Shown here one piece after another: positions 1-64,000 of a stretch of DNA of 64,000 nt (within the stretch, counting starts at the first letter, position 1; every line of letters starts with the position of its first letter). The position numbers and the translations under genes are program-made. The notes under the pieces were generated by a model. The model had not been told where the DNA came from and made no database searches. It saw nothing but the letters and a program-made list of their open reading frames with translations. Source of the stretch: Hydrococcus rivularis NIES-593 (GTDB lineage Bacteria > Cyanobacteriota > Cyanobacteriia > Cyanobacteriales > Microcystaceae); the NCBI RefSeq assembly GCF_001904635.1, contig NZ_MRCB01000011.1, forward strand, positions 62,001 to 126,000. The letters run 5' to 3'.

Positions 1-368
1 TAGGACGAGTGAGAGAAATTATCCCCATCGTTAATGAAGAATCCCGTCAAGCAACGGTGGAAGTCGATTTACCCGCCCAGAGTGGTTTAAAACCGGGTAT
101 GTTTTTGCGTGCCTCGATTACGACCTCTACCGCCACTAGCTTAACTACACCGATGGGAGCCATTTTACCGCAAGCAGACGGCAGTTCCATCGCCTATGTC
201 CTTCAAGAAAACCAAACCGTTAAGGCACAGCCAGTCAAAACGGGAGAAATTCTTTCGGGCGATCGCATTGAAATTGTCGAAGGATTGCAAGCCGGCGATC
301 GCGTCGTCGTTAAAGGAGCAGCCTATCTCAAAGACGGCGATCGCATCTCAGTTATCAGTCCCCAGTAG
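1..368 (+). CDS. RND efflux periplasmic adaptor subunit, C-terminal part (5' end outside window)
   Basis: The reading frame is open to the left edge, so only about the last 122 residues are seen. The fragment reads as the beta-barrel and membrane-proximal part of an HlyD/AcrA-type membrane fusion protein: a segment ending in GLKPGMFLRASI, then PMGAILPQADGS, then a repeat-like tail with GDRIEIVEGLQAGDRVVVKG. These proteins bridge an inner-membrane RND pump to an outer-membrane channel across the periplasm. The complete RND pump gene follows 263 bases downstream on the same strand, which supports a two-gene efflux unit. Substrate cannot be inferred. Confidence 0.85.
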   Translation, partial: GRVREIIPIVNEESRQATVEVDLPAQSGLKPGMFLRASITTSTATSLTTPMGAILPQADGSSIAYVLQENQTVKAQPVKTGEILSGDRIEIVEGLQAGDRVVVKGAAYLKDGDRISVISPQ

Positions 369-555
369 GAGCAAAACATGCCTTGCCCGTACAGGAGATA
401 TCTAGTTTTTAATAAATTGATTTCAATGAACGCTATTAGTAAGAAGTTATTTTTTCCTCGTCGCCCGCCAGGAAGTCACTTTTGTTTTGCAACTAAAGAG
501 TTTTGCAATCATAAGTTGAACAATTTTGAATTCGTAGTGCGGTCATCTTGCCCGC

Positions 556-572
556 GCGAGCGAAACGCTCGC
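556..572. repeat. small perfect hairpin (GCGAGCG-AAA-CGCTCGC) in the adaptor-pump gap
   Basis: A 7-bp perfect stem with an AAA loop lies in the 263-base gap between the adaptor and pump genes. It is of the short palindromic repeat kind often dispersed in cyanobacterial intergenic DNA. It is not followed by a T-run, so it is unlikely to be an intrinsic terminator. Nothing else convincing is seen between 369 and 631. Confidence 0.5.
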
Positions 573-631
573 ACTACTGATTTTTACTTGATGCCTAATT
601 AATAACAATTAACTAATAAAAAATCACTCAA

Positions 632-3600
632 ATGTCATTTCATATCTCTGCTTGGTCGATTAAAAATCCGATTCCTGTTATCGTAACTTTCCTAGTTCTA
701 GCAATAGTCGGATTTTTTTCGTTTTTAAGCCTGGGCATCGATAATAGTCCCAATATTGACGTTCCATCGGTGACAGTTACCGTAACGCAACGCGGCGCGG
801 GACCGGAAGAACTCGAATCCGAGGTCACCAAAAAAATTGAGGACGCGATCGCCAGCATCGGCAATATCGACCAGCTTACCTCAACGGTTACCGACGGCAC
901 TTCTACCACAACCGTCAATTTCGTCTTGGGAACGGATAGCGATCGCGCTACCAATGACGTTCGCAACGCGATCGATCGAGTTCGCCAAGACTTACCCCAA
1001 GACATCGACGACCCCATCGTCAAGCGAGTACAATTTGCTGGCGGTGCGGTCATGACTTACGCCGTCAGTTCCCAGAAGCGATCCGTCGCCGAACTCAGCG
1101 ATCTCCTCGATCGCACAATTAATCGAGAACTGGCCAATGTTCCGGGCGTTGCCCAAATCGATCGCCTCGGCGGACTCGACCGAGAAATTCGCGTCGATCT
1201 CGATCCGAGTCGCCTGCAAGCCTATGGCATTACAGCGACTCAAGTTAACGACCAAATTCGCAACTTTAATGTTAACTTGCCTGGGGGTCGCTCCGAAATC
1301 GGCGGCAGCGAACAAAACGTCCGCACTTTAGGCAGTGCCAAAACCGTCGAAGATTTACAAAAATATCGCATCGTGTTGCCGGGAGGGGATTCGGTTCCGC
1401 TGTCGAGTTTGGGTCAAGTTAGAGATGACCGTGGCGAAGCGCGACAATCGGCATTTCTGAATGGAAAACCCGTGGTCGCTTTTTCGGTGCGACGGAGTAC
1501 GGGCAGTACCCTAGTTAGTGTTGAAGAAGGCGTGCGCCAAAAGATAGAAGAACTGAAAAAAACGCTACCTCAAGATATCAAATTTAATTTAATTTTTACT
1601 CGTGCCGATGCAATTCGGGCTTCTTACCAAGACATGATTAACGATCTGGTCTTTGGCTGCCTGCTGACAGTAATTACCATCGGGTTATTTTTGTGGAATG
1701 CGCGAGTAACCTTAATTACGGCGCTGTCTCTGCCGCTTTCCATCATTGCTACCTTCGGCATGATGAAAGTTTTTGGCTACACCCTCAATAATATGACGCT
1801 TCTGGCACTAGCGCTGGCGATTGGGAACTTAATCGACGATGCAGTGTGCATGATCGAAATTATCGACCAGCATTTGTTGATGGGTAAAAAACCCATGCAA
1901 GCGGCATTAGATGGTGCAAAAGAATTGGGCTTAGCAGTCTTGGCGACGGCTGCTACGATTATCGCCGTTTTCATTCCGGTTGCTTTTATGGGAGGGGTAG
2001 CAGGGCAATTTTTTATGCCTTTTGGCGTAACCATTGCCGTCTCGACTATTTTTTCTACCCTCGTCGCTTGCACGCTCACCCCAATGCTAGCGGCTTATGT
2101 TTTGAAACCGAAAAAGAAATCCACGATTCAAAATTCAAAAATCCAATATCGCATACAACCTTACCGCAATATTTTGGCTTGGGCGCTGAGACATCGGATT
2201 ACGACAATGTTAATCGCGATCGCGTTTTTCATCGGCAGCGTACAACTGATTCCTTTCATTCCCAAAGGCTTATTTAATAGCGGCGATACGGGGCTGAGTA
2301 CCCTATCTGTCGAATTGCCCCCCGGATCTACGCTTCAAGAAACCGAACAAGTCAGCCAAGAAATCTATCGCTTGCTTAAAGATAAGCCTGCCGTTGAAAA
2401 TGTTCTAGCTACCATTGGCAATGAGGACAGAATTAACAATGCAACTATTTACGTTAAACTTATGCCCAAAGAGCAACGGGACATCTCCCAGAAACAATTT
2501 CAGGAAGAAATGCGCGAGGCATTTTTGCAAATTCCAGGTGCTCGCGTGAGTTTTCGCGCCCAAGGCGGGGCAGGCAGTAATAAGGATTTAACAATCGTCC
2601 TCAAAAGCGAAAATATTCCCGTTTTGACGAAAACTGCTAATGAAGTGGAAAGACAAATGCGGGAAGTACCGGGTTTGGTAGAGGTTACTTCCAGCATTAG
2701 TTTGGTCAAACCGGAGATTGTCATCATACCGAATGCCGAACGGGCAGCCGATTTAGGCGTGTCCGTACAGGCGATCGCCCGAACTGCCTCGCTTGCCCTC
2801 ATCGGCGATAACGATTCTAACTTGGCAAAATTTAATCTTCCCGACCGACAAATTCCCATTCGGGTTCAGATAGAACCCAAACGGCGCAACGATATTGAAA
2901 CTCTGAAAAACCTTCGCATTCCTGGCAATGATGGCACTTTAGTTCCCCTCAGCGCGGTAGCCGATATTCGCCTAGGCAGCGGCCCGGCAGAAATTAAGCG
3001 CTTCAACCGGAATCGACAGGTGGAATTGAGCGCCAATTTGCAAGGTCTGTCCCTCGGACAAGCGGTCGCTAAAGTAAGAGCCTTACCTGCTATGAATTCT
3101 CTCCCTCCCGAAGTCACAGAAGAACCCGCAGGCGATGCCAAAATCATGCGCGAGATCTTCGGTCGGTTTTTAGGCGCTTTGGGACTCTCAATCCTTTCAA
3201 TTTATGCCATCCTCGTGCTCCTGTATAACAATTTTCTTTATCCGTTTGGCATTTTGGCATCTCTCCCGCTATCGGTGGGAGGTACTTTCTTAGCCCTATT
3301 GATTACCCAGAAAGAGTTTGGGCTATATGCCCTCATCGGGATCGTCCTCCTGGTAGGATTGGTTATCAAAAATGCTATTTTATTAATAGATTTTGCCTTA
3401 ATAGAAATTAAAGCGGGCAAATCGCTTTTTAAGGGCGTATTTGATGCTAGTATCTCCCGCTTTCGACCTATTATGATGACTTCCATCTCTACGATCGCTG
3501 GAATGTTGCCCATTGCCCTGGGATTGGGAGCAGACGGAGAAGTTCGCAGTCCCATGGCAGTCGCCGCGATTGGGGGGTTTACCACTTCTACCTTGCTAAC

Positions 3601-3730
3601 ATTAGTGGTCGTTCCCGTTATATTCACTTATATCTATAATTTCTATCGCTGGTTGCGTCGGTTAACCGGAGAGAAAAAATTGGCTCCAGTCAAGGTGCAA
3701 AATTTGAGTGGATATAGCACTAAAAGTTAA
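632..3730 (+). CDS. RND (HAE1/AcrB-type) efflux pump, inner-membrane subunit
   Basis: 1032 residues, the normal size for an AcrB/MexB-type proton-driven exporter. The first membrane helix is at about residues 12-32 (PIPVIVTFLVLAIVGFF). Two periplasmic porter loops alternate with two bundles of membrane helices. The TM4 acidic pair that carries protons is present as DD at 402-403 (GNLIDDAVCMIEI). The porter-domain start PNIDVPSVTVTVTQRGAGPEE is typical. The gene lies downstream of the adaptor, as expected for a tripartite pump. No outer-membrane channel gene is visible. Around residue 500 a basic, Gln-rich segment (STIQNSKIQYRIQP) is encoded by DNA resembling a common cyanobacterial intergenic repeat, suggesting a small insertion. 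Substrate is unknown. Confidence 0.95.
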   Translation: MSFHISAWSIKNPIPVIVTFLVLAIVGFFSFLSLGIDNSPNIDVPSVTVTVTQRGAGPEELESEVTKKIEDAIASIGNIDQLTSTVTDGTSTTTVNFVLGTDSDRATNDVRNAIDRVRQDLPQDIDDPIVKRVQFAGGAVMTYAVSSQKRSVAELSDLLDRTINRELANVPGVAQIDRLGGLDREIRVDLDPSRLQAYGITATQVNDQIRNFNVNLPGGRSEIGGSEQNVRTLGSAKTVEDLQKYRIVLPGGDSVPLSSLGQVRDDRGEARQSAFLNGKPVVAFSVRRSTGSTLVSVEEGVRQKIEELKKTLPQDIKFNLIFTRADAIRASYQDMINDLVFGCLLTVITIGLFLWNARVTLITALSLPLSIIATFGMMKVFGYTLNNMTLLALALAIGNLIDDAVCMIEIIDQHLLMGKKPMQAALDGAKELGLAVLATAATIIAVFIPVAFMGGVAGQFFMPFGVTIAVSTIFSTLVACTLTPMLAAYVLKPKKKSTIQNSKIQYRIQPYRNILAWALRHRITTMLIAIAFFIGSVQLIPFIPKGLFNSGDTGLSTLSVELPPGSTLQETEQVSQEIYRLLKDKPAVENVLATIGNEDRINNATIYVKLMPKEQRDISQKQFQEEMREAFLQIPGARVSFRAQGGAGSNKDLTIVLKSENIPVLTKTANEVERQMREVPGLVEVTSSISLVKPEIVIIPNAERAADLGVSVQAIARTASLALIGDNDSNLAKFNLPDRQIPIRVQIEPKRRNDIETLKNLRIPGNDGTLVPLSAVADIRLGSGPAEIKRFNRNRQVELSANLQGLSLGQAVAKVRALPAMNSLPPEVTEEPAGDAKIMREIFGRFLGALGLSILSIYAILVLLYNNFLYPFGILASLPLSVGGTFLALLITQKEFGLYALIGIVLLVGLVIKNAILLIDFALIEIKAGKSLFKGVFDASISRFRPIMMTSISTIAGMLPIALGLGADGEVRSPMAVAAIGGFTTSTLLTLVVVPVIFTYIYNFYRWLRRLTGEKKLAPVKVQNLSGYSTKS

Positions 3731-3735
3731 CGCAA

Positions 3736-3891
3736 CTACCTTTTTTCTATTCGATCTAGAGCTTGTTTGGCTTTCAAAATCGCTTTTAGATAGGCAATTT
3801 GACTTTGCCAAGCTTGACGAGGCAATAGGAGAGGTTCTGGCTCGATTTCATTTGCCGATTTCTCTCGCTCGTTGTCTATATTTTCGACCAT
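3736..3891 (-). CDS. 51-residue small protein downstream of the RiPP radical SAM gene
   Basis: An ORF of 51 codons on the minus strand, starting at ATG 3889-3891 and ending at TAG 3736-3738. A very strong Shine-Dalgarno, ACGAGGAGG, sits about 9 bases before the ATG, which is the best evidence that it is translated. The protein is charged and probably helical: MVENIDNEREKSANEIEPE, then LLLPRQAWQSQIAYLKAIL, then KAKQALDRIEKR. It begins 34 bases after the radical SAM stop codon on the same strand, so it is probably the last gene of the precursor-rSAM unit. Known spliceases work with a small accessory protein (PlpY in the Pleurocapsa system). Whether this protein is its counterpart is inference from position and size only; no domain was recognised. 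Confidence 0.6.
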   Translation of the reverse strand: MVENIDNEREKSANEIEPEPLLLPRQAWQSQIAYLKAILKAKQALDRIEKR

Positions 3892-3925
3892 CGGCGATCG
3901 CCTCCTCGTAATTTCCTATCAAATT

Positions 3926-5188
3926 TTAATCAACTACAGCACCAATCAACTCGGATTCTTCCTGCCAGTTTGCCGACCACTGGATGCGATCGGATGTAAA
4001 ATGCAGGGAATCGTTTTCTGGTAAAGGAGCATCAATCGGCTCTTCGATTAGCTCGAATTCCCCATTGTCAAAAGGTAGTCCCTGCGCCCCTACTTTAAAA
4101 ACGACGCGCTCCCGAATGCCTTGCTCTGCTTGAAAGAGCGCCCGATGATGGCAGTAAGGATTATTTCCTCGACGGTTGAAAAAAACGTGAGCAGTCCAAG
4201 TGCAACCCCCACGACACAGTTCTGCAAACTCGCAGGTTTTGCAGAACCCCCACAGATGAGCGGTTCCCTGGAGCGTTCCCGCGCCGAGATTGAAACGCAG
4301 TTGCTCTGATTCTTCGACGATTTCCCGCAGCGAATGCTCTCGAATGTTGCCGCCCGTGTAAGCCGAAGTTGGCAGCGAAGGACACCCTTTAATCGCGCCG
4401 TCTGCCTCGATTCCCAAGGTTGAAAGTCCGGCAGCGCACCCCTGCCAAAATGCCCATTCGCTATCGCTTCCTCGTCCCCGTAAGAGTCGTTCGTAAGGAC
4501 CATAATAACCAATATTGTTGCCAGGCTGGATCTGAACGCCTTCTTGCCGTGCCCGACGGGCTACGCGGGCTATCATTGGGTAGAGATCTAGTAACTCGTA
4601 GGGTTGCAGCAAAATATTGGCATTGTCTGCTGCTCTTCCCATCGGTACGGTTAGCTGAATTTGCCAAGCCCTAGCACCAGCGTCGCGAATGCGTTCGTAA
4701 ATGAGGGGAAATTCCGGCGCAGAAAGACGGTTGATTTGGGTGTTGCAGCCAAAGAAAATCCCGACTTCTCGCAGGTGGCTCATAGTCTTAAAAGCAGCTT
4801 GCCAGGAGCCTTTTCTTGCCCGCAGGCGATCGTGGGTTTCCTCTAGCCCATCAATGGAAACCGAAACCGAAGCGATGCCTGCTGCCTTCATTTTACGCGC
4901 CGTCTCCAGCGAAATGCCATAGCCACCAGTCGTCATACTGCATAGCATCCCCGCCTTAGTAATAGCCTCTGCAATTTGCAGCCAGTCTGGACGAAGAAAT
5001 GCCTCGCCGCCAATCAACGTCACCTCTGTAATTCCTACATCCGCCATCTGCCAGACGAGATCGAGAGCCTCTTGTGTCGAGAGTTCCTTAGCCCTGGTAT
5101 GTCCCGCTCGCGAACCGCAGTGACTACAAGCTAAATTGCACTTTAGGGTAATTTCCCAAACAGCATAACTGGTTCTGCGATAAGTCAT
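3926..5188 (-). CDS. radical SAM/SPASM RiPP maturase, splicease (PlpX)-like
   Basis: 420 residues. The radical SAM 4Fe-4S motif CxxxCxxC is at C17, C21 and C24 (KCNLACSHC), followed by TLIGGEAFLRPDW, the SAM-binding GGE region. A C-terminal SPASM domain has seven cysteines: C251 and C269 in GCAAGLSTLGIEADGAIKGC, then C316, C319, C325, C329 and C346 in the FCKTCEFAELCRGGC region. SPASM domains hold auxiliary iron-sulfur clusters and are typical of peptide-modifying enzymes such as PqqE, sactisynthases and PlpX. The gene follows, by 107 bases, a Nif11-leader precursor carrying XYG motifs, the substrate signature of spliceases that excise a tyramine unit from the peptide backbone. The specific reaction is inferred from the partner peptide. 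Membership of the radical SAM/SPASM maturases is near certain. Confidence 0.9.
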   Translation of the reverse strand: MTYRRTSYAVWEITLKCNLACSHCGSRAGHTRAKELSTQEALDLVWQMADVGITEVTLIGGEAFLRPDWLQIAEAITKAGMLCSMTTGGYGISLETARKMKAAGIASVSVSIDGLEETHDRLRARKGSWQAAFKTMSHLREVGIFFGCNTQINRLSAPEFPLIYERIRDAGARAWQIQLTVPMGRAADNANILLQPYELLDLYPMIARVARRARQEGVQIQPGNNIGYYGPYERLLRGRGSDSEWAFWQGCAAGLSTLGIEADGAIKGCPSLPTSAYTGGNIREHSLREIVEESEQLRFNLGAGTLQGTAHLWGFCKTCEFAELCRGGCTWTAHVFFNRRGNNPYCHHRALFQAEQGIRERVVFKVGAQGLPFDNGEFELIEEPIDAPLPENDSLHFTSDRIQWSANWQEESELIGAVVD

Positions 5189-5295
5189 CTCAGATTCACC
5201 TCAATCTCAACTATAGGAAGCGATCGCAATCTGTCTGCTAAAACTTGGTTAGAGAACAAAAGCGCTCGTCCGTCCTAGCAGGCATAAAGAGATGA

Positions 5296-5730
5296 TTATG
5301 AATCGTTTGAGACAACTACCCCATACATCGGCTGCACGTCAACAGGCGGCTTCCAAGGAGAAGGTATAGGCGATGGCTTCGGCAACGGACTTGGAAAGCG
5401 CCAACCCCAATCCTTACCGGGCTTGGGATCTCCTACTACTGCTCCGTACATTGCTTGAATGAGTCCGTAGATCCCGCTACCTCCAGTAACCCCGCCAACG
5501 GCTGTCACTAACTCTTCTTCTGTCAGTTCGTGAAACTCGTCTCGTTCTTTTAAATCGAGTAGCTCAATCGTAGCTGTCTCAAATTCTTCTTTTGAGAAAA
5601 TATAGCCAGCTTCTTGTAAGATGTTTCTAACTTCGTCGATTGAATTATTCTGAAGTTGAGATTGGAAAGCTTCGTCTTTAACTAGCCTGACGAAAAACTC
5701 TTTGACTTTTTCTAAGATATTTGAGGACAT
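5296..5730 (-). CDS. Nif11-leader RiPP precursor with one IYG and two MYG core motifs
   Basis: 144 residues. Residues 1-80 read as a Nif11-type leader: an amphipathic helical start (MSSNILEKVKEFFVRLVKDE), an acidic middle and the cleavage-type ending ELTEEELVTAVGG with GG at 79-80. A second GG follows at 83-84. The core (about 81-144) contains IYG at 87-89, MYG at 94-96 and MYG at 135-137. The last two share the context MYG-A/V-V-V. A Pro/Trp/Lys-rich linker (about 101-132, with SPLPKPSPIPSPWKPP) separates them. XYG, often MYG, is the known recognition motif of PlpX-type spliceases, which convert the site to an alpha-keto-beta-amino acid. The start has the Shine-Dalgarno GAGAGGGATAGG upstream. 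No dedicated peptidase or ABC exporter is seen nearby. Confidence 0.85.
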   Translation of the reverse strand: MSSNILEKVKEFFVRLVKDEAFQSQLQNNSIDEVRNILQEAGYIFSKEEFETATIELLDLKERDEFHELTEEELVTAVGGVTGGSGIYGLIQAMYGAVVGDPKPGKDWGWRFPSPLPKPSPIPSPWKPPVDVQPMYGVVVSNDS

Positions 5731-5924
5731 ACACCTATCCCTCTCATTCGATTGATAAGGTTAAATTGACACGACTGGAGAGTTCTGTGTATGCGCTCAG
5801 GTGCGCTATTTTGAGTCCCAGAGTTCGCCAGTCATTTTATTAAATGGATTTCTGTCGCTAATTTAACCCAGGCGATCGCAGATCGGTTGCCAAAATGGCA
5901 AATCGGTATCGATTCGGGAGAGTG

Positions 5925-6770
5925 TCAAATAAAGTAACTTCCAGAAAACACGCGCTTGGCAGGACCAGTCATATAAACTCGCTCGTCAGTTTCCGACCAG
6001 TGAATTTTGAGACAGCCGCCAGGAAGTTCAACGGTACAGAGGCGATCGCTCTTTCCAGTCAATACGCCAGCCACGACGGAAGCGCAAGCCCCCGTGCCAC
6101 AAGCCAGGGTTGCGCCTGCACCTCTTTCCCAGACTCGCATTTTCAGATAATCGGGGCGGATGATTTGGATGAATTCTGTATTTGTCCGTTGAGGAAAGAC
6201 GGGATGGCGTTCAAATTGAGGACCGATCGTTTCTAGCACGATCGCGTCTGTATTTTCTACAAAGGTGATACAGTGAGGATTGCCCATACTCACGCAAGTT
6301 ACCAGCCAAGATTTCCCGCCAACTTCTAAAGATTGCTCGATAACTTTCTCTTCGGGTTTGCCCAAAGTCGTCGGAATTTGCGCCGCCGTCAACTGAGGCG
6401 TTCCCATATCGACGCTCACTTGCTCGTCTCCTTCCAAGCGAGGCGTAATGACTCCTGCTAGGGTATGAATGCGATAGGATTTGCCAGCGGTTTCCGTTCC
6501 TTCTAGCTGTGCGATAAATCGCGCCAAACAACGAATGCCATTGCCGCACATTTCCGGTTCGGAACCGTCGGCGTTAAAAATCCGCATTGCGTAGTCCGTG
6601 CCATCTTGTCCGGGAAGGGCAAAAATCACTCCATCCGCACCGATGCCGAAATGGCGATCGCACATTTGTACCGCTATCTCTGGCGAGATAAGCGGTTCAG
6701 AGCGATGGCGATTGTCGAGCAAAATAAAATCATTGCCAAGTCCGTGATATTTGGTAAACTCAATGACCAT
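5925..6770 (-). CDS. dapF: diaminopimelate epimerase
   Basis: 281 residues, normal for DapF, which interconverts LL- and meso-diaminopimelate for lysine and peptidoglycan synthesis in the cytosol. The two catalytic cysteines are visible: C75 in [11 protein letters not shown] and C224 in [11 protein letters not shown]. The N-terminal [15 protein letters not shown] motif is also present. The gene is head-to-head with hfq, whose start codon is 43 bases away, so the two share a very short divergent promoter region. The same dapF-hfq divergent arrangement is, to my knowledge, seen in other cyanobacteria. Confidence 0.96.
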
Positions 6771-6813
6771 AGGTCGGTACCCGAATCATTTGTTACAATT
6801 AAATTTTTGTATT

Positions 6814-7026
6814 ATGTCTGACTTCAACACGGGTTTGCCCAGTATTCGTCAAATTCAGAGTTCAATCAAAGATAAACGAGAAGTTGAATTGAAATTAGTC
6901 ACCAACGATCTCCTGATGGGAAAAATCCTCTGGCAAGATTCTAATTGTATCTGTTTAGTCGATGAAAACGAGCAGCAAATCCTGATTTGGCGGCGAGCGA
7001 TCGCCTATCTGAAACCGAAAGCTTGA
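6814..7026 (+). CDS. hfq: cyanobacterial Hfq-family RNA chaperone homologue
   Basis: 70 residues starting MSDFNTGLPSIRQIQSSIKD. An upstream in-frame ATG at 6751 would overlap dapF and add a non-conserved tail, so the ATG at 6814 is preferred. The protein is Sm-like: a short N-terminal helix, then a beta-strand region with VELKLVTNDLLMGKILWQD and IWRRAIAYLKP. Cyanobacterial Hfq proteins lack part of the classical RNA-binding residues. In Synechocystis, Hfq acts with the type IV pilus motor PilB1 and is needed for motility and transformation. Here the next gene encodes a ComFB-family protein, a context that fits this role. Confidence 0.9.
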   Translation: MSDFNTGLPSIRQIQSSIKDKREVELKLVTNDLLMGKILWQDSNCICLVDENEQQILIWRRAIAYLKPKA

Positions 7027-7105
7027 GTGCGATTTTTTTATTCTAATTGGGAACTATAAATATCATTGGGCTTAAATTGCACTAAAGACTCAAGGAAATA
7101 ACGCA

Positions 7106-7654
7106 ATGAGCATTCAAAGAATAGTCGAACAAGCTCTTAGAGATGGCTATCTCACGCCAACCATGGAAGCTGAGGTAGGGCGTATCTGCGATACTTCCTC
7201 CGAACTGTCGGTTGAAGAGTATATGGCATTGGATCGCCTGATGGGAGCACTTCTGACGGGCGAAGTCGTGGCAATGCCTCGCAAACAGTTTATTAACGTG
7301 ATGGAAGAGTTGGTTATCAGCGAAGTCGTCAAGCGCGTTTCAGAAGTTGATGGCAATGATAGCGCTCTTGATGTCGGCGATATCGCCGCCTATGCCCTCA
7401 ATCGCTTGCCTCCCCTTTATGCAACCACGGAAGAGGGTGCGGATTATCAGCGCCAGAGAGCTAAAGAAGAACTTCGGGATTTGATTGCCGAGCAAGTTCA
7501 AGAAGCCATGGGTCGCTATCTCGACAGACCAGAATTCTTCCCAGAACGAAACGCGATCGGCAAAAAGACCCGCGAGAATATTCTTGACGAAATGAGTGCC
7601 TTGCTAAAATCCTATGCCCCCAATTACGAACGAGGTGCTACGGGAAATGTTTAG
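7106..7654 (+). CDS. ComFB-family (late competence) protein, probable cyclic-dinucleotide receptor
   Basis: 182 residues. The N-terminal half (MSIQRIVEQALRDGYLTPTM, then EVGRICDTSSELSVEEYMALDRL) is common in cyanobacterial members. The C-terminal ComFB part begins near FINVMEELVISEVVKRV and contains DVGDIAAYALNRLPPLYATT, a strongly conserved ComFB segment. Recent work on cyanobacterial ComFB proteins describes binding of c-di-AMP/c-di-GMP and roles in competence and pilus functions. The specific ligand here is not visible from sequence. The Shine-Dalgarno AAGGA lies about 9 bases before ATG 7106. The gene sits 79 bases after hfq and may be co-transcribed with it. Confidence 0.85.
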   Translation: MSIQRIVEQALRDGYLTPTMEAEVGRICDTSSELSVEEYMALDRLMGALLTGEVVAMPRKQFINVMEELVISEVVKRVSEVDGNDSALDVGDIAAYALNRLPPLYATTEEGADYQRQRAKEELRDLIAEQVQEAMGRYLDRPEFFPERNAIGKKTRENILDEMSALLKSYAPNYERGATGNV

Positions 7655-7834
7655 CGATCGGCTATTGGCAAGCGTCTGTTGGCTGATTCTCTTAACTTTG
7701 GGTGAATATCTAACCGCCGACTGCTGATAGCTACGCCAAAATAGGTCAGAATTTAATTTTCGTTTTGTGGGAACTTTTGGTTATGCCAATCGATCTAAAG
7801 ACGAACGAGGAGTAATGTTGCTTTGAGGACATTC

Positions 7835-8488
7835 ATGAATCAAGCGATCTCTGCATCTTGGTCTAACGTTGAGAGAAAACTATCTCCAACTGACGTGTCT
7901 CCTGACAAACTTTCTAATTACGATCTGATTTTGCGCTGTCAGGAAGGATTCCAGCCCGAACGCGGGGCTTTTGCCGAACTACTGCGTCGATATCAGTCTC
8001 ATGTAGAAAAGCTCTTATATCATCTCGCCCCCGACTGGCAAGATCGAGCGGATTTGGCGCAAGAAGTTTGGATTCGCGTCTATCGCAATATCAAACGTTT
8101 GAACGAACCGATGAAGTTTCGGGGCTGGTTGAGCCGCATTGCTACCAATTTATTCTACGACGAGTTGCGCAAGCGCAAGCGGGTCAACAATCCTCTGTCT
8201 TTAGATGCCCCGCGCCGAATGGACGATGGGGAAGTTGATTGGGATATTGTCTCCGAGTATCCCAGCCCTGACGATAACCTGGCAACGCGAGAATTTTACG
8301 AGCGACTCAGAGTGGCGATCGCGGATTTACCAGAAGCTTTTCGGACTACAATTGTACTTCGAGAAATAGAAGGTATGGCTTACGAAGAAATTGCCGAACT
8401 GACAGGCGTATCCCTGGGAACGGTAAAATCAAGAATTGCCAGAGCCAGAGCCAAACTGCAATCTGTCTTACAAAACTATCTAGAATAA
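7835..8488 (+). CDS. sigG: ECF-type RNA polymerase sigma factor, SigG-like
   Basis: About 217 residues from ATG 7835, which has GAGG six bases upstream. A TTG at 7823 is also in frame but overlaps that ribosome binding site. Region 2 is visible as LAPDWQDRADLAQEVWIRVYR followed by FRGWLSRIATNLFYDELRKRKR. Region 4 is LPEAFRTTIVLREIEGMAYEEIAELTGVSLGTVKSRIARARAKL, a clear helix-turn-helix that would contact the -35 element. The N-terminal extension is typical of cyanobacterial group 3 SigG. The adjacent downstream gene encodes a membrane protein with an anti-sigma-type N-terminus, the arrangement known for the SigG pair in Synechocystis. It is probably an envelope-stress regulator. Confidence 0.9.
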   Translation: MNQAISASWSNVERKLSPTDVSPDKLSNYDLILRCQEGFQPERGAFAELLRRYQSHVEKLLYHLAPDWQDRADLAQEVWIRVYRNIKRLNEPMKFRGWLSRIATNLFYDELRKRKRVNNPLSLDAPRRMDDGEVDWDIVSEYPSPDDNLATREFYERLRVAIADLPEAFRTTIVLREIEGMAYEEIAELTGVSLGTVKSRIARARAKLQSVLQNYLE

Positions 8489-8602
8489 AAATAGCTCGAT
8501 TCAAAAAACGCCTAAATTTTTGTGAGGAGTGGGCTTGCCTTATTAATTCTACAGGCTGGTCTCCGCGATAAATGATTTGATTTTCGCTCAATAGAGGTTC
8601 GT

Positions 8603-9130
8603 ATGGAATCTAGTTTTGAAGAGCGTGAAAACGACATGCAACTAGCTTGCGAATCGTCCGTAGCAGACGAACGATATGCTCGCTTCGAGTTGTTGAGTGC
8701 GTATCTAGATGGGGAAGTGACCGCCGCCGAACGCAAGCAAGTTCAAAAGTGGCTCGACACCGATCCGCAAATCCAAAAACTGTATACCCAATTGCTGAGA
8801 TTGCACCAGGGAATTGATAGCATTCCCATACAGCCAGCTACTCCATCTGCCTTAGAGCTCTCAGAACAAGTATTTCAGCGCGTCGATCGTCAGCAGCGGG
8901 GCAAGCGACTGATCTTTATCGGAGGAGCTGCAATCGTAGCCGTGGTTGTCGGTGCCATCAATCTCCTATTCGGACACGATTCTCCCATTCATCGCGTTGC
9001 AGATGCTCCTCAAGCTCCGCTTGAGTTAGATTCCGAACAGTTGACGATCGCGCTAAACCATCCCATTGTCGAAATTCCCTCCGCAGCTCTCCTTCCCTCC
9101 GAACAACTTAACGAGTCAAATAAAAAATAA
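8603..9130 (+). CDS. probable membrane-anchored anti-sigma factor for the adjacent SigG
   Basis: 175 residues. The N-terminal cytoplasmic part carries ELLSAYLDGEVTAAERKQVQ, the usual start of anti-sigma domains (ASD/zinc-finger-like fold). The zinc-binding HxxxCxxC motif is not visible, so this is a zinc-independent type if the fold is right. One membrane helix lies near residues 108-128 (LIFIGGAAIVAVVVGAINLLF). The rest is a short, probably periplasmic tail. It starts 114 bases after the sigma gene with an AGAGG site upstream. In this arrangement the protein is expected to hold the sigma factor at the membrane until an envelope signal releases it. Confidence 0.8.
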   Translation: MESSFEERENDMQLACESSVADERYARFELLSAYLDGEVTAAERKQVQKWLDTDPQIQKLYTQLLRLHQGIDSIPIQPATPSALELSEQVFQRVDRQQRGKRLIFIGGAAIVAVVVGAINLLFGHDSPIHRVADAPQAPLELDSEQLTIALNHPIVEIPSAALLPSEQLNESNKK

Positions 9131-9232
9131 AGGCAGAAGGCAGAAGTAGGGGGAGTTGGGAGACAATGAACGACTAACCACTATCCACTAACAATCCAAA
9201 ATCCACCGTTCTCCTTGAAGCGGTTCAAGGAG
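9131..9232. repeat. short heptamer repeat and a 9-bp palindrome between convergent genes
   Basis: Immediately after the anti-sigma stop there are about two copies of AGGCAGA (9131-9146), of the short tandem repeat kind common in cyanobacterial spacers. At 9211-9232 is a perfect 9-bp inverted repeat CTCCTTGAA-GCGG-TTCAAGGAG. It has no T-run after it on either strand, so it is more likely a dispersed palindromic repeat than a strong intrinsic terminator. Confidence 0.5.
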
Positions 9233-9260
9233 CGTGCGGCAACTTCGCCAAAATCCAAAA

Positions 9261-9668
9261 TTAATAACCGATTGTAGTCCACCAACCAGAAGGAACGAGA
9301 ACGCCTCCCAATTGTCGTACCTTTTCTGGTGCCATCACGTAGCCCCAAGCTTCTCCGAGAGGCTCTCCCGACAGGTCATAGACGAGGAGTTTTTGGCGTT
9401 CGTATTCGTTTTCTTGGGGCGATCGCTGCGGATGATAATCTTCCAATTCATCTAGCCTTTCTAAAACCCCTTCATCAGCAAAGGTAAGCAAGAATCCAAT
9501 CGCCTTACGATTTCCCAGGGTCAAAGCTGGATAGCCAAAAAACGGAAGATGATAGAGTTCGCCCCAAGTATAGGCTTTTTTCGCCTCTATTACTCGATCG
9601 GCGCAGTAAGACTGATAATTGCATTCCCCAGGTTTTAGCGTTCCGTAGACAAAAACTTTGAGTCTCAA
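9261..9668 (-). CDS. gamma-glutamylcyclotransferase-like (GGCT/AIG2 fold) protein
   Basis: 135 residues. The N-terminal FVYGTLKPGECNY is the signature phosphate-binding-type loop of the GGCT-like superfamily. A conserved acidic residue is probably within LERLDELEDYHP, followed by YERQKLLVY. The C-terminal AWGYVM fits as well. Family members cleave gamma-glutamyl-amine bonds or gamma-glutamyl dipeptides; the substrate here cannot be told. The first usable codon is TTG at 9668, with no in-frame ATG upstream before a stop, so the exact N-terminus is uncertain. The gene converges with the sigma/anti-sigma operon and is divergent from pyrG. A tandem 9-bp repeat (about 9703-9720) lies in front of it. 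Confidence 0.85.
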   Translation of the reverse strand: MRLKVFVYGTLKPGECNYQSYCADRVIEAKKAYTWGELYHLPFFGYPALTLGNRKAIGFLLTFADEGVLERLDELEDYHPQRSPQENEYERQKLLVYDLSGEPLGEAWGYVMAPEKVRQLGGVLVPSGWWTTIGY

Positions 9669-9807
9669 TTGTCCGTCCGATACTAACCATCGACGATCGA
9701 TTGTAGCAAGTGTAGCAAGTTCCTAAAATCGAATTAGGCTACAACAATTTTCAAGCCAGGGTAATACAGACGGGTTAAAATGAACGGGGGAATTGATACA
9801 GTATTGA

Positions 9808-11478
<1,671 letters not shown>

Positions 11479-11525
11479 TTTCCAGTTCCAGAAATGGGCT
11501 AATAGACAAGAAAGTTTGCCGATCT

Positions 11526-11561
11526 GCGCGGGAAGCCCGTACATTTTCTTCCGCGCTTTTT
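11526..11561 (+). terminator. intrinsic terminator after pyrG
   Basis: A stem formed by GCGCGGGAAG (11526-11535) and CTTCCGCGC (11548-11556), with one bulged G and a 12-base loop, is followed directly by TTTTT. It lies 47 bases after the pyrG stop. Its T-run touches the end of the convergent pyrF-pyrE gene, so the two transcripts end against each other. Confidence 0.8.
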
Positions 11562-12996
11562 AATGTTTTTGGTTCAAACTACGATATTGTTCTTCATTAA
11601 TGCGCCCTGCTTCGTAGAGAGTTTCTGTGATTTCAGAAATGGTTAACACAGAATGTGCCCGGTAGCCATTTTTTTTAAGTCTATCTTTAACCCCTTGTTC
11701 ATGGTCGATAAAGACGACAATATCTTCGACCTCTAATCCTACTGACTTCAGTTTTTCTGCACCTTCCATTGCACTTTTGCCGGTGATGAGAATGTCGTCT
11801 ATAATAACGACTTTTTCTCCAGGATGAAAATTTCCTTCGATTAAACGACGAGTTCCGTGTGCTTTGACTTCTTTGCGCGGATAAATCATGGGACGATGAA
11901 GGCTTAAAGATAGTCCGGTGGCAGTTGGCAGAGAACCGTAGGGAATGCCAGCAATGCGATCGAAGGTTAAGTTTTGTAGAATTTCAGCATAAGCATTGAG
12001 TACTTGATGAAAAATTTGGGGATTAGAAATAATTCGGCGCAAGTCGATATAGTAAGAAAAAGTTGCCCCAGAAGCTTGAACGTATTGGCCAAAGAGAAGA
12101 CAATCGATATCATAGAGTTGCAAAATTAAATCTTGATGGGGATGTTGATTTAATAAACAAACATCGGGTACCCAAAGATCGCAACTAGAATTTGCTGGTG
12201 TAATTTGACTTTTGACTTGGTTAATTTCTTCTCTAATAGCCCAAATCTTTTCTGCTAAATTGTCTTCTAAAAACAAGCCTTGCGGGACGGGAATCAGCAA
12301 TCCTGCGCCATTGTTATTCAATCCAGCCGTTAGAAGTTGTTTGAGGCGATCGCCTTCTCCCCAAATACTTCGCACTAAAATAATTCTCTCAGGTGCAAGA
12401 GAGCGAATTTTAGTCAGGACTTCTATTTCTGCGGTTCCTACTTCTAAAAATAACTGTTCCGGCGATCCCCAAGTTTTGGCTTCCCTGACGACTTGTAAAT
12501 AAAAAGGCGAATCCGGAATGGGATAATCTTGCAGGGCAACTGCACCGGGATTGGCAGTATGGCAGAGAATAAAAACACCTTTATCGGAGTAGACTAGAAA
12601 AGGCGCAACGTGGTCTTGTCCCGCATAGGGATTGAGGGTAACAGCATCAACTTGCCACCCGTCAAAAATGGTGCGAGCAAATACCGTGCTAGTGTTGAGA
12701 TCGCCGTGTTTAGCATCCAAGATGACGGGAATATCTGTAGGAATCGTCGCTAAGACTTGAGAGAGTAATTGAAATCCCTCTGTGCCCAGTGCTTCATAAA
12801 AGCCGAGAGTCGGTTTGTAGGCGCAGACGAGATGGGAGGTTTCGGCAACGATCGATTGCAACCAATCCTCCATCTTTTTGATATTGCAGTCAGCGCGATA
12901 GTTTGGAGGCATTATTTCTGGATTGGGATCGAGGGCGGCAACAAGTAAACTTTGATTGCGGGCGATCGCGCGATCGAGTTTTTCAAAAAAGCTCAT
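11560..12996 (-). CDS. pyrFE: bifunctional orotidine-5'-phosphate decarboxylase / orotate phosphoribosyltransferase (UMP synthase, OMPDC-OPRT order)
   Basis: 478 residues from ATG 12996 (MSFFEKLDRAI). A TTG 39 bases upstream would add a non-conserved tail. The N-terminal half is OMP decarboxylase of the longer bacterial type, with catalytic ILDAKHGDLNTST and NPYAGQDHVAPF. The C-terminal half is orotate phosphoribosyltransferase with the PRPP motif VVIIDDILITGKSAMEG. Together they carry out the last two steps of UMP synthesis. The domain order is reversed relative to eukaryotic UMP synthase; this fused order is known from cyanobacteria and some other groups. It is close downstream of a membrane protein gene on the same strand. 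Confidence 0.93.
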   Translation of the reverse strand: MSFFEKLDRAIARNQSLLVAALDPNPEIMPPNYRADCNIKKMEDWLQSIVAETSHLVCAYKPTLGFYEALGTEGFQLLSQVLATIPTDIPVILDAKHGDLNTSTVFARTIFDGWQVDAVTLNPYAGQDHVAPFLVYSDKGVFILCHTANPGAVALQDYPIPDSPFYLQVVREAKTWGSPEQLFLEVGTAEIEVLTKIRSLAPERIILVRSIWGEGDRLKQLLTAGLNNNGAGLLIPVPQGLFLEDNLAEKIWAIREEINQVKSQITPANSSCDLWVPDVCLLNQHPHQDLILQLYDIDCLLFGQYVQASGATFSYYIDLRRIISNPQIFHQVLNAYAEILQNLTFDRIAGIPYGSLPTATGLSLSLHRPMIYPRKEVKAHGTRRLIEGNFHPGEKVVIIDDILITGKSAMEGAEKLKSVGLEVEDIVVFIDHEQGVKDRLKKNGYRAHSVLTISEITETLYEAGRINEEQYRSLNQKH

Positions 12997-13085
12997 TTTT
13001 TTGTCTGTCTTAGGCAGCAGGGTTTGTAGTATCAACTATTATGATTAACAAATATTATTGCTGCGATCGCGTCCTTCAAAGGTAC

Positions 13086-14075
13086 TTATTTGCCTATCTG
13101 GGTCACTGGTTGGACTTTAGATTCTCTTTGCCAATCTTGCCATCTTTCGTGCAGCCAGAATAATAATGCCAAAACCGCAATTTCTATCATTTGGCAAGCG
13201 TGGTGAACGGTGGCGATTGCTAAACTCTCAGCCATTGGCGCCCCAAATTTGCTTAGGGCAAAGGCGAGTGATGCTTCGTATACCCCCAAATTTCCCGGCG
13301 AGATAGGTACTGAAATTCCCAAATTTAGGATGAGGATGGAAAATACCAGTTCGGGATAGGACAAAGAAAATCCCAAGGCAACGCACAGAATATGTAAGGC
13401 AATGACTTTGCTTAAAGAATTGCCTGCGCCCATGAGAAGCGCACTAGAAAACCGTTTGGGTTCTCGCAAAGCTTGCAGTCCTACTTTGAACCCCTCAATC
13501 CATTGCGCGATCGCGCCCGATCGCTTGCGAAATCCAAAAAAGAGAATATAAAAAACAAGCGATAAAACTATCGCGCCCAATAAAATCAATCTAACATGTT
13601 TGTTCCACTCGATTTCGGGAAGCGCGATCGGAGCTTGCAACAAGGCTATAAGAGTCAGTAAGATAATCGAACCTACATCTGCCAGTTTGTCTACTACAAA
13701 CACGATCGCACTCGATTCGGAGGCTTCGACTTGGCGACCTTGTTTATCTTCATGTTTTCTGGTCAGAACGACTTTCAAAACATCTCCCGCACCATTGGGT
13801 CCGAAGGTGTTGAGAAACTGTCCGTAGGTAAACGCGCGGGCAGTATGCGCCCATTTCAATTTAGCTTCTTTTGGGAACAGAACCCACAGACGATTAATCT
13901 GAAAAATCGTTTGGAAAAATGCGGCAGCAAGGGCAGCTAAGCAGTAAGTCAATTGAAACTTCGCGATCGCATTAAAATAAGCACCTCGATCGAGGTGCAT
14001 CGTTTTAGCAATAAAAATTACACTGATTCCAATGACCAGAAAAGTAACAACAATAAGAGTAAGTTTGTTTTTCAT
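13086..14075 (-). CDS. lysylphosphatidylglycerol synthase TM-region / UPF0104-type membrane protein
   Basis: 329 residues with about 8 hydrophobic helices, starting with LTLIVVTFLVIGISVIFIA. Family features include the segment FGPNGAGDVLKVVLTRKHE near residue 94-112 and the late PISPGNLGVYEASLAFALSKFG, both typical of the flippase-like AglD/MprF-membrane-domain superfamily. Such proteins are proposed to move or modify lipid-linked molecules; no substrate can be assigned. There is no soluble aminoacyl-transferase domain. It lies upstream of pyrFE on the same strand with a short spacer. Confidence 0.8.
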   Translation of the reverse strand: MKNKLTLIVVTFLVIGISVIFIAKTMHLDRGAYFNAIAKFQLTYCLAALAAAFFQTIFQINRLWVLFPKEAKLKWAHTARAFTYGQFLNTFGPNGAGDVLKVVLTRKHEDKQGRQVEASESSAIVFVVDKLADVGSIILLTLIALLQAPIALPEIEWNKHVRLILLGAIVLSLVFYILFFGFRKRSGAIAQWIEGFKVGLQALREPKRFSSALLMGAGNSLSKVIALHILCVALGFSLSYPELVFSILILNLGISVPISPGNLGVYEASLAFALSKFGAPMAESLAIATVHHACQMIEIAVLALLFWLHERWQDWQRESKVQPVTQIGK

Positions 14076-14388
14076 TTAAAATTCATTTAAATAGGTAACA
14101 CAGCAGGTCGTGAGAGCAGAACGAGTTATCTCCGCTATGTTTAGTATTCCCACTTTAAGGATTTTTCTCTCTATTTTCTGGATAGACGCATTATTCCTTA
14201 AACGGGTTTTTCAGAGACAGAAGCATTTGGGATTTGGCTATTATCTTAACATCTCGATCGTCTCCTAAACGCTAGATGTGGTCAGTTTGTCGATCGCACA
14301 TTTTATTATTTATTAGATAAGATGGATTTTGTTTGGATTGACTCAAAGACCATACAATTACTGAGATTTAGTGGAGATTTTCACGGAC
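14076..14388. other. intergenic region without visible gene
   Basis: About 310 AT-rich bases between two divergently read genes. No ORF with ribosome binding site, hairpin with T-run or convincing repeat was seen. It presumably holds promoters for both flanking genes, but no consensus element could be assigned. Confidence 0.5.
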
Positions 14389-15213
14389 ATGAGGAGTGAT
14401 TTAAACTCAAATCAAATTCAATCGAGCAAGAAATTCTCTTTAGAAAACTTTAAGATGACATGGCGTAATCTTGTCATCTATGGGATTGGCGTAAAGATAC
14501 TTTGGCAGCTTGAAAAGCTTATTCCTCGCTACTCTCTAATTGGCGACACGCCTTTCTTTAAGAGAGAACAGTTTGATTGGGTGCCGCTATTGGAAGCTAA
14601 CTGGAAAATTATTCGCCAAGAACTCGATGAAATCTTAAAGTATAGCGAGCAATTACCAAATTTCCAAGATATTTCTCCAGACCAAGCCTACAGAACGAGT
14701 CAAGATAATCTCTGGAAAACCTATTTTCTTTATGGATACGGTTTTAAAGCTGAAAAAAATTGCGCTCGCTGTCCGGAAACCACCCGTATTCTCGAACAAA
14801 TTCCTGGCATGAAAACTGCCTTCTTTTCTATTTTATTACCGGGAAAACATATCCCCGAACATCGAGGTCCTTATAAAGGTTTGATTCGCTGTCTTCTCGG
14901 TCTAAAAATTCCCGAACCTAAAGAAAAATGCCGCATTCGCGTTGGTGATGAAATTCGCCACTGGGAAGAGGGAGAATGTATGTTATTCGATGATTCTTTT
15001 CAACATGAAGCTTGGAACGAAACCGATGACGTTCGCGTCGTTTTATTCATAGATATTGTCAGACCGATGCGCTTTCCTTTATCGTTTTTTAACGATCTTT
15101 TCTTGAAATTGATTGCTATATCGCCCTATATCCAAGATGCAACCAAGAATCAAAAGAAATGGGATAGCCGCTTGGAAGAGTTATTTGCAGCCAACGTGGT
15201 TAAAGACCTATAG
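14389..15213 (+). CDS. aspartyl/asparaginyl beta-hydroxylase-family (LpxO-like) dioxygenase
   Basis: About 274 residues from ATG 14389; a GTG at 14371 is also possible. The iron ligands are likely the His in HIPEHRGPYKG and the His in DDSFQHEAWNETDD, with the 2-oxoglutarate-binding Arg in VRVVLFIDIVRP. An N-terminal hydrophobic stretch (NLVIYGIGVKILWQLEKL) could anchor it to a membrane. Relatives hydroxylate Asp/Asn side chains or, for LpxO, the acyl chains of lipid A. The substrate is not visible. The downstream GT2-TPR gene on the same strand is about 100 bases away. Confidence 0.8.
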   Translation: MRSDLNSNQIQSSKKFSLENFKMTWRNLVIYGIGVKILWQLEKLIPRYSLIGDTPFFKREQFDWVPLLEANWKIIRQELDEILKYSEQLPNFQDISPDQAYRTSQDNLWKTYFLYGYGFKAEKNCARCPETTRILEQIPGMKTAFFSILLPGKHIPEHRGPYKGLIRCLLGLKIPEPKEKCRIRVGDEIRHWEEGECMLFDDSFQHEAWNETDDVRVVLFIDIVRPMRFPLSFFNDLFLKLIAISPYIQDATKNQKKWDSRLEELFAANVVKDL

Positions 15214-15317
15214 TTGACTGGCAATGCGATCGAGGGATCTACCTAGTAGATTATCCCGATCGCAAAATTTAACAAGATAGTGAATAAGTAATTCCCACGA
15301 AAAACCGAGCAACAACC

Positions 15318-16529
15318 ATGACTAAACTTAGCTTCTGCGCCATTGTCAAAAACGAAGAAGCTTCTTTGCCAAAATGCTTAGAAAGCGTCAAAAATGTCGT
15401 TGATGAGATGATAGTCATGGATACGGGTTCTACCGATAAAACGGTAGAAATTGCCGAAAAATTTGGAGCAAAAGTCCTGCATTATGACTGGCATAATAAT
15501 TTTTCCGCCGCGCGAAATGAAACCCTAAAATACGTTCGAGGAGAATGGATTTTGGTATTAGATGCAGATGAAGTACTCTCTTCTGAAATCGTGCCTCAAA
15601 TGCGACACGCAATGGAAGATAAAAATGCTATCGTTATTAACTTAATTCGTCAAGAAGTCGGTGCCGCTCAATCTCCTTATTCTTTGGTTTCGCGCCTATT
15701 TCGCAATCATCCAGAAGTTAAATTTACTCGTCCCTATCATTCAATCGTTGACGATAGCGTCGCTCAATTACTCAAAAAAGAACCTCACTGGAAAGTTATC
15801 GATTTAACCCCAGTTGCGATCGTTCATTATGGTTATACGCCAGAGGCGATCGCGTCTTTGGATAAATATAATCGAGCTAGAAAGTTAATGGAAGAATTTT
15901 TTGCCGCCTATCCCAACGATCCCTATGTTTGTAGTAAATTAGGTGGACTTTATTTACAAATTGGAAAAGAAAAAGAAGGCATTCAATTACTCAGACAAGG
16001 ATTAAAATCAAACCAAGCAGACGCACATATTTTATTTGAATTACATTATCATCTCGGTAATGCTTACGCCCGCCAAAAAAAACAACTAAAGCAAGCAGTC
16101 AAGCATTATCAAAAAGCAATAGAACAGCCGATTTTACCAATACTAAAACTAGGTGCTTACAATAATTTTGGCAGTTTATTGAAAGAAGTTGGAGATTTAC
16201 AAAATGCCCAAAAAGCTTATGAAATTGTTGTTAAAATCGATCCTAACTTTGCATTAGGCTACTATAATCTTGGCACGACTCTCAAAGCAATGGGGCGGTT
16301 GCCAGAAGCGATCGCAGCCTATCAAAGCGCAATTAAACTCAATCCAAATTATGCTCTTGCCTATCAAAATTTAGGGGTCGCTCTTCTAAAAGTTGGTTAT
16401 TTCCCAGAAAGTATAGAAGCTTTTGAAAAAGCTATTTCTCTTCACGAAACTCAAAATCCTCAAGAAGCAGCAAGACTCCGCCAAGGATTGCGAGAAATGG
16501 GAATCAGAAATATAGAATCTAATCAATAG
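15318..16529 (+). CDS. family 2 glycosyltransferase with C-terminal TPR repeats
   Basis: 403 residues. The GT-A part (about 1-200) has the start KLSFCAIVKNEEASLPKCLE, then VMDTGSTDKTVEIA and the metal-binding LDADEVLSSE. From about residue 205 a TPR array follows, for example ALGYYNLGTTLKAMGRLPEA and YALAYQNLGVALLKVGYFPE. This GT2-TPR architecture is widespread in cyanobacteria and some members glycosylate peptides or proteins, but the acceptor here is unknown. Nothing in the sequence ties it to the distant RiPP locus. The start ATG has no strong ribosome binding site. Confidence 0.88.
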   Translation: MTKLSFCAIVKNEEASLPKCLESVKNVVDEMIVMDTGSTDKTVEIAEKFGAKVLHYDWHNNFSAARNETLKYVRGEWILVLDADEVLSSEIVPQMRHAMEDKNAIVINLIRQEVGAAQSPYSLVSRLFRNHPEVKFTRPYHSIVDDSVAQLLKKEPHWKVIDLTPVAIVHYGYTPEAIASLDKYNRARKLMEEFFAAYPNDPYVCSKLGGLYLQIGKEKEGIQLLRQGLKSNQADAHILFELHYHLGNAYARQKKQLKQAVKHYQKAIEQPILPILKLGAYNNFGSLLKEVGDLQNAQKAYEIVVKIDPNFALGYYNLGTTLKAMGRLPEAIAAYQSAIKLNPNYALAYQNLGVALLKVGYFPESIEAFEKAISLHETQNPQEAARLRQGLREMGIRNIESNQ

Positions 16530-16821
16530 TTTATCTAGGCTCGCTACAATGAATATAGGTTGAGTTGCTTCTACGCGAAACGCGAGATAGCCTTTTTAAG
16601 AGGCTAGCGGCTATCATTCGATTCAGTCGTTAAATCCTCATTCGTGGTTGATGCACTCACCACTCGTCCAGCGAGCGAGATTTTAGATAGCTTCACTCAA
16701 TAATAATATTGTGCCTACTTAGCATCAACCGTAACCGTAGCGACTAGAACTGCAAGCGTGAAATTTACCTCAAAATCCCGCTCTAAGGCTTCTGCCTCAT
16801 AGTTATTTGAGAAGGTAAATT
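16530..16821. other. intergenic region with small palindromic repeat (stem at 16586-16615)
   Basis: The gap holds GATAGCC and GGCTATC as a 7-bp inverted repeat at 16586-16615, preceded by the small palindrome CGCGAAACGCG. It resembles dispersed cyanobacterial palindromic repeats. No ORF or T-run terminator is seen. Confidence 0.4.
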
Positions 16822-17706
16822 ATGCTGAATACTCCTTCGTCTTCCGGTTCTATTAGCGGGATAAGTCAATTTTGTGCGTTTGCCGAACTTTTTCGGCTTC
16901 CAGTCAGCCTCGTTGCTGCCCTAGCGGGCTGTGCCACGACTTATGCCCTAAATTCAGCGCTTCCACTCCAGCTATACCTACTAACGGCAGGTGTTTTATT
17001 CTGTATGACTGCTGCTGCCTGCGCGATTAACGACTATTGGGATCTAAATAAAGATCGAATCAATCATCCCAACAGACCACTTCCATCCGGTCGTCTTTCA
17101 ATCGAGCAAGCATGGTGGGCTGCTGTCGTTCTATTTACTTGTGCTCTGATAGCTGCTATTCCTTTGGGGCTTTATTCCTTCATCCTGGTCGCTGTCAGTA
17201 TCGTTTTACTGTGGAATTACTCTCATTTGCTTATCTACAGCGGTATTCTTGGCAATGTGCTCGTTGCAGCCATCATTGCCTTTCTAATTTTGCTGGGCAG
17301 TTTGGTTGCCGGAAAGCCGTTCGCGATGATTTACCCATTAGGGTTTCTCTTCTGCTATGCCTTGGCTAGGGAACTGATTTGGGACGTACACGATGCAAAA
17401 GGCGATCGCGATTATGGGATTATTACAGTTGCCAATCGGTGGGGCGAGCAAACAGCTTTCTCAATCGCTTGGGTTTTGATTGGCGTATTGAGTGCGTCAA
17501 TTCCGGTTTCTCTCATCGGTTTACCGATGGCGCATCCTCTGTTATTTGCAGCATTCTCCTCAGTTATGCTGCTGATCTTTGGAACCACATTGTTTCCCTA
17601 TCAACAGCAACCTAGCGAGCGAACTTACGAAAGATTCGTCTTCTGGGAGCGCATTGGTATGCTGTTGGGAGTGCTAGGGCTATTAGGTGCCGCTCCACCA
17701 TTTTGA
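16822..17706 (+). CDS. UbiA-family prenyltransferase
   Basis: 294 residues with about 8-9 membrane helices. Both aspartate-rich motifs that bind the Mg-diphosphate of the prenyl donor are present: NDYWDLNKDRINHP near residues 71-84 and DVHDAKGDRDYG near 190-201. The second helix pair begins LFRLPVSLVAALAGCATTYAL. It resembles geranylgeranylglycerol-phosphate- or digeranylgeranyl-type members more than the well-known chlorophyll, tocopherol or ubiquinone enzymes, so the acceptor is left open. The gene stands alone; a strong terminator follows at 17765-17794. Confidence 0.87.
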   Translation: MLNTPSSSGSISGISQFCAFAELFRLPVSLVAALAGCATTYALNSALPLQLYLLTAGVLFCMTAAACAINDYWDLNKDRINHPNRPLPSGRLSIEQAWWAAVVLFTCALIAAIPLGLYSFILVAVSIVLLWNYSHLLIYSGILGNVLVAAIIAFLILLGSLVAGKPFAMIYPLGFLFCYALARELIWDVHDAKGDRDYGIITVANRWGEQTAFSIAWVLIGVLSASIPVSLIGLPMAHPLLFAAFSSVMLLIFGTTLFPYQQQPSERTYERFVFWERIGMLLGVLGLLGAAPPF

Positions 17707-17764
17707 AGCACAAAAACTTTTCCCGTTATCTTAAGCGATAAAAATTGACGAAGTGCTTTTCAGG

Positions 17765-17794
17765 CTCCGCCGTGAGACGGCGGAGTTTCTTCTT
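17765..17794 (+). terminator. intrinsic terminator after the UbiA-type gene
   Basis: A perfect 9-bp stem CTCCGCCGT / ACGGCGGAG with a GAG loop is followed by TTTCTTCTT. It lies 58 bases after the stop codon. Confidence 0.85.
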
Positions 17795-17826
17795 CGACGT
17801 TTACAAATTTAATGCTTTATTAGCTT

Positions 17827-17940
17827 ATACCAATTTTCAGGTTTTCGCGATCGACATCTTTTTCCCCTCTCCCAAACTGGAAGAGGGGTTGGGGGTGAGG
17901 ACGATCGACCATCTCTGTCATTAATGAATGAAAAATGGTA
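17827..17940. repeat. MITE-like element, copy 1 (imperfect terminal inverted repeats)
   Basis: 114 bases beginning TACCAATTTTCAGGTTTTCG and ending TGAATGAAAAATGGTA. The ends are near-perfect inverted copies (TACCAATTTTCA against TACCATTTTTCA). The inside holds CCCCTCTCCCAAACTGG and AGAGGGGTTGGGGGTGAGG, which can pair as a long internal stem. A second copy lies at 23144-23233. The element has no coding capacity, so it fits a non-autonomous mobile repeat. The remaining gap, 17941-18142, is AT-rich with no gene seen. Confidence 0.7.
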
Positions 17941-18142
17941 TTACTCAATCGAAGTCCGCAATCGTGAGAAGATAATCGATAAACTCTAAGAATTCTACAA
18001 ACTATTAACTCATCTTTGCTATTTGCAAATTAAATTTTCTTAAAAACAAAGAAAAACTCGAATGATATTAGATCGCTGAAAAAAACACCTATTTAATTTT
18101 TAACTTCCCCAAATTTTTCCGCCATTTTGAACATTGCACGCA

Positions 18143-20692
18143 ATGAACAAGCAGATTGCCAAAAGTCTTGAAAAAATCCCGTTACGTCTTTTGCTTCTAG
18201 TGCCCTTTGTTTTACAAATCTTTGCCGCTGTAGGATTGACAGGATATCTATCCCTACAAAACGGACAAAAGGCTGTCAATGACCTTGCGAGTCAGCTACA
18301 GAGAGAAATTAGCTCGCGGATCGACCAGCACCTCGATAGTTATTTAAAAACCCCGCGAGCAATCAATCAAATCAATGTGGATGCCGTAAGGTTAGGTCTG
18401 CTCAATCTAGGAGACATCAAAAAAACCGGACATTACTTTTGGAAACAAATGCAAGCATTTGAGGATGTCGGTTACATCAGTTACGTACTAACGACAGGCG
18501 AATATACAGGCGCGGGACGCTGGATGGAAGGCAAGGGAGTCACCATTGATGAAGTTTCTGCCAATACCAAATGGAAAAACTATACCTACGCAACCGATCG
18601 TCAAGGAAATCGTACCGAAGTAGTCTTTACCTCTGACTACAAGCCTTTAACAGAATCTTGGTATACGGACACGGTTCGGGCAGGCAAACCGATATGGAGT
18701 CAAGTTTTTTCCTGGAGTGACGTTCCAGATATTTTGTCGATCTCGGTTAGCTATCCAATTTACGACTACACCAAAAAACTAAAAGGGGTCTTGAGCGTTG
18801 ATTTCCGGCTTACAGGGATTAGCGATTTTTTGAGCAATTTAGAAGTCAGTCCGTCAGCAAAAATATTTATCTTAGAACGCAACGGGCTAGTGTTAGCCAG
18901 TTCGAGTCCTGAAAAACCTTACAAAATGGTGAACGGTAAGGCGCAAAGACTGAATGTTCTAGAAAGTAAAGATTTTTTAATTCGAGCCACAGCCGACTAT
19001 TTAAGAAAACATTTCGGTAGCTTTAACGAAATTCAAAATAGTCAACAGCTTGAGTTTATGCTCGATGGCAAACGCCAGTTTGTCCGAGTCACCCCTTGGC
19101 GAGATGAGTTAGGTCTAGACTGGTTAGTAGCGATCGCGGTGCCAGAATCGGATTTCATGGCACAAATTAATGCTAATACTCGAACTACGATTTGGTTATG
19201 CTTGGGCGCTCTAGCAATAGCAACTGTCTTGGGAATCTATACGTCTCGTTGGATTAGCCGACCGCTTCTGCGATTGAGCCAAGCATCCCAAGCCATTGCG
19301 AACGGTCAACTAGATCGACAAGTTAAGGTCGAAGGGGTAAGCGAACTGAGAATTCTGGCTCGCTCTTTCAACCAAATGGCTAAGCAACTTCGAGACTCTT
19401 TTGCCGCGCTTCAAAAAACCAACGCAGAACTAGAAACCCGCGTCGAACAGAGAACCGCTCAATTCAAAAAAGCCGTGCAAGCAGCGATGAAAGCAGCTTC
19501 AGAAAGCGCTACCGCCAAACAAGCCGCAGAAGCAGCCAATCGCGCCAAAGGCGAGTTTTTGGCAAATATAAGCCACGAACTGCGCACTCCTCTCAATAGC
19601 GTCATTGGTTATGCCAATATCTTGATGAACGATCGCGCTCTATCTGCCCAACAAGCCAAAAGAGCCAAAATTATTCAGCGCAGCGGAACCTATTTATTAA
19701 CGCTGATTAGCGACATTCTAGACTTTTCTAAGGCAGAAGCCAGCAAGCTCGAACTCGAACCTACTGATTTTCATTTTCCCAGTTTTTTAGAAGAAATCTG
19801 TGGCATCGTTGAGATGCGGGCACAAGAAAAGAAACTGCTGTTTCAGTGCCAGATGACGGGCGACATTCCCACTGGCGTAAGAGCCGATGAAAAGCGACTC
19901 AGACAGGTATTAATTAATTTGCTCGGCAATGCCGTCAAGTTTACCGACAAAGGGCAAATACTCCTCAAAGTTAGCGAAATCGGCACGAACTATAGATCGA
20001 ATTTCATCCCTCATAAACAAATTCGCTTTGAAGTCGTCGATACGGGAGTGGGAATTAGCCCATTGCATTTAGAGACAATTTTTCAACCCTTTGAACAAGT
20101 TGGCGATCGCGATCGCAAGAGAGGCGGTACGGGTTTGGGCTTAGCAATTAGCAAACAACTGGTGGAATTGATGGGCAGCCAACTACAAGTATCAAGCCAA
20201 CTACAGCAAGGTTCGACTTTTTGGTTCGATCTCGCCTTACCCGTCGTCGAGATAGCTTTGGAAACCCAACCGAAGGAACGAATTAAAGGTTACCAAGGAA
20301 AACCGTGCAGAATTCTTGTGGTAGGCGACCGACAAGAAAATCGTTCGCTTCTGCTCAGTTTGCTGAAACCCTTGGGGTTTGAGGTAATGATGGCAAAAAA
20401 TGGCGAGCAAGGATTGACCATTGCCCGTCAACTTAAACCCGATCTCATCTTGACCGATATCATGATGAGCGTTAAGACTGGCTTGACAATGACCAGAGAA
20501 ATTCGAGAAATTCCTGAAATTAAAGACGTGCCAATTATCGCGATTTCAGCCAGTCTAATCGAAATGATGGAGGAAACTTGTTTGCGTGCTGGCTGTAATG
20601 CTTTCTTGCCAAAACCTATAGACCAACAGCAGTTGCTCTCTTTACTGAAAGAATACTTGCACTTGGAATGGATTTATGAAGGCGGATACTAA
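18143..20692 (+). CDS. hybrid sensor histidine kinase (dCache-HAMP-HisKA-HATPase-REC)
   Basis: About 849 residues from ATG 18143; a TTG at 18134 is also in frame. The first membrane helix is LLLLVPFVLQIFAAVGLTGYL. A large extracytoplasmic sensor of Cache type follows, then the second helix near TIWLCLGALAIATVLGIY, HAMP and coiled coil. The HisKA phospho-acceptor is H478 (NISHELRTPLNSVIGY), and the ATPase part has DTGVGISP and GGTGLGLAISKQLVELMG. The C-terminal receiver has its phospho-acceptor at D772 (LILTDIMM) and the conserved Lys in FLPKPI. Its usual DD metal pair is GD (VVGDRQEN), a possible weakening. The signal is unknown. It converges with nblS. Confidence 0.92.
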   Translation: MNKQIAKSLEKIPLRLLLLVPFVLQIFAAVGLTGYLSLQNGQKAVNDLASQLQREISSRIDQHLDSYLKTPRAINQINVDAVRLGLLNLGDIKKTGHYFWKQMQAFEDVGYISYVLTTGEYTGAGRWMEGKGVTIDEVSANTKWKNYTYATDRQGNRTEVVFTSDYKPLTESWYTDTVRAGKPIWSQVFSWSDVPDILSISVSYPIYDYTKKLKGVLSVDFRLTGISDFLSNLEVSPSAKIFILERNGLVLASSSPEKPYKMVNGKAQRLNVLESKDFLIRATADYLRKHFGSFNEIQNSQQLEFMLDGKRQFVRVTPWRDELGLDWLVAIAVPESDFMAQINANTRTTIWLCLGALAIATVLGIYTSRWISRPLLRLSQASQAIANGQLDRQVKVEGVSELRILARSFNQMAKQLRDSFAALQKTNAELETRVEQRTAQFKKAVQAAMKAASESATAKQAAEAANRAKGEFLANISHELRTPLNSVIGYANILMNDRALSAQQAKRAKIIQRSGTYLLTLISDILDFSKAEASKLELEPTDFHFPSFLEEICGIVEMRAQEKKLLFQCQMTGDIPTGVRADEKRLRQVLINLLGNAVKFTDKGQILLKVSEIGTNYRSNFIPHKQIRFEVVDTGVGISPLHLETIFQPFEQVGDRDRKRGGTGLGLAISKQLVELMGSQLQVSSQLQQGSTFWFDLALPVVEIALETQPKERIKGYQGKPCRILVVGDRQENRSLLLSLLKPLGFEVMMAKNGEQGLTIARQLKPDLILTDIMMSVKTGLTMTREIREIPEIKDVPIIAISASLIEMMEETCLRAGCNAFLPKPIDQQQLLSLLKEYLHLEWIYEGGY

Positions 20693-20727
20693 TATTTAGT
20701 CTCCAGTCACCCCGATTTAGCTCAAAA

Positions 20728-22710
20728 CTATGCTTGTTCGGGTTCTTGATAGATGCATAAATCGAACCAGAAAGTCGTTCCTACCCCCACCTCGCTAATC
20801 AAATGCACTTTGCTATGGTGCTTCTCGATAATATTTTTAACGATTGACAGTCCAAGTCCCGTTCCCTCTAGGGTATGAACCCGATTTTCAACGCGGAAGA
20901 AACGTTCAAAAATCGCTTCTCGATCTTCGGGATCGATCCCAATCCCTGTATCCGATACTTCTACTCTAACTTGAGACTGACGATCCCAACGGTCGAACTT
21001 GTAGGCACGAATGCTAATCTTGCCCCCCGCTTCCGTAAACTTGAGAGAATTGCCAACTAAGTTAGTTATTACTTGCAGTAATAAATCGTAATGACCCAAA
21101 ACAGGCGGTAAATTTGGCTCGACCTCTTGGATGATTTCTAGTCCCTTATCCTTGGCATTGAGTTGATAGGTTCGCAGTGTTTGTTCGATGATTTGAGCGA
21201 TATCGACAGCATCGAGATGATAGGTTTTTGAAGATTCTAGACGAGATAAATCGAGTACGTCATTGACCAATCGAGTCAGGCGATCGGTTTCGTGATTAGC
21301 TGTTTCTAAGAACTCTCGACGTTCGTTTTCCGTTAAATCGTTTCCAAATTCGCAAAGGGTTTCAATAAATGATTTGATATTAAACAGAGGCGTTCTCAAT
21401 TCGTGAGAGACATTGCTGATGAATTGACTTTTGGCTTCATTTAATTGCGCCTCGCGAGTTACATCCTGTAATGTCATGGCAATTCCTTTAATCGCCTCGC
21501 TATGGCGATCGAGAACTTGCGTTAAGAAGATGCGAACGGTCCGTCGAGTAGGTTGCGCTATAGTCAAGCGAAATTCTTCTGGAGAGGTGCTGCTATCACC
21601 TAGAGACAGGCGATCGAAATTTTCAGCTGGCGGCAGGTCATTTCCTAACTCGGCATTTTCTGATTTAAGGACGTGACCGGAAGCAAGTTGGTGTAGTGGT
21701 TCGCTCAGTTGTTCCTTCAACTCTGCGGGAAAAAGGTCGAGAACGTTAGCCCCGATCGCGTCTCGTCCTTCCCAACCCAACATTTGCCTTGCCGTGGGAT
21801 TGACTAATAGTAATTGCAAGTTAGGATCGAGCAAAATCGCACCATCGGCAATAGTAGACACCAGCGTTTCTAACTTGGCTTTCTCTGCCGTGAGTTCTTC
21901 GATATTTTGCTCTTCATAGCGTTCTAGCCGTTCTGCCATCTCGTTGAAGCTGAAAATTAACTCGCCCAGTTCGCCGCCAAAGGGCAGATCGATTCTCTGT
22001 TTAAAGTTTCCAGCCGCGATATTTTTGACCCCTACCAATAACTCTTTAATGGGTTTGGTGATAGCGAGGGCGTTAAAGACAGCCCCTAAGATAACCATTG
22101 CCCAAATGGAAATAAAAACGGCGATCGTGACATCTCTGGTTATGTTAGAAGAAGCAACAACTGTCGGATTGGGATTTATGCCGATCGCCAGCACGCCTAG
22201 ATATTTCCCTTCGTGTCTGAGGGGGACGAATACGTCAGTCACTTCTCCGTCTGGCGTAATATGCTGGCGCACCATCGGCAGTTCGGTACTGTCAGCGTAA
22301 TCCTCTGGTAGCTGTATGCGACGTTCGATAGTCAGCGAGTTTTTTACTTCAGCTTCCGAGTAGGGAATGCCAAAAAAAATCTTGCCTTCTTGGTCGGCGT
22401 AAATCATGTAGCGTACGCTGGAAGTACTCTGATAAAAACGACTGGAGAAGCGTGCCACCTCTGTCAAATTGTCTTCAGCGATCGAAGGAACAACATTAGC
22501 AGCTAGCAGGAGTCCCAAATCTCGACCGAAGCGCGTGTCGTTTAAGCGGGCATCTTGCTGAATGGTATTGACTGCCCAAAAAGTCAGACCACTCATGAGC
22601 AAGGATACAACTAATGTTGCAGCCGCCATTAACTTGGTTTGAAGCGTGAACTCCGACCACCAACGGGCAATAATTTCTCGAATTGTTTTGAGGAGATCCA
22701 ACAAGTTCAA
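20728..22710 (-). CDS. nblS: NblS/Hik33 (DspA)-type sensor histidine kinase
   Basis: 660 residues, the size of the conserved cyanobacterial kinase NblS/Hik33. Order: membrane helix near 30-48 (MAAATLVVSLLMSGLTFWAV), periplasmic loop, second helix near 196-214 (VFISIWAMVILGAVFNALAI), HAMP, PAS (LVSTIADGAILLDPNLQLLLVN), HisKA with H436 (NVSHELRTPLFNIKSF), then the ATPase domain with DTGIGIDPEDREAIFERFFR and GTGLGLSIVKNIIEKHH. This kinase controls high-light, cold, osmotic and phycobilisome-degradation responses together with RpaB-type regulators. The small ORF at 22945-23121 is on the same strand upstream. Recognition rests on the whole architecture and specific motif wording. Confidence 0.9.
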   Translation of the reverse strand: MNLLDLLKTIREIIARWWSEFTLQTKLMAAATLVVSLLMSGLTFWAVNTIQQDARLNDTRFGRDLGLLLAANVVPSIAEDNLTEVARFSSRFYQSTSSVRYMIYADQEGKIFFGIPYSEAEVKNSLTIERRIQLPEDYADSTELPMVRQHITPDGEVTDVFVPLRHEGKYLGVLAIGINPNPTVVASSNITRDVTIAVFISIWAMVILGAVFNALAITKPIKELLVGVKNIAAGNFKQRIDLPFGGELGELIFSFNEMAERLERYEEQNIEELTAEKAKLETLVSTIADGAILLDPNLQLLLVNPTARQMLGWEGRDAIGANVLDLFPAELKEQLSEPLHQLASGHVLKSENAELGNDLPPAENFDRLSLGDSSTSPEEFRLTIAQPTRRTVRIFLTQVLDRHSEAIKGIAMTLQDVTREAQLNEAKSQFISNVSHELRTPLFNIKSFIETLCEFGNDLTENERREFLETANHETDRLTRLVNDVLDLSRLESSKTYHLDAVDIAQIIEQTLRTYQLNAKDKGLEIIQEVEPNLPPVLGHYDLLLQVITNLVGNSLKFTEAGGKISIRAYKFDRWDRQSQVRVEVSDTGIGIDPEDREAIFERFFRVENRVHTLEGTGLGLSIVKNIIEKHHSKVHLISEVGVGTTFWFDLCIYQEPEQA

Positions 22711-22944
22711 TTCTATTCTAAGGAAAAGAAGAAATCTCTATGTAGATATGATTTTCCCCATTTATTATATCGCCTTCTTTACTTCCCTTGCTTTAACAGT
22801 TCCGATGTTCTCTCGCTTTTAGGGATAACGAGAATTGCGTTGGCTTTGTCTGTTAACAGTTTTTTTGTTACCGACGGTAATGACTTGTTATGAGGTTGTC
22901 ACAATAGTACTCTGCGTACATATTAGGAACTTCATCCTTGCTGC

Positions 22945-23121
22945 TCAATTAGATTTGTGCGAAGCTAACCGTGCCATTTCATACAGATGTTTTTGGGATT
23001 TCTGGGCGATCGCCGTTGCCAATTCACTCATTTCTCTAGCTTTGTCTTCAGCAAGTTTGGCAATTTCCAAAGCCTCTAGCAGTTTTGCTTTTTGCTCTTC
23101 GCTCAGGGATAATCGTGTCAT
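22945..23121 (-). CDS. 58-residue helical small protein upstream of nblS
   Basis: A 58-codon ORF on the minus strand from ATG 23119-23121 to TGA 22945-22947, with GGAAG seven bases before the start. The sequence MTRLSLSEEQKAKLLEALE, then IAKLAEDKAREMSELATAIA and QKSQKHLYEMARLASHKSN, is almost entirely predicted amphipathic helix with no Pro, Gly or Cys. A coherent, low-complexity-free sequence plus a ribosome binding site argue that it is real. No family is recognised. It is about 230 bases upstream of nblS on the same strand; a functional link is not shown. Confidence 0.55.
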   Translation of the reverse strand: MTRLSLSEEQKAKLLEALEIAKLAEDKAREMSELATAIAQKSQKHLYEMARLASHKSN

Positions 23122-23143
23122 CGTAAATCTTCCAAAATCCTAA

Positions 23144-23233
23144 TACCAATTTTCAGGTTTTCGCGATCGACATTGTTCACCCCTCTCCCAAATTGTGAGA
23201 TGGGTTGGGGGTGAGAATGAATGAAAAATGGCA
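23144..23233. repeat. MITE-like element, copy 2
   Basis: 90 bases, starting TACCAATTTTCAGGTTTTCG as in copy 1 and ending TGAATGAAAAATGGCA. The middle also has the CCCCTCTCCCAAATTG and GGGTTGGGGGTGAGAATG segments and is about 24 bases shorter than copy 1. It lies between the small minus-strand ORF and recQ. The rest of the gap up to 23385 has no gene. Confidence 0.7.
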
Positions 23234-23385
23234 TAACAGCTTTGCTAACCAGTATTTTAGTCTCCAGTACCCGAAGTACCCGACTTAACAACTCTCCTAA
23301 ATCTTCATTAGTTTTTAAAATGCTCGATCGCTAGTTTTAACAGAAATTTGTTAGGCGATCGAATAGAGGTTTTACAATAATTTCG

Positions 23386-25536
23386 TTGTCAGCGCCTCAA
23401 CTCCCGCTTATGCCACAGTTTCCCTCCCTAGAAGCCGCCCTGAAGCATTTTTTCGGTTACGAGCATTTTCGTCCGGGGCAGCGAAAAATCGTCGAAGAAG
23501 CGCTACAAAACCGCGATTTGCTGGTCATTATGCCTACAGGCGGTGGAAAATCCCTTTGTTTTCAATTGCCTGCCTTACTCAAACCGGGACTTACCGTAGT
23601 CGTGTCGCCTCTGATTGCGCTGATGCAAGATCAGGTAGATGCCTTGCAGGACAACGGCATTGGGGCAACGTTTCTCAATAGCACTCTGACATTCTCAGAA
23701 GTGCGATCGCGAGAAACTGCCATTCTCGACGGCAAGATTAAATTACTCTACGTTGCGCCGGAAAGACTATTGAGCGAAAGATTTCGTAACTTTCTCGACT
23801 TGATAGCGACAAAAGTTAGTATTGCTGCTTTTGCGATCGATGAAGCCCATTGCGTTTCGGAATGGGGACACGATTTTCGCCCAGAGTATCGACAATTGAT
23901 CCAACTGCGCCAAAGATATCCTCACGTTCCGATGTTTGCCTTGACCGCAACCGCAACCAAACGGGTACAAGAAGATATTATTCAACAATTAGGACTGCGT
24001 CAGCCCGGAATTCATTTGGCTAGTTTTAATCGTTCCAATATTTATTACGAAGTCCAACCCAAAGAACGCCGTAGCTATAATCAATTATTAAAACTTATTC
24101 GCACGCAACAAGGGTCGGGAATTGTCTATTGTCTCAGTCGTCGCAATGTCGATGAAATTGCGTTTCGCTTGCAAAAAGATGGCATATCAACCGTTCCCTA
24201 TCATGCCGGAATGACTGATGAAGCAAGAACCTTAAATCAAACTCGATTTATCCGAGATGACGTAAAAGTTATCGTCGCAACTATTGCCTTTGGCATGGGG
24301 ATCGATAAACCCGACGTTCGCTTTGTCATTCACTACGATTTACCCCGCAATCTAGAGAGTTATTATCAAGAATCGGGACGGGCGGGAAGAGATGGAGAAC
24401 CTGCTAGTTGCACGCTATTTTTAAGTCTAGGAGATGTCAAACGAATTGAATATATTATCGACCAAAAAAGCGATCCTCAAGAGCAAAGAATTGCTCGCCA
24501 ACAATTACGTCAAGTCATTAATTATGCAGAAGGAACTGAATGTCGCCGCACAATTATTTTACGCTATTTTGGTGAAAGATTTCCGGGAAATTGTTCTGGC
24601 TGCGATAATTGTCGCAATCCGAAACCTATAGAAGATTGGACGATTGAAGCGCAAAAATTTCTTTCTTGCGTGGCACGAACTCAAGAAAGATTTGGCATGA
24701 TGCATATTATCGATGTATTGCGAGGGTCGAGCAAAAGAAAAATTGAAGAATATGGTCATCACCTTTTATCTACCTATAGCATTGGCAAAGATAAAACGGT
24801 GAAAGAATGGAAAATGTTAGGACGATCTTTAATTCATCAAGGATTAGTCGATGAAACGACCGATGGCTATCCCGTACTGAAATTAAATAGACGGAGTTGG
24901 GAAATCCTACGAAAAGTGCGATCGGTGCAAATAGCTGTTACTGCGCAATCAAATTCTAAAGTTTTAGAAGGATATAATCCCAAGGCAGCAGAAGTTGAGA
25001 TTCTTTTGGAAAGATTAAAGCAATTGCGCAAACAAATAGCCGATCTTCATTCTCTTCCCCCTTACGTTATTTTTTCCGATTCTAGCCTCAAATTAATGGC
25101 GCAAATACAACCAAAAACTTTACAAGAATTTGCTAAAATTTCTGGTGTTGGCGCTCACAAACTCGAACGGTATGGCGATCGGTTCGTTTCTGAAATTCGT
25201 GCTTTTTGTCAGGAACAAAAATTACCCGTTTCTCTGCCATCAAATAGTCAAAAAATGACTCTACAACTTTATCAGCAGGGCTTGTCTGTAGAAGAAATCG
25301 CCCAGAGACGAGGTTTTACCATCTCGACTATTTATACTCACTTGTGCGAACTGATAGAAACGAATCAGCCGATAGATATTAATGATTTCGTGGTTCCAGC
25401 CAAGCAAGAATTAATTATCCAAGCCATACAAACAAAAAGAGCCGATTCTCTAAAAAGTTTGAAAGAAGCTTTAGGAGAAAGCTTTAGCTACGAAGAAATT
25501 AAACTGGTACGCGCTTGGTGGCGAAGAGAAAAATAG
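23386..25536 (+). CDS. recQ: RecQ-type ATP-dependent DNA helicase
   Basis: 716 residues from TTG 23386; ATG 23410 is an alternative start (MPQFPSLEAALKHFFGYEHF). The helicase core has Walker A PTGGGKS, the DEAH box DEAHCVSEWGHDFRPEY and the late motif GRAGRDG. The RecQ zinc-binding region has four cysteines (EC in TECRRTI, then NCSGCDNC). A winged-helix RQC region and an HRDC domain follow (LMAQIQPKTLQEFAKISGVG). The C-terminus adds a helix-turn-helix (LSVEEIAQRRGFTISTIYTH). It unwinds DNA 3'-5' during recombination and fork repair. It stands alone. Confidence 0.95.
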   Translation: MSAPQLPLMPQFPSLEAALKHFFGYEHFRPGQRKIVEEALQNRDLLVIMPTGGGKSLCFQLPALLKPGLTVVVSPLIALMQDQVDALQDNGIGATFLNSTLTFSEVRSRETAILDGKIKLLYVAPERLLSERFRNFLDLIATKVSIAAFAIDEAHCVSEWGHDFRPEYRQLIQLRQRYPHVPMFALTATATKRVQEDIIQQLGLRQPGIHLASFNRSNIYYEVQPKERRSYNQLLKLIRTQQGSGIVYCLSRRNVDEIAFRLQKDGISTVPYHAGMTDEARTLNQTRFIRDDVKVIVATIAFGMGIDKPDVRFVIHYDLPRNLESYYQESGRAGRDGEPASCTLFLSLGDVKRIEYIIDQKSDPQEQRIARQQLRQVINYAEGTECRRTIILRYFGERFPGNCSGCDNCRNPKPIEDWTIEAQKFLSCVARTQERFGMMHIIDVLRGSSKRKIEEYGHHLLSTYSIGKDKTVKEWKMLGRSLIHQGLVDETTDGYPVLKLNRRSWEILRKVRSVQIAVTAQSNSKVLEGYNPKAAEVEILLERLKQLRKQIADLHSLPPYVIFSDSSLKLMAQIQPKTLQEFAKISGVGAHKLERYGDRFVSEIRAFCQEQKLPVSLPSNSQKMTLQLYQQGLSVEEIAQRRGFTISTIYTHLCELIETNQPIDINDFVVPAKQELIIQAIQTKRADSLKSLKEALGESFSYEEIKLVRAWWRREK

Positions 25537-25780
25537 CGATCGCTACTATACTTAACTTGCGCTGGAGAAAGGGAAAGCAAGTGCAGTTCGCTATGCTGTT
25601 TTTGAATCCGGTATTATAGTTAGAGCTATTGCCAGAGCGATCGCGAGTCTATTGGGTTATGAAACTCGGCCGATATCTAGTAAGACACAATTGCTTCTGT
25701 AGAGATAAAGAATCTTTTGTCGATAAGGGACAACTTGCATCACAATGGGATAGGAGGAACACCGAAGGAGCAACCCTATC

Positions 25781-26956
25781 ATGCTGGCATACATCCTAGC
25801 GATCGTCGTCGGACTCGGCAGCCTAGCCCTTTTCCTAACCGCTTTCTTTCGCCCCAAGCTTCATCGCCAAGATGACTTTCTCTGGAGCGGTGTTGGCTTA
25901 TTCTATGCCCTAGTCCTCTGGCTTGGTGCCCAACAACTTCGAGGAGGCTTGTTGTTAGGTCAAGTAGCAGGTGCGGCTCTCATCCTGACCTTCGGCTGGC
26001 AAACTCTAAAATTGAGATGGGCGATCGCCAATCCAGAAGCGATCGCCGAAATAGAAAGCTTTTCTTTATTAGTGTGGTTGCAAAACCGTGTGGGCAGCGC
26101 CTTTAAGAAGAAACAACCTTCACCCCCGCCTGTAACTGTTGCCCCTCCAGCTTCTAAAACAACATTAGAAGTTGTTGAAACCCCTCCAGAAGTAGAAGCT
26201 GAGGAACCAGTGCCACCCCAAACAGAAGTCATCACCTCAGAGACAGTAGAAGAAACTACCCAACCCTCGGAGCCATCTGAATCCGCCACACCCGAACCAA
26301 CTAGCGAAACGGTCGTTCGAGAAGCAATTTCGACCTCCCCAGAAGGCGAGACGGCGCAAGAGGAAATTACTCAAGCCACGACTCCCGAAGTTAAACCAGC
26401 AACGCAAAGCAAAGAAAGCTTTTCTTTTAAAAAGCTATTCGGTTTTGGCAAGCAAAAGCCCAAACCTAAAATCCCTTCTGCCAAACCAGAAAGCATTACA
26501 GCAGCCCTAGACTCGTCGGAAGCCGAAACAGAAAGCAGCAATGAAACTGATGGGGACGCAAGCGTTCCCCAAGCTTCAGAGCCAGCGGCTATCATCGAAT
26601 CTACAGACGCGATCGCCGCATCCGAGCCAGAAACAGAGACATCTAACCAAGCAGAAATTGAAGTAGAAGCCCGCGATGGAGACGCAGAAACGCTTATTGA
26701 AGCTTATCGAGCCGAAGCCGAGAGTACCCAAACGGAAGCGAGCGAGGAAACTGTCAAGGAAATAAAAGTAACCGAGGTTTCCTCGAAACCCGTAGCAGAA
26801 ATCATTGATGCTAGGGCAAACCGCGAGGAAATGACACCAGAGTTAGAACGAGAACATTCCACCTCCGAGATTTCGAAAACGGTAGATGAGGAAAACGTAC
26901 CGGAAACTCCTAATTCTTCTAGCTCTCCGAGTTCGCTAGAAGAAAATAAACAATAA
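25781..26956 (+). CDS. ycf66: Ycf66-family protein with long acidic tail
   Basis: 391 residues. The first ~95 residues are the Ycf66 N-terminal domain: MLAYILAIVVGLGSLALFL, then FFRPKLHRQDDFLWSGVGLFYALVLW and LLLGQVAGAALILTFGWQTL, giving about three membrane helices. From about residue 110 the protein is a long, Glu/Thr/Ser/Pro-rich, probably disordered region, broken by a short basic-aromatic segment (ESFSFKKLFGFGKQKPKPK). Ycf66 is conserved in cyanobacteria and some plastids; its function is unknown. The Shine-Dalgarno AAGGAG lies in front of the ATG. The tail is much longer than the conserved domain and is likely to vary between strains. Confidence 0.9.
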   Translation: MLAYILAIVVGLGSLALFLTAFFRPKLHRQDDFLWSGVGLFYALVLWLGAQQLRGGLLLGQVAGAALILTFGWQTLKLRWAIANPEAIAEIESFSLLVWLQNRVGSAFKKKQPSPPPVTVAPPASKTTLEVVETPPEVEAEEPVPPQTEVITSETVEETTQPSEPSESATPEPTSETVVREAISTSPEGETAQEEITQATTPEVKPATQSKESFSFKKLFGFGKQKPKPKIPSAKPESITAALDSSEAETESSNETDGDASVPQASEPAAIIESTDAIAASEPETETSNQAEIEVEARDGDAETLIEAYRAEAESTQTEASEETVKEIKVTEVSSKPVAEIIDARANREEMTPELEREHSTSEISKTVDEENVPETPNSSSSPSSLEENKQ

Positions 26957-27038
26957 ATATACAATCAATCCGGAAATTTAGCAAAGCCCTCTGAAGTATA
27001 AGAGTGTTAGCGCATAAATTCAGATTCTGATAAAGATT

Positions 27039-27530
27039 ATGAATAACAATCTCGCCAGTACTCAATCTAAGGTACTGATCGTTGGCTATGGGAATGACTT
27101 GCGCAGCGATGATGGCGTCGGACAGGAAATCGCTAAAGTTGTTGCCCGGCAGAATCGAGTCGGAGTGCGATCGCTTTGGAGGCATCAATTAACCCCCGAA
27201 CTTGCCGCCGATATTGCCGAGACAGAACTTGTTATTTTTGTCGATGCCTATCTGGCTTCACAGATGCAAGATGTACAAGATGTAAAAATTTGCTCGGTAG
27301 AACCGCTTGACTCTGGCACCCCAAGCAGCCACAGTAGCGATCCGCGCGGGGTGCTGTTGCTTGCTCGAACTGTCTTCGGTCATTGTCCGCCAGCTTGGTT
27401 AATCGCCGTACCGGGAACGAACTTTGAACTGGGAGAGAGCTTTTCGCCGACTGCCCAAAAAGGTATAAAGCGAGCCTTAGAACAGCTCGATCGTCTCCTT
27501 GAAACTCATCGATTCACGATAGCTTCATAG
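27039..27530 (+). CDS. hydrogenase-maturation-protease (peptidase M52)-family protein
   Basis: 163 residues. The N-terminus has the metal-binding motif region VLIVGYGNDLRSDDGVGQEI, in which the first acidic ligand is Asp instead of the Glu of HybD-type enzymes. HQLTPELAADIAE and VIFVDAYL follow, typical of cyanobacterial members. M52 enzymes clip the C-terminus of NiFe-hydrogenase large subunits after nickel insertion. No hydrogenase gene is visible in the window, and orphan members are common in cyanobacteria, so the substrate remains open. Confidence 0.8.
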   Translation: MNNNLASTQSKVLIVGYGNDLRSDDGVGQEIAKVVARQNRVGVRSLWRHQLTPELAADIAETELVIFVDAYLASQMQDVQDVKICSVEPLDSGTPSSHSSDPRGVLLLARTVFGHCPPAWLIAVPGTNFELGESFSPTAQKGIKRALEQLDRLLETHRFTIAS

Positions 27531-28075
27531 AACAAATAGAAAAATCATTGATAAGAATTTCGCTGCCATGTAAATAACTTAATTTAAATTGCATATCTTA
27601 AAATGAGAGAAAAACAGCAATTGGCTCTTTATTGATTTTCTAATTAGCTTATTTTATGCTTTTTTGAATCGACAAATTAGATAATTAGCGGTCTAACTTC
27701 CTAGCTAACTTCGATTGCCTCATAGATTGCTGAGTATATTTACTTAGTAAGCGATCTTGTTAACTTTTTTCCTAAAAAGATTTTTTAAAGAATTATAGTA
27801 AGTTAACAATCGTTTGTGTTATAAATTACTTTATTTTGTGAGTTTTAAGTTTAACTTACATTAATATCAATGATTCTTTTAAGTGATAGTTAACCTTAAG
27901 ATGAAAACCAAAAAGAATTCACAGAATCTTTACAAAAGCCAGTGTATTCTTGACAAAAGTCTTATACATCTTTAAAGCTATTGCTTATAGCATAGAAAAA
28001 GAAGATAATTAATCGCTAATAGTTCCCTAGCCAAATTAGCTTCAACGTTATGTTCACCCTAAGTCATTAGGAAAA
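27531..28075. other. AT-rich intergenic region, 545 bases, no gene seen
   Basis: The stretch is clearly more AT-rich than its surroundings, with no ORF of note on either strand. It has several short TTAAC/GTTAA clusters (for example AGTAAGTTAAC and AAGTTTAACTTAC near 27795-27860), but no stem with a T-run and no tRNA-like fold. A long 5' regulatory region for the following gene or an unrecognised small RNA is possible. Confidence 0.4.
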
Positions 28076-28480
28076 ATGTCTAACAAAAGAAAAAAAAGAA
28101 GTCAAATTCAAAAGTTCTATTGTCCTTGCTGTCAAAAACGTCTGTGGCGTCTAGGGGGTCCAAAATACCATTTGTTTTATCAGGACATATCAGAGCTTAA
28201 AAAAAACCTGGGGATCACTCGAAAAAAAGCCAGTTTTTTAGCAACCCAAAATTCTGCCTATGTTGACCGCAATGCTTGGTTAGAAGAGTTCTTTTGCGAG
28301 GAACACGGCACGATTTGGATGCGACTTTCCAAGCAAGCAGATGGTACGCTAGCAGCAATTCCCGCTAAAAGAAGCGATTGGAAATCTACAACTCGCACGA
28401 TCGATCCAGAAATTCCCAATCCATCGGTTAGTGAATTCAGCTACCACATGAGTCGTCGGGCAAGCACTCAGTTGGTCTGA
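28076..28480 (+). CDS. hypothetical zinc-ribbon-like protein
   Basis: 134 residues. The basic N-terminus MSNKRKKRSQIQK leads into FYCPCCQKRLWRLGGPKYHLFY. A CxEHG motif (FFCEEHGTIWMRL) follows about 70 residues later, so C-x2-C plus C/H could hold a zinc ion. The middle segment has LKKNLGITRKKASFLATQNS. It looks like a conserved cyanobacterial protein of unknown function. Its last 44 bases overlap the 3' end of the convergent FGE-type gene. Confidence 0.7.
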   Translation: MSNKRKKRSQIQKFYCPCCQKRLWRLGGPKYHLFYQDISELKKNLGITRKKASFLATQNSAYVDRNAWLEEFFCEEHGTIWMRLSKQADGTLAAIPAKRSDWKSTTRTIDPEIPNPSVSEFSYHMSRRASTQLV

Positions 28481-29330
28481 GGGAAGAAATGCCAAGACTT
28501 TGTTCTTCGCAAACCACTCGAAGACCAACAACGCTTGACCTAGAGTCGGGTTCGCAACAATCGCGATAAGCCGAACGACAATGTTTAGAATGAGACAGCC
28601 AAAACCCGCCGCGAATGACCCGCGATTCCTCCTGTCCCCCGGCAATCAACCAAGCACTGCCATCAGCAGGCGCTCCTTCATAATCGTCGTGCCAGAGATC
28701 GAGACACCATTCGTAGACATTGCCGTGCATGTCATACAAGCCGAAAGCGTTAGCTACTCCAAAGGCTCCTACTGGTGTGGTTCCCTCAACTTTCTTACTT
28801 CTCAGTTGCGAGCTGCGAGTATTAACCAGATGCTGCGGCAGTCTCTTACCAAAATGGAAAGGGGTTATCGTTCCAGCTCGACAGGCATATTCCCATTCAG
28901 CCTCAGTAGGAAGTCGATAATTTCTGCTATTAAGTTGCGACAGTCGCCGACAAAACTCGACGGCTTCGTACCAAGAGACTCTCTCGATCGGGCGATCGGC
29001 TCCTTTGAATTTGGAGGGATTAGGAATGAGGGGTAGCTCAACGGGATCTAAGGTAGCGATTGCCTGCCACTGAGCTTGGGTAATGGGGTATTTGCTCATA
29101 AAAAATGGTTTGATCGCAACCCAATGTTGAGGTCTTTCGTTGTCGTATCTTTCGATTTCATCGTCCGGCGAACCCATCGCGTAGATTCCAGCAGGAATAG
29201 CTACCATCTCTAGAATGACGCCATTGCCAAGCTCTTCGCTAAAATAGCGACCTTGAACGCGGCTTAGCTTAAGTTCTTGCGCTTGTGGTTTTACAGTTGC
29301 CACGTCAAATTCAAAAACATGGGTATTCAT
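28437..29330 (-). CDS. formylglycine-generating-enzyme (FGE/SUMF)-fold protein
   Basis: 297 residues. The FGE-sulfatase fold is evident from MVAIPAGIYAMGSPDDE, RPIERVSWYEAVEFCRRL, YRLPTEAEWEYACRAG, GLYDMHGNVYEWCLDLW and VIRGGFW. True FGEs use a pair of nearby copper-binding cysteines. Here the region reads SKHCRSAYRDCCEPDSR, where one cysteine of the usual spacing appears replaced, so sulfatase activation is doubtful. Many cyanobacterial proteins of this fold have other, unknown functions. The 3' ends of this gene and the zinc-ribbon gene overlap by 44 bases. Confidence 0.85.
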   Translation of the reverse strand: MNTHVFEFDVATVKPQAQELKLSRVQGRYFSEELGNGVILEMVAIPAGIYAMGSPDDEIERYDNERPQHWVAIKPFFMSKYPITQAQWQAIATLDPVELPLIPNPSKFKGADRPIERVSWYEAVEFCRRLSQLNSRNYRLPTEAEWEYACRAGTITPFHFGKRLPQHLVNTRSSQLRSKKVEGTTPVGAFGVANAFGLYDMHGNVYEWCLDLWHDDYEGAPADGSAWLIAGGQEESRVIRGGFWLSHSKHCRSAYRDCCEPDSRSSVVGLRVVCEEQSLGISSLRPTECLPDDSCGS

Positions 29331-29608
29331 TACCGCTCAACCTCTTTTTATGAGTCAGCCAATTCCCATTAGCTATATCTATACGATTCACGTTTTCAGA
29401 GGAGTAATTTATGCAGCTTTTACTCAACTTTGGATATTAGTTTGTCAGGAAATAGTAAAAAAGTTGGGCAGATTCTCTAGATTCAAATGCCCTATCGATC
29501 CTAACGATCCCTGCTTTTAGCGGTTTTATCTTTAAAAATCGATTGATTGCTTTACTTAACTCGTTAAAAACAATATTCTTGCCTTATAAATTAAATAAAA
29601 ATCTGCCT

Positions 29609-31456
29609 ATGTCTAATGCTTTAGATCGGCCCAAACGGATGATTCTACTCACTACGGGGTTAATCGTATCAACCGTAGCCATAATAATCGATCCTCAAGT
29701 CGCAACAGCTCGATCGTCGTCTATCGAAGTAGCACTAACGTCCGCCGAAACCAGTGCAGGCGCTTCCGAAACGGCTTATATTTTAGGAGCAGGCGATCGC
29801 GTTCGCGTCGATGTCTTTCAGTTACCCCAATACAGCGGCGAGCATCAGGTTTTGATCGACGGTTCGCTCAACTTACCCAGAATTGGCAGCGTGCCAGTTG
29901 GGGGAATGACCTTAGAACAAGCAGCCAAAGCCATTGCCACTAAATACGCAAGTGCTAGGGTTCTCCGAGATCCCCAAGTGACCGTTAATTTGCTAACACC
30001 GCGTCCGGTGAGAATTGGGATTGCTGGAGAAGTTAACCGTCCCGGATCCTACACCATGTCGCGCGAAGCTCGCGAAGGAGGGACGGGTGGGCAATTGCCC
30101 ACTATTGCCCAAGCCTTGCAGCTTGCCGGAGGAATCACTCAAGCCGCAGACTTACGTAACGTTCGAGTGAGTCGTCTCCAAGGTCGGGGTTCCAAGCAGA
30201 CGATTACTGTCGATCTGTGGCAGGTAATCCAGACAGGTAATCTCGGTAACGACTTAACGCTGCGAGATGGCGATACTATCTTTATCCCGACTGCCAACCA
30301 GATTAACCTGGCAGAAGCTCCCCAGCTAGCTGCTGCTAGCTTTTCTGTCGATAGAAACCGCCCGATCAATATCGCCGTTTTGGGCGAGGTTCGACAGCCA
30401 GGTACTCATACCATTCAAGGTCAAGGTCAGCCAGGTCAGCAGGGCGCTGGACTGCCAACCGTCACGCAGGCACTCAAAGCAGCTGGTGGAATCAATCCCC
30501 TCGCTGACATTCGTAAGGTTCAGATTCGTCGGCGCACCCATGCCGGTTCCGAACAAATCGTCGAAGTAGACCTCATGCAACTCTTGCAAGCTGCCGATTT
30601 TCGGCAAGATTTGCTCCTTCAAGACGGAGACACCGTCTACGTTCCCACATCGGAAGAGATAAACCTAGCACAAGCCTCTCAATTGCGCTCTGCTAGTTTT
30701 GCTCCCGATAAAACTCAACCTCTCAACATTACCGTAATCGGTGAAGTTTTTCGTCCGGGTCCCTATACAGTGACAGGCAGTGCCAGAACCGGTCAAGCAG
30801 GCGTACCTGGGGGAACGGGTGGGGGTGAAAGCGTCGCTCCTACCGTAACTCGCGCCATTCAGGTAGCTGGCGGGATCAAACCCCTCGCCAACGTTCGTCA
30901 GGTCGAAGTTCGTCGCCTAACAAGCACAGGAGAGCAGCGGACTATCACAGTCGATCTTTGGAAGCTTCTGCAACAAGGAGATTCGAGTCAGGACGCAGTA
31001 TTACAGGAAGGAGATACGATTGTCGTACCGCTGGCAACGGCACAAGATCCTGGAGAAGCTGCTCAGGTAGCTGCGGCTAGTTTTTCTCCAGACACGATCA
31101 AGGTTAATGTAGTTGGAGAAGTCCAGAAACCCGGAATCGTAGAAGTTCCCCCAAATAGCCCGTTAAATCAAGCCATATTTGCTGCGGGAGGATTTACCAA
31201 TCGAGCAGAGAATGATACGGTAGAACTAATCCGCCTTAACCCAAACGGTACGGTGTCTCGACAAGAAATTTCTATCGATTTTGCCCAAAAGCTTAACAAC
31301 GAAAATAATCCCGTCCTCTACAACAACGACGTGATCGTAGTTGGTCGCTCTTCTCTGGCAGGTATTTCAGATACGCTCGATGCAGTATTAAACCCTGTAG
31401 GAAGATTCTTTTCGATCTTTACTTTGCCATTTACTTTATTTAATCTTTTTGATTAA
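29609..31456 (+). CDS. Wza-like polysaccharide export protein with four tandem SLBB-like units
   Basis: About 615 residues from ATG 29609; a TTG at 29543 is in frame but adds a non-conserved start. A signal peptide is likely (MILLTTGLIVSTVAIIIDP, then AR). The poly-export domain follows (YILGAGDRVRVDVFQLPQYS, LPRIGSVPVGGMTLEQAA). Then four units of about 120 residues each carry GEVxxPG: GEVNRPGSY, GEVRQPGTHT, GEVFRPGPYTV and GEVQKPGIVEV. Units 1-3 share PTVTQALKAAGGI-type and LQDGDTVYVP-type segments. Family proteins form the outer-membrane/periplasm channel for capsule or exopolysaccharide. No lipobox Cys is visible. It opens the cluster and is 12 bases from the Wzc-like gene. Confidence 0.93.
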   Translation: MSNALDRPKRMILLTTGLIVSTVAIIIDPQVATARSSSIEVALTSAETSAGASETAYILGAGDRVRVDVFQLPQYSGEHQVLIDGSLNLPRIGSVPVGGMTLEQAAKAIATKYASARVLRDPQVTVNLLTPRPVRIGIAGEVNRPGSYTMSREAREGGTGGQLPTIAQALQLAGGITQAADLRNVRVSRLQGRGSKQTITVDLWQVIQTGNLGNDLTLRDGDTIFIPTANQINLAEAPQLAAASFSVDRNRPINIAVLGEVRQPGTHTIQGQGQPGQQGAGLPTVTQALKAAGGINPLADIRKVQIRRRTHAGSEQIVEVDLMQLLQAADFRQDLLLQDGDTVYVPTSEEINLAQASQLRSASFAPDKTQPLNITVIGEVFRPGPYTVTGSARTGQAGVPGGTGGGESVAPTVTRAIQVAGGIKPLANVRQVEVRRLTSTGEQRTITVDLWKLLQQGDSSQDAVLQEGDTIVVPLATAQDPGEAAQVAAASFSPDTIKVNVVGEVQKPGIVEVPPNSPLNQAIFAAGGFTNRAENDTVELIRLNPNGTVSRQEISIDFAQKLNNENNPVLYNNDVIVVGRSSLAGISDTLDAVLNPVGRFFSIFTLPFTLFNLFD

Positions 31457-31468
31457 ACAGGAACGATC

Positions 31469-33640
31469 ATGAACTCTGAACGCAATTCTCACCCGTGGCT
31501 GCTAGCCAGTGCTGCTCGGTTTAACGAGAGTGATGAAGGGGGATTAAATCTAGGGCAAATCATCGCCGTTATCCGTCGTAAGGCCGTTTTAATCGCTGGT
31601 ATCACTCTCGGAGTCGCAGCTTTAGCTGGACTTAAGGCTATTACCGACGATCCGATCTATCAAGGTCAGTTCGAGATTTTAATCGAGCCAGAGACGATTG
31701 AATCTAAAGTCATCTCTTCGGCTAACCGCGATACCATAAGCGATAAAGGTATCGACACCGTCCAGGAAGACGAAGTCAAGCTCAAGATATTAAAGAGTCC
31801 CGAAGTGATGGCTCCCATTGTCAAACAGCTTCAAGCTCTTTATCCAAAGATTACCTACGAATCCCTTTTTAACGACGTAAACATTACGACCAAGGGAGAA
31901 AAAACCCTAATTTTGACAGTCTCCTACCAAAATAAAGATCCCAAACAAGTCAAAACCGTTTTAGATACCGTTTCTAAGGCTTATTTGGACTATAGCCTTA
32001 ATACTCGTCAGACTGGAATCCGACGAGGGATCGACTTTGTTGAAGGACAACTGCCCCAATTGCAAGAGAGCGTCGCCGTTCAGCAACAGCGACTGCAAAA
32101 AATCCGGCAGCAGAATAATATTATCGATCCAGAAGTCAAAGGTCAACAACTGTCTACTTTGATTGGCTCTTTCGAGCAACAGCAGTTGCAAACTCAGCTC
32201 GAACTCAATGAAGCCAAAGCGCTCTATGCTTCGATGCAACAAGAATTGACGCGACAGGAAGCTAGTTCGGTTGCCCTGGCAGCGTTGGCTGAAAATACTC
32301 GCTATCAGAACTTACTCAACCAGTTGCTCGAAATCGACAGTCAAATGGCGAAAAGCTCCGCCTTACTGCTGGAAGAAAGTGCAGAAATGAAGACTCTCAA
32401 GCAGCAGCGGCAAAATTTACTGCCCTTGCTCCGTCGCGAAGGGCTTAGGGTAGCTAGAGAGACCTCTAATCGCATCCAGCAGCTAGAAACCCGAAATAAA
32501 CTCTTAACGCAGACGCTAGATCGTCTCAATCGAGACGTGAAGCAATTGTCGTTAGTTCTGCGTCAATACAATGACATTCAGCGAGAACTGGAAATCGCCA
32601 CAGAAAACCTGAATCAATTTCTATCTAAACGCGAAGGCTTGAAAATCGACGCAGCTCAAAAGGAATTGCCTTGGCGGTTATTGACTCCTCCTCCAGAGGA
32701 ACTCGTACCAGTCTCTATTAGTCTCCGGAAAAACTTATTGTTGGGGGCGATTTTAGGATTGCTATTGGGTTTGGGAGCAGCTTTAGCCTCAGACAAACTG
32801 AGCAATCTACTTTATACTTCTCAAGAAGTTAAGGAAGTCGCCAAGCTGCCAATTCTAGGCGTGATTCCTTTTGAAAGAGTCTTAGAAAAATGGTCTCCCC
32901 TCGAAGAGCGCTCCGCTCCGATCGACGGACCCGCTCGCGTTCTGATGCCGAGCGACAGAAACGGAAAATCTCAAGCTTTTTCTGTAAGCCCTGCTTTTCT
33001 GGAAGCTTTCCGCTTTCTCTATACCAATATTCGTCTGCTCAAATCCAATCCTCCCATCCAATCGCTTGTCGTCAGTTCGGCTTCGTCTGAAGACGGAAAG
33101 TCTACCGTTGCTCTCTATCTGGCTCAGACGGCAGCAAGCATGGGTCAGCGAGTTTTATTGGTAGATGTCGATCTGCGCTATCCCAGCCTGCACGAGCGCT
33201 TGATGTTGTCCAACCAACAAGGGGTATCGGATATTCTGTCTTCAGAAACGCTCGACTTCAACCATGCCATCCAGCGATCGCCGCTTGAAGATAACCTCTA
33301 CATTCTGACCTCTGGATCGATTCCAGCCGATCCGACCAGATTTCTCGCTTCTGTAAAAATGCAGGAGTTAATGGAGAGACTGCAAGCTGCCTTCGATCTC
33401 GTTATCTATAAAGCCTCATCTCTTTCAGAATTTGCCGATCCCTATCTACTAGCCAACCATACTAATGGCATTCTGCTCGTTGCCGGATTGGGCAAGCTAA
33501 AACGCCCAGTGCTCGAACACGCTCTAGATGAGTTAAGGATATCCGGCACGCCAATTTTAGGGGTCGTGGCTAATATGGCGAGAAATTCCATGTCGGCTTC
33601 TCGTCGAGAGGAATTGACAAAAGAGCGGGTAGCTTATTAG
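31469..33640 (+). CDS. Wzc-like polysaccharide co-polymerase with degenerate BY-kinase domain
   Basis: 723 residues. A Wzz-type N-terminal part has a membrane helix near residues 37-52 (LIAGITLGVAALAGLK). A long coiled-coil region follows (QLPQLQESVAVQQQRLQKI), then a second helix near 423-445 (LLLGAILGLLLGLGAAL). The cytoplasmic BY-kinase domain has Walker A with K544 (SSASSEDGKSTVALYL) and Walker A' with D566 and D568 (VLLVDVDLRYP). The Walker B site, normally D followed by TPP, reads VIYKASS, with K648 where the Asp should be. The C-terminus has only one Tyr (ERVAY), not the usual Tyr cluster. It probably works in chain-length control with the adjacent OPX protein, with doubtful kinase activity. 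Confidence 0.92.
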   Translation: MNSERNSHPWLLASAARFNESDEGGLNLGQIIAVIRRKAVLIAGITLGVAALAGLKAITDDPIYQGQFEILIEPETIESKVISSANRDTISDKGIDTVQEDEVKLKILKSPEVMAPIVKQLQALYPKITYESLFNDVNITTKGEKTLILTVSYQNKDPKQVKTVLDTVSKAYLDYSLNTRQTGIRRGIDFVEGQLPQLQESVAVQQQRLQKIRQQNNIIDPEVKGQQLSTLIGSFEQQQLQTQLELNEAKALYASMQQELTRQEASSVALAALAENTRYQNLLNQLLEIDSQMAKSSALLLEESAEMKTLKQQRQNLLPLLRREGLRVARETSNRIQQLETRNKLLTQTLDRLNRDVKQLSLVLRQYNDIQRELEIATENLNQFLSKREGLKIDAAQKELPWRLLTPPPEELVPVSISLRKNLLLGAILGLLLGLGAALASDKLSNLLYTSQEVKEVAKLPILGVIPFERVLEKWSPLEERSAPIDGPARVLMPSDRNGKSQAFSVSPAFLEAFRFLYTNIRLLKSNPPIQSLVVSSASSEDGKSTVALYLAQTAASMGQRVLLVDVDLRYPSLHERLMLSNQQGVSDILSSETLDFNHAIQRSPLEDNLYILTSGSIPADPTRFLASVKMQELMERLQAAFDLVIYKASSLSEFADPYLLANHTNGILLVAGLGKLKRPVLEHALDELRISGTPILGVVANMARNSMSASRREELTKERVAY

Positions 33641-33883
33641 TTTTTTCTCTAAAATTTTTGTCGAGTCTTGCGGGCTTCTTGCCCTGAAAAAACAATTGAT
33701 TTGAATGGCTGAAAAATTGTTTGTTGTCCGTCGAGCCAGAATTCTCGACGCTTGACGCGATCGCTCTCTCACTTATGGGTGAATCCGGACCGATCCAGGG
33801 GACACAATTAATGATAAGTTTTTCTCAAACCGACTGCCAACTTTTGGTAGCCCTATGAGATCCGGTTCGACCAGTGAGAGCTT

Positions 33884-34447
33884 ATGGTGAAAAATGTAGA
33901 AATGACTAATGTTGAGCAACTGCTAAGACAATATTGGGCAGGAGAAAGAGATTTCAAAAGAATCAATCTTCATGCTGCCGATTTGAAAGAAGTCTGCTTG
34001 ATAGATGCCGATTTAGAGGAAGCCAACTTGGAGGGGGCAAATCTTTACCGAGCTAACCTAAAAGGAAGTTGCCTCTATAGAACCAATCTAGCTCGTTCCA
34101 ATCTCAGAGAAGCTAACCTGAGCGGCGCTGAAATGTGGAAGATCGATCTCGGTCAAGCTAATCTGGAAGAAACCGACCTGAGCGGCGCCAATTTGAACGG
34201 AGCCTATCTTTGGAAAGCAAAACTCTGTATCGCCAACCTGGAGCGAGCTTACCTTAAAGAGGTCAATTTGGTTCAATGCGACTTATGGAGAGCGAACTTG
34301 AGAGGGGCTTACCTGATTGGTGCAAACCTTACAGGAGCGAGTTTAAAAGGGGCTTGCTTGGAGAGAGCTAAGTACGATGAAAAAACGATTTTTCCAGATG
34401 ATTTCGATCCCATCAGTGCTGGAATGCAGCCCTGTGAAGGATATTAA
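33884..34447 (+). CDS. pentapeptide-repeat protein
   Basis: 187 residues. From about residue 27 the sequence is a run of A(D/N)LxX pentapeptides, for example ANLEGANLYRANLKGS and ANLEETDLSGANLNGA, forming a right-handed quadrilateral beta-helix. A short N-terminal helix (VEQLLRQYWAGERDFKRINL) and a C-terminal tail (CLERAKYDEKTIFPDDFDP), typical of cyanobacterial members, flank the repeats. Function is not predictable. It lies between the Wzc-like gene and the flippase gene but looks like a generic member of a very large family. Confidence 0.9.
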   Translation: MVKNVEMTNVEQLLRQYWAGERDFKRINLHAADLKEVCLIDADLEEANLEGANLYRANLKGSCLYRTNLARSNLREANLSGAEMWKIDLGQANLEETDLSGANLNGAYLWKAKLCIANLERAYLKEVNLVQCDLWRANLRGAYLIGANLTGASLKGACLERAKYDEKTIFPDDFDPISAGMQPCEGY

Positions 34448-34717
34448 CAATTCACAATTGAGCGACTGAGGTTCCAGACCATCAGTTTTAGTCTTGGAAA
34501 GGAAAAAAATTCTTCCTCTACTCCAAATCCTTGCTTTGCGGGTGCAGGCTCGTATTGGTGAATTGGTCAAAATCTACTAACCCGATTCGATTGAATTTTT
34601 ATCATTTGATAGAGGCAAAAAATAGTTGGTAAATATACTTGACATCTTATGTGTAGTAAAGCTACCTTTGATAGGTAATAGATGAATAAGTGATGCTTAA
34701 TATCATACTGTTTTTTG

Positions 34718-34777
34718 CAGCAGCTAAGCTGCTGTGAATTACTTGAGAAGACACCTGCGAGTGCGCTTGAGTAATTC
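34718..34777. other. two adjacent stem-loops in a gene-free region
   Basis: A perfect 7-bp stem CAGCAGC-TAA-GCTGCTG (34718-34734) is followed at once by GAATTACT (34736-34743) pairing with AGTAATTC (34770-34777). The whole region 34448-35149 (about 700 bases) has no gene seen. These stems are the only structured part besides the MITE-like repeat at 34853. A small RNA or a decayed repeat are both possible. Confidence 0.35.
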
Positions 34778-34852
34778 TGAAGAGGGGAATAATATTGTCT
34801 TTTTTCAGAGAAAGCTTTTTACTAAGAAAAAATTAAGTTAAATCTAACAAGT

Positions 34853-35024
34853 TGTCCCAAAAGTGTAGCAAGGTATTCCGCTGTGAAACGACGCAGTCTG
34901 CTTGCACTTCGTCATGTTAAACGTCGCAATAGCGAAGTGAAGCATCTCAGCATACCAACTCCAATCCTAGATTCTTCGTTACGTTCTCCTGCACTCAAAA
35001 TGACAAAATGGACTTTTGGGATGT
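34853..35024. repeat. MITE-like repeat with terminal inverted repeats (TCCCAAAAGT)
   Basis: About 172 bases framed by TGTCCCAAAAGT (34853-34864) and ACTTTTGGGATGT (from 35012), which are inverted copies over ten bases. The inside contains GAAGCATCTCAGCATACC and TAGATTCTTCGTTACG, followed by ACTCAAAATGACA, wording I associate with short dispersed bacterial repeats. There is no coding capacity. It is a candidate non-autonomous element or remnant. Confidence 0.6.
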
Positions 35025-35149
35025 CCTCTAAAGATTTATAGACAAGCCTTTTTAGAATGAGTAAAACTACTAATCTCTAGTCTCATCTGAGCTAGAGCGT
35101 CTTTATTAATCGATAGGCATTTTGTTACTTGATAGGCAACGTCTTGACA

Positions 35150-35314
35150 GTGAAAAGAAAACTGATCGAAAAGCGCATCACCATAGGCTTTAGCAAACCC
35201 GAAATCGAGAAGCTAGAAGCTTACTGTAAGGTAACAGGCAGAAGCTACACCGATGTAATTAGGGAATGTGTGAGAAATCTAACAATTTCTACGGTTAAAC
35301 AACCATCAAGTTAA
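35150..35314 (+). CDS. small ribbon-helix-helix-like protein
   Basis: About 54 residues from GTG 35150; a TTG at 35129 is also in frame. The sequence KRKLIEKRITIGFSKPEIEK, then LEAYCKVTGRSYTDVIRECVRNL, has the strand-helix-helix pattern of CopG/Arc-type DNA-binding proteins. A beta strand (KRITIGF) is followed by EIEKLEAYCKVTGRSYTDVIREC. No toxin partner gene is next to it, so it is not called an antitoxin. The ribosome binding site is weak. Confidence 0.55.
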   Translation: MKRKLIEKRITIGFSKPEIEKLEAYCKVTGRSYTDVIRECVRNLTISTVKQPSS

Positions 35315-35561
35315 TAAATAGAGAGCGGGCAAACTCTATAGTCTTTGGCTTAGATAGAACCCACTCGCTTGCCAAGAGAGTAAGACTGAGGCGCGAGCGA
35401 ACTAATCCCTGTTGTCGCTTTTGCACAAAAAATTAGATCGTCAGATCAGATCTAGTGCCTGCGCGATGTCTCTTGATTAAAATACGCGCGATCGATTACA
35501 CGGCTCCTACAAAGAGTAGTTGTGCGAGCTGTACCTGCAATTATTCTTTAGAGGTATCTAC

Positions 35562-37100
35562 TTGCTGAAGTTGATTAGAAAGAAATTCCGTAATTCAGAC
35601 CCCGATCGCTTCTTGCGAGTCGATAGCGTAAAGGCAGATCTTAAGGGTCATTCCGTTCGCGGTGGAGCAGTTACCGTCGCTACCGAAATTATTAAATTTC
35701 TCCTTTACCTAGGATCGTTCGCAATCCTAGCTCGACTGCTCTTGCCAGAAGACTATGGACTCCTCGGCATGGTCAATGTTGTTCTCGTCTTCTTTGGTTT
35801 GTTCGAGGATTTGGGACTTGCTACAGCAACAGTCCAGGCACCCGAAATCAATCACAAGCAGGTCAGCACTCTGTTTTGGATTAATGTAGCGTTGGGTTTT
35901 ACTCTGTTTTTAATTTTTGCCGCCCTGTCTCCTCTTCTGGCTCTGTTTTATCGAGAACCTCGCTTGATCGGAATTACGATCGCGTTGGGAAGCAACTTTA
36001 TCTTCAGTAGCTTATCCGTTCAGCACCGAGCCATCCTAAGAAGACAGATGCAATTTGCCAGCCTTGCCAGAATGCAGTTGGTTGCCATGGCAAGTGGTTT
36101 GCTCGTCGCCATCGCAGCGGCTTCATACGGAATGGGGTACTGGTCGTTAGTAATCTTGCAACTAGCGATGTCCATTACTGGTTTGGTAGGATTTTGGAGC
36201 GTTTGCGGTTGGCGACCCGGACTGCCGCAGTGGACTCCCGAAGTTCGCTCTATGGTCTCCTTCGGGGGAAATGTTACTGGGTTTTACTTCTTTGACTACC
36301 TATCTCGCAACTTAGACAATATCTTAATCGGTCGCTTTTGGGGAGCGCAACAGCTCGGACTTTATGCCAAAGCTTACCAACTGTTAATGCTGCCAATTCA
36401 GCAGTTCACCGGTCCAATTTCAGGGGTAGCGCTTTCGGCTCTCAGTCGCCTGCGAGAGGAACCAGAACGATACCGATCTTATTACTACAAATCCACGCAG
36501 TTCATAGCAACGCTGGGAATGCCAGTCGTTGTCTTCATGTTCGTAGCGCTCGATAAAGTCATCCTGACGGTTTTAGGAGAGCAATGGCTGGGGATCGTTC
36601 CTATCTTTCGTTTTCTGGCACCCGCTGCCTTTCTAGGAACATTTACGTGGACGGGATGGGTTTATCAGTCATTAGGACGCGGCGATCGCATGTTACGTTG
36701 GGGCGTTATCTCCTCGACTGTAGATGTTATTGCCTTCGTAATTGGCGTTCGTTGGGGAACTCTGGGGATCGCTACGGCATTTAGTCTATCCCAGTTAATT
36801 CTTTTAATCCCCAATTTTGTTTACTGTTTCAAAGGAACGTCTTTAAAAATGTCTCAATTAGCGATCGCCGTATCGCGACCAGCTATCGCATCAATCGGTG
36901 CAGGAGCGATAACTCTTGGCATCGGTCAACAATTTCTCAATATTCCCAATGTAGCGCTCGGCTTCTTAGTGGATTGCATTTTGTATGGTTTATTTTACTT
37001 CGGATTATGGCTGCTTCTGCCTGGTGGAAAGTCTACTTTGCTGGAAATGTTACAAACAGTTAAGACATTGAAAAGCAAGCCTAAAGAAGCACTTGAATAA
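35562..37100 (+). CDS. Wzx/MOP-type polysaccharide flippase
   Basis: About 512 residues from TTG 35562, chosen because AGAGG lies seven bases upstream; a TTG at 35520 is also in frame. Roughly 12-14 hydrophobic helices form the MOP-type exporter fold. The family-typical beginning KGHSVRGGAVTVATEIIKFL is followed by ILARLLLPEDYGLLGMVNVV. It is related to the WzxC/AmsL-type flippases that move lipid-linked repeat units across the inner membrane. It opens the block of glycosyltransferases and is expected to work with the Wzy-type protein at 45722-47188. Confidence 0.93.
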   Translation: MLKLIRKKFRNSDPDRFLRVDSVKADLKGHSVRGGAVTVATEIIKFLLYLGSFAILARLLLPEDYGLLGMVNVVLVFFGLFEDLGLATATVQAPEINHKQVSTLFWINVALGFTLFLIFAALSPLLALFYREPRLIGITIALGSNFIFSSLSVQHRAILRRQMQFASLARMQLVAMASGLLVAIAAASYGMGYWSLVILQLAMSITGLVGFWSVCGWRPGLPQWTPEVRSMVSFGGNVTGFYFFDYLSRNLDNILIGRFWGAQQLGLYAKAYQLLMLPIQQFTGPISGVALSALSRLREEPERYRSYYYKSTQFIATLGMPVVVFMFVALDKVILTVLGEQWLGIVPIFRFLAPAAFLGTFTWTGWVYQSLGRGDRMLRWGVISSTVDVIAFVIGVRWGTLGIATAFSLSQLILLIPNFVYCFKGTSLKMSQLAIAVSRPAIASIGAGAITLGIGQQFLNIPNVALGFLVDCILYGLFYFGLWLLLPGGKSTLLEMLQTVKTLKSKPKEALE

Positions 37101-37342
37101 TTCTTGTAAGCTAGCTGCTATGCAGGTTAACTATTCTGTTTAATTCTTTGCCGCTCGATTGTGGGAATGATTTCTATCAATCGTCTGCATAGAGTAACAG
37201 AAGAAATTCAAACCCAAATTTAGGGAATTGTTGATAGCTGCACCAACAAATTATGAGACGTTATGTAATATAAATTACTTGCTCGATGAAGTAGTAGATC
37301 TATAATCGAAGAACTTTTTGTTGTATTTAGCTTATTAGATCT

Positions 37343-38551
37343 ATGAAATTAGCATATGTAACTATCTACGATGCCAGAGTTTTAGGAACTTCTAGTTCTA
37401 ATGAGTGGTCGGGAACTGGTTATTACATAGCTGAAGCTATTAAGAGTCGCGCGGTTTCTCTGGAGTATATCGGTCCGCTAGAAAGTAACTTAACGATCGA
37501 AATCATAGGTAAGCTCAAGCGTCACTATCACGAATTGTTTCACAAAACTTACGTCAAACATGTTGCGCCTTTACTACTCAAAAATTATGCAAAACAGGTT
37601 TCTCAAAAACTATCGACAATCGAGCCAGACATTATATTTAGTGCAACAGTAGAACCAATTGCTTACCTCGAATGCGATCGCCCAATCGTTTTCTGGGCAG
37701 ATGCTACTTTCGCCAATCTAATCGATTTTTATCCTCAATACAGCAATCTTTGCCAAGAATCGATTAACTGCGGTCATCGAATGGAGAAATTGGCTCTGCA
37801 AAAATGCGACTTGGCAATTTATGCATCTGATTGGGCGGCTCAAACAGCGATCGATTATTACCAAGCCGATCCATCAAAAGTAAAAGTAGTCCCGTTTGGA
37901 GCCAACCTCAAAAACGAACGCAATTTTGAGCAAGTAAAGACGCTCGTAAAATCTAGACCGTCAAACAAATGCAAATTACTGTTTTTGGGGGTAGATTGGT
38001 ATCGCAAAGGCGGCGATATTGCCCTCAAGATTGCCAAAGAGCTGAATAAAAAAGGATTAGAGACAGAGCTAACAGTTGTTGGCTGTCAACCCATTGTAGA
38101 AGAGCCTTTACCCGATTTTGTCAACGTTTTAGGTTTCATCAGCAAAAGCTCCCAAGAAGGACTGCAATTGATTCATCAACTGATATCAGAGTCTCACTTT
38201 TTAATTCTGCCCTCAATAGCTGAATGCTATGGCGTAGTTCTATGCGAAGCCAATTCTTTTGGCGTTCCCTGCCTTGCCACCAAGGTGGGCGGCATTCCGA
38301 CAATTATTAAAAACAATGTTAATGGCAGACTTTTTAACAAAAATGCAGATATTGTCGAATATTGCCAATATATTGCCTATTTCTTTAGAAATTACCCTAG
38401 CTATGAAAAATTGGCTCTCTCTTCTTTTCACGAATATAAGTCGCGTCTGAACTGGTCGGTAGCCGGTCAAACTATCAAAAAATTGCTAACGTCCGCGATG
38501 CCGTTTAAACAGCCGCAAAGCAGATATTACGCAATTAGTTCTCGTACTTAG
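37343..38551 (+). CDS. glycosyltransferase, family 4 (GT-B)
   Basis: 402 residues. The C-terminal donor-binding half has KLLFLGVDWYRKGGDIALKI and the E-x7-E type motif AECYGVVLCEANSFGVP, followed by TKVGGIPTIIKNN. The N-terminal acceptor half is less conserved (LAYVTIYDARVLGTSSSNEW, SGTGYYIAEAI). Base composition is lower in G+C than the neighbouring glycosyltransferase genes, as in the flanking gap. The sugar transferred cannot be told. The gene follows the flippase by about 240 bases with no visible hairpin between. Confidence 0.88.
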   Translation: MKLAYVTIYDARVLGTSSSNEWSGTGYYIAEAIKSRAVSLEYIGPLESNLTIEIIGKLKRHYHELFHKTYVKHVAPLLLKNYAKQVSQKLSTIEPDIIFSATVEPIAYLECDRPIVFWADATFANLIDFYPQYSNLCQESINCGHRMEKLALQKCDLAIYASDWAAQTAIDYYQADPSKVKVVPFGANLKNERNFEQVKTLVKSRPSNKCKLLFLGVDWYRKGGDIALKIAKELNKKGLETELTVVGCQPIVEEPLPDFVNVLGFISKSSQEGLQLIHQLISESHFLILPSIAECYGVVLCEANSFGVPCLATKVGGIPTIIKNNVNGRLFNKNADIVEYCQYIAYFFRNYPSYEKLALSSFHEYKSRLNWSVAGQTIKKLLTSAMPFKQPQSRYYAISSRT

Positions 38552-38623
38552 ATCGATAAGAAAAGAGATATTTTTATATTTTTATATCTTCTTTCATGAA
38601 AATGAGCGAGGGAGGTGTTAGGT

Positions 38624-39679
38624 GTGGAAACTCAGCCGCTAGTCAGCATTATTATTAACAACTACAACTACGATCGCTTTTTAGCACGGGCAATTGATAG
38701 CGCTCTCAATCAAACCTATCCTCGCACTGAAGTCATCGTCGTCGATGATGGCTCTACTGACAATTCGCGCAATATTATTGCCAGTTACGGCGATCGCATT
38801 ATTGCCAAGTTACAAGAAAACGGCAAGCAGGCTGCTGCTTTCAACAGTGGATTTGCTATCAGTAAAGGAGAGATCGTTATCTTTTTAGATTCTGACGATT
38901 ACCTTTTTCCCGAAGCCGTCGAACGCATCGTCGCAGTCTGGAAACCGGGACTTGCCAAAGTTCACTATCGCCTAGAAGTCGTCGATGCCTCTGGAGAGCC
39001 TCTCGGCTACTCAAGCCCTCAAGGTAACGCCCCGTTATCTACGGGAGAAGTCTGGCGAATTTTACTAGAAGATGGAGGATATGTCAGTACGCCCACCAGC
39101 GGTAACGCGCTCAACCGCAAAGCCATGGAGCCAATCTTTCCAATTCCAGACGAATATAAGCTCACGGCTGACGACTATTTATCAACCCTGATTCCTTTTT
39201 ATGGAGAAGTCGAGGCAATTGAAGCCCCCCTGGGGGCTTACCGCATTCATAACAAAAATCAGTGGGCTTTGGCGACAGTAACGAGCGATCGCTTTCATCG
39301 GTTTGTCCGACACGATTTACAAAACTATGGGCTGTTGGTAAAAAAAGCCAACGAATTGGGCTACAAAGTGCCGGAAGATTTGGAACTACGGTCTATTGGA
39401 CGGTTGTGGTCTCGAATCAGCTCCCTTAGATTGGACGCTCGCAAGCACCCCGTTCCTTCAGATCGCAGCCTACCACTGATTTATCAAGGAATTCGCACTT
39501 TATGGAAATATTCGGGCTTTAAGTGGCAAAAGCGGCTGATTTATAGCTTATGGTTCGTTTGGGTAGGACTGATGCCTCTGCCCTTGGCAAAGCCAGCCAT
39601 TACCTGGTTATACGCGCCGCACTATCGCCCTAAAGCCATTGATTGGACGCTGACTAAAATTCGCTCGCTAGTTGGCTGA
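38624..39679 (+). CDS. glycosyltransferase, family 2 (GT-A)
   Basis: About 351 residues from GTG 38624, which has GGGAGG eight bases upstream; a GTG at 38615 lies inside that site. The N-terminus PLVSIIINNYNYDRFLARAI, then VIVVDDGSTDNSRNII, is the GT2 nucleotide-sugar binding region. IFLDSDDYLFPEAVE is the DxD metal site. The C-terminal ~100 residues are an extension with a hydrophobic stretch (LIYSLWFVWVGLMPLPLA) that may touch the membrane. Sugar specificity is not visible. Confidence 0.92.
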   Translation: METQPLVSIIINNYNYDRFLARAIDSALNQTYPRTEVIVVDDGSTDNSRNIIASYGDRIIAKLQENGKQAAAFNSGFAISKGEIVIFLDSDDYLFPEAVERIVAVWKPGLAKVHYRLEVVDASGEPLGYSSPQGNAPLSTGEVWRILLEDGGYVSTPTSGNALNRKAMEPIFPIPDEYKLTADDYLSTLIPFYGEVEAIEAPLGAYRIHNKNQWALATVTSDRFHRFVRHDLQNYGLLVKKANELGYKVPEDLELRSIGRLWSRISSLRLDARKHPVPSDRSLPLIYQGIRTLWKYSGFKWQKRLIYSLWFVWVGLMPLPLAKPAITWLYAPHYRPKAIDWTLTKIRSLVG

Positions 39680-39869
39680 TTGCGTTTCCGTCCGTTTTAC
39701 TCCCTAGTTTCCCTTAAAATTTGCCATTGGTTGTTCTCATACCAATTCCCTAACAATCCGCTTCAGATCGAGCTTCGCGTCATCTGTAGCGACTTTTTTA
39801 TAGTGAAAAGGTATTAGTGACGATGGATAACCTAACTAAATCTAAATAGACACAATAGACACAACTTGT

Positions 39870-41105
39870 ATGATGGATTTTCCCTTGCGCGTCTTGTTTG
39901 TCAGTCACGCCTATGTCGTCGGCGTAAATCAGGGAAAGCTCAATGCGATCGCCAACACTGGCAAAGCTAAAGTTGGTTTGCTGGCTCCGAGCAATTGGAA
40001 AGCTGTGGAGTGGAATCGCATTATTGAGGTAGAAAAACCTTATCCGAATCTTCAAATTTATTCATCGCCTGTTTTCTTTAGCGGTCGAGTCGGCGCTCAC
40101 TTCTATAATCCACGGGCTATCTGGCAAGTCTTAAATGACTTCCAACCCGATATCGTGCAAGTCGAAGAAGAAGCGTTTTCTCTAACTAGCTTCGAGATTG
40201 CGGTTTGGAGCAAGCTAACGGGTAAGCCCATGGTTGTATTTGGTTGGGAAAACATGGAGCGTCGCCTGCCCCTGCCGCGCTGGTGGATTTGTCAATTCGT
40301 GCTCGACGTGGCTAGCGCCATAATTCCCGGCAATCAAGACGGCGCAACGATCGTGCAGCGATGGGGATACCAAGGACTGCTAGAAGTGATGCCGCAGATA
40401 GGAGTAGACGATCGCTTCTTTGCACCGCGCGGACGGAAAACGTCGGAAATATCTGAGGATAGCGATCGCGAATTGCGCATCGGCTACTTAGGACGCATCA
40501 CCCTCAGTAAGGGCATCGATCTGATCTTTGCCGCCGTTCGCCAATTGCGAGAACGCGGCTTGAACTGTCAAGTCATTCTATGTGGTTCGGGGGGCGATGA
40601 AACCATCCTCAAGCAACAAGCCCAAGAGCTACAAGTAGCAGACCTCGTAACTTGGCGCGGAGCCGTCCGCCACGAACAAACCCCGGAAGAAATCGCCAAA
40701 TTTGACGTTTTAGTACTGCCTTCGCGCACTACCGCTACCTGGAAAGAGCAGTTCGGTCACGTTTTGATTGAAGCTATGGCAATGGGGGTTCCCGTAGTCG
40801 GATCTTCCTCCGGCGAAATTCCCAATGTCATCGGTCGAGCGGATTTAATCTTTCAAGAAGAAAACGCAGCAGAATTGGCAGCCATTTTGGAGCGCGCGAT
40901 CCGCGAACCAGACTGGCGGCAGGAAGTAGCGCACTATGGAATGCAACGAGTCAGCCAACTCTACACCCACGAGCGAATTGCCGAGCGGTTACTCAATCTT
41001 TGGCAAACGGTACTCTCCCAAAGATACGGGCAAATTAGCAACGAACTAGACGAGGCGATCCTTAGCGAACCAAGCAATGCAATCTTAGAAGATTCGCAAG
41101 CTTAG
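39870..41105 (+). CDS. glycosyltransferase, family 4 (GT-B)
   Basis: 411 residues. The N-terminal LRVLFVSHAYVVGVNQGKLN is typical of a subgroup of exopolysaccharide GT4 enzymes. The donor half has LRIGYLGRITLSKGIDLIFA, then LPSRTTATWKEQFGHVLIEAMAMGVPVVG with the E-x7-E motif, followed by SGEIPNVIG. The last ~30 residues (SNELDEAILSEPSNAILEDS) are acidic and probably disordered. It lies in the run of plus-strand transferases and is probably co-transcribed with the next gene. Confidence 0.92.
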   Translation: MMDFPLRVLFVSHAYVVGVNQGKLNAIANTGKAKVGLLAPSNWKAVEWNRIIEVEKPYPNLQIYSSPVFFSGRVGAHFYNPRAIWQVLNDFQPDIVQVEEEAFSLTSFEIAVWSKLTGKPMVVFGWENMERRLPLPRWWICQFVLDVASAIIPGNQDGATIVQRWGYQGLLEVMPQIGVDDRFFAPRGRKTSEISEDSDRELRIGYLGRITLSKGIDLIFAAVRQLRERGLNCQVILCGSGGDETILKQQAQELQVADLVTWRGAVRHEQTPEEIAKFDVLVLPSRTTATWKEQFGHVLIEAMAMGVPVVGSSSGEIPNVIGRADLIFQEENAAELAAILERAIREPDWRQEVAHYGMQRVSQLYTHERIAERLLNLWQTVLSQRYGQISNELDEAILSEPSNAILEDSQA

Positions 41106-41228
41106 CGATCGATAGATGGAGATCGATCTGAAGCGGCAATGCCCAAAAGACAGAAACTCGCTTAGACAGTCTTTTCAAAGAATTGTAAGAAGTTGGAGAG
41201 GGATTTATAAGAATATATGGGAGTCTCA

Positions 41229-42353
41229 ATGCGTGTAGCGATCGCGCGACCAATGACTGAGGTCAGCATAGACATCTATAGCGATAATCTACTGGCAGGA
41301 CTGAGAAAAGTTCGCCCTGACTGGGAGTTTATCGAGCTAGCCCCCCAGTCATTCGATCGAGGTAGTTCCTCGCTGTCCCTGCGATTGCAGAAGTACTACG
41401 AGCGATTTTGGCGCTACCCAAAAGCAGTCAAGCGGCAGGTCGCCGACATCTTCCACATCCACGAACCCAGCGAAGCGCACCTCGTTTATTGGTTGCGAAA
41501 GCTCGGTCTGCCCACAGTCGTTACCTGTCACGACCTGATTAACTTCTTCTACCCCAACAATCTGCAAGGAGCGGTGCAACTGCCGATTATTAGTCGAAGG
41601 GCATGGCTTTATGCCATCAGAGGCATGAAATACGCCGATCGCATCATTGCCGTCTCTTCTGCCACAGCTCGCGATACGACTCAAATCCTAAACATCGAGC
41701 CAGAAAGGATTAGCGTCATTCCTAATGCAGTCGAGCCGATTTTCGGTCCTCTACCCAAAGAACGAGCCGAATCCTTTCGCCAGCAGCAGGGAGCGACACC
41801 GGAAACTTTTTGTTTGCTCAATGTAGGCGCTAACTCGCCCCGCAAAAACATTTCCACTATCCTCGAAGCGGCGGCAATTTTGTGGCAGAGCGGCATCCCC
41901 ATCCAGATGTGGAAAGTAGGGGCGGACTTCTCGCCCGAACAAAAAGCCTTCATCCGGGCTCGCGGCATAGAGTCCTGCATCAGGTATTTGGGAGTTCCCG
42001 ATAAAGCTACCCTAGTGCAAATCTACAATGCAGCAGACGCTCTCATGGCACCGTCGCTCTTTGAAGGATTCGGCCTTACCCTCCTAGAAGCCATGGCTTG
42101 CGCTACGCCAGTCATTACCTCCAATGTTTCGGCTATGCCAGAAGTCGTTGGCGATGCAGGTTTGTTGGTCAACCCAAGAGACAGCCACCAGATAGCCGAA
42201 GCAGCGATTCACCTTTACAAAAATCCAGTCGCTCGCCAGGAATTGGTCGAGAAAGGTCTGGTGCGAGTTCGAGCCTTTACTTGGGAAAACACAGCCGAGC
42301 AAGTCGCTCAAGTCTACGAAAAGCTTCACTTTAACAAGCTATTGCATCAATGA
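41229..42353 (+). CDS. glycosyltransferase, family 4 (GT-B)
   Basis: About 374 residues from ATG 41229, which has GGGAG five bases upstream; an ATG at 41217 overlaps that site. Acceptor half: DIFHIHEPSEAHLVYWLRKL and VVTCHDLINFFYPN. Donor half: FCLLNVGANSPRKNISTILE, then LMAPSLFEGFGLTLLEAMACATPVITSN with the E-x7-E motif and AMPEVVGDAGLLV. It resembles mannosyl/rhamnosyl-type GT4 enzymes in general layout, but the specific sugar is not inferable. Confidence 0.93.
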   Translation: MRVAIARPMTEVSIDIYSDNLLAGLRKVRPDWEFIELAPQSFDRGSSSLSLRLQKYYERFWRYPKAVKRQVADIFHIHEPSEAHLVYWLRKLGLPTVVTCHDLINFFYPNNLQGAVQLPIISRRAWLYAIRGMKYADRIIAVSSATARDTTQILNIEPERISVIPNAVEPIFGPLPKERAESFRQQQGATPETFCLLNVGANSPRKNISTILEAAAILWQSGIPIQMWKVGADFSPEQKAFIRARGIESCIRYLGVPDKATLVQIYNAADALMAPSLFEGFGLTLLEAMACATPVITSNVSAMPEVVGDAGLLVNPRDSHQIAEAAIHLYKNPVARQELVEKGLVRVRAFTWENTAEQVAQVYEKLHFNKLLHQ

Positions 42354-42413
42354 AATCGAGAGCGAAAGTACCAGAGAGCCGAGAAAACTATAAAAATCCA
42401 AGGAAATAGATTG

Positions 42414-43181
42414 ATGGTTGCAATGGCTACAAAAGAATTAGTTCGCAAAATCCTGCCTCCCTCGATTGTCATTCATTTGATGGCGGCAATGAACTGCTAC
42501 AGCGGCGAACCCGAACTAAAACTGCTGAAATTCCTAGTCGAGCCAACTAAAAATAGTATCGATATTGGTGCTAATAAAGGTGTCTATACTCATTTTCTGT
42601 CTCAACTCTCGCGTCATGTATTCGCCTACGAACCCAATCCAGAACTGGCAAAGTTTCTTGTGCAAGCCGTTCGCTCGAATGTGAGCGTCTATCCGATCGC
42701 GCTGTCAGATACCGAGGGACAAGCCATCCTATCGATACCGATCGTCGATAATTTTGTCTACGATCAACTCGGAACCTTGGAGAACAATCCTGCTCCCGTC
42801 GAGCCGACGAGGAGCGAAACCTACAAAGTTCCCCTAGAACGACTCGACGATCGAGGTCATACCAATGTTGGATTTATCAAAATTGACGTTGAAGGACATG
42901 AAGAAGCGGTCATCGATGGCGCGATCGATCTATTAACGCGGCAGCATCCCAATCTCGTGATCGAAATCGAGCAAAAACATCACCCTAATAAAGATATCTC
43001 CGAAATATTTTCCAAAATCTTGGCGTTGGGTTACGAAGGATTCTTTCTTCTAGATAACAAACTGAGAAGCTTGAATGAATTTTCCCCAGAAAAACATCAA
43101 GATCTCAGGAATTATCGCGGTCTGTCGTCATTGGGGAAAACTTACGTTTGCAATTTTATCTTTAAGCCCAAATTAGCTTAG
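42414..43181 (+). CDS. FkbM-family methyltransferase
   Basis: 255 residues from ATG 42414 with AAGGA upstream. The SAM-binding motif I is SIDIGANKGVYTHFLSQLS, followed by VFAYEPNPELAKFL. The FkbM signature GFIKIDVEGHEEAVIDGA lies near residues 155-172. FkbM enzymes O-methylate small molecules or sugar hydroxyls; here methylation of a glycan residue is the natural reading. A second FkbM gene is at 57915-58790, so the polysaccharide probably has at least two methylated positions. Confidence 0.92.
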   Translation: MVAMATKELVRKILPPSIVIHLMAAMNCYSGEPELKLLKFLVEPTKNSIDIGANKGVYTHFLSQLSRHVFAYEPNPELAKFLVQAVRSNVSVYPIALSDTEGQAILSIPIVDNFVYDQLGTLENNPAPVEPTRSETYKVPLERLDDRGHTNVGFIKIDVEGHEEAVIDGAIDLLTRQHPNLVIEIEQKHHPNKDISEIFSKILALGYEGFFLLDNKLRSLNEFSPEKHQDLRNYRGLSSLGKTYVCNFIFKPKLA

Positions 43182-43241
43182 AGCCTTATTCAAGACATTG
43201 CAACGAATTATTTAGCTAGCTGCTGCCGATATCACTCACTT

Positions 43242-44528
43242 ATGAAAGTTTTAATATCTGCTTACTCCTGCGAACCGGGTATGGGTTCCGAACCCGGCGT
43301 AGGTTGGAATATCGCACGGGAAGTTGCCAATTATCACGAGGTCTGGGTCATCACTCGACCCGATGAAAGCCGAGATATCATCGAGGCAGAGTTGGCACGC
43401 AATCCCGTCCCCAATCTTCATTTTGTCTATTTCACTCTGCCTTTTTGGCACGATAGCCGACGCTGGGGGTATTCGGGAGGAATGCAGTTGCACTATTATC
43501 TGTGGCAAATTCAGGCATACTTCGTTGCCCGTCGCCTGCATCAAAAAATCGGCTTTGACCTGATACACCACGTCACCTTTGTTAAGTACTCCAATCCGAG
43601 TTTTCTATCGCTGCTACCCGTTCCCTTGATTTGGGGTCCGGTAGGCGGAGGAGAATCTGCGCCAAAACCCTTTTGGAAGGATTTCAGCCGTCAAGCTAAA
43701 ACCTATGAAATTTCGAGAAGCTTGGTTCGCTGGCTGGGAGAGCAAGATCCGTTCGTCCATATCACTGCCAGGAAAAGTGCTGTAGTCCGAGCCACTACCA
43801 AAGATACTGCCGAGCGGCTGTATCGCATGGGCGTAAATTACGTGCAAATTCTGCCCGAATCGGGGTTGTCCGAGCAAGACATCGCCATGCTGGCTCGATA
43901 CGAAATGCCCCCCGAACAACCAGTAAGGTTTATTAGTATGGGCAGGCTCCTGCATTGGAAAGGCTTTCACTTGGGACTGAGCGCCTTTGCGCGGGCAAAT
44001 TTACCCAATGCAGAGTATTGGATCTGCGGAGACGGACCCGAACGCGATCGCCTGCAAGCGCTAGCTCAAGACTTAGGAATCGCTCGTCAAGTTAAATTCT
44101 GGGGCAAACTTCCTCGCCATAAGACTTTAGAGAAATTGAGCGAATCTCACGTGTTGGTTCATCCCAGCTTACACGACTCTGGAGGATGGGTGTGCATGGA
44201 GGCTATGGCAGCCGGTCGCCCAGTCATCTGTCTGGATTTAGGCGGTCCTGCCGTTCAAGTAACCGAGGAAACCGGCTTCAAAATTCCGGCTAGCGAACCC
44301 GATCGCGCTGTCAGCGAGCTAGCACAAGCAATGATTTGCACGGCTCAAAACCCAGAACTGAGAGTCAAGATGGGACGAGCGGGTCGAATCCTTGTCAGTC
44401 AAAACTACAGTTGGAAAGTCATTGGCGAGCGTTTGAGCAAGCTCTACGTAGAGGTTGTCGAGCAACAGCGATCGAGCTTTCCCCCCTCGCTCGATCCCCA
44501 GACTCCCTCGCAGTTCCGCACCTATTAG
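43242..44528 (+). CDS. glycosyltransferase, family 4 (GT-B)
   Basis: 428 residues. The N-terminal KVLISAYSCEPGMGSEPGVG is a well-conserved start in a bacterial GT4 subgroup. Donor half: VRFISMGRLLHWKGFHLGLS, then VLVHPSLHDSGGWVCMEAMAAGRPVICLD with the E-x7-type motif. The last ~20 residues are Ser/Pro-rich. The next gene's true start is 19 bases after its stop, so an apparent overlap is only a longer reading of the following frame. Confidence 0.93.
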   Translation: MKVLISAYSCEPGMGSEPGVGWNIAREVANYHEVWVITRPDESRDIIEAELARNPVPNLHFVYFTLPFWHDSRRWGYSGGMQLHYYLWQIQAYFVARRLHQKIGFDLIHHVTFVKYSNPSFLSLLPVPLIWGPVGGGESAPKPFWKDFSRQAKTYEISRSLVRWLGEQDPFVHITARKSAVVRATTKDTAERLYRMGVNYVQILPESGLSEQDIAMLARYEMPPEQPVRFISMGRLLHWKGFHLGLSAFARANLPNAEYWICGDGPERDRLQALAQDLGIARQVKFWGKLPRHKTLEKLSESHVLVHPSLHDSGGWVCMEAMAAGRPVICLDLGGPAVQVTEETGFKIPASEPDRAVSELAQAMICTAQNPELRVKMGRAGRILVSQNYSWKVIGERLSKLYVEVVEQQRSSFPPSLDPQTPSQFRTY

Positions 44529-44547
44529 TTTTTTTGCACCTCCCCCT

Positions 44548-45663
44548 ATGCACGTTGCGATCGCTGCCCTACACAGACCTTCAAAGCCGACTGGTGTTTG
44601 CCGACATGCGGCAAATCTCGCTCGCGCTCTCGCCCAAACCAACCAAGTAACCAAAGTGACTCTCATTGTCGGGGCATGGCAAAAACATTACTTTGAAACC
44701 TTCTTTTCTTCCGAAAAGATAGAGTTGCTCGATGTAGACATCAGCAATAGCTCGTCGGCAAGAAATCTTTGGTTTCTCTTTGGATTGCCCAAATTGGTCA
44801 ACCGCCTTCGCCCCGACATCATTCACATGTCATTCCCATTTCCCTTCTTCCGTCCGCTTTTCTCAGCTTCCGTCGTTTCTACCATTCACGATTTATATCC
44901 TTATGAGAAACCGGAAGTTTTTGGCTATCCAAACGTTATCTTCAACCGTTTGTTTTTACAGCAATGCGTCAGTAATAGCGACGGTCTGACTTGCGTTTCT
45001 AAAACGACCTTAGAAAGTTTTAACCGCTATTTTCCCAAGTTTCATTTACGCAAAGCGATCGCGGTTACTTACAACTACGTAGATTTTAGTCAGCTCGTTC
45101 CTAAAGCACTCGCTCGCCCAGAGCTTGGCGAAAACGATCCTTTCTTATTGTGGGTTGCCCAGCATCGTAAAAATAAAAATATCGATTTATTAATCGAGGC
45201 ATACTCGACGCTAATTAAAAGCGATCGCCTCAAGCCTTCAACCAAACTAATTATAGTTGGCAGTCCCGGACCGGAGACAGAAAACCTGCACGAGCAAATT
45301 CAGACCCTTTCCTTGCAAGATCGAGTTTTGCTCCTTTCTTCTATCCAAGACAGCGAGTTATGTTGGCTCTACCAAAATTGTGAAATTTTTGTTGCTCCTT
45401 CGTCTCAAGAAGGATTTTGTCTGCCGCTAGCAGAAGCACTTTATTTTTCCTGTAAGGTGGTTTGCTCCGATATTCCCATATTTAGAGAAATTGGTTCCTC
45501 CAGTTGCATTTATTTCAGCCTTGAAGGTGACCCCCTCAATAATCTCTCGCAAGCCATTGTTCAATCTTTAGAGCAACCTTCTAAAAAAACTTCTGGCGAT
45601 TGTCGTTTTTCCAAATCAAAGGTAGCAGAGCAATATTTAGCATTATATTCCGCACTAAAATAA
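44548..45663 (+). CDS. glycosyltransferase, family 4 (GT-B)
   Basis: About 371 residues from ATG 44548 (MHVAIAALHRPSKPTGVCRH), the start conserved in this type. An in-frame codon at 44455 would add a Pro/Ser-rich tail overlapping the previous gene and is rejected. Donor half: FLLWVAQHRKNKNIDLLIEA, then FVAPSSQEGFCLPLAEALYFSCKVVCSD with E-x7-E. The 3' part is more AT-rich than the 5' part. Sugar specificity is unknown. Confidence 0.9.
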   Translation: MHVAIAALHRPSKPTGVCRHAANLARALAQTNQVTKVTLIVGAWQKHYFETFFSSEKIELLDVDISNSSSARNLWFLFGLPKLVNRLRPDIIHMSFPFPFFRPLFSASVVSTIHDLYPYEKPEVFGYPNVIFNRLFLQQCVSNSDGLTCVSKTTLESFNRYFPKFHLRKAIAVTYNYVDFSQLVPKALARPELGENDPFLLWVAQHRKNKNIDLLIEAYSTLIKSDRLKPSTKLIIVGSPGPETENLHEQIQTLSLQDRVLLLSSIQDSELCWLYQNCEIFVAPSSQEGFCLPLAEALYFSCKVVCSDIPIFREIGSSSCIYFSLEGDPLNNLSQAIVQSLEQPSKKTSGDCRFSKSKVAEQYLALYSALK

Positions 45664-45721
45664 TCCTTTCTTAAAACTTCAATTAAAATCTTTAAAGCTT
45701 TAAAAAACTGAGGCTTAGCAC

Positions 45722-47188
45722 ATGAGTTTATCCTACGAGGAAGATGAGAAAATAGCTACTAGAAAAAAGAAAAAAAGTTTTTCTATTAATAACTCGACCC
45801 TGATTCTCTTGGCTTTTTCCACTGCTTTCTATTCTCGGATTTTTTGTTCGATAACTGGTGCTCCTTCAGCCCTCAATTTTTTTCACTTCGTATCGGTTTC
45901 TTTTGCCCTGGTAGTTGCGCTGGCGACAAGTCGAACCAGAGATCGCAAGCAAATCGCGCTCTCATGGACACTTTTATGGTGGCTCTTAGTTTTCTTAGGA
46001 ACTATGGTCGCCAGTGCCCTTATCAATGGTGCGGGAATCATCAATGTAGTTTTTAATTTCCTTCTCCTCGGAGAGCCTTTTATGTTTCTGCTGGCGATAG
46101 TCGTCATTCCCCTATCGCCAGCAAGTCTCAAACAAATGAGACTATGGCTCTTAGTTTCTGCTCTGATTAATTTATTGTTGGCTCAACTCCAAAGAATTCT
46201 TTTGCTTTCCGGTAATATTAGTGCGGCGGGAATGAGGGGAACAATGGACGCGACGGATGGCGTTCAAGGAGTCTTTTTTGTGACGGGAGCGGGGGGTTAC
46301 GTATCTGCTGCCGTCAGTGTAAGCGCTGCTCTGTACTTTTTTCTATATGTTAAAGCAGTTCCTCTCTGGATAAGAATCTTTGGATTAATTGGTGCAATCC
46401 ATCAGATCCTTATCTCCGATACCAAACAAGTGCTTTTAACGTCGATCCTAGCCTGGGTAGTCTTAGTTTTAACGAAAGTTCAGAATATTAAAAAGCTCTT
46501 GGGATATTTAATTGCTTTTGCCCTAGCTGTCTCAGCATTTGTTTGGGCTGCACAAAACCTAGAAGCTTTTTCCGTCTACGGCTATTGGTTTGGTAGAAGC
46601 TATCTGTTTGGTATCGATGACCCTCAAAACAGCGCATTAGGAGTCAAGTCCGAGGGAATTCGCATGGTGCTTTCTCACTACCACTCGCCCTTAAATTGGT
46701 TTTTTGGTCTCGGTCCCGGTCATACGTTAGGACGATTGGGAGGATGGTCGATTCGCGAGTATTGGACGATATTAAGTCGTCTAGGAGCGACAGATCCGCC
46801 ACTATATGACGAAATATGGAAGTTTATCAATGGAAATTGGCTTGCTTTGACAACAACTCTGGTCGTTCCTTTATTTAGTTGGGCTGGTATTTGGGGAGAT
46901 TTAGGCTGGGTTGGACTTGGGGTTTATCTATATCTTGGATTTATAGTTTGGCAACGGCTTTGTCTAGATGACCTATCCAGGTTTTTATTACTCACTGTCT
47001 TCGTCTATGGTTTTTTTCTTACACAAATGGAAGAGCCAGGTTTTATGCTTACCATAGCTGCTTTCATCGGTTTGCGCTGGCATGAAAACCGAAGTAAGTT
47101 TCAGAACTATTTGTACGAACGCAAAAGCCAACTCCAATTTTCGGTGCTGCAAGACCCTAGTTCGTTCTCGCCGAATCGAACTCCCTAA
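45722..47188 (+). CDS. Wzy-like O-antigen/exopolysaccharide polymerase
   Basis: 488 residues with about 10-12 hydrophobic helices (for example ALVVALATSRTRDRKQIALSW after SALNFFHFVSVSF, and GLIGAIHQILISDTKQVLL). A large extracytoplasmic loop near residues 290-350 contains FFGLGPGHTLGRLGGWSIREYW, typical of Wzy/ligase-type proteins. Sequence conservation in this family is low, so the call rests on topology, the G-rich loop and its place between glycosyltransferases in a Wzx/Wzc cluster. It would join repeat units at the periplasmic face of the inner membrane. Confidence 0.8.
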   Translation: MSLSYEEDEKIATRKKKKSFSINNSTLILLAFSTAFYSRIFCSITGAPSALNFFHFVSVSFALVVALATSRTRDRKQIALSWTLLWWLLVFLGTMVASALINGAGIINVVFNFLLLGEPFMFLLAIVVIPLSPASLKQMRLWLLVSALINLLLAQLQRILLLSGNISAAGMRGTMDATDGVQGVFFVTGAGGYVSAAVSVSAALYFFLYVKAVPLWIRIFGLIGAIHQILISDTKQVLLTSILAWVVLVLTKVQNIKKLLGYLIAFALAVSAFVWAAQNLEAFSVYGYWFGRSYLFGIDDPQNSALGVKSEGIRMVLSHYHSPLNWFFGLGPGHTLGRLGGWSIREYWTILSRLGATDPPLYDEIWKFINGNWLALTTTLVVPLFSWAGIWGDLGWVGLGVYLYLGFIVWQRLCLDDLSRFLLLTVFVYGFFLTQMEEPGFMLTIAAFIGLRWHENRSKFQNYLYERKSQLQFSVLQDPSSFSPNRTP

Positions 47189-47333
47189 AACAATTTGTAT
47201 TCGCGATCTTTAAATTTTATTCAGCTTAAATATTCGGCAAAAAGAAAGGAAATCGAACTTCTTTCATGTTCTTTTCATGTTCTTTTTTAATTGCAATTTA
47301 ATCAGAGCTCAGGAGGCATTAAGGATTTAAAAA

Positions 47334-48623
47334 ATGATTCCTCAACCTTTGATTCCGAAAAAATATGTGCTTAATGCACCCATTACCGCCTTAACTTTTG
47401 AGGAACAGATTTTTTTAATTCTGAGGTGGGCAAGAGCGCGAGAGAGTAGGATCGTCTGTCTAGCCAACGTTCACATGCTCATGGAAGCTCACTGGCATCC
47501 AGAATTTGCCTCAGTATTAGCAGCAGCCGATCTCGTTTCTCCCGATGGCATGCCTTTGGTGTGGATGCTCAGAAAAATGGGAAAGCGCAGCCAAGACCGC
47601 GTCGCCGGAATGGACGTTTTTCTTCGTTTATGTCAGTTAAGCTCCCAAAGCGGCGTGAGTCCGTTTTTCTTGGGGTCTCAATCAGAGGTTCTAGAGCGAA
47701 TGAGGAAAAAATTAGAACGAGAATTTCCCAACCTCAAGATTGCTGGCATGGAACCCTTGCCCTTTAGACCTCTGAGTCCGACTGAAGACCAAGCTCTGAT
47801 TGAAAAAATCAACGCTAGCGGTGCTGGGTTGGTCTTAGTTTGTTTGGGATGTCCCAAACAAGAATATTGGATGCTTCAGCACCTCGATAAAATCCAGGCA
47901 GTCATGATTGGAGTAGGTGCGGTTTTTCCACTCTATGCGGGCATTCACCAAAGAGCGCCTCGCTTAGTGCGAGATACGGGTTTGGAGTGGTTATATCGAT
48001 TGATACAAGAGCCAAATCGACTCTGGTATCGCTACAGTCATACCATTCCGCCCTTTATTTGGTTGGCTTCGCAACAACTGCTCGCACAGCCTAAGCGTCT
48101 GCCTGCAAGCAACCCAATTAAAAATTGCTTTTCTCCTTCTAAATCTGCGAATGTTATTGATTCCGCACAGGAATTGCCAATCGTCAATTTAGAATCTTCT
48201 AAAATTGGCGAAATTTTAGTAAGGCAAAACTTAATTTCTGAAACCGCTCTGTCAGCAGTGTTAGAAGAACAGCTCGGTCGTTCGGAGAAAAAGATCGGCG
48301 AACTTTTAGTGGAACGAGGGTATATTACTCAAGCCGAACTTGAATATCATCTGAGAAATCAAAAAATTAAGTTGGGCGAACTTTTAGTTCAGCGTCAGGT
48401 GATTTCTCAAGCCAAATTAAACAAATTGCTAAATTGGCAAAAATCTACTTTCACTTCTAAAAAATTAGGAGAGATTTTACTCCAGCAAAAACTTCTCTGT
48501 GCCGATGAGCTTTCACAAGTTTTAGTAGAGCAATACTGGCGGAGAAAAGGCTTATGGTTAATGACTGACAAGGTTGACGATCGCTATTCTTGGCAACTTG
48601 AAAGCCTGCATGTAAGCAATTGA
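47334..48623 (+). CDS. WecG/TagA/CpsF-type glycosyltransferase fused to four MshEN-like motifs
   Basis: 429 residues. The N-terminal ~255 residues are a WecG/TagA/CpsF enzyme: NVHMLMEAHWHPEF, SPDGMPLVWMLRKMG, then LGCPKQEYWMLQHLDKIQAVM and GVGAVFPLYAG. These transfer N-acetylmannosaminuronic acid- or ManNAc-type sugars to lipid-linked acceptors. From residue 290 there are four 24-residue motifs with the pattern K(I/L)GE(L/I)L...L...Q: K290-Q313, K320-Q343, K346-Q369 and K377-Q400. The pattern matches the MshEN/GspE-N unit, pairs of which bind c-di-GMP in some ATPases. The bacterial enzymes are normally ~245 residues, so the tail is an extra module. c-di-GMP control is inference. AAGGA precedes the start. 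Confidence 0.88.
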   Translation: MIPQPLIPKKYVLNAPITALTFEEQIFLILRWARARESRIVCLANVHMLMEAHWHPEFASVLAAADLVSPDGMPLVWMLRKMGKRSQDRVAGMDVFLRLCQLSSQSGVSPFFLGSQSEVLERMRKKLEREFPNLKIAGMEPLPFRPLSPTEDQALIEKINASGAGLVLVCLGCPKQEYWMLQHLDKIQAVMIGVGAVFPLYAGIHQRAPRLVRDTGLEWLYRLIQEPNRLWYRYSHTIPPFIWLASQQLLAQPKRLPASNPIKNCFSPSKSANVIDSAQELPIVNLESSKIGEILVRQNLISETALSAVLEEQLGRSEKKIGELLVERGYITQAELEYHLRNQKIKLGELLVQRQVISQAKLNKLLNWQKSTFTSKKLGEILLQQKLLCADELSQVLVEQYWRRKGLWLMTDKVDDRYSWQLESLHVSN

Positions 48624-48645
48624 AATAGTCAAAAAAGGAGAGGTT

Positions 48646-49500
48646 ATGAAAGTAGCAATTCTGGCTGGCGGTCTGGGCACTCGGATCGCCGAAGAAACCG
48701 AGAATAAACCGAAACCGATGGTGGAGATTGGCGGACAGCCAATTCTCTGGCATATTATGATGCACTATTCCCACTATGGCTTTAAAAATTTTACGATCGC
48801 CCTCGGTTATAAGGGAGCGGTTATCAAAAAGTACATGGTAGACTATTGCTCCCTCAACAGCAACCACCTCACCGTAGAAATGCGAAACGGCCAGGTCAAG
48901 CATCATGGCGGCTACCAACTCGATTGGACGGTCGAATTAGTCGATACCGGACTGCACACCAATACAGGCGGTCGCATCAAACGCCTCGCTCCCCACATAG
49001 GCAATGAAACCTTCATGCTGACTTGGGGAGACGGCGTTTCCGACATCAATTTACACGATCTATTAGCTTTTCATCGCGCTCACGGCAAACTAGCTACCCT
49101 CACTGCCGTTCGTCCGCCAGCACGTTTTGGTCACTTAGAACTAGATGGCGATCGCATCGCAGAGTTCTCCGAAAAGCCTCAAACTAAAGAAGGCTGGATC
49201 AACGGTGCGTTTTTCGTCCTCGAACCCGAAGTGTTCGACTATATCGATGGCGACGATACTCAGTGGGAAAAAGAGCCACTGGAAAGATTAGCCAAAGACG
49301 GTCAGCTAATGGCTTACAAGCATGACTCATTCTGGCAATGTATGGATACGTTGCGCGACAAGCGTTTGTTAGAAAACCTATGGGCAAGCGGTAAAGCACC
49401 TTGGAAAACTTGGGAGGAATCAAATGAGAATACTACTAACTGGTCACAAGGGATACATCGGCACGGTAACAGTGCCAATGCTACTAGCCAGAGGGCATGA
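48646..49500 (+). CDS. rfbF: glucose-1-phosphate cytidylyltransferase (CDP-glucose synthesis)
   Basis: 284 residues. The nucleotidyltransferase signature is at the start ([20 protein letters not shown], then [20 protein letters not shown]). Later motifs are [44 protein letters not shown] and [18 protein letters not shown]. It makes CDP-glucose from glucose-1-phosphate and CTP. The normal end of the family is close to GKAPWKTW (about residue 257). Here the frame runs on for about 27 residues into the next gene, giving a 77-base overlap. Upstream is a strong AAGGAGAGG site. Confidence 0.94.
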
Positions 49501-50473
49501 AGTCGTCGGGCTAGATAGCGATCTATACGAACGCAGCACCTTCGGAGAAGGACTGCCAGAAATCCCAGAAATTAAAAAAGATATCCGCGACGTGGAAGCC
49601 TCGGATTTAGAAGGATTCGATGCCGTGCTTCACCTAGCCGGACTCTCTAACGACCCGCTGGGCAACCTCAATCCCGATCTAACCTACGAGATCAACCATC
49701 TCGCCTCGGTTCGTCTGGCGAAATTAGCCAAACAAGTCGGTGTCGAGCGCTTCATCTTCTCCTCTTCTTGTAGCAATTATGGGGCGGGTGGAGAAGATTG
49801 GCTGACCGAAGACTCCCCTTTCAATCCCGTCACGCCCTATGGAATTTCCAAAGTTCGGGTAGAGCAGGATGTCGCGCAACTAGCAGACGACAATTTCAGT
49901 CCCACCTATCTGCGCAATGCGACCGCCTATGGAGTCTCGCCCCGTCTACGGTTCGACCTCGTTCTCAACAACCTAGTTGCTTGGGCGTTTACCACGGGTC
50001 GGATTTATATCAAAAGCGACGGTACCCCCTGGCGACCAATCGTCCACATTGAAGATATCTCTCGCGCTTTCATTGCTTCTGTTGAAGCCCCTCTCGAGTT
50101 AGTACACAATCAAGCTTTCAACGTCGGGCGCAACGAAGACAATTATCGCATTCGAGATATCGCCGAGATCGTTCGCGAGACAGTTCCTGACTGCCAGATC
50201 GAGTATGCCAAAGATGGCGGGCCGGATAAGCGCTGCTACCGGGTTGACTGTAGCAAAATTACCTGCACCTTGCCAGACTTCCAACCCCAATGGAATGCTC
50301 GCAAGGGAGCGGCAGAACTCTACGCGGCTTACCAAAAAGTTGGGTTAACCCTCGAAGAATTTGAAGGGCCGAGATACCAACGCATCGCTCACATCCAACA
50401 GTTACTCAGTAATGGATTGCTCGATGAAAATCTGCGCTGGAAAACTGAAGCGCTAGCAACTAATCGGGCATAA
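49424..50473 (+). CDS. NAD(P)-dependent sugar epimerase/dehydratase (extended SDR)
   Basis: 349 residues. The Rossmann start [20 protein letters not shown] has the GxxGxxG motif. The catalytic Ser/Tyr/Lys set is visible in [12 protein letters not shown] and in [13 protein letters not shown] (YxxxK). It ends a CDP-sugar step started by rfbF, but whether it is a dehydratase, epimerase or reductase cannot be told. The start ATG 49424 has GGAGG upstream within the rfbF coding end, a 77-base overlap that argues for coupled translation. Confidence 0.9.
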
Positions 50474-50594
50474 ATATAAATCCCTAACCCTAATGCTGCG
50501 CGGAGGCGGCGGCAAAAAGCGATCGCCACCCAACCGTCTATCCAGAATGTCAAATTCTCTATCTGTACTGTTATTAAGAGAGGATTGAATTAAA

Positions 50595-51869
50595 TTGAAA
50601 TTGTCTCGTCGTTATTTATTTACTTCCGAATCCGTTACTGAGGGGCATCCCGATAAAATCTGCGACCAGATCTCCGATACGATTCTAGATGCTTTACTGG
50701 CAAGCGACGATCGCAGTCGCGTTGCCGCAGAAGTTGTCGTCAATACGGGTTTAGTCCTGATTACGGGAGAAATTACCACTAAAGCCCAAATTAACTATGC
50801 AGATTTAGCGCGGCGAAAAATTGCCGAAATCGGTTACACCAATGCCGAAAACGGATTTGCTGCCAATAGCTGTTCGGTTTTGGTCGCTTTAGACGAACAG
50901 TCGCCCGATATCGCCCAAGGAGTGATGGTGGCTCAAGAACAACGCGAAGAACTCAGCGATGACGAATTGGATCGCATCGGCGCTGGCGATCAGGGGATCG
51001 TGTTCGGTTATGCCTGCCGAGAAACGCCCGAACTGATGCCCATGCCCATCAGCTTGGCGCATCGCATCTCGCGCCGCTTGGCAGCCGTTCGCAAAACGGG
51101 AGATTTGCCCTACCTGCGTCCCGACGGAAAAACCCAGGTTTCCGTTATTTATGAAGATGGGCAACCTATCGGAATCGATACGATTTTAATTTCTACCCAG
51201 CACGCCGAGACCATTGGCGAGATTGCCGACAACGCAACCGTCCAGGCAAAAATTAAAAGCGATCTCTGGGATGCCGTCGTCAAACCCGTCTTTGCTGATA
51301 TTGAAGTTAAACCTACTCAAGAAACTCGTTTCCTGGTCAACCCTACCGGAAAATTCGTCATTGGCGGTCCCCAAGGAGATGCCGGACTGACTGGACGCAA
51401 AATTATTGTCGATACCTATGGCGGTTACTCCCGTCACGGCGGCGGCGCTTTTTCGGGTAAAGATCCGACCAAGGTAGACCGTTCGGCTGCCTATGCCTGT
51501 CGCTATGTGGCTAAGAATATCGTGGCAGCAGGGCTGGCAGATAAGTGCGAGGTACAGGCAAGCTACGCGATCGGAGTCGCTCGACCCGTGAGTATTATGG
51601 TAGAAACCTTTGGCACGGGTAAAGTGGACGAGGAAAAACTGCTAGCCTTTATCAGAGAGTATTTTGAATTGCGTCCGGCTGGTATCATTCAGGATTTTAA
51701 CCTGCGTCGCCTCCCAGCCGAGCGAGGCGGTCGTTTTTATCAAGATGTAGCAGCTTACGGACATTTCGGGCGCACGGATCTCGATTTGCCTTGGGAACGC
51801 ACCGACAAAGCGGCGCTTTTGCAAGATGCTTTTGCTACTCCTTTATCAGAAGTGATAGTCGGAGTTTAA
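50595..51869 (+). CDS. metK: S-adenosylmethionine synthetase
   Basis: 424 residues from TTG 50595, giving the usual [20 protein letters not shown] start, with AGAGGA upstream; TTG 50601 is an alternative. Active-site motifs are [20 protein letters not shown], then [21 protein letters not shown] and [16 protein letters not shown]. It makes SAM from methionine and ATP. Lying inside the polysaccharide cluster, next to methyltransferase genes, it could provide extra SAM. Whether this is the only metK of the genome is not visible, and it may be the housekeeping gene. Confidence 0.96.
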
Positions 51870-51998
51870 TATTAAATCCGGTCGAACGTCCGCAACAATG
51901 ATGGTCGGAGTGGGTTTTGAAACCTGCCCCGACATACTAAAGATGTTCGGATTGGATTATAACGAGCAAGCCTCGACATTTGATAACTCAATAAGCGG

Positions 51999-52334
51999 TT
52001 GGATAAATTTATGCACCAAATCGCGGCTGGAGCGGACAAACCCATACTAGCTGGAATTTTTTTGCTCAAATCGGCTAAAACTGCTGAATTTATCAATCGC
52101 TACGTGCCTGGGGTCGAAATCCCGCAAGACATCATCAAACGACTGGCAGATGCCCCCGATCCCCTGCAAGAAGGCGTTCAAATCGCAGCCGAACAGGTGC
52201 GGCTAGCCAAGCAACTCTGCCAGGGAGTACACCTGATGGCAGTCAAACGAGAAGATTTGATTCCCCAAATTTTGGATCTAGCAGGAATGTTACCCGTCGC
52301 TTGCAGCGAGGCAATTTCAGGACTGCTCGTCTAG
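51999..52334 (+). pseudogene. C-terminal fragment of methylenetetrahydrofolate reductase (metF-like)
   Basis: An in-frame stretch of 111 codons matches the C-terminal part of MTHFR-type proteins: KPILAGIFLLKSAKTAEFIN, RYVPGVEIPQDIIKRL, DPLQEGVQIAAEQVRLA and CQGVHLMAVKREDLIPQIL. A stop codon lies just upstream at 51984-51986 and metK ends at 51869, so there is no room for the N-terminal folate/FAD barrel. The fragment starts at a TTG or at ATG 52011 and has no clear ribosome binding site. It is best read as a 5'-truncated remnant. It lies directly after metK, the neighbouring one-carbon step. Confidence 0.75.
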
Positions 52335-52405
52335 CTCGACTCGATTAATTTCACTTTATATTTCGCCTTTCGCCACAAACGAAGAAATTATAGGAATAGT
52401 AAATT

Positions 52406-53635
52406 ATGCAAGACCCAAAGCTAACTTGCCGCTCTTGCGGAAATTCCGATTTAGATTTGATTATCTCCTTTGGTTATACGCCACTAGCCGACGGACTCCT
52501 GACTAAAGACCAACTCGACAAACCAGAATATACCGCTCCTCTCGATCTGGCTTTTTGTCCCGACTGCGGACTCGTTCAGATTACAGAAATCGTTCCGCCC
52601 GAAATTCTCTTCTGCCGAGACTATCCCTATTTTTCTTCCGTGTCTCCATCCCTGCTCAAACACTTTGGAGACAGTGCCAAAGCCATCATCGAATCGAGAC
52701 AACTTAATAGCAACAGCCTCGTCGTCGAAGCGGCTAGCAATGATGGCTACATGCTCAAGAACTTCTTCGAGCGAGGGATTCCCGTGTTGGGAATCGATCC
52801 AGCCTCCGGTCCGGCAGAAGCCGCGCAAAAGGATGGTATTCCCACCCTGTGTACCTTTTTTACTCAGGAGCTAGCCAAACAACTTTTAGCGGAAGGCAAG
52901 CAAGCAGATGTTTTTCTTGCTAACAATGTCTTGGCTCACGTGCCAGATCTCAATGGGTTTGTAGCTGGCATCGGCATGCTCTTGAAAAAAACGGGCGTGG
53001 CAGTAATTGAGGCTCCCTACGTCGTCGATCTGGTTGACCACTGCGAATTTGACACGATTTATCACCAGCACCTTTGCTATTTTTCCGTAACTGCTCTGGA
53101 CAAACTCTTTAGAAGACATTCGCTCTATCTCAACGATATCCAGCGCACCTCCATCCACGGCGGTTCTTTGCGCCTATTTGTCGAGCCTCGCGAAGCCGTA
53201 AAGGAGTCAGTGAAGGCATTATTGAAAAAAGAAGCAGAATTGGGAGTCGATCGCATCGATTATTATCGAGAGTTTGGCGATCGCGTAATGAGCGTCAAGT
53301 ATTCCCTGCTAGATATTCTTTGGGATCTCAAAAAACAAGGCAAAAAAATTGCTGCCTACGGTGCCGCCGCTAAAGCCACAACTCTGCTAAGTTACGTCGG
53401 CATCAATAAAACCCTGGTCGATTACGTGGTGGATTTGAATAAGTTCAAACAAGGACGCTACATGGGCATCAATCACCTACCCATTTTCCCGCCCTCGAAG
53501 CTTCTAGAGGATATGCCAGACTATGTTTTAATCTTGGCTTGGAATTTCGCCGAAGAGATTATGCAACAGCAAGAAGCTTATCGACAAAAAGGTGGAAAGT
53601 TTATTATTCCGATTCCAGAACCTACAATTGTCTAG
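52406..53635 (+). CDS. sugar C-methyltransferase-type SAM enzyme (zinc-ribbon + SAM fold + C-terminal domain)
   Basis: 409 residues. The N-terminal [25 protein letters not shown] with CxxC, then [19 protein letters not shown], is the putative zinc-binding domain (Methyltransf_13). The SAM-binding centre has [30 protein letters not shown]. The C-terminal third has [20 protein letters not shown], characteristic of NDP-hexose C-methyltransferases such as TylC3. It follows rfbF, SDR and metK, so it may C-methylate a CDP-keto-sugar. This is inference. A second gene of the same architecture is at 62355-63584. Confidence 0.9.
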
Positions 53636-53692
53636 TCGAAAAGCCGAGATAGCGAAACTGTAGCCTTTAGCCAATCCGAGAGCTGAGAATTC

Positions 53693-55003
53693 ATGAAAGT
53701 AGCCTTTGTCAATCAACCTTGGGGGACGGTCGAACCTCCGGTTCAAGCAGGTTCTATTCCCATCATCATTTACCAAACCGCACGTCGTTTGGCTCGTTCT
53801 TGCGAGGTAACCGTCTATGCCAGGGGTAAATTTCGCAAGCAAGAAAAACCCCATGAAGGGGTAACTTATCGATACATCCCCCTCATTTTTGACAAATTCC
53901 TGCTGAAGCTACTGTCTAAATTTCCGCGACTTTTCGGTCTCAAAAGCGCTCCCGGCACCTCGGATTTTCATTACCCAGGCTATACGCTGCAAATAGCGAT
54001 CGAACTGAGAAAGCAGAAATATGATATCGTTCACCTTCATAATTTTTCTCAGTTCGTTCCCCTCATTCGAGCGATTAATCCCAAAATCAAAATCGCCTTG
54101 CACATGCATTGTGAGTGGCTGACGCAACTCGATGCAGCGCTTGTCGAGAAACGGTTGCGCCACGTCGATCTCATTGTTGGTTGCAGCGAATATATTACTA
54201 ACAAAGTTCGACAAAAGTTCCCTCAATTTGCCCATCGCTGCCATACCGTTTTTAACGGCATCGATGTCAATGCCTTTATTAACGAGACACACAGTCATCA
54301 AACCGATCGCGATCGCGCCAATCAACTCCTGTTTGTTGGCAGAATTTCTCCAGAAAAAGGCTTGCACGTCTTGATAGATGCCTTTCGAGAGGTCGTTCGC
54401 CACTATCCCAATACAGAACTAAAAATCGTCGGACCAGAAGAAGGGGTTCCCTTTAACTTTATTGTGGGAATAAGCGACGATCCTAAAGTTCTCGAATTGG
54501 CAACTTTTTATCGGGGCAATTATTTCTCCCAGTTAAAAGAGAGAATTTCGCCGGAGATTGCTAATAAAATCTCGTTTGTGGGTGCAGTTCCCCATTCTCA
54601 ATTAGTCGAGTACTACCGAAATGCGGATGTCCTAATTAACCCATCGCTAAGCGAAGCCTTTGGCATGACTTTGGCTGAGGCAATGGCAATGAAGATCCCC
54701 GTTATCGGGGCGCGAGTCGGTGGGATGGTAGATGTGGTCGAAGATGGCAAGACGGGTTTCCTGTTTGAGTCGGCAGACCATCGGGCGCTAGCCGAAGCGA
54801 TCGCGCGACTCCTGGCAGACGAAACGCTTAGAGAAAGGATGGGCAAGGCAGGTCGTCAGCGCGTTCTGGAGCTTTTTGACTGGGAGAGAGTGGTTGAAAA
54901 TTTACTGTGCCAATACAAGAAAATCGGTGAGGCGAATGAGCAAGTTATCTCTGACGAGTCCGGTGCGTCAGTTTTATCGGTTCCTCCTCAACTCCACCCT
55001 TAA
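53693..55003 (+). CDS. glycosyltransferase, family 4 (GT-B)
   Basis: 436 residues. Acceptor half: VAFVNQPWGTVEPPVQAGSI and YDIVHLHNFSQFVPLIRAI. Donor half: QLLFVGRISPEKGLHVLIDA, then INPSLSEAFGMTLAEAMAMKIPVIGARVGG with the E-x7-E motif and VDVVEDGKTGFLFE. The 3' end overlaps the PIG-L gene by 68 bases. Sugar specificity is unknown. Confidence 0.93.
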   Translation: MKVAFVNQPWGTVEPPVQAGSIPIIIYQTARRLARSCEVTVYARGKFRKQEKPHEGVTYRYIPLIFDKFLLKLLSKFPRLFGLKSAPGTSDFHYPGYTLQIAIELRKQKYDIVHLHNFSQFVPLIRAINPKIKIALHMHCEWLTQLDAALVEKRLRHVDLIVGCSEYITNKVRQKFPQFAHRCHTVFNGIDVNAFINETHSHQTDRDRANQLLFVGRISPEKGLHVLIDAFREVVRHYPNTELKIVGPEEGVPFNFIVGISDDPKVLELATFYRGNYFSQLKERISPEIANKISFVGAVPHSQLVEYYRNADVLINPSLSEAFGMTLAEAMAMKIPVIGARVGGMVDVVEDGKTGFLFESADHRALAEAIARLLADETLRERMGKAGRQRVLELFDWERVVENLLCQYKKIGEANEQVISDESGASVLSVPPQLHP

Positions 55004-55766
55004 CGAAAGTGGCGAAGACGATCTGGGGCAATCGGCGATGGTTTTTTCCCCCCACCAAGATGACGAAACCTTGGGCTGTGGCGGAACGATTATCCGTAAG
55101 AAAAAGGCGGGAGCCGATGTCAAACTCGTTTTTATGACCGATGGCAGCAGCTCTCATGCCCATCTCATTTCCGAAAACGAGCTAAAGTCTATCAGAGAGC
55201 GAGAAGCGATCGCGGCGGCTCGTCTCCTTGGGCTAGAGGCTAGCGATACGCTCTTTCTCGCCTTCAAAGACGGACGGCTAGAAAAACATCGGGATGCCGC
55301 CATTGAGAAAGTCAAAACCATTCTTCTCTCCCATCAACCTCAAGCGGTTTTTATTCCTTACTACAAAGAATCGCCCTCCGATCACTGGGTTACCAATCGA
55401 GTTGTTTTATCCGCCCTCAAACAAAGCGGGATAAAGGCAACAGTTTATGAGTATCCCATCTGGTTTTGGCATCATTGGCCCTGGATAGGGTTAGGGGGGA
55501 GCAGACGAGAAAAATTGTCTCTTTTAAAGAAAAGTCTACTGTCTGGCTTCGGATTGCAGATTCTCAAAGATTTCAGATGTGCCGTCTACATCGGTGAGGT
55601 TTTGGAACTCAAACGACTTGCCCTCAGCCAGCATAAATCTCAAATGACGCGACTCCTGAGCGATCCCAGTTGGCTTACACTTAACGACGTGTCAAATGGG
55701 GAGTTTGTAGAATGTTTTTTCCAGAACTTTGAGTTGTTTTATAAATATAATTTGCCGGAACGGTAG
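54936..55766 (+). CDS. PIG-L-family deacetylase
   Basis: About 276 residues from ATG 54936 (MSKLSLTSPVRQFYR); an in-frame ATG at 54876 would add a non-conserved tail. The metal-binding motif AMVFSPHQDDETLGCGGTII is near residue 34-53, with the second His in ESPSDHWVTNRVVLSA. PIG-L enzymes remove N-acetyl groups from sugar-nucleotides or glycolipids, for example GlcNAc-PI and MshB-type substrates. In this setting it would de-N-acetylate a polysaccharide precursor or lipid-linked sugar. It is nested 68 bases into the end of the previous glycosyltransferase gene, a sign of translational coupling. Confidence 0.9.
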   Translation: MSKLSLTSPVRQFYRFLLNSTLNESGEDDLGQSAMVFSPHQDDETLGCGGTIIRKKKAGADVKLVFMTDGSSSHAHLISENELKSIREREAIAAARLLGLEASDTLFLAFKDGRLEKHRDAAIEKVKTILLSHQPQAVFIPYYKESPSDHWVTNRVVLSALKQSGIKATVYEYPIWFWHHWPWIGLGGSRREKLSLLKKSLLSGFGLQILKDFRCAVYIGEVLELKRLALSQHKSQMTRLLSDPSWLTLNDVSNGEFVECFFQNFELFYKYNLPER

Positions 55767-55801
55767 AGCTTTTTTAGTTTTTTTAGCAAGGAATAGCGTT
55801 G

Positions 55802-57910
55802 ATGAAATTGCACGGACGAAAGCGATCGCAAGTGACGGTCGCCTATAGCGATCGCCTAACCGACTCGTATTCGGATAATCTGCCTGCTGGAAAAGTGATT
55901 GGTACTAGCAGCCCTGGCGGCACTATCCGCAGGGGCGCAGACGTAGAAAAGCAGATCGCGATCGACAACGGTGCGTTGCGATTTCAAACCCTGATAAAAC
56001 CTGGCTGGGGAAGACAAGGCATTGCTTACGGTCCCTATGCCCGCGTCAATGGATTAGCTTTCTCAGTCTTTCTCCTTAACGGGCACAATACTTCCGAATC
56101 TGAAAATATCGGACAGCGTCTAATAACGCGGTTTTGGCGCTGGATTCGTGGCAGCGAGACTGAGAACCCAGCGTTGCGACTCCTGCGTTGGCTTGGCTGC
56201 AAACACAAGCAGCAAACCCTACGGGTTTTCCTGTGGTGGATTCGCAACCATAAAAGAGTTAAAACACCTCGTATAGATGAAAACCTGGCAGTAGGTTGGT
56301 TTCCCGATGAAGTTCCCTCTAATCCCCTAGTACAGGGAAATGGAGCGATCGTTCATGCAACGGGACCGGAAAATGGAGAGCTATGGATTCGCGTTGGTAA
56401 CGAGCTGCTCTCGACCTTTAAGGGATTACAAAACCTCCCAGTATATTACATCATTATTCTGCGCGAGAAGGGCGCAGCCTATTACGCCGCCTCTGTCCCC
56501 AATGCCCATGGTCTGGCCGCCTATCCCAATATGCGTCCCCTGGCGATCGATCCGTTCAACGACGATGCCACCGTCTATGCTGCCCTCTATCAGAGCGTTT
56601 TAGGACAGGCAGGTTTCCGGGTCGATACGCGGGTTTATAGCGCCCATGTAGAGCTAGTTCCAGAACTGGCTAGTTGGTATGGCACCGCTCATGTAGCCGA
56701 TGACCTGATTGGCGAAGGATTATTGGCAGGATCGCCAGCAGAAGTGGGCGGTGCTTGGAGCGTGTATCGAGGCAGTTACGGATTAACTGCCAACGGCGTC
56801 AGATCCTTGCAAACGGATAGCCTAGCTGTCCTTAAACCCAGCGCTCCTTCCGGGCTGATCCACGCGATTATCGAAACGCCAGCGATTGTAACTACGTGCG
56901 GTTTTCTGTGGCGCGTTCGAGACAAAAACAACTTCTGGAGTTTTCTCATCTCAGGCAATCGGTGTCAGCTTCAGATTCAGGAAAATGGCATCTCAAATGT
57001 GGTAGCAGTTAGCGATGAATGGTATCTAGCGCCTAACACCACCAACTCGGTACAGATATTGGACGACGGCGAGACATTTGGTTTGTACTTAAATGGCAAG
57101 CAGGTATTTAACACCTGGTTCGCCGATACGCGCTTGCAAGAAGCCACGGGAGTTGGTCTTAGTACGGTCGAGGCAAACGAAAGTCTCTACATTCGCCACT
57201 TTGAAGCTCACCCGCGCAGCCTTTTGATTCCCAGAGGTCTCGATCTTGGCTCTCCTTGGATAGCACAAGGGACTCAGGTGGTTGTCAGCGATGATTTTGA
57301 CGGTGCAGCTAGGAACTTGGAGCGAAAAACGACCAGCATTGGAAACAAAGTCTGGCACAAGGAAATTGGTCGGGGCGCGATCGCGCTCAGTGGAAGTGGC
57401 ACAGCCAAAGTCCAAGCAAACGCGCAAAGTCCCAATCCAGGACGAACGGCTTATACTATCGCCTGGGATAACCCTAACCTAGCCGATTTGCAAGTAGACA
57501 TTACTCCCCCAGGCACCGACCGAGGTCAGGGGCACAAAAGTCGTGCTGGGTTGATCTTCTGGCAGGACGCTAACAACTACATCATCGTTAACAACTGGCT
57601 GGATGATTTTTACGGAGGTGCATCCGTTTCGTCTTTCTTTTATCTCGATGGTTTCGAGGAATTATATGACGCGGTTTGGACAAATGTTGGCAGTCGCATT
57701 TATTGGGGCGTGCCCTATACTCTGCGCGTCGTCTTTGACGGAATGCATTACATGGCTTTTGTCAACGGCGAGCCAGTCCTATATCGTGCCCTGACAGATG
57801 TTTATCCCGATACCCCACGGCTCGCTATTAACCGCGTTGGCATTGTTGCCAACTGGGAATGGGGAAATGATACGGGCAGCCTATTTGATAACTTTATCGC
57901 CAAGGTCTAG
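55802..57910 (+). CDS. large hypothetical protein with lectin-like beta-sandwich domains
   Basis: About 702 residues from ATG 55802 with AAGGA upstream; a TTG at 55799 is also in frame. No signal peptide or membrane helix is evident. Three regions look like concanavalin/LamG-type beta-sandwiches. The first holds LTDSYSDNLPAG and later GENGELWIRVGNELL-type wording near residue 200. The second holds CGFLWRVRDKNNFWSFLISG and GLYLNGKQVFNTWF. The third holds VVSDDFDGAARNLERKT, AGLIFWQDANNYIIVNNWL and LRVVFDGMHYMAFVNGEPVL. Aromatic- and Asn-rich motifs fit glycan binding. The function is unknown; the position suggests a role in recognising or holding the polysaccharide. Confidence 0.75.
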   Translation: MKLHGRKRSQVTVAYSDRLTDSYSDNLPAGKVIGTSSPGGTIRRGADVEKQIAIDNGALRFQTLIKPGWGRQGIAYGPYARVNGLAFSVFLLNGHNTSESENIGQRLITRFWRWIRGSETENPALRLLRWLGCKHKQQTLRVFLWWIRNHKRVKTPRIDENLAVGWFPDEVPSNPLVQGNGAIVHATGPENGELWIRVGNELLSTFKGLQNLPVYYIIILREKGAAYYAASVPNAHGLAAYPNMRPLAIDPFNDDATVYAALYQSVLGQAGFRVDTRVYSAHVELVPELASWYGTAHVADDLIGEGLLAGSPAEVGGAWSVYRGSYGLTANGVRSLQTDSLAVLKPSAPSGLIHAIIETPAIVTTCGFLWRVRDKNNFWSFLISGNRCQLQIQENGISNVVAVSDEWYLAPNTTNSVQILDDGETFGLYLNGKQVFNTWFADTRLQEATGVGLSTVEANESLYIRHFEAHPRSLLIPRGLDLGSPWIAQGTQVVVSDDFDGAARNLERKTTSIGNKVWHKEIGRGAIALSGSGTAKVQANAQSPNPGRTAYTIAWDNPNLADLQVDITPPGTDRGQGHKSRAGLIFWQDANNYIIVNNWLDDFYGGASVSSFFYLDGFEELYDAVWTNVGSRIYWGVPYTLRVVFDGMHYMAFVNGEPVLYRALTDVYPDTPRLAINRVGIVANWEWGNDTGSLFDNFIAKV

Positions 57911-57914
57911 AACA

Positions 57915-58790
57915 ATGAGATTGAACGACTCTCGCTCTTTGCTCAAGCGACTCCTAGGCTATCTTTTAAGACTTCTGCCACTAAGTTGGATCGAATGGCT
58001 ATGTCAATTAGAGTCAAGCCCGAATATTCGTCGCATTGCTCGCTTAGGCTTGAGGAATCGGGACGTAACTCTCGGTAATGGCGTAGGGAAAGGACTAAAG
58101 TTCAATGCGGCTGAGGCTAATCCAGATAGTGCCCTCGGTATTTATGAACTGCCCATGCAGCAAGTGCTGGCAAGCCACCTCAAGCCAGGGGACACTTTCT
58201 ATGATATTGGAGCCAATGTAGGCTTTTTTACCGTTCTTGCCGCTAAGCTAGTTGGTTCGTCTGGACGAGTTTACGCCTTCGAACCCGTTCCAGAGAACGC
58301 CGATGTTATCCGACACAATGTCATACTCAATAACTTCTCTAATGTCATTATCTTGGAGAAAGCGGTTTCTGACTCGACAGGCAAAGGCAAACTGCTGCTA
58401 GCCGAACACCCCGGAGGTCATACTTTATCAACAGTAGGTATGCCCCCCGATCTGAAAGGTTCGACTACTGTTGAGTTGGTTTCTATTGATGACCTAGTGA
58501 CACAAAAAACAATAACTCCTCCCTCAGTGATAAAAATTGATGTTGAGGGAGCAGAACTCGACGTTCTTCGCGGCACGTTCCGAACTCTTGAAGAATTTAA
58601 ACCTATCCTTATTTATGAGGTAGATGATAGCGATCGAGAAGCTTTTATGCGCAAAAGTCAAGAAATTGAAACTTTTGTGCGATCGCGCGGATACACGATC
58701 GCCCATCTAGAAGAAGCTTATTCCAACCTAGGATGGTACGTCGGACACGCGATCGCAACCCCAGCGCGAACAGAATCCGTCTCTCGATAA
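57915..58790 (+). CDS. FkbM-family methyltransferase
   Basis: About 291 residues from ATG 57915, four bases after the previous stop; a codon at 57798 would overlap the lectin-like gene by over 100 bases and is rejected. SAM-binding motif: DTFYDIGANVGFFTVLAAKL, then VYAFEPVPENADVIRHNV. The FkbM signature is VIKIDVEGAELDVLRGTF. It is larger than the 255-residue FkbM at 42414, with a basic N-terminal ~80 residues (SLLKRLLGYLLRLLPLSWIE) that may face the membrane. It is likely a second glycan O-methylation enzyme. Confidence 0.92.
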   Translation: MRLNDSRSLLKRLLGYLLRLLPLSWIEWLCQLESSPNIRRIARLGLRNRDVTLGNGVGKGLKFNAAEANPDSALGIYELPMQQVLASHLKPGDTFYDIGANVGFFTVLAAKLVGSSGRVYAFEPVPENADVIRHNVILNNFSNVIILEKAVSDSTGKGKLLLAEHPGGHTLSTVGMPPDLKGSTTVELVSIDDLVTQKTITPPSVIKIDVEGAELDVLRGTFRTLEEFKPILIYEVDDSDREAFMRKSQEIETFVRSRGYTIAHLEEAYSNLGWYVGHAIATPARTESVSR

Positions 58791-58867
58791 CCTTCGCTCG
58801 CTCCTTGAAGAGGAATCAATTCAGGTAGCGCTCATAAACTCTATGGCAAAATGGACGAGCTAAAGCC

Positions 58868-61204
58868 ATGAAATGGAAACGAACCGCTATTTTCATAGGA
58901 ATCGTAATTCTAGCAGCGATAGCAGTCATTCAATTTCGCCATCCCAGCGATCCTGCTAGCCATCTGGTTGACGGCAAAGCGATCGCGTCCGATAAATTCG
59001 GTCACAAAGTCATCGACCCCTCTCCCCCTTCGGGTTCCGATTGCTGCCTAGATATACTAGCCATTGGAGATATTGACGGGGATCGCAAACCCGATGTTAT
59101 GGTGGGGTCTGAAAAATCGATTGGGGCGCTATGGTATCATTATCCATCCTGGACTCGTTATCCCATCGGCGATGGTGACTTTACTACCGACGGAGACATT
59201 GCCGATCTAGATAGAGATGGAGACGGAGATGTGGTCATCAGTTCCATCTCCCGCGACGCAATCGAATGGTGGGAAAATACGGGCAATCCCTTTGAAAAAT
59301 CCGGTTGGGTTCGCCACGAAATCGGTTCGCAATTCTCCCACGACCTAGCCGTTGGAGATCTTAACGGCGACGGACATCCAGATGTTGCCATGTTCAGAAA
59401 AGACGAACCCAGACAGCTAACTTGGTTTGAAGCACCTGCCGATCCGCGACAACCCTGGACTCGTCACGAGGTCGATACGCCGCCTGGAGAGGGATTGGAT
59501 CTCGGAGATATCGATGGAGATGGCGACTTAGATATTGCAGGCAGTGTTAACTGGTACGAAAATGAAGACGGGAAAGCGATCGAATTCAAGAAGCATCCTT
59601 TAAATATTGCTTCTTGGGGACAAGAAACGCGGGATATCATCGCCGACATGAACGGCGATGGGAAAAAAGATATCGTACTCAGCCATGCCGAGGGAGACGG
59701 CAGAGTTTCCTGGTTTGAAAACCCTACCTGGAAAGAACGCGCGATCGAGCCTGAAGTTCTCAAGGGCGCTCACAGCCTAGAAGTCGGCGATTTCGATAAA
59801 GACGGCGACCCCGATGTTTTCGTAGGCGAAATGAATACTGGTGGCGGTCGGATTAGGGTTTATTTGAATGCTGGTAATGCTCAAGGCTGGAACCGCCTCA
59901 CTCTCGGCACTGGGGGGACTCACAATGCTCGCATTGGCGATATTAGTGCCGATGGCGACTTAGATATCGTCGGCAAGAACTATACGGGTCCAAAAGTGGT
60001 AGAGATGTGGGAGAATAACGCCGCCAAAGCCAGTAAGGGGGTAAGTCTCGGTCGATGGACCGAGATTCAGGTAGACGATCGCAGAGGGGTCTACAGTCAA
60101 GGAAAATATTTCGGCGCGCTCAATCTGATTCGAGATAGCGCCATCAAATACTTCGGTTTAGCCATGGGAGATATGACGGGCGATGGCTACGGGGATATCG
60201 TATCGGGACGCTATTTTTACCGCAATCCGGGCACAGATATGACGGGGGATTGGTCTCGCGTCGATTTTCCCATCAACGTCGATGCCATGCTGGTTGTAGA
60301 CGTAGATGGCGACGACAAAGCCGATGTCATTGGAGAAGCCCTTCCAGACGTTTATTGGTTAGAAGCGAAAGATACTCAGGGCAGTTCTTGGCAAGCGACT
60401 AAAATCGGCACGATCCCGAAAACCGCTCACGGAAACGGACAGGGCTATCAACTCGCCCAGATCGTCGCCGGGGGCAAACCGGAAATCCTTCTAGCGGGCG
60501 GAGAGGAAAAAGGTGAAATTTACTACTTTCAAATCCCCAACAATCCCAGCGCGGGAAACTGGCCTCGCACCTTAATTACGAACGAAGCTAGCGAAGAAGG
60601 GATCGGCGTTGGGGATATAGATGGCGATCGCGATATCGACATCGCTGCTGGGGATATGTATACTGGAGGGGACAAAATTGCCTGGTGGGAAAACCCAGGC
60701 AACGGTCGAGGAAATTGGCTCAAACATAAGATCGGCACTGTCGAGCACTGGCCCGACCGCTTTGCCATAGCAGATATCAATGGGGACGGGCGCTTGGATA
60801 TCGTCGTCAGCGAGGAAAATGAGGGCAAAGAACCCAACGCTCATGTTTATTGGTTCGAGCAACCCGATAATCCCACAAATCCCAATTGGTCGCGCCATCT
60901 AGTAGCAACTCAGTATACCACCAATGCTATGGACGTTGCCGATATGGATAAAGATGGAGCCGCAGACATCATTACTGGCGAACACCGAGGCACAAAAATC
61001 GTCGCGATTTGGAAAAACGTCGATAAGGGTTCTGCTTGGATTAGACACGTGGTTTCTGTTGGCAAAGAAAGCCATCTAGGAGCCAGAGTTGCCGATCTCA
61101 ACCGAGATGGAAATCCAGAAATCGTCAGTATTGCCTGGGACGACTACCCCAATCTTTACCTTTGGCGCAATGATGCCAAAGCCTCGCCAAACCCATCCGA
61201 CTAA
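58868..61204 (+). CDS. exported FG-GAP/VCBS-repeat protein
   Basis: 778 residues. An N-terminal hydrophobic segment (AIFIGIVILAAIAVIQF, residues ~7-23) follows basic residues and could be a signal peptide or anchor. The rest is a long series of FG-GAP/VCBS units with Asp-rich calcium-type loops such as GDIDGDRKPDV, GDLNGDGHPDV, GDIDGDGDLDI and ADINGDGRLDI. These form beta-propeller domains on cell-surface or periplasmic proteins. A carbohydrate-related role is inferred only from the cluster. It is probably secreted or at the outer face. Confidence 0.85.
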   Translation: MKWKRTAIFIGIVILAAIAVIQFRHPSDPASHLVDGKAIASDKFGHKVIDPSPPSGSDCCLDILAIGDIDGDRKPDVMVGSEKSIGALWYHYPSWTRYPIGDGDFTTDGDIADLDRDGDGDVVISSISRDAIEWWENTGNPFEKSGWVRHEIGSQFSHDLAVGDLNGDGHPDVAMFRKDEPRQLTWFEAPADPRQPWTRHEVDTPPGEGLDLGDIDGDGDLDIAGSVNWYENEDGKAIEFKKHPLNIASWGQETRDIIADMNGDGKKDIVLSHAEGDGRVSWFENPTWKERAIEPEVLKGAHSLEVGDFDKDGDPDVFVGEMNTGGGRIRVYLNAGNAQGWNRLTLGTGGTHNARIGDISADGDLDIVGKNYTGPKVVEMWENNAAKASKGVSLGRWTEIQVDDRRGVYSQGKYFGALNLIRDSAIKYFGLAMGDMTGDGYGDIVSGRYFYRNPGTDMTGDWSRVDFPINVDAMLVVDVDGDDKADVIGEALPDVYWLEAKDTQGSSWQATKIGTIPKTAHGNGQGYQLAQIVAGGKPEILLAGGEEKGEIYYFQIPNNPSAGNWPRTLITNEASEEGIGVGDIDGDRDIDIAAGDMYTGGDKIAWWENPGNGRGNWLKHKIGTVEHWPDRFAIADINGDGRLDIVVSEENEGKEPNAHVYWFEQPDNPTNPNWSRHLVATQYTTNAMDVADMDKDGAADIITGEHRGTKIVAIWKNVDKGSAWIRHVVSVGKESHLGARVADLNRDGNPEIVSIAWDDYPNLYLWRNDAKASPNPSD

Positions 61205-61220
61205 CTTTATCGATCCTTTC

Positions 61221-62291
61221 ATGAGTGAGAATATCAAGCCCAAAATTGTCATAATCGGCGGGGGTTCTGGCGTAAGTACCGTACTGAGCGAGTTGAAAAA
61301 AGTCGCCGATGTTACTGCCGTCGTCTCGATGATGGACAGTGGCGGCAGTAGCGGTCGGCTGCGAGACGAACACGGAATTCTACCTCCTGGCGACGTTCTC
61401 AAATGTATCTCCGAGTTGTTGCCCGATGACGAGTACAGTCAAAAATGGCGCGATTTGCTCAATTACCGCTTTCACAAAGGGGAAGGACTCAAGGGACACA
61501 GTTTAGGAAACTTGATCCTTGCCTCTGCCTATGACTGGGAGGGCGGCGCTTCCTTTGGGATCGAAGCCATTTCTCAATTATTAAAGATCCAGGGTCGCGT
61601 TTTGCCAGTGACGCTCAATGACGTGAATCTGATTGCCAAATTAAACGACGGCAGCGATTTGATCGGCGAATCTTTAATCGACCTGCGTTCCAACTTCGAG
61701 CTAGCGATCGAATATATCTATCTTTCCCGCCGCGCTCAAGTTTATAAACCAGTCGTGCAGGCGATTCTAGAAGCAGACCACGTTATTATCGGACCGGGCA
61801 GCTTGTTTACCAGCATTCTGCCCAATTTTTTGGTAGAAGGACTCCCGGAAGCCTTAAGGCAAACGACCGCGCCGAAAACCTATGTCGTCAATCTGGTGAC
61901 AGACCCATCTGAAACCAATGGCTATAAAGCCTCTGATTTTATTAAAAAAATAGAGGAATATTACTGCGACGGAACTCGCATCGATTACGCCGTGGTGAAT
62001 GTAGAAGCGATCGATGAGAGGCTGAGTCGCCTCTATGCAAAAGAATATAAGTTTCCCGTCGAGCCAGATCTCGAAGCCTGTCAAAAACTGGTCGCTAAAA
62101 AGGTCATTAGCGGCAATTTGGTCAAAGGCAAAACTATCTTGCGGCATAACAGTCAGCGCCTGGCAGAGATTCTGCTGGCTTACTCAAAACCCCTCGCCGA
62201 GGAACATGCAGATGCGAAGAGTTACTTGCAGATTAAATCCTCAGCCTTGAATAGCGAACTAGGCAACAGATATGCGCAAGCTTGTGTCTGA
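61221..62291 (+). CDS. yvcK: YvcK/CofD-like protein (UPF0052, UDP-sugar-binding type)
   Basis: About 356 residues from ATG 61221; an in-frame ATG at 61089 lies inside the FG-GAP gene and is rejected. The start KIVIIGGGSGVSTVLSELKK is the Rossmann GGGSG motif of the family, followed by VVSMMDSGGSSGRLRDE, VNLIAKLNDGSDLIGES and VIIGPGSLFTSILPNFLVEG. B. subtilis YvcK binds UDP-sugars and affects cell-wall and carbon balance. CofD enzymes transfer phospho-lactate in F420 synthesis, which is unlikely in this context. Its position between an FG-GAP protein and a methyltransferase suggests a link to glycan supply, which is inference. Confidence 0.85.
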   Translation: MSENIKPKIVIIGGGSGVSTVLSELKKVADVTAVVSMMDSGGSSGRLRDEHGILPPGDVLKCISELLPDDEYSQKWRDLLNYRFHKGEGLKGHSLGNLILASAYDWEGGASFGIEAISQLLKIQGRVLPVTLNDVNLIAKLNDGSDLIGESLIDLRSNFELAIEYIYLSRRAQVYKPVVQAILEADHVIIGPGSLFTSILPNFLVEGLPEALRQTTAPKTYVVNLVTDPSETNGYKASDFIKKIEEYYCDGTRIDYAVVNVEAIDERLSRLYAKEYKFPVEPDLEACQKLVAKKVISGNLVKGKTILRHNSQRLAEILLAYSKPLAEEHADAKSYLQIKSSALNSELGNRYAQACV

Positions 62292-62354
62292 TGCTGTCGC
62301 AAGCGATAGTAAAGACTTAATCCCAGTAAATTAATCACTTACAAGGAACTTTAG

Positions 62355-63584
62355 ATGATTCAACAGCCATCAGTCAAAAATTCCGCCTTAAAAGAAACAG
62401 CTTATTCGGCAGACCATCAATGTCCGAACTGCACTCATCAAGGACTGTCGCTTTTTTATGAAGTGCGAAACGTTCCCGTTCACAGTTGCTTGATGCTATC
62501 CACCCAGCAAGAGGCGCTCGATTTTCCTTGCGGCGATGTTGCTTTGGGATTTTGCGATCGCTGTGGCTTCGTCACAAACGTGCTATTTGACTCCAAATGG
62601 TCGGCTTACGCGCCCAACTACGAAGATCAACAAAGTTTTTCGCCCACCTTCAATAAGTTTGCCCTCGATCTCGCCAATCGCCTAATCGAAAAATACGATC
62701 TGCGCGACAAAGATCTCGTTGAAATTGGTTGCTCCAAGGGGGATTTTCTTCTACTTCTATGCGAATTGGGCAACAATCGCGGCGTTGGGATCGATCCGAG
62801 TGTCGTCGCGGGCAGAGTTAAGAGCCAAGCTGCCGATCGCGTTAAATTTATTCAAGATTATTATTCACAAAAGCATGCCGAGTACGTCGGCGATTTTATT
62901 TGCTGTCGCCACACGCTAGAGCACATCCATCCTACCTTTGAATTTATCAGAACCGTGCGCCGTTCCATCGGCGATCGCGCCAACATTCCCGTCTTCTTTG
63001 AAATCCCAGACACGACCCGCGTCCTCAGAGATATGGCTTTTGAGGATATCTATTACGAGCATTGCTCTTATTTCACGCCGGGATCGCTAGCTCGCCTGTT
63101 CCGTTCTTGCGGTTTTGAAGTGACCGATCTCTATCGAGACTACGGCGATCAGTATCTCATGATTGAAGCTTTACCCGTCGATCTTCCATCTGACAAAACC
63201 CATCCTCTAGAAGAAACCCTCGAACAAATGAAAGAGGACGTACACTATTTTGCAACCAACATTAAAAACAAGCTGGAAACATGGAAGCAAAATTTAGAAC
63301 AGTGGCAAGCACAGGGACAACGAGTAGTCGTCTGGGGTTCGGGTTCTAAATGCGTCGCTTTTCTGACGACCCTCAATACGATCGATAAAATTCAATACGT
63401 TATCGACATCAATCCCCATCGTCACGGAAAATTTATTCCTGGCGTGGGCAAAGAAATCAAGTCGCCGGAATTCTTGAAAGAGTACCAACCGGATCGAGTC
63501 ATTGTGATGAATTCCATTTACTGCGATGAAATTGGGCAAATGCTAAACGAAATGGGAGTCGTCACAGAAGTCGTTCCCCTCTAA
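62355..63584 (+). CDS. sugar C-methyltransferase-type SAM enzyme
   Basis: 409 residues from ATG 62355 with AAGGA upstream. The N-terminal CPNCTHQGLSLFYEVRNVPV with CxxC, then LGFCDRCGFVTNVLF, is a probable zinc-binding domain. SAM fold: DLVEIGCSKGDFLLLLCELG, then CCRHTLEHIHPTFEFIRTV. C-terminal domain: RVVVWGSGSKCVAFLTTLNT, the Methyltransf_14-type region. It has the same three-part layout and length as the gene at 52406-53635 but a distinct sequence, so it is a second member rather than a recent copy. Its substrate is probably a nucleotide-sugar or glycan. Confidence 0.88.
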   Translation: MIQQPSVKNSALKETAYSADHQCPNCTHQGLSLFYEVRNVPVHSCLMLSTQQEALDFPCGDVALGFCDRCGFVTNVLFDSKWSAYAPNYEDQQSFSPTFNKFALDLANRLIEKYDLRDKDLVEIGCSKGDFLLLLCELGNNRGVGIDPSVVAGRVKSQAADRVKFIQDYYSQKHAEYVGDFICCRHTLEHIHPTFEFIRTVRRSIGDRANIPVFFEIPDTTRVLRDMAFEDIYYEHCSYFTPGSLARLFRSCGFEVTDLYRDYGDQYLMIEALPVDLPSDKTHPLEETLEQMKEDVHYFATNIKNKLETWKQNLEQWQAQGQRVVVWGSGSKCVAFLTTLNTIDKIQYVIDINPHRHGKFIPGVGKEIKSPEFLKEYQPDRVIVMNSIYCDEIGQMLNEMGVVTEVVPL

Positions 63585-63664
63585 AAAGCCTAAACTATAC
63601 TTCTATTTCTGCACGAACCGAGGACCCCTCACCAAATAACAACGAGCTACTTTCTCCCAAGGAT

Positions 63665-64000
63665 ATGAATATTTATCTCTATCTCAAAATGTTCCCACCC
63701 TTTGGCGATGGTGAGGCGATGAATAATGGCGCTGTCAAGTACGTAAGCGGTTTCGCTGCCGGACTGGTAAGCTGCGGCGCTCAAGTGACAGTGTTGTGTG
63801 AGGGTTCCCTCTCGCGGGATGCGAGTGATAGTTCCTATCAAACCGACGCAGGCTACGAAATTAAATGGTTTGCTAATCCTAGCAAACACATGAGTTTTAA
63901 CATTTCTAACGGTTTGCGGAACTATATTCAAAACGATATGAAATCGGGGTTGGTAGTAATTAACGGGATTTTTCACCCTAGCGTTTATGCCATCTCCCGC
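63665..64000 (+). CDS. glycosyltransferase-like protein, N-terminal part (3' end outside window)
   Basis: 112 codons from ATG 63665 are open to the right edge. The sequence MNIYLYLKMFPPFGDGEAMN, then NGAVKYVSGFAAGLVSCGAQ and VTVLCEGSL, has the look of a GT-B acceptor domain start, with the beta strands and first helices of a GT4 enzyme. The second part ends VINGIFHPSVYAISR. The start has a close AAGGA just before it. The donor domain is not in the window, so only a provisional call is possible. Confidence 0.65.
   Translation, partial: MNIYLYLKMFPPFGDGEAMNNGAVKYVSGFAAGLVSCGAQVTVLCEGSLSRDASDSSYQTDAGYEIKWFANPSKHMSFNISNGLRNYIQNDMKSGLVVINGIFHPSVYAISR

Follow-up and report, generated by a model that had tools for sequence, protein, structure and literature searches.

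Organization of the Locus

The window, the 64,000-nucleotide stretch of the Hydrococcus rivularis NIES-593 genome analysed here, very probably holds a complete PlpXY-type spliceotide cassette, as judged from its sequence. The cassette consists of three genes on the minus strand, flanked by an RND efflux gene (632–3730, plus strand) and dapF (5925–6770, minus strand). The first encodes a 144-aa Nif11-leader precursor of the PlpA type (5296–5730), followed after 107 nt by the gene of a 420-aa PlpX-type radical SAM/SPASM splicease (3926–5188) and, 34 nt further, by that of a 51-aa PlpY homologue (3736–3891). The RND gene is convergent with the cassette. The original prediction had named three open reading frames of these lengths, and each was found in its place on the minus strand. 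Its Nif11-leader peptide with three XYG motifs is likewise confirmed, and the strong ribosome binding site that it had assigned to the 51-codon frame is a Shine-Dalgarno sequence, GAGGAGG (3901–3907, minus strand), 9 nt before the ATG. The three-gene set is not a product of chance, since homologues of the small ORF follow the radical SAM gene in 76 of 76 cyanobacterial loci and YG is confined to the cores of the relatives' precursors. The observation of the locus is thus confirmed.

The radical SAM protein scores 823.2 bits against the NCBIfam model TIGR04103 (equivalog cut-off 725), and the next-best model, TIGR03913, gives 417 bits (cut-off 592). It carries a CxxxCxxC radical SAM motif at C17–C24 (5117–5140, minus strand) and seven conserved cysteines in its SPASM part. 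The AlphaFold model (pLDDT 87.5) retrieves PqqE, SkfB, BlsE, anSME and SuiB as the top-ranked solved folds. A sactipeptide or PqqE-type enzyme was considered and rejected, the search against other SPASM maturases giving scores far below the cut-offs (StsB 92 for a cut-off of 625 bits, SkfB 87 for 300, PqqE 85 for 381). This protein is the single TIGR04103 match over the cut-off in its own genome (5.14 Mb, 67 contigs). The cut-off is passed in 61 of the 388 genomes of the order, and the family is also encoded in another genome of the genus (G632). We take TIGR04103 to be the same family as IPR026482. PlpX is placed in IPR026482 in a passage of PMC11002830.

The prototype cluster was located through its splice tags. 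According to a section of PMC10533398, these contain the sequences PIRPLYGLPI and AVAAGYGVVFP, the latter with a Gly introduced by engineering. Searching the order for IRPLYGLPI gave one of 388 genomes (G454), in which the peptide adjoins a TIGR04103 gene; the plp tag search in the phylum found none among 386 genomes. The G454 locus (L116) carries PIRPLYGLPI and AVAAMYGVVFP in two Nif11 precursors, together with an NHLP precursor, a PoyD-type epimerase (TIGR04517), a radical SAM gene and an adjoining 56-aa ORF. Because these contents fit the published description of the cluster, as given in part of PMC11002830, L116 is identified as the plp cluster of Pleurocapsa sp. PCC 7319; the two tag peptides, the gene content and the gene order, rather than a named record, are the basis of this identification.

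The window resembles the PCC 7319 cluster in its TIGR04103 enzyme, PlpY partner, Nif11 leader and XYG sites, and in the gene order precursor-PlpX-PlpY. The two PlpX proteins share 320 of 408 residues (78%), and the prototype scores 824 bits on TIGR04103. With the score, this identity and the adjacent PlpY, the PlpX/PlpY-type assignment of the original prediction holds. L116 differs from the window in having a PoyD-type epimerase and an additional precursor of the NHLP type, and its XYG sites are distributed one to each of two Nif11 precursors, whereas the window has a single precursor with three sites and a proline-rich linker. A closer counterpart lies in a genome of the same genus (G595, presumably Pleurocapsa sp. 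PCC 7327, although this is not certain). Its locus, L117, has the same three genes, the convergent RND gene and an adjoining dapF, and a radical SAM protein 97% identical to that of the window. It differs from the window in a P instead of an L after the first YG and in few further changes.

Precursor Peptide and XYG Sites

The Nif11 leader spans residues 1–80 (5491–5730, minus strand) and passes the cut-offs of both TIGR03798 (36.8 bits for 32.3) and Pfam Nif11 (34.5 bits for 23.8). The TIGR03798 match reaches residue 80, where the leader ends in AVGG, and cleavage would be expected after the GG. Five Nif11 matches at E up to 1 were obtained in a profile search of the genome, and the precursor of the window alone passes the cut-off. 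A second Nif11-like ORF of this genome (G000:C5:5503-5652), with an open frame of 76 aa, reaches 30.3 bits (cut-off 32.3).

The core contains three putative splice sites: I87-Y88-G89 (5464–5472), M94-Y95-G96 (5443–5451) and M135-Y136-G137 (5320–5328), all on the minus strand. The proline-rich linker separates the second from the third, which aligns in relatives such as L009. Across the precursors of relatives, the cores (5587 residues) contain 201 YG and the leaders (9938 residues) a single one. The residue X of their sites (n = 199) is Leu in 87, Met in 61 and Ile in 19. The 122 distinct precursors of relatives contain no XYG in 3 cases, one in 50, two in 59, three in 9 and four in 1, and three sites are thus at the high end of the range. 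The comparison with G595 gave 15 synonymous and 2 non-synonymous differences in the precursor (dN/dS 0.03) and 32 and 15, respectively, in the radical SAM gene (dN/dS 0.14); both are under purifying selection. In PlpY there are 2 differences in total, too few for judging selection.

Up to three of these sites are expected to be used. The prototype PlpXY naturally acts on MYG and LYG sites, according to part of PMC10533398. The IYG site differs from these and is followed by an L in the window and a P in the sister genome, for which reasons it may not be used. It is possible, though less likely than not, that only the two MYG sites are spliced and that IYG is a chance or lost site. The lower frequency of Ile at X and the scarcity of precursors with three or four sites point in that direction; against it, IYG itself is retained in both the window and L117, and Ile sites are present in other precursors.

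Identity and Structure of PlpY

The accessory ORF, which the original prediction had left undefined, is PlpY, as it matches the PlpY that lies beside PlpX in L116 (18 of 45 residues identical, 40%; E 5e-11 in a single comparison). The locus is therefore a complete precursor-PlpX-PlpY set. No NCBIfam model matches the small protein at E up to 1, and Pfam returns one weak unrelated match. Among 28 aligned homologues, L23, P24, R25, W28, K42 and L45 are invariant, the first four belonging to the LPRQAW motif (3808–3825, minus strand). The structural model (pLDDT 72 overall, about 90 in the helix) has a low-confidence start, helices at residues 25–28 and 31–50, the latter directly following the motif, and no strand.

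An RRE fold, which is a winged helix-turn-helix with three strands and three helices, was rejected for PlpY on account of this model. A related proposal, which concerns only the role of PlpY, is that the protein is a truncated RRE binding the Nif11 leader. It is so termed in a passage of a 2024 review (PMC11002830), and part of RRE-Finder 2020 (PMC7470986) lists the alpha-keto beta-amino acid peptides among the RRE-dependent classes. We consider this unlikely. The model shows a single long helix without a beta-wing, a passage of PMC12710340 citing Richter et al. describes PlpY as too small for an RRE fold, and a similar motif is carried by putative substrates of related enzymes, as described below. 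PlpY would rather be a docking helix for PlpX, formed by LPRxxW and one amphipathic helix.

An [LF]PR Element on Putative Substrates in Myxococcota and Acidobacteria

An E threshold of 1e-100 gave relatives of the enzyme in 41 of 195 Myxococcota genomes, with no score above the TIGR04103 cut-off; in Acidobacteria, 3 of 297 genomes have relatives. The 22 loci examined (L130, L131, L137–L150, L166 and L171–L175) have radical SAM proteins of at least 590 bits; they comprise a first 17 (15 of 20 hits of the Myxococcota search, plus L131 and L166) and five initially left out. These loci are related and not independent, representing about seven lineages by our reading of the tree. Their radical SAM proteins are 59–67% identical to that of the window, and the 12 that were aligned share its SPASM cysteines.

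In each of the 22 loci, the expected site of a putative substrate encoded nearby is preceded by an [LF]PR element. The ORF bearing it lies upstream of the radical SAM gene except in L143, where it comes after. The element is followed by YG in 20 of the 22 putative substrates and by YA in L174 and L175. Eight (L130, L137–L140, L143, L150 and L171) contain the PlpY-like form [LF]PRxxW. Unlike the window, the fetched stretches of these loci yielded neither a separate PlpY nor a significant match to Nif11. Beyond the substrate ORFs, the best PlpY match in the fetched 3–4 kb (mostly 1.5 kb on each side; ORFs of at least 40 residues between stops) has an E of 0.29. For Nif11, the best E in the 22 stretches is 0.13; six ORFs match at E up to 1, all of them short substrates whose ends (L..V.GG) resemble ordinary leader ends.

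The resemblance between element and PlpY was evaluated with profiles. A PlpY profile built from 95 cyanobacterial fragments was applied to 40 non-cyanobacterial loci with 2439 ORFs and ranks two of the substrate ORFs first (L150, E 0.0011; L137, E 0.009), the third match being at 0.59. In a profile-profile comparison, seven of the eight W-type elements match PlpY with an E of 2.5e-8. When [LF]PR windows were drawn at random from these loci, 0 of 200 sets reached this value, and one window among 237 contains [LF]PRxxW. The element windows were chosen by [LF]PR, so that this share of the match comes from selection, and controls were run for it: once the motif columns were left out, the seven elements of the W type still give an E of 1.5e-4 (0 of 150 permutations as good) and all 14 elements an E of 0.0067 (1 of 150), and for the five W-type elements without L137 and L150, 6 of 150 permutations are as good. 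The short FPRT-type substrates (L141 and its kin) by themselves show no significant profile match to PlpY (probability 0.39%, 30 of 200 permutations as good); their link to PlpY is one of place and of the [LF]PR motif.

In a regular-expression test on the first 17 loci, [LIVMF]PR precedes YG in 20 of 28 YG-containing neighbour ORFs, with 8.7 expected by shuffling, the 20 including some that are implausible as substrates, namely ORFs of 414 aa in L145 and L146 and of 387 aa in L149. Among the low-scoring radical SAM group, the motif is present in 4 of 19 ORFs (expected 3.3). It is absent from three Thermoanaerobaculia loci (L132, L134 and L136, 540–568 bits), and nothing was found in L081/L133, a fragment ending at a contig edge. 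The absence of a separate PlpY together with the presence of [LF]PR on the putative substrate in 22 of 22 loci suggests that PlpY is a detached substrate-docking helix and not a truncated RRE.

Several of the related loci show features of their own. The putative substrates of L131 and L166 are not small peptides. That of L131 (438–1484) appears by eye to be zinc-ribbon-like and has LYGPPPMP and VYGPPPMP before a membrane helix, and that of L166 (3593–2709, minus strand) has LPR at its start as well as QYG and a Tat-like RR stretch. The short putative substrates of L174 (1030–1458, plus strand) and L175 (1144–1455, minus strand; both in coordinates of the strand read) retain LPRTQVIERQ and GG, and RYALPP stands where their kin have YG; the site may be lost or may naturally be YA. 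The radical SAM proteins of L132 (the same place as L078), L134 and L136, which belong to one genome, no longer have cysteines at the positions of C251, C269 and C329 and keep C316, C319, C325 and C346; short PYG, LYG or DYG peptides adjoin them. Next to the lower-scoring radical SAM genes of L135 and L151–L154 are proteins with [RA][PLM]YGV[FV]-like sites in two copies; the stretches that come after these are charged and seem to be helical, and there is no [LF]PRxxW helix. Two or three small DUF1843 genes, possibly precursors, adjoin the TIGR03913-type radical SAM genes of L168 and L169, located on plasmids of Azospirillum and Aureibacter.

Relationships of the Radical SAM Enzymes

The tree was built from 149 radical SAM rows, of which 63 were kept after dropping rows more than 88% alike. 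The 34 cyanobacterial rows, among them the window and PlpX, lie on one side of a branch with support 87/94, recovered in 86% of 200 bootstrap trees. The placement of the enzyme in a tree, proposed with the original prediction, thus puts it with PlpX in one cyanobacterial clade. The Myxococcota high group, with 10 rows, joins the cyanobacterial rows (98/96), and two Acidobacteria rows fall outside this pair. In 35% of the bootstrap trees the Myxococcota rows come together as one group, and the cyanobacterial rows may be beside or inside them. The two TIGR03913 outgroup rows are not together on one side of a branch.

The Acidobacteria rows carry the cis element in its weakest form (FPRRPG, LPRSAP). 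Since they stand outside the cyanobacteria-Myxococcota pair and also have it in cis, the cis arrangement looks older, an order that we infer from the tree. On balance, we lean towards the reading that PlpY is a substrate-borne docking helix turned separate gene, which remained in cis in Myxococcota and Acidobacteria and became detached in cyanobacteria, where it would activate or tether PlpX in trans and free the enzyme for many Nif11 precursors.

Related SPASM families carry out other chemistry on peptides, and the next family, TIGR03913, scores 417 bits with the enzyme of the window. A different reaction on the XYG tyrosine, such as a crosslink or a simple cleavage, is nonetheless very unlikely here, given the 78% identity to PlpX, the score over the TIGR04103 equivalog cut-off, the conserved PlpY partner and the identical XYG context.

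Distribution of the Cassette and Neighbouring Genes

A scan of species genomes for relatives provided 84 loci, of which 80 were kept, 76 of them cyanobacterial. A Nif11 ORF was detected with our own profile in the fetched stretches of 75 of these 76, as a single copy in 44, two in 21, three in 6, four in 3 and seven in 1. Single-precursor cassettes are thus usual in cyanobacteria. The original prediction had seen in this locus a minimal, single-precursor version; the single precursor and the lack of an epimerase stand, but a special minimal locus was rejected, as this layout is the commonest and the epimerase-bearing prototype is the exception. Among the cyanobacterial loci compared, a PlpD-like epimerase was found in L116 alone.

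Accessory genes are frequent around the other cassettes. An ABC or HlyD gene was found near 39 of the 76 cyanobacterial loci (near 30 of those 50 whose 8-kb flanks are complete), and 46 of the 76 have a gene for a PpiC-type isomerase nearby. An LxmK-like kinase gene (95.7 bits, cut-off 315) and a HopA1-like gene are each found near 18 of the 76, with examples in L046 (13373–14536) and L054 (11143–12255). We take these two to be class V lanthipeptide genes, and their presence near splicease cassettes suggests hybrid clusters. None of the five (ABC, HlyD, PPIase, LxmK-like, HopA1-like), searched for with one representative each and E up to 1e-10, was found in the window or in the 20 kb of contig around the locus. 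The earlier statement that no exporter, protease or epimerase is visible is correct for the genes searched, provided that the convergent RND gene is not counted. Although none of the common exporter genes was found nearby, it is most improbable that the locus is a decaying relic without product, as the frames are intact in both the window and L117 and the dN/dS of the precursor is 0.03.

Proposed Pathway and Significance

The precursor would be synthesised with its Nif11 leader. PlpX and PlpY act on XYG sites with a loss of 135.0757 Da per site, according to parts of PMC10533398 and PMC11002830. By analogy with PlpXY, the enzymes of the window would excise tyramine at XYG and leave reactive keto-amide links. 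Up to three excisions are expected, amounting to about 405 Da, with keto-residues derived from Ile, Met and Met. The leader would be removed after AVGG, probably by a C39-type peptidase encoded elsewhere, and C39-type transporters elsewhere in the genome could serve for export; five peptidase C39 matches lie outside the locus.

The locus is a further member of the known PlpXY splicease family. Richter et al. reportedly described in 2024, as the title of their work has it, a conserved helix for leader-independent splicing, and part or perhaps all of the cis-helix reading may already be in print. A passage of PMC10373908, citing Scott et al. 2022, states that splicing occurs broadly across bacteria. 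In view of these statements on breadth and on the helix, the family is not put forward as new here, and for the cis-to-trans reading we suggest novelty only with reserve.

Within this known family, the locus contributes a compact natural substrate that has three sites and comes with all of its enzymes, of possible use in the ketoamide labelling of proteins. If the docking reading is true, the docking part would be portable, and a PlpY helix fused to an XYG protein should allow leader-independent splicing. The wider comparison matters more, as it provides a testable role for PlpY and shows that single-precursor cassettes are the usual form in cyanobacteria.
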